Source of the DNA: a virus
IMG/VR virus record: IMGVR_UViG_3300044633_000086
Location: 1-24,718 of that record
DNA: 24,718 bases
Direction: 5' to 3' (one strand)
Part shown: positions 1 through 24,718 of the stretch, in pieces
Layout of the letters: the number at the start of each line of letters is the position of its first letter
Numbering within the stretch: the stretch's first letter is position 1
Notes under the pieces: model-generated
The model's input: only the letters and a program-made list of their open reading frames with translations
What the model was told of the DNA's origin: nothing
The model's database searches: none
Made by a program: the position numbers and the translations under genes

Positions 1-208
1 ACAGGAAGGTTTTAAGAAGGAAGTCAAGTCTGCTAAGAATGTCCTAGATAAGCTTGAGCAGATTGTCAACAGCAAGATTAAAGAGATTGTAATCGCTAAT
101 GATTACGATAGTCCTAGTTGGGCTTACAAGCAAGCAGACCGCAATGGTTACAACAGGGCTTTAACAGAAATTATTAATATCTTACACCTAGACCAAGAGG
201 TAAAATAA
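1..208 (+). CDS. Small phage protein of unknown function, 3' end only
   Basis: The reading frame starting at base 2 is open from the window edge to a TAA at 206-208. It gives 68 residues, so the start lies outside the window. The visible part is charged and helical, with many Lys and Glu, and ends in a stretch containing DSPSWAYKQADRNGYNRAL. That tail looks like a compact helical motif found in small uncharacterised phage proteins, but I cannot name a family. It sits directly before the scaffold gene; in T7-like genomes the portal gene lies upstream of the scaffold, so this is probably a small gene between portal and scaffold, or less likely a portal C-terminus. The scaffold ATG follows only three bases after the stop, which suggests translational coupling. 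Confidence 0.7.
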   Translation, partial: QEGFKKEVKSAKNVLDKLEQIVNSKIKEIVIANDYDSPSWAYKQADRNGYNRALTEIINILHLDQEVK

Positions 209-211
209 CAA

Positions 212-973
212 ATGAGCGACATTTTTAGTTCCGCGACCACGGAAAGTACGACAACTGATACGCAGCAGACCCAGACAAAAGAGTCTTTTGTAGATCATTT
301 GGTAGGAGATGGCAAGAAGTTTAGGGATATCGAAGCCCTTGCTAAGGGGAAGCTTGAAGCCGATAAGCACATTAGTGAAATCACTAAGACGCTTGACGAA
401 CTTCGGGCAGAACTTGCAAAGCAGGACTACGCTAAGAACCTCCTTGAACAGATGAGCAAGGGTTCTGAGACTGGTGCAGAACAGCCTCCTCCGGTAACAA
501 CCAGTTCCTCTAATACTGAGAACACCACTCAGAGCGCGAGTGACTTTGAAGCCCTTGTAGAAAAAGTGATTACTGCGAAGGAAAAGAGTAAGACTGCCTC
601 TCAGAATATCTCCGTAGTTGGAGAAGAGATGCAGAAGCAGTACGGTGATAAGACTGCCGATGTCCTAAAGGCTAAGAGTCTGGAGCTTAATATGTCTCTT
701 GACAGGCTTAAGGAAATTGCAGCCGAATCCCCTACAGCATTCTTTCAGTTGATTGGAGTTAAGAAGATGGGTGATAAGACTAGTACTTCCACTGGTGTTA
801 CTACCCAGTCAACAATTCGTAGTGAGAACTTCAACTCTTATTCTCAGGACCGTACCTTCGAATACTATCAGAAGCTACGTAAGGAGAACCGGAGTTTGTA
901 CTATTCCCCTAAGATTCAGAACACTATGCTTCAGGATCGTGAAAGACTTGGGGATCGTTTCTACAACTCTTAA
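212..973 (+). CDS. Putative capsid assembly scaffold protein
   Basis: 253 aa, lying immediately upstream of the major capsid gene, the usual scaffold position in T7-like phages. The protein has no globular-enzyme signature. The N-terminus (1-25) is Ser/Thr/Gln-rich. Residues about 30-75 form a charged segment likely to be coiled coil. Residues 80-125 are Pro/Ser/Thr/Asn-rich linker. Residues 125-190 are again Lys/Glu-rich and helical. The last 40 residues are rich in Arg and Tyr. A charged helical body with a basic C-terminus is typical of scaffolds, whose C-terminal helices bind the coat protein. No obvious strong Shine-Dalgarno precedes the ATG, so coupling with the preceding gene is likely. 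The assignment rests on position and composition rather than on a family motif. Confidence 0.7.
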   Translation: MSDIFSSATTESTTTDTQQTQTKESFVDHLVGDGKKFRDIEALAKGKLEADKHISEITKTLDELRAELAKQDYAKNLLEQMSKGSETGAEQPPPVTTSSSNTENTTQSASDFEALVEKVITAKEKSKTASQNISVVGEEMQKQYGDKTADVLKAKSLELNMSLDRLKEIAAESPTAFFQLIGVKKMGDKTSTSTGVTTQSTIRSENFNSYSQDRTFEYYQKLRKENRSLYYSPKIQNTMLQDRERLGDRFYNS

Positions 974-996
974 CATAATATAAAGGAGAATCAGAT

Positions 997-1938
997 ATGT
1001 CGGGTATGACAACTGGTAATGTTTCTCTCCTTACTCGCGCTGAAGTTTGGTCGCGTGAGCTTAAGGAGATTCTGCGTGATGAGCTTATGGCTCAGACATA
1101 CGTTCGCTGGCTTCAGGAGTTCCCTGACGGCGATACGTTTAAGATCCCGTCGATTGGTCAGGCGTACGTTGATGACTACGCTGAAGACGAAGCGGTTAAG
1201 TATCGTCCTCTCGACACTGGTCAGTTTACCTTCCAGATCACTGAGTACCTCTCTTCGGGTACATACGTGACGAAGAAGGCTGAGCAGGATATGTTCTACA
1301 TGAACGAGCTTGTCTCGCGCTTTGTGCCCGAGCAGGAGCGTGCCATTATGGAGCATGTCGAGGAGGCCATCCTTGGTCTTCAGTCTCAGCAGACGGCTGC
1401 TAATACCAATACAATTAACGGTGGTAAGCATCGTTATGTCGCTACTGGTTCTAGCAACGTCATTAACGTGGCTGACTTCGCCCGTGCTAACCTCTCGCTG
1501 AATCTTGCGAATGTCTCGGCTAATAACCGTGTCGCTATTGTGGACCCCTCTGTGGCTTACACCATTGAGACGGCTACTCAGCTTGTCGGCATTAATAACA
1601 ACCCGATGTTCGAGGGTATCGTCTCTTCGGGTATCGCAACGGGTATGCGCTTCGTCCGTAACGTCTACGGCTTCGATGTCTATACCTCGCAGCGTCTGGC
1701 TACAATCTCTTCGGAAACGCTTGAGACTGTGAACTGCGCTGGTTTCAAGGCTAACCTGTTCTTCTCTGCTGATGCTTCGGTTGTTCCGTTCATTGGTGCT
1801 TGGAGACAGATGCCTGAGGTCGATACTGAATATAATAAGGACTTCCAGCGTACAGAGTTCGTGACTACCGCTCGTTATGGTGTCAAGCTCTATCGTCCGG
1901 AGAACCTTATTACTGTTCTTTCGAACACCTCGGTTTAA
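997..1938 (+). CDS. Major capsid protein (HK97 fold)
   Basis: 313 aa, somewhat shorter than T7 gp10A (about 345 aa). The sequence follows the pattern of podoviral HK97-fold coat proteins: an N-terminal helical segment around residues 8-40, a beta-rich E-loop/P-domain region with the phrase KIPSIGQ near residue 50, a long spine-helix region around 100-130 (FVPEQERAIMEHVEEA), and an A-domain part with NNRVAIVDP and NPMFEGIVSSG. It lies directly behind the scaffold and has a good ribosome site (AAGGAG, 984-989). Codon use is strongly biased: 16 of 17 arginines are CGT or CGC, and only the one in WRQMPE is AGA, as expected for the most highly expressed gene. The long open frame on the opposite strand follows from this codon bias. 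I saw no programmed frameshift site at its end. Confidence 0.9.
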   Translation: MSGMTTGNVSLLTRAEVWSRELKEILRDELMAQTYVRWLQEFPDGDTFKIPSIGQAYVDDYAEDEAVKYRPLDTGQFTFQITEYLSSGTYVTKKAEQDMFYMNELVSRFVPEQERAIMEHVEEAILGLQSQQTAANTNTINGGKHRYVATGSSNVINVADFARANLSLNLANVSANNRVAIVDPSVAYTIETATQLVGINNNPMFEGIVSSGIATGMRFVRNVYGFDVYTSQRLATISSETLETVNCAGFKANLFFSADASVVPFIGAWRQMPEVDTEYNKDFQRTEFVTTARYGVKLYRPENLITVLSNTSV

Positions 1939-1953
1939 TAGGAGGATATTAAT

Positions 1954-2421
1954 ATGAGTGTTGATTGGACAAACTCTGACGGGCTTGAAGTCCGTTTCAC
2001 TGGCCCTGAGGCTAACCAGAGCGGTGCTGGTGTCTCTACTCTGGGCGCTACAAAGGAACTGATTGTGGACTTTGACTTTGCTACAGCGATTACCGCTGCG
2101 GCTTGGTCGCATGAAGCTTTCGTTCCGGCTGGCGCGTACATCAAGAAGGCTACGCTGATTGTGACTTCGGCTATGACTGGTACTTCTGGTACCCTGACCA
2201 TTGGTCTGGCCCAGAAGGATGGTACAGCTATTGTTGCCGATGGCATTGATGTGGCTATCGCACAGGCTGATCTTGGAGCAAACGAAGTCGTTCTTTGTAA
2301 CGGTACTTTGGCTGGTGGTGTTCTTTCTATCGGTGCTGCTAATGGCTACGTCTACACGACCCTTGGTGGTACGGTGACTGGTGGCCGTGGTAGACTGGTG
2401 GTCGAGTACATCGAAGTGTAA
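1954..2421 (+). CDS. Small beta-rich head protein, probable capsid decoration protein
   Basis: 155 aa, starting 12 bases after the capsid stop behind an optimal AGGAGG (1941-1946). The protein is small-residue-rich (Gly, Ala, Thr, Val) and beta-strand-rich throughout, with no enzyme motif. It ends in a strand containing RGRLVVEYIEV, typical of a compact beta sandwich. A small beta protein immediately after the coat gene, with the same host-like codon choice and ahead of a hairpin, is what one expects of a head decoration or capsid-stabilising protein made in high amounts. A head-tail joining role is an alternative. Function is inferred from position, size and composition only. Confidence 0.6.
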   Translation: MSVDWTNSDGLEVRFTGPEANQSGAGVSTLGATKELIVDFDFATAITAAAWSHEAFVPAGAYIKKATLIVTSAMTGTSGTLTIGLAQKDGTAIVADGIDVAIAQADLGANEVVLCNGTLAGGVLSIGAANGYVYTTLGGTVTGGRGRLVVEYIEV

Positions 2422-2431
2422 CACTACTCTT

Positions 2432-2466
2432 GGGGGAGCCTAACTAACGTAAGTTCGGGTTCCCCC
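2432..2466 (+). terminator. Strong hairpin behind the capsid genes (partial terminator or mRNA-processing hairpin)
   Basis: GGGGGAGCC (2432-2440) pairs with GGTTCCCCC (2458-2466), with one G-T wobble. Inside, AACT (2442-2445) can pair with AGTT (2452-2455), giving roughly 13 base pairs in all around a six-base loop. The downstream tract is weak (TTGACATCTTTG), so full rho-independent termination is doubtful. T7 has its terminator T-phi in the same place, just after the capsid gene. A read-through terminator or a 3'-end-protecting hairpin is the likely role. Confidence 0.75.
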
Positions 2467-2494
2467 TTGACATCTTTGAAAGAATCGATATAAT
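2467..2494 (+). promoter_or_regulatory. Sigma70-type promoter ahead of the tail genes
   Basis: A perfect -35 box TTGACA (2467-2472) is followed after 16 bases by a perfect -10 box TATAAT (2489-2494). The -35 begins on the base directly after the hairpin stem. The predicted start is near 2501, leaving a leader of about 25 bases with a Shine-Dalgarno-like GGGGTGA (2512-2518) seven bases before the ATG at 2526. This is the largest non-coding gap in the plus-strand block, so selection for a control element is plausible. Use by host RNA polymerase is inferred. Confidence 0.8.
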
Positions 2495-2525
2495 AATACT
2501 AATGGTCCTCCGGGGTGAACTATAG

Positions 2526-3149
2526 ATGGCTAACGTACAACATTCAAGTCTGACAGATCCTAACCTTCATGAACCGAAGGGTATTGCTGCTGCATCTGCT
2601 AACCAACTATACCTTTCTAATGGTAGTGGCTCTGGTGTATGGACTAATGCTAATAGGTTCCCCGGTACAGGCTGGGGTAAATATACTAATACGACATACG
2701 TAGGGACTACATACTTAGCAGTTAGTACTACTAATGTACTTCTTCCCTTTACGACAGATGATACTGTCTCTCAGATTCCGATTACCCTAACGGGTACAAC
2801 TTCCAGTCTTATGAATCTGGCTACTGAGACTCTCCAGTTTGTTGCTGCGGGAGATCTTCATTCTATTACTCTCTCTCTAAAGGTAGATTCTTTTGCTACT
2901 GGTTCTCCTAAAGTTTTAGATATTTCTATCTTTGGGTCTTCTGATGGTATTACTTATGGTACACTTCTTGGTGAAACTTCTGTATCTCTAGTTAAGTCTA
3001 CTAATCAGTTTATTACTGAATCCGCTTTATTCCCGGTGACATCTAATATGGTGTCTCATGGTGCTAGAATTAATATTAAGACTGATGTTGGTACAGCTAA
3101 TATAGTTGATATCGGTCTCATTACAGCCCGTATACATAAGGCTAGATAA
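2526..3149 (+). CDS. Fibre-like or head-attachment structural protein
   Basis: 207 aa. The first 40 residues contain HSSLTDPNLHEPKG and a following SANQLYLSNGSGSGVW stretch, a short N-terminal module I recognise from many phage head-fibre and structural proteins, where it probably serves as a docking peptide. The rest (about 60-207) is beta-strand-rich with many Ser and Thr and no enzyme motif, consistent with a jelly-roll or trimeric fibre domain, possibly the surface-binding part. It is the first gene behind the sigma70 promoter and precedes tail tubular protein A by three bases. Whether it sits on the head or the tail cannot be told from sequence; position between head and tail genes fits either. 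Confidence 0.55.
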   Translation: MANVQHSSLTDPNLHEPKGIAAASANQLYLSNGSGSGVWTNANRFPGTGWGKYTNTTYVGTTYLAVSTTNVLLPFTTDDTVSQIPITLTGTTSSLMNLATETLQFVAAGDLHSITLSLKVDSFATGSPKVLDISIFGSSDGITYGTLLGETSVSLVKSTNQFITESALFPVTSNMVSHGARINIKTDVGTANIVDIGLITARIHKAR

Positions 3150-3152
3150 AGC

Positions 3153-3911
3153 ATGGCTACAGCTAAAATGACACTCTTGGAGATTGTTCAGGATGTCCTG
3201 AATGATTTGGACTCCGATGAGGTTAACAGCATTTCCGATACAGTAGAAGCAACCCAAATAGCTAATGTCTGTAGGAGTGTGTACTATGATGTAATAACGA
3301 CAGTCGATCTTCCTGAACATACAGAGTTGATGAGGGTAACAGGTCTATCCGATTCTACTCGTCCCAACTTCATGGATGCTAATAACATCACTGAGATTAA
3401 GGAGTTGAGATACAATGTATCTGAGACTGCTGGACAGATTGAATATAGTCTTGTCAATTATCTTTTACCGGATGAATTTATTCAGAGAATTGTCAAGAGG
3501 GATACCTCTTCATCCGAGATAATTCTTGTTACAGATCCAACATCAGGAATTTCTCTGCCTATCGACAATAGCAGAATGCCTACATACTATACTTCATTTG
3601 ATGATAGGTATCTCTGCTTCGATAGTTACAAAAGTTCTGTAGATAATACGCTACAGACAAGTAAGACAATGGTACTAGGGATTAAGCTTCCGACATTCAC
3701 TATGACAGATGCTTCTGTTCCAGACATGGATGATACGATCTTTCCCTATTACCTTTCTGAAGTAAAGGTTAGGGCTGAGTCCCTCTTTAAGGGTGGACCT
3801 GATCCTAAGACAGAACAGTTTGCTAGAAAGCACAGATACTTCCAGAAGAACAATCGCTGGAAGACTGGAGAACAAAGGATACTCAATGACTATGGTAGAA
3901 AACGATACTGA
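3153..3911 (+). CDS. Tail tubular protein A (T7 gp11-like)
   Basis: 252 aa, compared with 196 aa for T7 gp11. The protein starts with the helical pattern usual for this family (TLLEIVQDVLNDLDSDEVNSI) and continues with a helix containing CRSVYYDVITTVDLPEHTE, close to the family's QV...R..Y......R.WPF pattern in position and polarity. The middle part is beta-rich, and the end (FPYYLSEVKVRAESLFK) is the C-terminal helix found in gatekeeper proteins. In T7, gp11 forms the ring between the connector and the gp12 nozzle. The gene order TTPA-small gene-TTPB agrees. Arginine codons differ sharply from the capsid gene: 12 of 15 are AGA or AGG. The last 26 bases overlap the next gene. Confidence 0.85.
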   Translation: MATAKMTLLEIVQDVLNDLDSDEVNSISDTVEATQIANVCRSVYYDVITTVDLPEHTELMRVTGLSDSTRPNFMDANNITEIKELRYNVSETAGQIEYSLVNYLLPDEFIQRIVKRDTSSSEIILVTDPTSGISLPIDNSRMPTYYTSFDDRYLCFDSYKSSVDNTLQTSKTMVLGIKLPTFTMTDASVPDMDDTIFPYYLSEVKVRAESLFKGGPDPKTEQFARKHRYFQKNNRWKTGEQRILNDYGRKRY

Positions 3912-4221
3912 CCTTATCGTAACTGAAGAGAATAAAGAGGGTACAATTCTTAACGTAACCTCAAGTAAGCGAAAGTCTATGTTTACTATTTATAAGCCTA
4001 CCGATGGCTATAGTATGTTCAAGATTAAGTCCGAGAGTGGTAGCATGCCTGAACATCTCTCCGGTTATTACACAAATAGAAAGACAGCCCTATCTGATTT
4101 GACTTACTGGTTGGTTCATACACCTGAAAGTAAGGAAGCTAAGTGGGATAGAATGTTCGGTGAGGACAAAGCTCCTCCTCCGAAGCTAAAGGAAAAGAAG
4201 AGTGGCACCACAGCAGTATAG
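3886..4221 (+). CDS. Small structural-region protein of unknown function, overlapping both tail tube genes
   Basis: The frame is open from 3793, but the best start is ATG 3886, with AAAGGA six bases upstream (3874-3879); a second ATG follows at 3892. That gives 111 aa. It overlaps tail tubular A by 26 bases and tail tubular B by 20 bases. The N-terminal half is polar and beta-rich (SMFTIYKPTDGYSMFKIK); a helix around residue 65-85 includes TALSDLTYWLVHTPESKEAKW; the C-terminus is Pro/Lys-rich. No family is recognised. Its place inside the tail-tube pair suggests a minor virion or assembly role, but there is no direct evidence. Starting at 3793 would give 31 more residues overlapping TTPA and lacks a ribosome site. 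Confidence 0.75.
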   Translation: MTMVENDTDLIVTEENKEGTILNVTSSKRKSMFTIYKPTDGYSMFKIKSESGSMPEHLSGYYTNRKTALSDLTYWLVHTPESKEAKWDRMFGEDKAPPPKLKEKKSGTTAV

Positions 4222-6589
4222 TCAGAAAACTGTAAATACTTTTATTAAGGGGCTTTATACTGAAGCCTCTGTGATGACCTATCCTGAGAATACTTCTTCA
4301 GATGAACTAAACTTTGATCTTCTTATTGATGGTTCTAGGCGCAGGAGAAGGGGCCTTGTCTATGAGACAAACTATCAGAACAGTTCCTTCTCCGTAGCCT
4401 CTGGTGATCTTATCCACTGTGAGACATGGACTAATGTGTCTGGTATTGGTGGTACTGAGTTCCTCGTTGTTCAGCATAACAACATGGTGTACTTCTACGA
4501 TAAGTCTATCGACACTATCTCTGCTGGTCAGAAGTCTTTCAGCATTAATCTAAATGATTACTCTGCTAATAATAGCTACTCTGTCTCTAGTTCTTACATC
4601 AATATTGCTTCTGTTACTGGGTATCTAATCATTGTTTCCCCGGCTATCGAACCTATTCGTGTTGAATATCTTCCGACTGATGATAATATAACTGTTACGA
4701 AGATCAAGATTCAGATTAGAGATCTTGAATATCTTGGGATGTCTTCGAATATTACGTTTATCGCTAGGACAAGCAACACTGTTACGATTACAGTTAACAG
4801 TTCCCACTATTATAATGCTGGTGATACCGTAGAGATTGACTCTTCTTTCTACCAGTTTAATGGTACATTCACTCTTACTTCGGCTCCAACAAGTACGACA
4901 TTTACGTACACTCTGAATGGTGCAGATTTCCCTAACACAGCAGCATCTGGTCTGGCTACTAAAGACGTTGCCCCTGAGACTCCTCCTACTGCTATTACGA
5001 ATAACTATCTCTACGATCTCTTTAATCAGGGATGGTATTCGGATAATAATGGTAGGGCTGGTAATGCATTTGACTATTGGGACAATACAAGAGCTGACTT
5101 CCCTCCTAGAAATAAACCTTGGTGGGTAGGTAAGAATACAAGTAACGATCAGGATATTGACCAGTACTTAAAGATTGAGTACGGTAATACTCTTGCCCCG
5201 AATGGTCACTTTATTCTAGACTTCTTTAATCAGAATAGATCCGCTGTATCGAATGTTAATAACCTTACGACAGTAATTGAGACTGCAAGGTTTAACTCTG
5301 TTGCTCCGTACGCTGGTCGAGTTTGGTATGCTGGCCTTGACTCTGCTAAGAACGGTGGCAAGATCTTTTACTCTAAGACAATCGAGAGTGAGAAGGACTT
5401 TGGTATCTGCTACCAGAAAGAAGATCCTACTTCTGAAGATACTCCCGGTCTGGTAGACTCTGATGGTGGTTACATTATTATCCCTGAGGCATCCAGCATT
5501 CAGGCTCTGTTCACGACAGGTTCTATTATGTATGTCCTTGCATCGAATGGTGTATGGGTTATCGGTGGTGTCGATCAGGTCTTTAAAGCTACAGAGTACT
5601 ATGTTAGTAAGATCTCCAGCTTTGGTATTGCCAGTAAGAGAACCTTGATTAATGTTGCAGACTCACCTGTCTACTGGGATACCTCTGGTATTTACACCGT
5701 AGCGATTGAGAATAATACTCCCTACGTTACAAGTATGTCTGATAACATCCGTTCTTTTTATGAGGCTATTTCTCCTGAAAAGAAGAAGGACGCTACTGCT
5801 GTCTTCGACAGACTGAACAAGAGAATTATCTGGATGTACTCCAGTGAGGATGAGACAGTCCCTAATAAGAAGTCTAAGATTCTAATCTATGATCTTAACC
5901 TTCAGGCTTTCTTCCCTTGGGAGATCTCCGATGCTACTGGTACTAGCCCTTATCTTTACTGTGGCTTCTACCTCTCTGGTCTAGGATCTAGTGAAGTAGC
6001 CTATAATATTGTTGTAGGGGCAGATCAAGTCATCGATGCTAGTTCTAATACCGTAGTTGAGACTATTGCCTCTACAAGTTCTAATGCTAATTCAGATACT
6101 AAGTTTCTTGTAAGGACTGCTAATGGATATCTTACTGTTGCTAACTTTACTAATAGGTCTTTCCTTGACTGGGGTTCTGCTGACTACTCTTCTTACGCTG
6201 AGACAGCCTACGACTTCTCCGGTTCGGCTATGCTCAAGAAGAATGTCCCGTACATCGTAAGCTACATGAGACGGACAGAAAAGAACTATGTCGTTTCTGG
6301 TACTGGTTATACCGTAGACTATCCTTCTGGATGTATCCTTACTGTTAAATGGGATCTCTCTGTTGATAGTTCTCGGTGGAGTAGCCCTAGCCAGCTTTAT
6401 CGTATGGTAAACTATCCTATAGTAGATCCAAACAATTTGACTTTTACTTATCCTTATGATACAATTGTAGCTAGAACAAAGATAAGAGGTAAGGGTAGAG
6501 TCTTGCGTATGCGCTTCGAAAGCGAGACAGGTAAAGACCTGAACCTTATTGGTTGGGAAACTGTCGATGCAAGTAATACCAGTTATTAG
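4202..6589 (+). CDS. Tail tubular protein B (T7 gp12-like nozzle protein)
   Basis: 795 aa, practically the length of T7 gp12 (794 aa). The start is GTG (4202) with purine-rich AAGGAAAAG upstream and a 20-base overlap with the preceding gene. The N-terminus is diagnostic: FIKGLYTEASVMTYPEN followed by DELNFDLLIDGSRRRRRG, the 'N-F-G-L-x-TE ... P....D..N.....dG....R.G' pattern shared by podoviral nozzle proteins. The body is beta-rich and propeller-like, with segments such as GRVWYAGLDSAKNGGKIFYS and VYWDTSGIYTV that are typical of gp12 homologues. The C-terminal part ends with RMRFESETGKDLNLIGW, also characteristic. It forms the distal tail tube through which DNA leaves. The last 23 bases overlap the GNAT gene. 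Confidence 0.9.
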   Translation: MAPQQYSQKTVNTFIKGLYTEASVMTYPENTSSDELNFDLLIDGSRRRRRGLVYETNYQNSSFSVASGDLIHCETWTNVSGIGGTEFLVVQHNNMVYFYDKSIDTISAGQKSFSINLNDYSANNSYSVSSSYINIASVTGYLIIVSPAIEPIRVEYLPTDDNITVTKIKIQIRDLEYLGMSSNITFIARTSNTVTITVNSSHYYNAGDTVEIDSSFYQFNGTFTLTSAPTSTTFTYTLNGADFPNTAASGLATKDVAPETPPTAITNNYLYDLFNQGWYSDNNGRAGNAFDYWDNTRADFPPRNKPWWVGKNTSNDQDIDQYLKIEYGNTLAPNGHFILDFFNQNRSAVSNVNNLTTVIETARFNSVAPYAGRVWYAGLDSAKNGGKIFYSKTIESEKDFGICYQKEDPTSEDTPGLVDSDGGYIIIPEASSIQALFTTGSIMYVLASNGVWVIGGVDQVFKATEYYVSKISSFGIASKRTLINVADSPVYWDTSGIYTVAIENNTPYVTSMSDNIRSFYEAISPEKKKDATAVFDRLNKRIIWMYSSEDETVPNKKSKILIYDLNLQAFFPWEISDATGTSPYLYCGFYLSGLGSSEVAYNIVVGADQVIDASSNTVVETIASTSSNANSDTKFLVRTANGYLTVANFTNRSFLDWGSADYSSYAETAYDFSGSAMLKKNVPYIVSYMRRTEKNYVVSGTGYTVDYPSGCILTVKWDLSVDSSRWSSPSQLYRMVNYPIVDPNNLTFTYPYDTIVARTKIRGKGRVLRMRFESETGKDLNLIGWETVDASNTSY

Positions 6590-7019
6590 GTATTGTCGAG
6601 AAGAAGATTACAATAAAGTTCTACCCTTAATAAAAGAAGTTGTAAGTAAAGCTCTCCCTGATGAGGGATTCGAAGAAGACAAGATTAGAAATCTCTTCGA
6701 TAATGCTTTAACAGATGAAGATTATACTGGGATTATTCTCCTTATTGATAATGAAATCTGTGGATACATCCTTGGGTATGTAACTGAACATTACTTCCAT
6801 TCAAAGAAGATAGCATACTGTATGTCAATCTATGTAAAAGAAGAACATAGAAAGTATGGGCTAGAGATGCTGAGATCCTTTGAAGCTTGGGGTAAATATA
6901 GAGGGGCAGATACTCTATCAATTAGTTATTTTAAGGGGTTGAGTCCCGAGAGCCTGAAAAAGGTTCTAACTAAAATGAAATATGAAGAACAAGAGATAGC
7001 ATACTGGAAGGAAGTATAA
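6567..7019 (+). CDS. GNAT-fold acetyltransferase-like protein in the T7 gp13 position
   Basis: 150 aa from ATG 6567 (an in-frame TTG at 6549 is possible). The layout is that of a GNAT N-acyltransferase: an N-terminal helix (YCREEDYNKVLPLIKEV), a strand with IILLIDNEICGYILGYV, strand four with YCMSIYVKEEHR, the acetyl-CoA loop as HRKYGLEMLRSFEAWGK, and a final strand region with DTLSISYFKG. The loop resembles R/Q-x-x-G-x-G/A but has Leu after the Gly, so cofactor binding may be altered. It lies between tail tubular B and the gp14-like core protein, exactly where T7 carries gene 13, whose family (DUF2833) I recall being grouped with the acetyltransferases. A virion assembly role is therefore as plausible as catalysis. 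It overlaps TTPB by 23 bases. Confidence 0.75.
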   Translation: MQVIPVIRYCREEDYNKVLPLIKEVVSKALPDEGFEEDKIRNLFDNALTDEDYTGIILLIDNEICGYILGYVTEHYFHSKKIAYCMSIYVKEEHRKYGLEMLRSFEAWGKYRGADTLSISYFKGLSPESLKKVLTKMKYEEQEIAYWKEV

Positions 7020-7020
7020 G

Positions 7021-7461
7021 ATGGGTTCTGTTGTAGGTGCTGTAGTTGGTGCGGGAGCAAGCATGAAGGCTCTGGAAGCACAGGAAAAGGCTATGAAGAT
7101 GCAGCAGAAGGCTGCTCAAGAACAGCTTAAGATGCAGAAGATGGCTGATATGCGTGATAGAAGGAGGATGCTTAGGGAGGCTGCTATTGCTAGGGGCCAG
7201 ACTGTTAACATTGCCGCTCAGATTGGTGGTGGACAGGGTAAGTTTGCTAGTAGTTCTCTTACGACTGGTCTTTCTGGTCTTCAGGGACAGGTTCTCTCTG
7301 GTCTTGGATACCAACAGACTGCTCGTAGATCTGCTGAAGTACAGCAGAAGTTCCTTAACAAGGCTGCTGAGTACGAGATGGATGCTAGTAAGTGGGCTGG
7401 CTTTGGTAGCATGGCTCAGAATATCCTTGGAGCTTTCCCGACTCCTAGCTTTGGCAGGTAA
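7021..7461 (+). CDS. Internal virion protein (T7 gp14-like)
   Basis: 146 aa, against 196 aa in T7 gp14. The N-terminus is a Gly/Ala/Val-rich hydrophobic segment (residues 1-14), followed by a long amphipathic, Gln/Lys/Met-rich helix (about 16-58) containing EAQEKAMKMQQKAAQEQLKM, a glycine-rich turn (GGGQGKF) and further Ala-rich helices to the end. This alternation of a membrane-like start and long coiled-coil helix is characteristic of the smallest ejected core proteins of T7-like phages, which form the outer-membrane channel. Its position after the gp13-like gene and before the giant core protein agrees. The ribosome site AAGGAAG overlaps the stop codon of the preceding gene. Identification is by architecture and order. 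Confidence 0.75.
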   Translation: MGSVVGAVVGAGASMKALEAQEKAMKMQQKAAQEQLKMQKMADMRDRRRMLREAAIARGQTVNIAAQIGGGQGKFASSSLTTGLSGLQGQVLSGLGYQQTARRSAEVQQKFLNKAAEYEMDASKWAGFGSMAQNILGAFPTPSFGR

Positions 7462-7464
7462 TAG

Positions 7465-10400
7465 ATGGGTATCTTTGATAGAGTCTTTGGGGAAGAGGAA
7501 GAAGGATATAAGGTTGTTAAATCCCTCTTTCCTACAGACGAGGAAGTAAATCAGGATATAGAAAAGGGTAAGAGGTATAGCCTTACCCTAGCTGAGAGGT
7601 ACGCTAATTCTGCTGGTATTCCAGTAGAAGAAGCTCTTTCTGCTGTTCAGACTGGTAACAGTCAAGCCCTTCTTAATGAGGGAATTAACCCAGATTTTTC
7701 TTCTGTTCTTACTAATGGTTATCAGAATGGCTACACTCCAGAGGAACTTCAGGCTTCTGCCGATAACTATAAAAGAAATATGGAGACTCTGATTAAGGCT
7801 GGAGATAGTAAGGATATTGTAAAGAGAGTCCTTATTGATCCTTTTAGCCCTGACAATAAGAATGTTGAAATTACTCATGCTATTATGCAGGATGAATTTA
7901 ATAAGGCTTCTACTGAAGAGGGGTTCTTTGGTCTTGCTGGTTCTATTATAGGTACTATTGGTCGTGGTATCTTTGTAGACCCAATAGAAAATTTTATGGG
8001 TGTAACAGGTGCATCTGCTTTAGGTTTTCAAGGTAAGTCTAGAACTGGATTTGAGACATACCAAGAAATTCTGAATGAACCTGATGTAGATAAGAAGAGA
8101 CTTCTTGCTAGAAGATCTGCTGCTAAGGCAAGAGAGCAGGGTTTATTTGGAGATAACAGTCTTCTTTATTGGGATTACTATCGGTCTGTCTCGACGGCTG
8201 GTGTAGGTGAGAATGAAGGTCTTTGGCTAACAGCAGATGTTATTGCTGCTATTCCTGTTGGTAAGGTCTTAACAGCAGCAAAGGGAGTTACTACTGTATC
8301 TGGTACTTCAGCTAAACTGGCAAGGGCTACTGATGCTCTTGAAGTTGTAGAGAGTACTGGTGGTAAGGCCGCAGCTAATATGGCTATGGATACCGCTCTG
8401 AATGCTAAAGAGACTAGCGTTAATATTTCTAAGCATTCTGCACCATCGTCTTCTTCGGTGGGAAGTAATGGTATGGGTCCAACTCTGAAGCCTACTCTTC
8501 AGAATGAAGTCGTTAATGATTATGCTGAGACACTTCGCAATCTGTACAAGGGTATCTATACAGAGGATATGCTTGCTACAGCTAAAGCTAACAAGAAGGT
8601 AATTCTTGAAAAGCAGACATCCTTTCATGTTCTTGACATTGCAGAAAAAGATATCGGCTTTGATAACTTTGTTGTAGAGATTACAATGGGAAAGGATACT
8701 GGCTTACCTTTCCTTGAGAAGGCTAGTGCAGAGAAGTTTTCTAAGAGCGTAGGTGGTAAAGTTGAACCGTATGGTTTAAACAACACAGGGAGTGGACCTG
8801 AAGGCTATGTTGTAAAGTTTGAGAGGAACCTTGGTCTACAGGGTCTAGCCTCTGCAACAGACATTGGGGCTCTTAGATCCAACCTCTTTGATATCCTTGC
8901 TTCTCCTGAACTTACATCTTCTCAGGAACTTAATACCATCCTTAAAAGGGGTGTTGGTAAGCTTGGTGCAGTCCAGACAGAGATTGTTAACAAGCATTTT
9001 AATATTATGAGTAAGGTATCGAAAGAAGATACTAACGGAATCAATAGGGTTCTTAGTACTCTTGTTAATGAGAATCCTCTTGATGGTGACTGGTATGATG
9101 TCAATACCTTTAAGGATAAGTTCTACCTTCAGACAGGAAAGAAACCTTCTGAAGAAGTGGTAGAGGGTTATCTTTCTTATTATAAACTTTCTGAGACAGC
9201 TTGGTTGGCAGATGCTGATGACATTCTTAAGAGAAGTACTGGTGGAGATAGAACCCAGTTTATGGGATCTTTTGATGGCAATAGATTCTATAGAATGAAG
9301 GCTCTTGAAAAGGGTGATCTTCCAAGTAATAAAGATTATTCTCAGAAGTTTGTTTTTGATATGGATGCTAATAAGGTTATCCCAAGAACAGAGTTCATGA
9401 AGGGAGACAAAAAGAAGTCTCTCTTCCAGATTGTAGATATTGAAGATGCTCCATTGATAGATGGCAAGCCTGTCTTTTATGCAACTGGTTCTCTAAAGAC
9501 AAGCCGTGGTATTCTGTACAACGATGTGATGCCTAGAGTTGCAGGAGGAAGACGGTCTACCCAGAATATTAATGGGTACCTCGTATCGAATAGGAAGGGT
9601 GTAGATCTTTCTGACAATGAGATTATGTTTACTCCTGCTATTGTTGGTGCTGGGCGTACTGCTAAAGAACTTGAGAAGATGGGAAGAGAAGCTAATGTTC
9701 TTCTTAAGGGTCTTCGTGAGCTTGAGGCTGGGAATATTACAGAGGATATCCTGAACGGTATTATCCGTAGTAATAACGGTTTTAATCCTAACATTGAGAA
9801 TGTTGCAGATCTAAAGATCTTTATTGATAAGTATGGTATCAATCTTTCTGAGGATCTTCAGATTGTAACAAAGGATATGGAACTTCCTAGAGTTGGTGTT
9901 GCTAGATTTGAAGAGTATCGTATGGGTAAGTTTAAGACTTACAACGAACTTTATTCTCTTGGGGCTAGAGATAACTCTGTTATGTATGGCTATGGTGGTG
10001 GTAAGTTTAAGACTGTTGACCCTACTAGGGCTATCGAAAGAGACTTCTCTAAGGGATCTAACTATCTTTCAGAAAGGGAATACTCTGTTAAGGCTCTAGA
10101 AGGTTGGGTAAAGGCTGGTGTTGATAATAACCTTATCTCTAACTGGGATAATATAAAGAGACTTCCAGCAATTCAACAGCTAAAGCAAGCTGAGATTATT
10201 AATACTCCGTCAGGTAGGAAACTCCTTACCGAGAGAAGAGTTATTTCTAATCGTCTATCTGAATCATCTGAGTTTAATAAGATGTGGGATAGACGTATGG
10301 CTTCCTTCGGAGAGTTTATCTTTGATAAGACTGGCATTGATGTAATCGATTATATGTCTGCTAGGCCGGATGTATTCCTTCGTAGTATGGCTTTTAACAT

Positions 10401-11862
10401 GAAGCTTGGTATGTTTAATCCTGACCAGCTTATTGTTCAGGCTAGTTCTGCGCTAAACATCATGGCTATCTCTCCTATGTATGGTTTAAAGGCTGCCTTG
10501 AACTACTCTCCCATGAGAGCAGCAATGATTAATCCTACACCAGAGAACATTAAGACTATCTATAAAAGAGTCTCTGGATTTATTGGGATGACAGAGGAAG
10601 AGTTTACAGAATCTATTACCTATCTTAGAAGGTCTGGTCGTTTTGAAGTAAACCAGAATATCCAAGAACTCTCGGGTTCATACGATATTACTAGGGGTAC
10701 CTTTACAAAAGTTCTTGAACTTGGTAGGACACCCTTTAACGAAGGTGAAAGAATTGGCCGTTTGATGGCACACGATGTAGCCTATCGTGAATTTAAGAAG
10801 ACCTATCCGGGTATTGATACAAGTACAGACGTTGGGTTTAGAGTTATGGATGACTACATAACCGCTAGGTCTGATGCTCTAACAATGAACATGACAAGTT
10901 CAAGTAATGCTTGGTGGCAACAGGGTTTTATGTCTCTCCCTACCCAGTGGCTGGGCTATCAGGCAAAGCTCATGGAGAATCTTTTCTTTGGTCGTAACCT
11001 TTCTGCTGCTGAAAAAGGTAGACTAGCCCTTGGACAGGTTGTCTTCTACGGTGGTGCTGGTATTCCTCTTGGTGGGATGGCTGTTAATGCTTTGACAGAT
11101 AGGACTTCTGAAGGCATCAACCCAGATGCGTATACCTTTTTAAGGTATGGACTTGTTGATCTAGCCTTAAGCAATGCTACAGGTTCAGGTACAGCTTTGT
11201 CTGGGCGTCTTGGTCCCGGAGATGGTCTTATCCAGATTTACGATGGTATTATGGATAAGAATATTGCAGAGGTTATTGGTGGTCCTTCTCTCAGTATTGC
11301 TTGGGATACTGGCTCTAGTGCTATCCAGTTGTTTAGTAGCTTGATCCACGGTGAGTTAACTCTTAGCCAGTATGATGCAACTAAAGTAGCAAGAAATGTT
11401 TCAAGTTTGGATAAGCTTGCTAAGGCTTATTACATTGCTCTACAGGGTGAGTTCATTGACAAGAAGGGTAGAACCCTTGCTGAAGGATTGAATCCTTGGA
11501 ATGCTATGTGGAACACCCTTGGTTTTGGTTCTCAAGAAGTAGAACTTATGTATGACATTCGTCAGAATATGTACGCTGAGAGCCAGATGATTAAGGGTGT
11601 TACAGATCGAACTCAAGAACTTGTTAGACTTGCTAATGACTATATTAGAGAAGGGGATCTAACTAGCGCACAGGATGTAATGAATCAGATTAGTGCTTTA
11701 AAAGCTCCTCTTACGGTAGAACAGAAAAGAAAAGTCTACTACCTTTCTAGAGAAGGGTATAGAACTTTGGGTGAGTCAGCTATTCTTCAAGATAGGAAGA
11801 CAGCACAATCTGGTTTGTCTAGTCAGTACGAAAGACTTGTTAAAGGAAGAGGTCAAGAATAA
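7465..11862 (+). CDS. Giant internal virion protein (T7 gp16-like)
   Basis: 1465 aa, compared with 1318 aa for T7 gp16, and the largest gene in the window. The N-terminal 150 residues are charged and helical. Hydrophobic, glycine-rich stretches follow at about 155-190 (FGLAGSIIGTIGRGIF) and near 255-270 (LTADVIAAIPVGKVLTAAKG), as expected of a protein that threads the envelope on ejection. The C-terminal third carries the pattern usual in gp16-type proteins: PDQLIVQASSALNIM, a segment with FNEGERIGR, and WWQQGFMSLPTQWLGYQAKL. I could not find a lytic transglycosylase signature at the N-terminus, unlike T7 gp16; that activity appears in the separate 362-aa protein downstream. It is preceded by the gp14-like gene and overlaps the next start by one base (TAATG). 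Confidence 0.8.
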   Translation: MGIFDRVFGEEEEGYKVVKSLFPTDEEVNQDIEKGKRYSLTLAERYANSAGIPVEEALSAVQTGNSQALLNEGINPDFSSVLTNGYQNGYTPEELQASADNYKRNMETLIKAGDSKDIVKRVLIDPFSPDNKNVEITHAIMQDEFNKASTEEGFFGLAGSIIGTIGRGIFVDPIENFMGVTGASALGFQGKSRTGFETYQEILNEPDVDKKRLLARRSAAKAREQGLFGDNSLLYWDYYRSVSTAGVGENEGLWLTADVIAAIPVGKVLTAAKGVTTVSGTSAKLARATDALEVVESTGGKAAANMAMDTALNAKETSVNISKHSAPSSSSVGSNGMGPTLKPTLQNEVVNDYAETLRNLYKGIYTEDMLATAKANKKVILEKQTSFHVLDIAEKDIGFDNFVVEITMGKDTGLPFLEKASAEKFSKSVGGKVEPYGLNNTGSGPEGYVVKFERNLGLQGLASATDIGALRSNLFDILASPELTSSQELNTILKRGVGKLGAVQTEIVNKHFNIMSKVSKEDTNGINRVLSTLVNENPLDGDWYDVNTFKDKFYLQTGKKPSEEVVEGYLSYYKLSETAWLADADDILKRSTGGDRTQFMGSFDGNRFYRMKALEKGDLPSNKDYSQKFVFDMDANKVIPRTEFMKGDKKKSLFQIVDIEDAPLIDGKPVFYATGSLKTSRGILYNDVMPRVAGGRRSTQNINGYLVSNRKGVDLSDNEIMFTPAIVGAGRTAKELEKMGREANVLLKGLRELEAGNITEDILNGIIRSNNGFNPNIENVADLKIFIDKYGINLSEDLQIVTKDMELPRVGVARFEEYRMGKFKTYNELYSLGARDNSVMYGYGGGKFKTVDPTRAIERDFSKGSNYLSEREYSVKALEGWVKAGVDNNLISNWDNIKRLPAIQQLKQAEIINTPSGRKLLTERRVISNRLSESSEFNKMWDRRMASFGEFIFDKTGIDVIDYMSARPDVFLRSMAFNMKLGMFNPDQLIVQASSALNIMAISPMYGLKAALNYSPMRAAMINPTPENIKTIYKRVSGFIGMTEEEFTESITYLRRSGRFEVNQNIQELSGSYDITRGTFTKVLELGRTPFNEGERIGRLMAHDVAYREFKKTYPGIDTSTDVGFRVMDDYITARSDALTMNMTSSSNAWWQQGFMSLPTQWLGYQAKLMENLFFGRNLSAAEKGRLALGQVVFYGGAGIPLGGMAVNALTDRTSEGINPDAYTFLRYGLVDLALSNATGSGTALSGRLGPGDGLIQIYDGIMDKNIAEVIGGPSLSIAWDTGSSAIQLFSSLIHGELTLSQYDATKVARNVSSLDKLAKAYYIALQGEFIDKKGRTLAEGLNPWNAMWNTLGFGSQEVELMYDIRQNMYAESQMIKGVTDRTQELVRLANDYIREGDLTSAQDVMNQISALKAPLTVEQKRKVYYLSREGYRTLGESAILQDRKTAQSGLSSQYERLVKGRGQE

Positions 11863-13790
11863 TGGGTATGTTTAATCCAGAAGTTAGAGTTATTGAAGGA
11901 TCGAATGTCGGTACATATAACCCTCCGACAGTTGATTATTCTGGTGTGCTTGGGAATATCGGTGCATCGATTGGTAATGCTCTTAGTGATCTATCAGGAA
12001 AAGGTAGAGGTGGCGGTGGTGGAGGTGAATCTGCTTCTGAAAAGAAGATGGCTGCACTACAGGATTATACGAGAGGCTTGGTAAAGAATCAGTCGATTGA
12101 AAATAGTGCACAAAGAGCTGTTCAAGATAAGTTAGTTTACCTCAATGCAGTTAGAGAATACCCTGATTATGCAAAAGACTTTGAAGAGCTTAGAGCAACC
12201 TTTAATGGTCAGACATACACTGCTTCAGGTACAGACCCAATAGAGCTTGCACAGGGTAATATTAAAACATGGGCTTCTACTGACCCAGAAGGACAAAGAA
12301 TAACTGCTCTTGCTAGGATTAAGTCTGGTGGTGACCCTATTAAGATGGACTCACTTCTTGCGGAGGGTTATTACCAAGATCAGGCTCATAAGGCTTCCAT
12401 GCGTAGAGTAAAGGAAGAGTCGGAAGCTACTGATCTTAGTAAGAAACAGAAAGAGTATGTTATTGAAAAGGAATTTAGACCTTATCTTGCTAAGAAGTAT
12501 GATGCTATGTTCGAACAAGATATGAGTTCTGAAGCAGTTCAGCAAGCTTATTTGTTGGCTGAACAAAATGGAATTGATCCGGGGATTTATCTTATTGATG
12601 CTTTGCAGTCTTCTTACGAGACTAGATTGCAGCAGTTTAACCTTGAGGTTAATACCTATGGCGCAGATCCTACACAACTCAAGGGTGAGGTCTTCCTTCA
12701 GAAGTATACTGCTGCTATCAATACTTTTAAGGCAAATGCAGATGTTCTTTCGAGAGCTATGAAAGGAAAGAATACAGAAGACAGAGCGCGTCTAGCTTCT
12801 CAATTTTTTAAGGGTGATCCAATTGGTCAAGGAATAATTCTTGGACAACCTCAAGCACCAGAAGTTATTATAAAGTGGATGGAGAGTGCTGAGAATTCAT
12901 CCCAGTTAACAAAGGCTATGGAGTACAAAGTAGGTATTGCTGGTAATGGCAGCGCCCCTGAAGTTGCTGGTGTCGTTGATCCTGATATGACTCCGACAGA
13001 TTCTCCAACTGCTATTGGAGATAAGTGGTCTAACTTTGCATCAAGAGAAGAACTTCTTAAGATACAAGCTTCTCCTCCTGAAGTACAGGATTCTATTGTA
13101 ACTCTCGGTACGAAGGATCTTTCTGGATATCGGTTTAATTCTGATCTTCCAGAGAAAGGGAATGGAGTTTATAAGTCTATCGCTTCTCTCTTTATTACAA
13201 CCCTTCCTGATATTGATAAGGATAGAAGCAGCACTAAGTCTTCTGTTGTTTCTCAGCTTCTTTCGGATAGTACCTTTGCAACATTCGAAGAGATTGGTAA
13301 GGGAAATGCTTCACATAAAGCAGATCTTTACAACAAGGCTGCTCAGTACTCTGTTAATACTATCAGGACTGTCGAAGGAATGTTCTCTGTTCAGATGAAG
13401 AACATGGAGACTTATCCCGGTTATCCTCCGTTTATTCTTTCTTCGGATAAGAATGGGATTGTTTCTCTTCAGGTTAATCCAGAAGCTGTTAAGTATGATC
13501 CCAATCTAAAGAAGGCTATGGGTATGTACCGTTACGGTGGAGGTAGGGGACAGGGTGCTATAGAAGTTCCTGCTGCTATCGTAGATCCTCAGGAAATCCT
13601 AGACAATTACACTGCCCTTGTTAGTGTAGGTGGTATGTCCTTCGAGAGAAGTACGGCTAAAGAGATTAGAGATTATGTTAAGACTCTGAACATTATCTCT
13701 CGTCAGTCTAACCGTATTCCGACTGATATCAGAAGTCGTGGGGCTGATCCTCTTCAGATTATCCGCAGTATCACTGTAGCTTCGGAGTAA
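11862..13790 (+). CDS. Internal virion protein (T7 gp15-like)
   Basis: 642 aa (T7 gp15: 747). The N-terminus holds a short motif, TVDYSGVLGNIGASIGNAL (residues 23-41), followed by a flexible Gly-rich linker (GRGGGGGG, about 48-55). The remainder is almost wholly helical and polar, with no enzyme motif, similar to the ejected core proteins that stack into tubes in T7. The same N-terminal motif recurs at the same position in the cell-wall enzyme encoded next, suggesting both dock onto the same partner. The order giant protein then mid-size protein is the reverse of T7 genes 15-16, so the gp15 label is by analogy only. It begins on the overlapping stop-start TAATG of the preceding gene. Confidence 0.65.
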   Translation: MGMFNPEVRVIEGSNVGTYNPPTVDYSGVLGNIGASIGNALSDLSGKGRGGGGGGESASEKKMAALQDYTRGLVKNQSIENSAQRAVQDKLVYLNAVREYPDYAKDFEELRATFNGQTYTASGTDPIELAQGNIKTWASTDPEGQRITALARIKSGGDPIKMDSLLAEGYYQDQAHKASMRRVKEESEATDLSKKQKEYVIEKEFRPYLAKKYDAMFEQDMSSEAVQQAYLLAEQNGIDPGIYLIDALQSSYETRLQQFNLEVNTYGADPTQLKGEVFLQKYTAAINTFKANADVLSRAMKGKNTEDRARLASQFFKGDPIGQGIILGQPQAPEVIIKWMESAENSSQLTKAMEYKVGIAGNGSAPEVAGVVDPDMTPTDSPTAIGDKWSNFASREELLKIQASPPEVQDSIVTLGTKDLSGYRFNSDLPEKGNGVYKSIASLFITTLPDIDKDRSSTKSSVVSQLLSDSTFATFEEIGKGNASHKADLYNKAAQYSVNTIRTVEGMFSVQMKNMETYPGYPPFILSSDKNGIVSLQVNPEAVKYDPNLKKAMGMYRYGGGRGQGAIEVPAAIVDPQEILDNYTALVSVGGMSFERSTAKEIRDYVKTLNIISRQSNRIPTDIRSRGADPLQIIRSITVASE

Positions 13791-13793
13791 ATA

Positions 13794-14882
13794 ATGCCAC
13801 TACTTGCACCAAGAATTGAAGATATATCTACAAATGTTACTGCTGAAAAACCAGCAACTGTAGACTACTCTTCTGTAGGAGCTGCTATTGGAGAAGCATT
13901 TGCAGAAGCTATTAAGTCTACTCAGCAAGAGAGTGTTCCTGTCCCACAAGAAGCAGTAGTTAATAGCACTCAAGAAATTGAAGAGGGCTATACCCCTCCG
14001 TACACTATGGCTAGTTCTAATCTTCCTGTAAACTCTCAGGCTTTGTTAGATGCTATCAGTGCTGCTGAAGGAACTGGTGGAGATTATAACATCATTGTCG
14101 GAGGTCAGAGGTTTGAGTCTTACTCCCAGCATCCTAACGTAGTAGGTTTTGTTTCGAAGGATGGGAAAAAGAGTACTGCCGCTGGTAAGTACCAGATTAC
14201 AAAGCAGACATGGGATGATCTCCAGAAGAAGTACCCTGATCTTACAGACTTCAGCCCAGAGAATCAGGATAAAGCTGCATTCTATCTAGCTACTGATAGG
14301 TATAAGAGGGCATTTAAGGGAAGAGATCTATCTGAAGATCTTGCTGCTGGTAATACACAGTATCTTAGGGCAGCACTTCAAGATACGTGGACTGGTATCC
14401 GCATCTATAAAGACTTTGAAAAGACTTACTCTGGTAATGTAGAAGTTAGATCTTCTGTAATTATGAAGCCTGTTGGGTTTACTAATATTAGATATACCAA
14501 CTCTGGGGCTACTCGTAATAAACCAGTAACTCCTGTCTTGGAAGGAAGATTGGATACGGCTATTAGTAATGTCTTGGGAACAGGATATACAGTCGAGATC
14601 TTCTCTGGTGGTCAGGAAAAGGCAGGGCATGGTCACCGTAGAACAGGGACTATAAGGCACGATGAAGACGAGATGGGTAGAGGTAAAGCCGCTGATGTCT
14701 ACATTATTGATCCTACTGGAAAGAGAGTAACTGATCCAGCAATTCTAAATAGAGTTGGAAATTACTGGGTTCAAAACAATCTAGGTTCTTTTGGTGGCAT
14801 CATGAAGGGTGGCGGTCTTCATCTAGACGAATGGACACAGGATAAACTTTTACCCGGAATGGGTATAACTTGGAGTTATTAA
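13794..14882 (+). CDS. Virion-associated cell-wall hydrolase: lambda-R-type lytic transglycosylase plus M15-like peptidase domain
   Basis: 362 aa. Residues 12-40 repeat the N-terminal motif of the preceding core protein (TVDYSSVGAAIGEAF), followed by a flexible acidic linker to about 78. Residues 80-215 match lambda endolysin R/GH104 transglycosylases: AISAAEGT with the likely catalytic Glu92, DYNIIVGG, SYSQHPN, and STAAGKYQITKQTWDDL. Residues about 250-350 contain HGHRRTGTIRHD, AADVYIIDP and GGLHLDEW, a His/Asp pattern as in zinc peptidases of the M15/DD-peptidase type (candidate ligands in RHD, the Asp of AADV, and HLDEW). The protein could thus cut both glycan and peptide links in peptidoglycan. 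Its position after the core genes and the shared motif suggest it travels in the virion; an endolysin role cannot be excluded. GGAG lies eight bases before the ATG. Confidence 0.8.
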   Translation: MPLLAPRIEDISTNVTAEKPATVDYSSVGAAIGEAFAEAIKSTQQESVPVPQEAVVNSTQEIEEGYTPPYTMASSNLPVNSQALLDAISAAEGTGGDYNIIVGGQRFESYSQHPNVVGFVSKDGKKSTAAGKYQITKQTWDDLQKKYPDLTDFSPENQDKAAFYLATDRYKRAFKGRDLSEDLAAGNTQYLRAALQDTWTGIRIYKDFEKTYSGNVEVRSSVIMKPVGFTNIRYTNSGATRNKPVTPVLEGRLDTAISNVLGTGYTVEIFSGGQEKAGHGHRRTGTIRHDEDEMGRGKAADVYIIDPTGKRVTDPAILNRVGNYWVQNNLGSFGGIMKGGGLHLDEWTQDKLLPGMGITWSY

Positions 14883-14883
14883 T

Positions 14884-15075
14884 ATGCCATTGAATGCTAA
14901 AGGTAAGAAGATCATGGCTTCTCTTAAGAAGCAGTATGGTGACAAGGCAGAGGATGTCTTCTACGCTATGAAGCAGAAGAAGAAGATCTCTGGTGTCGAG
15001 ACTATCGGTAAGGATATGGGCAAAAGACCAACTAAGAAGAAGGCTCCTGTTAAGAAGAAAGCACGGAGGGTCTAA
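14884..15075 (+). CDS. Small lysine-rich phage protein
   Basis: 63 aa, one base after the stop of the wall hydrolase. The first half, beginning MPLNAKGKKIM and running through KKQYGDKAEDVFYAMKQK, is a helical motif that I recognise as recurrent in small proteins of many tailed phages. The second half is a basic tail (RPTKKKAPVKKKARR) resembling a histone or HU-extension tail. Function is not established; nucleic-acid or DNA-end binding is suggested by charge only. Its end contains the ribosome site (GGAGGG) of the next gene and overlaps that start by one base. Confidence 0.8.
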   Translation: MPLNAKGKKIMASLKKQYGDKAEDVFYAMKQKKKISGVETIGKDMGKRPTKKKAPVKKKARRV

Positions 15076-15551
15076 TGTCTACTGTTTATTTTCTTGTGGG
15101 TTTACCCGGATCAGGAAAATCTACATGGGCTTTAAATAATAAAGATTTGTTTAATGCTGTAATAATTTCTACAGATACTTTTATAGAAGAAGAAGCAAGT
15201 AAACAGAATAAAACTTTTGCAGAAGTATACCATAAGACTATTACAAAAGCTTTAGAAAAAGTAGAAATAACTTTTAAGTTGTCTTTAAAGAATAAAAAGA
15301 ATATAATACTAGATCAAACAAATCTTTCTAGAAAGTCTAGACTAGAAAAGTTAAAGCTAGTACCAAAAGATTATGAAAAAGTATGTATATTTTTTATGAC
15401 CCCAAAGGATTTAAAAGAGCGTTTAAAGAATAGAAAAGGTAGAGAGATTAACGATTCTGTAATTAAAAGTATGGAAGCAAATCTTGAGATACCTTTGAAG
15501 AAAGAAGGATGGAATAAGGTTATATTTATTGGAGAAGATAATGGCAATTGA
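15075..15551 (+). CDS. P-loop kinase of the polynucleotide kinase/zeta-like type
   Basis: 158 aa. The Walker A motif GLPGSGKST occupies residues 9-17, and ISTDTF (31-36) resembles the substrate-binding S-x-D motif of polynucleotide kinases. ILDQTN (78-83) is the second strand with Asp80. The C-terminal part has RLKNRKGREI and NDSVIKSMEANLEIP, like the Arg lid and 'VI..M...fE.P' helix of T4 PNK-type kinases. Phosphorylation of a 5'-hydroxyl end, or of another small substrate, is the likely reaction. The gene is visibly more AT-rich than its neighbours and uses AGA for four of five arginines, hinting at separate acquisition. It sits in a run of small basic genes, begins with TAATG coupling, and its last bases carry the ribosome site of the next gene. 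Confidence 0.8.
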   Translation: MSTVYFLVGLPGSGKSTWALNNKDLFNAVIISTDTFIEEEASKQNKTFAEVYHKTITKALEKVEITFKLSLKNKKNIILDQTNLSRKSRLEKLKLVPKDYEKVCIFFMTPKDLKERLKNRKGREINDSVIKSMEANLEIPLKKEGWNKVIFIGEDNGN

Positions 15552-15813
15552 GTATAGGGGTGAGAAGTTCGCTGGTTATAACAAGCCTAAGAAGACACCG
15601 AATGCTGGTAAGTCCCACGCTGTACTAGCTAAGGATGGTAGTCAGGTAAAGCTTATCCGGTTTGGACAGAAGGGTGTCTCTGGTTCACCTAAGAAAGCTG
15701 GAGAGTCTGAGTCCTACAGAAAGCGTAGAGAAAGCTTCAAGGCTAGACATGCGAAGAACATTAGTAAGGGCAAGATGTCTGCTGCTTACTGGGCGGATAA
15801 AGTCAAATGGTAA
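15541..15813 (+). CDS. Small conserved basic phage protein
   Basis: 90 aa from ATG 15541; an in-frame TTG at 15529 is less likely because GGAGAA (15531-15536) is ideally placed for 15541. The sequence contains KSHAVLAKDGSQVKLIRFGQKG, then ESYRKRRESFKARHAKNI and ends KMSAAYWADKVKW. I recognise this as a conserved small phage family (also in some bacteria), with a beta-hairpin-like half and a basic helix, but its function is unknown to me. The start overlaps the end of the kinase gene by 11 bases, and the end overlaps the following 47-aa gene by seven bases, so it is translated from a tight polycistronic arrangement. Confidence 0.8.
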   Translation: MAIEYRGEKFAGYNKPKKTPNAGKSHAVLAKDGSQVKLIRFGQKGVSGSPKKAGESESYRKRRESFKARHAKNISKGKMSAAYWADKVKW

Positions 15814-15950
15814 AGGGATTGTACGCTAACATCCATGCCAAGCGTAAGGCTGGCAAGAAGATGAGGAAGAAGGGTGAGAAAGGCGCACCTACAGATAAAG
15901 CCTTTAAGCAAGCTGCAAAGACGGCTACTAACGTAAGTAAAAAGAAATGA
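15807..15950 (+). CDS. 47-aa basic phage protein
   Basis: ATG 15807 overlaps the end of the preceding gene; the frame closes at TGA 15948-15950. The protein reads MVKGLYANIHAKRKAG, KKMRKKGEKGAPTDKAF and KQAAKTATNVSKKK, about 35 percent Lys plus Arg. The GLYANIHAKRK...GEKGAPT.KAF motif is one I recognise from many small phage proteins, which argues strongly for a real gene despite its size. Function is unknown; the composition suits nucleic-acid binding. Overlaps with both neighbours (seven bases before; ATGA with the next possible start) fit the compact operon. Confidence 0.8.
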   Translation: MVKGLYANIHAKRKAGKKMRKKGEKGAPTDKAFKQAAKTATNVSKKK

Positions 15951-15991
15951 TGAAAACAAGTAACACTACAGATTTAAGAAGGAGTTCTATT

Positions 15992-16168
15992 ATGCCGGGT
16001 AAGGGTCAACTGTACAAGAAGTCCATGAAGCATGGCGGTAAGGAAGAGATGTCCGAGATGAAGGGCGGTAAGTACCGTGGTGGTAAGAAGGAAGAGATGG
16101 CTGAGATGAAGGCCATGAAGAAGAAGAAGCCAGCAAAGAAAGCTGCTAAGAAGAAGAAGGGTAAGTAA
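15992..16168 (+). CDS. 58-aa lysine/glycine/methionine-rich protein
   Basis: An ATG at 15947 is in frame, overlapping the previous stop, but the start at 15992 has an excellent Shine-Dalgarno, AAGAAGGAG (15976-15984), seven bases upstream, so the shorter form is chosen. The protein contains two copies of a K-E-E-M-x-E-M-K motif (residues 17-24 and 33-40) and ends in an Ala/Lys tail of histone H1 type. Small-residue and Lys-rich composition gives a strongly positive, probably disordered protein. No family is recognised. Position among other basic proteins suggests a shared role such as DNA condensation, which is inference. Confidence 0.75.
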   Translation: MPGKGQLYKKSMKHGGKEEMSEMKGGKYRGGKKEEMAEMKAMKKKKPAKKAAKKKKGK

Positions 16169-16169
16169 G

Positions 16170-17156
16170 ATGGCTGCTCCAAGACCAAAGAAGAAGACTA
16201 TCATTAAAAAGAAAGCCCCTGCTAAGAAGGTTCCAATTAAAAAGACTGATGTTAAGTCTCCAGAGGAAACTAGAAAATCTATCAGCCGTAAGCAGGTTGG
16301 GACATCTCGTCCTGCAAGAGGTCTTCCACCGGAAGGTGCAAAGGCTAGAGCTTTAACTGGTATGAAGCAACAGGGTCGTTCTCTTACAGTCTCACAGCCT
16401 GAAAAAGTACGGATGAATTTCATGGATAAATTATTGAGGGAGGGGACACCCAATCGTGCCACAACCCCAAGGGTTATCAATCAGGGTTATACTCCCGGTT
16501 CAGCTTCTCGCGCTGTAGTTCCATTTACCGCTACATCTGCTACGCCTACACCTTCGGCTGGATCAAAAACTTTAGCTTTTCTAAAGGGTGTAGGTTCAAG
16601 AGCTGCTGGTGCTGCTGGTGCTATTGTAGATCCATCTTTTATGAGTAACGAGTATGGTGGTGCTGCTGGTCCGGGGTCCACTGTACCGGGACAGGCTCAA
16701 AAAGCAGTAGAGAAGAAGATGAAGAGGGAGATTAGGCAAGGACCAAAGCTTGCTGTAACTGGTGTTAAAGAAGGTACTACAAGACGGTTGGCTCCTACAG
16801 GTTCTAGAAAACCTGCTCCCGGTGCAAACTATAGTGGTCAGGAAAAGAAGAAGATACCAATGAAGCCAGCTCCCGGTGCAAACTATAGTGGTCAGTCTTC
16901 TACCTACTCTGGGTATGGTAATTTTAATCCATCTAAGATTAAGACTAATGCTACAAACACTGCCGCTACGTCTACTGCTGCTGCGGGTTCTAAGGGTGGG
17001 TCTAAGGCAGCTAAGGCTGGTGGTTCGGTTACTACCGTAAGTAAGGCTAAGGTTGGTAAGCAGACTAGATACCAGCGTAACGAGACTGCTATGGAACAGA
17101 AGAGATCATCGAACAGACCTAAGAAGTCTATCTTCAGCCTGTTCAGAAAGGGTTAA
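16170..17156 (+). CDS. 328-aa basic, low-complexity protein with an internal repeat
   Basis: The protein begins with a lysine-rich tail (PKKKTIIKKKAPAKKVPIKK) and continues as a Gly/Ala/Ser/Pro-rich, strongly basic and probably disordered chain; the only segment that looks folded is residues about 75-90 with RMNFMDKLLREG. PAPGANYSGQ occurs twice, near residues 216-243, encoded by exact 27-base repeats. The end is again basic (KKSIFSLFRKG). No enzyme or known family was recognised. It lies one base after the 58-aa gene and is followed by another basic protein. It could be a virion-packaged DNA-binding protein or an attachment tail; neither can be decided from the sequence. Confidence 0.7.
   Translation: MAAPRPKKKTIIKKKAPAKKVPIKKTDVKSPEETRKSISRKQVGTSRPARGLPPEGAKARALTGMKQQGRSLTVSQPEKVRMNFMDKLLREGTPNRATTPRVINQGYTPGSASRAVVPFTATSATPTPSAGSKTLAFLKGVGSRAAGAAGAIVDPSFMSNEYGGAAGPGSTVPGQAQKAVEKKMKREIRQGPKLAVTGVKEGTTRRLAPTGSRKPAPGANYSGQEKKKIPMKPAPGANYSGQSSTYSGYGNFNPSKIKTNATNTAATSTAAAGSKGGSKAAKAGGSVTTVSKAKVGKQTRYQRNETAMEQKRSSNRPKKSIFSLFRKG
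16815..16895 (+). repeat. 27-bp exact direct repeat (two copies) within a gene
   Basis: GCTCCCGGTGCAAACTATAG plus TGGTCAG occurs at 16815-16841 and 16869-16895, 54 bases apart start to start (18 codons), so the frame is kept. It encodes PAPGANYSGQ in both copies. Identity at the third codon positions points to recent duplication or recombination. Only two copies exist, and there is no spacer-repeat array. Confidence 0.9.
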
Positions 17157-17161
17157 ATAGA

Positions 17162-17737
17162 ATGGTTGTATTTAGTGGATTGAATACTGTCGAAGATATG
17201 CGTAATGCATCTCGTCAAGGTAAGGCCAAGAAGGCTAGCGATAAGATGGCTACTAGTACTAGTACCGCTGTTCCTGTAGCAGCCTCTACAAAAGATAAGC
17301 CTGTAACAGATACCTCTGGTACTGCTAAGGGTGGTAATCGCGGAATCAATATAAAGCAGACGCAGAAGCAGATGCAGTTTGGTGCCCAGATGGCTGGTAA
17401 GGGGAAGAGTACTGGCCTTGGAGTATTGGCTGGCTTCCTTGGTATGCCCTTTACAAAGAGAATGGGTGGTACAGTCATGACTGTTGATACCCGTAATCAA
17501 GAAGTAGTTCGCCCCGGTACTCCCCTTAAGGCAAATAAGAATGCTACGGTTGGTGGCTTCCCTATTAGTCCTACAACTGCTAAGAAGAAGCCTACGTCTG
17601 GGACAGGTATCGATGCCCCCGCTCCCGATACAGGGTGGAGACCGTCTGGTATTAACTCTGCCTTTGGTCTTCAGTCAGCAGAGATGGGCGTTCCTCTCCA
17701 AGAAACTGTTGGTGTTTCGTTGAGGAGGAAACGCTAA
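17162..17737 (+). CDS. 191-aa basic protein of unknown function, last gene of the late block
   Basis: Opens five bases after the preceding stop; the ribosome site is poor, so coupling is likely. Residues 1-70 are Ala/Ser/Thr/Lys-rich and probably disordered (GKAKKASDKM). The middle has IKQTQKQMQFGAQMAGKGKS, then a Gly/Leu stretch (LGVLAGFLGMPF) too short for a sure membrane helix. The end is basic (VSLRRKR). No family is recognised. It closes the plus-strand block; the convergent gene ends only six bases away, and the terminator for this strand lies about 180 bases further on, inside that gene. Confidence 0.7.
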   Translation: MVVFSGLNTVEDMRNASRQGKAKKASDKMATSTSTAVPVAASTKDKPVTDTSGTAKGGNRGINIKQTQKQMQFGAQMAGKGKSTGLGVLAGFLGMPFTKRMGGTVMTVDTRNQEVVRPGTPLKANKNATVGGFPISPTTAKKKPTSGTGIDAPAPDTGWRPSGINSAFGLQSAEMGVPLQETVGVSLRRKR

Positions 17738-17743
17738 CTTCGA

Positions 17744-18007
17744 TTAGAACTCGTACATATTAGCCATTAGTCTATTCTTGGCTAACTCAAGGTGTATATA
17801 AACTTCTTCAATAGAGATAGTATCTGACCAACTAATCTTGAAGTGGTCATCCTTCCAACCTATCATAATTAGATTGTCGTAGTTATTTATACCATCTTTA
17901 AGAAGAGTGTTAGGATTAACCCCCGGAGTCTCCTCTGGGGGTTTTTCTTTTGCTGTGACAAGCTTAACGATATTCTTTATCTTACTTACGTCAGTACCGT
18001 CATCCAT
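17744..18007 (-). CDS. 87-aa phage protein of unknown function
   Basis: Starts at ATG 18007, overlapping the nrdJ stop by one base (TAATG), and is the last gene of the minus-strand operon. The protein begins acidic, has a short KEKPPEETPGVNPNT linker, then a mixed segment with DNLIMIGWKDDHFKISWSD and a closing helix (EEVYIHLELAKNRLMANMY). It looks like a small folded domain, but I do not recognise the family. The linker codons are exactly those forming the terminator hairpin of the opposite strand, so this part of the protein is probably under nucleic-acid rather than protein constraint. Confidence 0.75.
   Translation of the reverse strand: MDDGTDVSKIKNIVKLVTAKEKPPEETPGVNPNTLLKDGINNYDNLIMIGWKDDHFKISWSDTISIEEVYIHLELAKNRLMANMYEF
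17918..17950 (+). terminator. Rho-independent terminator of the plus-strand late operon
   Basis: AACCCCC (17918-17924) pairs with GGGGGTT (17937-17943) and GGA/TCC can pair inside the loop; the stem is followed by TTTTTCTTT (17942-17950). This is a strong intrinsic terminator for rightward transcripts. Read leftward there is no U tract, so it should not stop the minus-strand operon. It lies within the coding sequence of the opposing 87-aa gene. Confidence 0.85.
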
Positions 18008-19932
18008 TAGGTGATATCCACAATTTCACAGACACCAGCAGTACAAGCAAGAGACTGACTAGCCTTAGTCGTGTCTTCCTTCTCGTAGTCTGAAAGCTTA
18101 GACCAGTCAATAGTGTCTGGCATCTGCTTCAGGAGGTTATGATACTCTTCCTCAGTGCAGTCTTCATACGGTGCTTGCTTATAGATGTGATCCGAATGAG
18201 GCAGGAAGGAAAGACCAGAGGCAATATTGAAGTTATCATACAACCAAGAGCCAACACTAATCCATTCGTCAGGTTTAACGGAGACAGTAATGCTAGGCTT
18301 ATGCTCACACCAAAACTCAGCGTAGATCTTCCAGAGATGGAGGTGAACGGTAGCTGAGATATCATGGCGAGTAATAGCAGTATCAGGAGCTTTTACAGGA
18401 AAGCTGAACACCGTAGTATTATCAGGCTTCATGATGTCAGGCTCATGTGGGATCTCCATGTCCTTCATGAACTGAGTAATAGGATCTTTATTATCTCCAC
18501 GAACACGACGAATGTAATAGGGATTGTGACGGGGATGGATACCAGAGGCAGAGTCAACAAGCTGAGAGACAGTACCAGAAGGCTTGACACAGGTAATAGC
18601 AGTAGAGACTGGGATACCCAGCTTATCAGCCCAGATCTTATTCGTCTCGATAGCAGCTTGCTTAAGTGCAGTCAATGCAGCGGGGAGATTACCAAGAGGG
18701 TTGATACCATTCAAGATATCATGGTCCATGATACCAGTAAGCGATACACCAAGGAGTCGCTCTTCCTCTGTGTTCTTAGCCCAGATCTTCCTGAGGTAGG
18801 GGAAGTGAGTATAGGTAGCTTGGACAGTACCAAGGATAGTAGCAAGCTTAACCTTACGCTCAAGCTCAACGAGGCTATCGTCTGTACGAACTACAACCTC
18901 AGTCAGGTTACAGAACTGGTAGGGACGGAGGATAATCTCTGAGCAAGGGTTAGTACCAAACTCATAATTGTGGTCACGCCTACCGTTCTTACTCGTATGA
19001 TTCTGTGCTGCAATACGGGAGAACATACCACGCTCACCAGTACCAGAGTCTACGAGGGAGGCCCACTCATGCAGGAAGGTACTCGCATCAGGCTTCTCAG
19101 TATAGGCTACAGAGTTATTAGCAAGGCTACGCTGGGGATTAGTCTCCCAGAACTGGCCTGTCTTAGCGTTACGCATACGGTCATCAGAGAGATTAGACAG
19201 AGAGATCATAGCAGAGCGACGAACACCACCGACTACGACAACCTCACCGATCTTGCACATGATGTCATGGCACTCAAGAGAGTTCAGCTTACGACCAGAA
19301 GCATTCTTAAAGATAGAGGTAACGAACCGGAAGAGCTGATCAAGAGGCTCAGGACCAGAGGCACGGCCACCAAAGACCTTGAGCCGAGAACCAGCAGGGC
19401 GAATCTTACTCATGTCCCACTTAGGGATCTCACCGGAATACAAAAGAGAGATAAGCTGACGAAGAGCCTTAGCCCAACCTTCCTTACTGTCTGAGACAGC
19501 GATGATAGTATTCGAGTCGAACATCTTCTCAGGTACTTCAGGAAGCTTAGAGACATACTGGCGCTCAACGCTGAATCCAACACCAGTACCACACATCAGG
19601 ATAAACATAGCCTCATCGAACGACTTCATGTCATCGACAGGGAGATAGGAACAGTTATAGGCACAGGTATTGTCACGATCAAGAGCCTTGCCAGCGGTCA
19701 TCATAGCCCGCATACTGGGCATGATCTCAAGGTTCAGGATAGCATTACGGATCTTGTCGTAGGTATCACGGTCTTCGTAACCAATCTTATTAGCTACGAC
19801 ATTCTCCATGAACCGATCAACAGTCTCTTCCCAAGACTCACGACGATTCTCACTGTCGATCCAACGGGCATACCGAGAGGTAGCAATAAAGGTCTGATAA
19901 TCAGTTGGAAGATTCTTCATTTGCGTAGTCAT
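18007..19932 (-). CDS. nrdJ: Class II adenosylcobalamin-dependent ribonucleotide reductase
   Basis: 641 aa; the Lactobacillus leichmannii enzyme has 739. It makes deoxyribonucleotides from ribonucleotides. The active-site triad motif NPCSE is at 328-332 (Asn328, Cys330, Glu332), with the redox partners as Cys94 (in CAYNCSYLP) and Cys341 (in QFCNLTEV). The C-terminal dithiol is CTAGVC (Cys630, Cys635), the CxxxxC arrangement of monomeric class II enzymes. Other family phrases are GTGVGFSVER, GEVVVVGGVRRSAMISLSN and CVKPSGTVSQLVDSASGIHPR. No activase or small subunit is nearby, as expected for class II. The start has AAGGA six bases upstream. Arginine codons sampled in the N-terminal part are CGN, unlike the tail genes. 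Cofactor B12 must come from the host or its uptake. Confidence 0.95.
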   Translation of the reverse strand: MTTQMKNLPTDYQTFIATSRYARWIDSENRRESWEETVDRFMENVVANKIGYEDRDTYDKIRNAILNLEIMPSMRAMMTAGKALDRDNTCAYNCSYLPVDDMKSFDEAMFILMCGTGVGFSVERQYVSKLPEVPEKMFDSNTIIAVSDSKEGWAKALRQLISLLYSGEIPKWDMSKIRPAGSRLKVFGGRASGPEPLDQLFRFVTSIFKNASGRKLNSLECHDIMCKIGEVVVVGGVRRSAMISLSNLSDDRMRNAKTGQFWETNPQRSLANNSVAYTEKPDASTFLHEWASLVDSGTGERGMFSRIAAQNHTSKNGRRDHNYEFGTNPCSEIILRPYQFCNLTEVVVRTDDSLVELERKVKLATILGTVQATYTHFPYLRKIWAKNTEEERLLGVSLTGIMDHDILNGINPLGNLPAALTALKQAAIETNKIWADKLGIPVSTAITCVKPSGTVSQLVDSASGIHPRHNPYYIRRVRGDNKDPITQFMKDMEIPHEPDIMKPDNTTVFSFPVKAPDTAITRHDISATVHLHLWKIYAEFWCEHKPSITVSVKPDEWISVGSWLYDNFNIASGLSFLPHSDHIYKQAPYEDCTEEEYHNLLKQMPDTIDWSKLSDYEKEDTTKASQSLACTAGVCEIVDIT

Positions 19933-20077
19933 CTATGTTCCTTACATTCAGCTTTTGACGTTTATAATCTTTATCAGATTCTTTTATTCGTTGTCTGTAC
20001 TGTCCTTCTTCTAGTTCCCTAGCAAAAAGATTGTGCTTAACTATTCTCTTCTGAAAACTTTTCTTTCTCCAACCCAT
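19901..20077 (-). CDS. 58-aa basic phage protein upstream of nrdJ
   Basis: The frame from ATG 20077 to TGA 19901-19903 is open and fills the gap between the 61-aa gene and nrdJ. It overlaps the former by 41 bases and nrdJ by 32. The protein starts MGWRKKSFQKR and has NLFARELEEGQYRQRIKESD followed by KDYKRQK, which matches a pattern I know from short basic phage proteins (N..A..L....YRQR......Y.R). Function is unknown. A weak purine stretch, AAAAGAGAT, precedes the ATG. Because the 104-base gap it spans would otherwise be the longest empty stretch in this operon, a real gene is likely. Confidence 0.7.
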   Translation of the reverse strand: MGWRKKSFQKRIVKHNLFARELEEGQYRQRIKESDKDYKRQKLNVRNIDDYANEESSN

Positions 20078-20222
20078 TGTCTATCTCTTTTAACTTGTCT
20101 AAGCGTTCTAGAATGATATCCTCAAACCTATCATAGAACTCTTCTGGGTCTAGGTCAAGGATTTCTACAAGTTCAAGAAGAGAGAACCTATCTAGAATAA
20201 GTTGTTTAAGTTCGAAACTCAT
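20037..20222 (-). CDS. 61-aa acidic helical phage protein
   Basis: The frame extends further upstream, but the sensible start is ATG 20222, giving 61 aa and a 17-base overlap with the metallophosphoesterase end. GGAAAGAATC upstream provides a purine-rich ribosome site. The protein is helical: FELKQLILDRFSLLELVEIL, then DLDPEEFYDRFEDII. The second part has the helix-turn-helix-like phrase 'SLLELVEILDL...E.L.DRFEDII' seen in small phage proteins. It is acidic overall, which argues against a simple DNA-binding protein. Family function is unknown; the full upstream extension would add 37 residues read in the wrong frame of the phosphoesterase and is rejected. Confidence 0.75.
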   Translation of the reverse strand: MSFELKQLILDRFSLLELVEILDLDPEEFYDRFEDIILERLDKLKEIDNGLEKEKFSEENS

Positions 20223-20961
20223 TCTTGATTCTTTCCATAGAGATAAACTCAAAGTCGTACTGCCCTGCATGGACATCACGCTTAATGATAACTCCCGGCC
20301 ACCACATCTTGTTAGCCTCTCCTGCGTACTCATGCTTCCTGTCGATGTAACAGCCTACGACAAGTCCCATAAGTCTTCGTCCATCAGGTCCAGTCCTCTC
20401 TGCGAAATCTCTAGTGTGAGTGTGGCCCTGCGTGCAGGATACGAACTGTTTGGTGAGTAGAGTGTATGCCTGATGTTCACCGCTTGTAGCTCTACCCATG
20501 ACCCCCGTTGGGAAATAGTGAGAGTAATAAACACCATCGACTTCAACAGGTTCCAGAAAAGGATAAGCTTCCCAACCAAAGTCCGTGTATTGTAGATCCT
20601 CAACGGAGATGGTTCCATCGAGGACAGCATCCTTCTGTATAGCTTTCTCAATCCGAGCATAATCATGGTTCCCTGTTGTCATGATGAAGCGAGGCATCTT
20701 CTTCTTAGCTTCTTTAATAGGCTTGAACATAAGTTCCTGTGCGGTACAGGAAGACTCGATGTCCTTCTTATACCTTCGTCCTTCGAAGCCCTTCGTACCC
20801 CTATCGTAGGAGCAGAGGGAAGGCATGTCAGCCCAGTCACCGATACAGATAACGGTATCAGGCTTGACACTAGCAATTAGCTTACCAAGGTAACTGAACC
20901 TAGACAAGTCCTCATCCGGTGCAGCATGAGGGTCAGGGATAATTAGGTGGGTCTTACTCAC
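20206..20961 (-). CDS. Calcineurin-type metallophosphoesterase
   Basis: 251 aa from a GTG start (20961) that overlaps the preceding stop by eight bases (GTGAGTAA). All core metal motifs are present in order: DPH (Asp10, His12), GDWAD (Gly41, Asp42), GNHD (97-100), His148 in YYSHYF, and GHTH (179-182). This is a complete binuclear metallophosphoesterase domain. Substrate is uncertain: such phage enzymes may act on DNA or RNA ends, cyclic phosphates or nucleotides. The domain lacks the larger C-terminal extension of SbcD/Mre11 nucleases. The operon context of nucleases, MazG and RNR suggests a role in nucleic-acid breakdown or repair. Confidence 0.9.
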   Translation of the reverse strand: MSKTHLIIPDPHAAPDEDLSRFSYLGKLIASVKPDTVICIGDWADMPSLCSYDRGTKGFEGRRYKKDIESSCTAQELMFKPIKEAKKKMPRFIMTTGNHDYARIEKAIQKDAVLDGTISVEDLQYTDFGWEAYPFLEPVEVDGVYYSHYFPTGVMGRATSGEHQAYTLLTKQFVSCTQGHTHTRDFAERTGPDGRRLMGLVVGCYIDRKHEYAGEANKMWWPGVIIKRDVHAGQYDFEFISMERIKNEFRT

Positions 20962-21136
20962 TATCTAGATCCTCTTCATCAATAAGACCAACTGCAATAC
21001 ACATATCAACTTCCATTTCCTCTAGGGCTTCAGCCCATTCGGTATCGTCTTCGTACATCTCACCGTCATCGTACTTTGTTTCGAGGTACACCTTAACGAG
21101 GGCCTTAAGTTCTTCGTACTCTTCTCTGATTGTCAT
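20954..21136 (-). CDS. 60-aa acidic protein of unknown function
   Basis: ATG 21136 has AGGAGAG six bases upstream, a strong ribosome site placed right after tRNA-Thr. The protein is short and very acidic: EEYEELKALVKVYLETKYDDGEM, then DDTEWAEALEEMEVD and ends in DEEDLDSE. A helix-rich acidic chain of this size might mimic DNA or inhibit a host nucleic-acid protein, as several phage acidic peptides do, but nothing beyond composition supports it. The stop overlaps the GTG of the phosphoesterase. Confidence 0.75.
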   Translation of the reverse strand: MTIREEYEELKALVKVYLETKYDDGEMYEDDTEWAEALEEMEVDMCIAVGLIDEEDLDSE

Positions 21137-21158
21137 GATACTCTCCTATTAGAATGAA

Positions 21159-21234
21159 TGGTGCTGGTAGTAGGACTCGAACCCACGACCTCCTGATTAC
21201 AAATCAGATGCTCTACCAACTGAGCTATACCAGC
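21159..21234 (-). tRNA. tRNA-Thr (UGU)
   Basis: Read on the minus strand, it folds as a complete cloverleaf of 76 bases including an encoded CCA. The acceptor is GCTGGTA/TACCAGC, the D-arm GCTC/GAGC, the anticodon arm TCTGA-TTTGTAA-TCAGG with anticodon TGT, a five-base variable loop, and the T-arm GTGGG-TTCGAGT-CCTAC. The discriminator is A. It reads ACA. It is separated from the upstream tRNA-Arg by one base, so both are cut from one transcript. Confidence 0.95.
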
Positions 21235-21235
21235 T

Positions 21236-21312
21236 TGGCCTACCCTGCACGATTCGAACGTGCGACCCACAGCTTAGAAGGCTGTTGCTCTATCCAACTG
21301 AGCTAAGGGTAG
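21236..21312 (-). tRNA. tRNA-Arg (UCU)
   Basis: A complete cloverleaf of 77 bases with CCA encoded. The acceptor is CTACCCT/AGGGTAG, the D-arm GCTC/GAGC, the anticodon arm ACAGC-CTTCTAA-GCTGT with anticodon TCT, and the T-arm GCACG-TTCGAAT-CGTGC; the discriminator is G. It reads AGA and, by wobble, AGG. These codons make up 12 of 15 arginines in tail tubular A but only one of 17 in the capsid gene. A C1-G72 first pair is uncommon. It lies 15 bases after the endonuclease VII stop within the operon. Confidence 0.95.
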
Positions 21313-21327
21313 TTAGCCTAACGGTAA

Positions 21328-21678
21328 TTAACTTGGTACCTTACCGTAGTTCTTCTCAGTGCTTAAGTACAAGTAAGTTCGCTCTGCCATACTTACGTCA
21401 TCCCTTAAGATTCGTCCGAGAAGCACATGGTTGCAGCGGTAGCATAACAATCCACGAATGGCTCCTGTCTCGTGATCATGATCGACTGCAAGGTTCCTTC
21501 TCGGCCTGATCTTGTCAGGATGTCTGAGACATATAGCACAAGTTCCTCCTTGGATTTGAAGAATCGTGTTGTATCCATCCTTTGTAAGGCCGAAGTCTTT
21601 ATAGATTCTACGCCATCTCTCTGGGCTATCATTGAGAGGTTTCTTTTTCTTCGTAGACTTTCGGCTCTTCTTCAACAT
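21328..21678 (-). CDS. Recombination endonuclease VII (HNH-type)
   Basis: 116 aa, against 157 aa for T4 gp49. After a lysine-rich N-terminus, a zinc site is formed by Cys47/Cys50 (GTCAICLR) and Cys79/Cys82 (LLCYRCN), with the catalytic stretch AVDHDHETG at 64-72 between them, the hallmark of the endonuclease VII family. It resolves branched DNA before packaging and may take the part of T7 endonuclease I here. The start at 21678 overlaps the exonuclease gene by 50 bases and lacks a good ribosome site, so coupling or a later TTG is possible; the active site is unaffected by that choice. The two tRNA genes follow downstream. Confidence 0.9.
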   Translation of the reverse strand: MLKKSRKSTKKKKPLNDSPERWRRIYKDFGLTKDGYNTILQIQGGTCAICLRHPDKIRPRRNLAVDHDHETGAIRGLLCYRCNHVLLGRILRDDVSMAERTYLYLSTEKNYGKVPS

Positions 21679-22468
21679 GAGTTAGCCATACTGGGCCAGT
21701 GCTGTAAATAAACTTCCTGAGTGGTACATCTGAATAACATTCTTTCTTAAAGGAACAATAGGAACAACCAGTAGGCAGTTTCATATTACCAGACTTACCC
21801 ATTGGCTCAGGCTGGAAGCAGCGGGTAGGTGGTGTATCCTGACTGACTACTTCTTTTACGTGAGCAATCCTAGCGTTGATGTCTACCCTATCGGTATCTT
21901 CTAGTGTCATAACAGCGATGTTACCATTCTGTTTATCGACAGCAACGTAGGCACCATCGTTAATCCCTGTACCCTGAAGGTAGCCAGACAACTGAGGTAT
22001 GTACGCAAAGGGATCATCATTACGAAGACTACCATCCTTAAACTTCTTAAAGGAATAAGGAGAGGTACTCTTTACATCGATTAGAACACCATCAAGTACA
22101 GCATCAATGTGACCAACAATACCATCAACAGTAACCTGTCGCTGCCTGTCTGACACAGTATGACCCGCAGCCTCAGAAAGGAATAGGACAACCTCTTCGA
22201 TAAGATCACCGTATAGGAACTTAAGGTATGTCGGTCCATTGAACTCTTCCTTTGGAATAGTACGATTGATTTCATACCACAGCATACGATCAGGCTTGCC
22301 AATGTTAGACATACGAAGTGTACGCTTCTCTTCTTTAGGCTTAAGTCTGTCTAGGATAAGGGAAGCAAGCCTGTTACCAAACTCGTTAGCCTTCTCTGTA
22401 AGATCTTCTGTAGTGCCCTCCTCAAGCAGACGGTATACATCTTCAACGAGAGTGTTAATAGAAGCCAT
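21629..22468 (-). CDS. PD-(D/E)XK exonuclease with a four-cysteine cluster
   Basis: 279 aa. The nuclease core is clear: RMSNIGKP (52-59), YGDLIEE (86-92, metal-ligand Glu), GHIDAVLDG (119-127, Asp122), IDVKS (130-134, Asp131 and Lys133) and QLSGY (159-163), the RecB/lambda-Exo/Cas4-type motif order. Four cysteines follow: Cys217, then Cys235-x2-Cys238-x5-Cys244, a spacing like the iron-sulfur cluster of AddB and Cas4 nucleases. This protein probably degrades host DNA or processes recombination ends, taking the place of T7 gene 6 exonuclease. It is followed by endonuclease VII, whose start lies inside its last 50 bases, and preceded by MazG. There are no other CRISPR genes, so a Cas4 label is not justified. 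Confidence 0.9.
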   Translation of the reverse strand: MASINTLVEDVYRLLEEGTTEDLTEKANEFGNRLASLILDRLKPKEEKRTLRMSNIGKPDRMLWYEINRTIPKEEFNGPTYLKFLYGDLIEEVVLFLSEAAGHTVSDRQRQVTVDGIVGHIDAVLDGVLIDVKSTSPYSFKKFKDGSLRNDDPFAYIPQLSGYLQGTGINDGAYVAVDKQNGNIAVMTLEDTDRVDINARIAHVKEVVSQDTPPTRCFQPEPMGKSGNMKLPTGCSYCSFKKECYSDVPLRKFIYSTGPVWLTHVEEEPKVYEEKETSQ

Positions 22469-22470
22469 GC

Positions 22471-22821
22471 TTACCGATTATCTCCATTGCCTTGGATCTT
22501 ACCCTCTGCTTTTCTCTTGCCCAACTTCTCTAGATTATGTCGGGCAATAGCATTCATAGGGAACCCATGATGACTAGCAAGACATGAGAGATACCAGAGT
22601 ACATCACCCAGTTCAGCAAAGATCTTCTCCTTGAAGAGGGGAGTATAGTCTCCAAAGAAACGATCATCTTCATCATTCCAGTACCGAGAATCATGACGAG
22701 CAGCCTTCTGCATAAGAGACATGACCTCTCCTACTTCAGCAGCAAGGCCATAGGTAAGATGCTCTTCGTTAGCGTAGATCAAAGTATCAAGGGCAGCAGT
22801 CTGGTAGTCATCGAGATCCAT
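22471..22821 (-). CDS. MazG-like nucleotide pyrophosphohydrolase
   Basis: 116 aa, an all-helical single-domain MazG. The metal-binding motif pair is EVGE (29-32) and ELGD (70-73), in the order E-x2-E...E-x2-D that binds magnesium. The phrase YGLAAEVGEVMSLMQKAARHDSRYW is typical of phage MazG proteins. The enzyme hydrolyses (d)NTPs to monophosphates and pyrophosphate; in phages it is thought to clean nucleotide pools or alter alarmone levels, but the substrate cannot be read from sequence. Its start overlaps the DUF3310 gene by 14 bases, and the exonuclease begins two bases after its stop. Confidence 0.9.
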   Translation of the reverse strand: MDLDDYQTAALDTLIYANEEHLTYGLAAEVGEVMSLMQKAARHDSRYWNDEDDRFFGDYTPLFKEKIFAELGDVLWYLSCLASHHGFPMNAIARHNLEKLGKRKAEGKIQGNGDNR

Positions 22822-23068
22822 TGTCTAGTTCCTTAATCAATCGGTTTAAGTACCACTGTGCCTTCTTGAGGTCTTCTAGTGGCTTCTTCTTGTACCTCCA
22901 GCGATGGAGATACTTCTTCGTGTTACCTTCAAGGTACCCAATAAAGTTATCGAATGGCATGTTATCTTTTAGATACTGGATGCATTCGATTGTACCGTTA
23001 TTGTAGTGGGAGGGAGACTCCACAGAATCCCCCTCCTTTGGCATCTCGTCAGTTAGATAGTACGGCAT
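22808..23068 (-). CDS. DUF3310 family protein
   Basis: 86 aa. The family pattern is complete: SPSHYNNGTIECIQYLKDN, then GYLEGNTKKYLHRWRYK and PLEDLKKAQWYLNRLI. DUF3310 proteins are widespread in phages, sometimes loosely called nucleotide kinase-like, but no kinase motif is present here and the role is not known to me. It begins on the overlapping TAATG behind the SSB-like gene and runs 14 bases into MazG, so it is translated as part of the same message. A link with nucleotide metabolism comes from the neighbourhood only. Confidence 0.9.
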   Translation of the reverse strand: MPYYLTDEMPKEGDSVESPSHYNNGTIECIQYLKDNMPFDNFIGYLEGNTKKYLHRWRYKKKPLEDLKKAQWYLNRLIKELDNGSR

Positions 23069-23649
23069 TAAGCTTCGATCTCAAACGATACCGTCTTACC
23101 CTTACTCTTAACCTTCACCTCAGCAGGAGGCGGGAGTTCAGACTTAGGGAAGGGATCTTCCTCAGAAGCAGCGTCCATAGCAGCAGCGAACTCGTTAACC
23201 GGACTAGCGTACTCGACAAGCTCAACGATCTTAAGGGTACCGAACTTCTTCTTCTTGTTCTCTTCGTCCCAATCAATCATCTTGCCAAGCTTAATGACTT
23301 TACCATACTTCGGAGTATCGTAAGAACGCCAGTACACGATGCACTCAGAGTCATTACCGATAAGAGACTTCGTGCGCTTACCATTCTGATCGATGACAAC
23401 CATCTCAGATTCAAACCCACCGAGATCGATGGCTGCATTACGCAGGGTGAGGAACTTACCACCATTGTTAATACGTTCCTTGCCATCCTTGATCTTCTTA
23501 TCAAGGCGCAGTTCGATAAGCTTCTTCTCAATCTCAGGGGTAACAGCGAGGTTGATCTCGTAGTTACCAAACTGGGAGGGTTCTTGCACATGAGCGAAGT
23601 AAACCTTGGTACGGAACTCACCAGTTACAGTCTTCGTAGCAGTAGCCAT
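23068..23649 (-). CDS. Single-stranded DNA-binding protein (probable)
   Basis: 193 aa from ATG 23649, chosen because GGAG (23662-23659) lies nine bases upstream and a promoter ends just before it; the frame also opens at 23724. The chain starts ATATKTVTGEFRTKVYFAHV and continues FGNYEINLAVTPE, a beta-rich OB-fold-like half. It includes GGKFLTLRNAAID and VYWRSYDTPKYGKVIKLGK, phrases I associate with phage SSB/DUF2815-type proteins. The C-terminal 50 residues are Pro/Glu/Lys-rich and probably flexible, as in SSB tails, but end in VSFEIEA rather than the DDDIPF tip. It follows the DNA polymerase and precedes DUF3310. The binding function is inferred from fold pattern and context. Confidence 0.75.
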   Translation of the reverse strand: MATATKTVTGEFRTKVYFAHVQEPSQFGNYEINLAVTPEIEKKLIELRLDKKIKDGKERINNGGKFLTLRNAAIDLGGFESEMVVIDQNGKRTKSLIGNDSECIVYWRSYDTPKYGKVIKLGKMIDWDEENKKKKFGTLKIVELVEYASPVNEFAAAMDAASEEDPFPKSELPPPAEVKVKSKGKTVSFEIEA

Positions 23650-23678
23650 TCGTGTAGTCTCCAGTTGTTGATAGTCAT

Positions 23679-23706
23679 ATATTAGCATATCTTGGTATAT
23701 TGTCAA
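23679..23706 (-). promoter_or_regulatory. Sigma70-type promoter (minus strand) ahead of the SSB-like gene
   Basis: Read leftward: -35 TTGACA (23706-23701), 16-base spacer, -10 TAATAT (23684-23679) preceded directly by TGC, an extended -10 motif. The start would fall near 23672, leaving about 23 bases to the ATG at 23649. The same 16-base spacer and perfect -35 occur in the plus-strand promoter at 2467. It lies between the polymerase stop and the SSB start, one of the few gaps in this operon. Confidence 0.65.
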
Positions 23707-23723
23707 TGTGTTTGTTACGAGCA

Positions 23724-24718
23724 TTAGTGAGTCTCTGCCCAGTTGTTACCTATCTTGTATTCTCCGTCCAGTGGACAGTTCAAGTTGAAGTAATCCCCGG
23801 TATCTCGGATAGATTGTACCTGCAGTCTTCCGAGATCTTCTGCCCTTCCCTCCTCCGTTTCTGTCTGCCATTCGTCATGTACCCATACTGTCTGCTTGAA
23901 CTTGATCTTATCTTTCTTAGCCTGATTATACCAGAGGAAGTTAGCCATACGCATGATGACTGTCTCACCACCCTGAAGGTAGACAGATAGAGCCTTATGT
24001 TCAGACTCAATCTTGATACGCCTACCGTCGAGGCTGACAAGATACCCACGCTGTGCAGCCATAGCAGCCTTCCTCTTCAACTCCTTTAGTGCAGGAATAG
24101 AACGGAGGAAGTTATCCATAGCATCACCAGCCTGACGCACAGTGCAGTTCAGTATCTGCCCTACCTTAGCCTGACCAGCACCAAGCAACCAAGCATAGAT
24201 GAAAGTCTTAGCTGTTGGTCTGTCCTTACAGTACTCACCTAAAGCATTCTTGTTAAAGGTATGGATGTCACCCTCAAGTAATGTCTTCGTATAGGTAGGA
24301 TCGTTCATGTAGTGGGCGAGTACACGAAGTTGTATTCCCGAAGCATCTGTTCCAACCAGCTTAGAGCCTCTTGGGACAGTCCAAGCCTCTCTGCATTCGT
24401 ATGCAAATAGTCCAGATAAGCCACGTTCTGTGGTGATAGAGGGGATGTTAGCCATGTTTGGGTTTTGGTGGGTGGCTCTGTGGGTAACGGTGCCGGGAAT
24501 GATAACTTGTCCGTGGACTCTACCATCTCCGTCCATTCTGTCGAGCCAGTCCTTTGCAGTCTTCCATCTTGTTTCAAGGATCTTCCACTTCTTAAGATCT
24601 TTAATACACTGGGGCATACTAGTACCATCAGGAAGGGTATCAGGAATAGTATCTAGATTCTCCTGACATATCTTCCAAGACTTACCCGTCTTTGTTTGTA
24701 CTGTCGGCTTCCAACCTA
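23724..24718 (-). CDS. DNA polymerase, family A (T7-like), C-terminal part
   Basis: The frame is open across the right edge, so the N-terminal exonuclease half lies outside. Visible polymerase motifs: the template-binding region HRATHQNPNMANIPS; motif A TDASGIQLR (24324-24350), in which Gln replaces the usual steric-gate Glu (T7 Glu480, E. coli Glu710); motif B, the O-helix RPTAKTFIYAWLLGAG with Arg, Lys and Tyr at the T7 518, 522 and 526 positions but Leu (24183-24185) where T7 has Tyr530; and motif C WVHDEW (23871-23879 for HDE). The enzyme copies the phage genome; Tyr at the 526/762 position is typical of lytic T7-like phages. The TAA stop at 23724-23726 is followed by the TTGACA promoter of the next gene. 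Confidence 0.95.
   Translation of the reverse strand, partial: GWKPTVQTKTGKSWKICQENLDTIPDTLPDGTSMPQCIKDLKKWKILETRWKTAKDWLDRMDGDGRVHGQVIIPGTVTHRATHQNPNMANIPSITTERGLSGLFAYECREAWTVPRGSKLVGTDASGIQLRVLAHYMNDPTYTKTLLEGDIHTFNKNALGEYCKDRPTAKTFIYAWLLGAGQAKVGQILNCTVRQAGDAMDNFLRSIPALKELKRKAAMAAQRGYLVSLDGRRIKIESEHKALSVYLQGGETVIMRMANFLWYNQAKKDKIKFKQTVWVHDEWQTETEEGRAEDLGRLQVQSIRDTGDYFNLNCPLDGEYKIGNNWAETH

Follow-up and report, generated by a model that had tools for sequence, protein, structure and literature searches.

A conserved RNA hairpin and a host-type consensus promoter in the gap between capsid and tail genes of Cobavirinae-like podoviruses

The gap between the capsid genes and the tail genes of a Cobavirinae-like podovirus (Zobellviridae), a virus that infects bacteria, holds a strong RNA hairpin directly followed by a perfect sigma70 promoter. 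Related phages nearly always keep the hairpin at this place and mostly keep the promoter, and the paired bases of the hairpin covary. We consider it probable, from comparison of sequences, that the gap is a boundary between two late transcription units, at which the hairpin would terminate or attenuate transcription and host RNA polymerase would restart for the fibre and tail genes. The whole 24,718-bp virus record that was analysed is referred to here as the window.

Genes around the gap

The capsid protein, the gene order and the coding arms of the window resemble those of SIO1 and place it in Cobavirinae (Zobellviridae). SIO1, a Roseobacter phage, and other Cobavirinae are its capsid relatives (60% identity between the window and SIO1), and in the capsid tree the window falls in a clade of its own. 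No named phage was matched by a megablast search with the first 12 kb of the window. On the plus strand, the order is scaffold, major capsid protein, a 155-aa frame, the gap, a head-fibre-like protein and tail proteins, with the ribonucleotide reductase and DNA polymerase genes on the opposite strand (Table 1). The preliminary description had placed the hairpin behind the capsid genes; these are the gene of the major capsid protein and the 155-aa frame, which encodes only probably a decoration protein and gave no confident family match in PHROG and Pfam profile searches. In Pfam, neither the capsid-associated nor the fibre-like protein reached a family above the cut-off. The first gene behind the gap, which is the next conserved gene in the relatives too, would encode a head-fibre-like protein.

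Table 1. Features of the window at and around the gap between capsid and tail genes
Feature	Position	Strand	Basis and remarks
Scaffold gene	212-973	+	
Major capsid protein gene	997-1938	+	PHROG 267 major head protein, E 6.1e-38; tblastn 60.5% identity to SIO1 gp29.1
155-aa reading frame, putative capsid-associated (decoration) protein	1954-2421	+	Position and reading frame
RNA hairpin, putatively closing the capsid unit	2432-2466	+	Arms 2432-2445 and 2452-2466, loop 2446-2451, bulge 2456; fold and compensatory changes in relatives
-35 box TTGACA	2467-2472	+	Adjoins hairpin; sequence; conserved in relatives
16-base spacer	2473-2488	+	T-rich first half (TCTTT), the sole U-rich stretch left 3' of the hairpin; poorly conserved
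-10 box TATAAT	2489-2494	+	Sequence; conserved in relatives
Expected transcription start	2501	+	Spacing rule, 7 bases past the -10 box
GGGGTGA, possible Shine-Dalgarno	2512-2518	+	Predicted from sequence; 7 bases before ATG at 2526
Head-fibre-like protein gene, first behind the promoter	2526-3149	+	HEPKG N-terminus; PHROG 38624 and 8270, unknown function
Tail protein gene, tubular protein A type, next after the fibre-like gene	3153-3911	+	PHROG 7592 tail protein, E 3.2e-75

The hairpin

The hairpin of the window starts 10 bases 3' of the stop codon and has 14 pairs, a 6-base loop and a single bulged C, with an energy of -21.6 kcal/mol when folded alone. It had been described as a hairpin of about 13 bp ending at 2466; the end is correct and the stem is slightly longer. 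The folding energy of a 121-base stretch including the hairpin is ordinary compared with shuffles (z -1.18), and whole-stretch folding energy was dropped as evidence for this reason; conservation in relatives carries the proof instead. An Rfam search of 2200-2800 gave no match. Compared with the relative L001, the window has an extra apical stem at 2441-2456 (AACT...AGTT) between identical flanks, an insertion that preserves the hairpin fold.

A viral collection was scanned with three capsid proteins as queries (from the window, from SIO1 and from ICBM2); together with named phages, this provided 226 loci with readable gaps, 134 of them distinct. A strong hairpin (at least -13.9 kcal/mol) is present in 132 of the 134 distinct gaps, mostly 5-13 bases past the stop codon; the two exceptions are L280 (-9.8 kcal/mol) and L068, which has a rearranged fold. 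A hairpin of -13.5 kcal/mol or better occurs in 86% of real gaps and in 5% of dinucleotide-shuffled ones, and a terminator score above 0, calculated by a formula of the d'Aubenton Carafa type, in 84% and 0.7%, respectively.

Alignment of the relatives' gaps also bears out the compensatory change by which the preliminary description had proposed to judge the stem. Fifteen distinct stems of similar size could be aligned almost without gaps, and 99.3% of the cells are paired. Both sides have changed in 8 of the 9 stem pairs, none of 500 shuffles reaches the covariation score, and slid registers score far lower. Because the stems were chosen by folding, they are biased towards pairing, and the slid registers and double changes are the safer evidence. 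The outgroups VpV262 and Pecta (an Erwinia phage), and also Vibrio phage 1.015, have a hairpin with a U-rich tail at the same place, and a U-run stands directly behind the stem in SIO1, ICBM1, VpV262 and Pecta. The element is thus a stable G+C-rich hairpin kept by pairing, as in intrinsic (Rho-independent) terminators, and its position, its pairing and the U-rich tails of the relatives make terminator or attenuator its likeliest role.

The promoter

TTGACA was reported at 2467, followed after 16 bases by TATAAT, and this is accurate: the site matches the consensus at 12/12 positions, with a spacing inside the 16-18 bases of housekeeping sigma70 promoters. No other 12/12 sigma70 match exists in the window, and in G001, a 46,964-bp relative, the counterpart of this site is likewise unique. 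Tolerating two mismatches gives four matches in the window where three are expected by chance, so that only the perfect match stands out; by a hand estimate assuming equal base use, about 0.01 perfect matches would be expected for three spacings in 24.7 kb on both strands.

Among the 134 distinct gaps, 98 carry a perfect TTGACA-N16/17-TATAAT and 2 more have TTGACT. When loci are assigned to clades by the query that retrieved them, the perfect promoter is found in 29/34 distinct gaps of the window clade (plus the 2 with TTGACT; spacer 16), 36/39 of the SIO1 clade (spacer 17) and 33/42 of the ICBM2/CRP-4 clade (spacer 16 or 17). The isolates SIO1, ICBM1, ICBM2 and P12053L have it in the gap. The remaining 34 distinct gaps score at most 9/12, except for three SIO1-clade gaps at 10; gaps thus reach either 11-12 or no more than 10, and the promoter is either present whole or absent. 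Across three clades of the capsid tree the spacer sequences differ widely while the boxes stay, as expected of a sigma70 promoter. The hexamers were part of the search, which makes their conservation partly circular, and their information content of 2.0 bits was not used as proof. In the relatives, 157 perfect promoters lie in 22.7 kb of gaps, 25 in the other 1.83 Mb of the same strand and none on the reverse strand, counts that come from related loci and hence are not independent. Whole records of SIO1, ICBM1 and P12053L contain two perfect promoters and that of ICBM2 three, one always in the gap; the second in ICBM1 is at the start of the structural arm.

The promoter is absent from CRP-4, T5S1, VpV262, Vibrio 1.015 and Pecta, and also from the close relatives L034-L037 and L042. 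Loss of both boxes and stem in close relatives had been named beforehand as evidence against the arrangement; in these five loci the promoter is lost and the stem is kept. Mapped onto a capsid tree with 163 rows, the state of the promoter (fused to the hairpin, separate from it or absent) changes 17 times, and at least 8 changes involving absence are forced by well-supported branches, which indicates that it was gained and lost several times while the hairpin was retained. Such turnover would fit a promoter that does nothing to balance capsid and tail output, being either an inert remnant or a strong early promoter of the fibre and tail genes; phage factors are not required by a consensus promoter, which could be active right after entry. 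We hold this to be very improbable, as the boxes persist in three distinct clades of the capsid tree with drifting spacers and the named genomes with this site have just one or two further perfect promoters.

Eight loci (L049, L050, L056, L058, L061, L062, L075 and L077) have no promoter behind the capsid gene and have a perfect sigma70 promoter upstream of the scaffold and capsid genes. In L049, L056, L061 and L075 the upstream promoter together with the hairpin would make a separate unit of the capsid block, like that of T7. In another six (L002, L023, L024, L028, L029 and L052) an HNH endonuclease gene (PHROG 2255, E 3.7e-15 in L002) is located exactly between the promoter and the head-fibre-like gene, likely a mobile insertion behind a strong promoter.

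Downstream of the promoter, GGGGTG is kept in many close relatives. Many close relatives also conserve the stretch GGTCCTCCGGGGTGAAC (2504-2520), which lies in the expected 5' leader; CCTCC and GGGGTGA within it resemble an anti-Shine-Dalgarno and a Shine-Dalgarno sequence. As a repeated motif, GGTCCTCCGGGGTGAAC was found in a single copy in the window; the promoter block with its downstream bases, sought as a repeat in the viral collection, occurs once per matched stretch.

Fusion of the hairpin and the -35 box

In the window clade, 27 distinct gaps have TTGACA immediately next to the stem's C-run, a zero-base distance that holds over many stem sequences. Direct fusion is confined to that clade, in which four loci (L015, L045, L048 and L202) have 7-9 bases between hairpin and -35 box; those of the other clades are mostly 9-22 bases apart and separated by a U-rich stretch. 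In the fused form most of the U-tract is lost and the -35 box stands in its place. The preliminary description had stressed this fusion; it is true of the window clade and is less likely to be the main point, since phages of the SIO1 and ICBM2 types keep hairpin and promoter separate. The terminator score of the window is borderline (-0.8) because just TT precedes GACA (TTGACATCTTTG behind the stem); those of its fused relatives are 2 to 42, except L017 at -16.5. With most of the U-tract lost, termination in the fused clade is probably leaky, and from its sequence the hairpin there is probably a leaky terminator or mainly a protector of the 3' end.

Protection of mRNA is the main rival to termination and is most plausible for the fused clade. 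The hairpin would then be a stabiliser or processing site: polymerase would read through, the downstream RNA would be cut or decay, the 3' end of the abundant capsid message would be protected, and the promoter would top up the tail genes. The missing U-tract of the window clade (TTGACATC behind the stem), the score of the window and the tails of several other relatives, which read ACTTAC or ACCCTTGC and have no U runs, point in this direction. We find this possible but doubtful, given that the same hairpin has U-rich tails in marine and outgroup relatives, that most gaps score above 0 and that a terminator has been measured at the same place in the T7-like phage LUZ100 (PMC10134795).

Another question is whether hairpin and promoter act as one composite switch, in which promoter-bound polymerase would block or pause the one arriving from the capsid genes at the moment of hairpin formation and so cause termination without a U-tract, and heavy capsid transcription would clear the promoter. 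The zero-base distance in the 27 gaps is compatible with such a switch, as is the -35 box of some relatives in pairing partly with the base of the stem, but we rate the switch as improbable. If it were true, tail output would be inversely coupled to capsid transcription, a feedback on the head-to-tail ratio. In L007, L032 and L038 the base of the stem takes in the -35 box by pairing, and a U-run is provided by the spacer. Over nine distinct cases this pairing amounts to 3.8 of 6 pairs, compared with 2.5 in shuffled sequences, and with just 2 of 6 pairs in the window we regard it as too weak to count as a conserved feature.

The position of the inverted repeat at the exact edge of the -35 box in the 27 gaps could also suggest a DNA operator, whose bound protein would control the adjoining promoter; this edge is a frequent binding place of regulators. 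A DNA-binding protein would, however, conserve sequence and not RNA pairing, whereas the stem varies freely in sequence and in length (20 to 35 bases in the fused clade) with its pairing kept, and the same hairpin occurs without the promoter and at other distances. The operator was ruled out on the changing sequence and length of the stem, and we give it hardly any credence.

Relation to known systems and proposed working

In T7, the terminator T-phi lies behind gene 10. In the T7-like phage LUZ100, RNA mapping revealed a strong terminator immediately 3' of the capsid gene, as in T7 (PMC10134795); predictions place a terminator of JG068 behind its capsid gene (PMC3765740) and terminators of KP34-like phages between structural genes (PMC4411677). 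Like T7, LUZ100 and JG068, the window has its hairpin behind the major capsid gene and before the tail genes, and its gene order puts the site between the major capsid gene and the tail tube genes. T7, LUZ100, JG068 and the KP34-like phages encode a single-subunit RNA polymerase of their own; for SIO1 the lack of an RNA polymerase is reported (PMC6775973). A difference from the T7-type cases is that a host sigma70 promoter follows at once, and that in the window clade it replaces the U-tract. The gap would work like T-phi and is not classed as T-phi, the report of a missing polymerase concerning SIO1 and the window being a 24.7-kb fragment. Both the likeness to T-phi and the restart from a host-type promoter, proposed in the preliminary description, are well supported by comparison, namely by gene position, compensatory change and boxes kept with drifting spacers in three clades of the capsid tree.

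The Cobavirinae isolates SIO1, ICBM1, ICBM2 and P12053L share the gene order and the hairpin-plus-promoter gap of the window; they differ in keeping hairpin and promoter apart and in lacking the 155-aa gene ahead of the hairpin. Tandems of terminator and promoter between bacterial operons are similar, a hairpin ending one unit and a sigma70 promoter opening the next, but differ from the window clade, whose zero-base distance is retained while stem sequences vary. The cobavirus paper names no promoters in its main text, and the one terminator given there is bidirectional and lies between the two arms of the genome (PMC6775973). Our literature search, which covered openly readable main texts, found no description of post-capsid promoters in cobaviruses or Zobellviridae. 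A terminator behind the capsid gene is already known; in these texts we did not find described a conserved host-type promoter behind it in Cobavirinae, or the fusion of that promoter with the hairpin in one clade.

We propose that polymerase from upstream promoters would run through the scaffold and capsid genes into the hairpin, which as intrinsic terminator or attenuator would end a share of the transcripts and leave a structured, decay-resistant 3' end on the capsid transcript. Host RNA polymerase with the housekeeping sigma factor would start anew at the consensus promoter, near 2501, and the restarted transcript would cover the head-fibre and tail genes. Termination would be partial, and the purpose may be the capsid-to-tail ratio, the two units being set separately with no need of a phage polymerase. 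When phages with T7-type particles have no RNA polymerase of their own, the host polymerase alone has to provide for capsid protein in large excess over tail protein; a conserved hairpin joined by a consensus host promoter at the place of T-phi hints at a way of doing so in a widespread group. Cultured isolates exist (on Lentibacter, Celeribacter and Roseobacter), the bases to be mapped are defined, and natural variants that have or lack the promoter are numerous. A compact terminator-promoter part is a possible use.

Other observations

In the SIO1 record AF189021, 106-3248 matches ICBM1 in inverted orientation and 3240-4689 matches an overlapping stretch directly; the record looks inverted and partly duplicated at 106-4689, perhaps through an assembly error. 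A strong terminator-like hairpin with a T-run is located at 17918-17943 of the window, where the two gene arms meet. It lies inside a minus-strand frame (17744-18007) and matches the arm terminator described for cobaviruses in the main text of PMC6775973.
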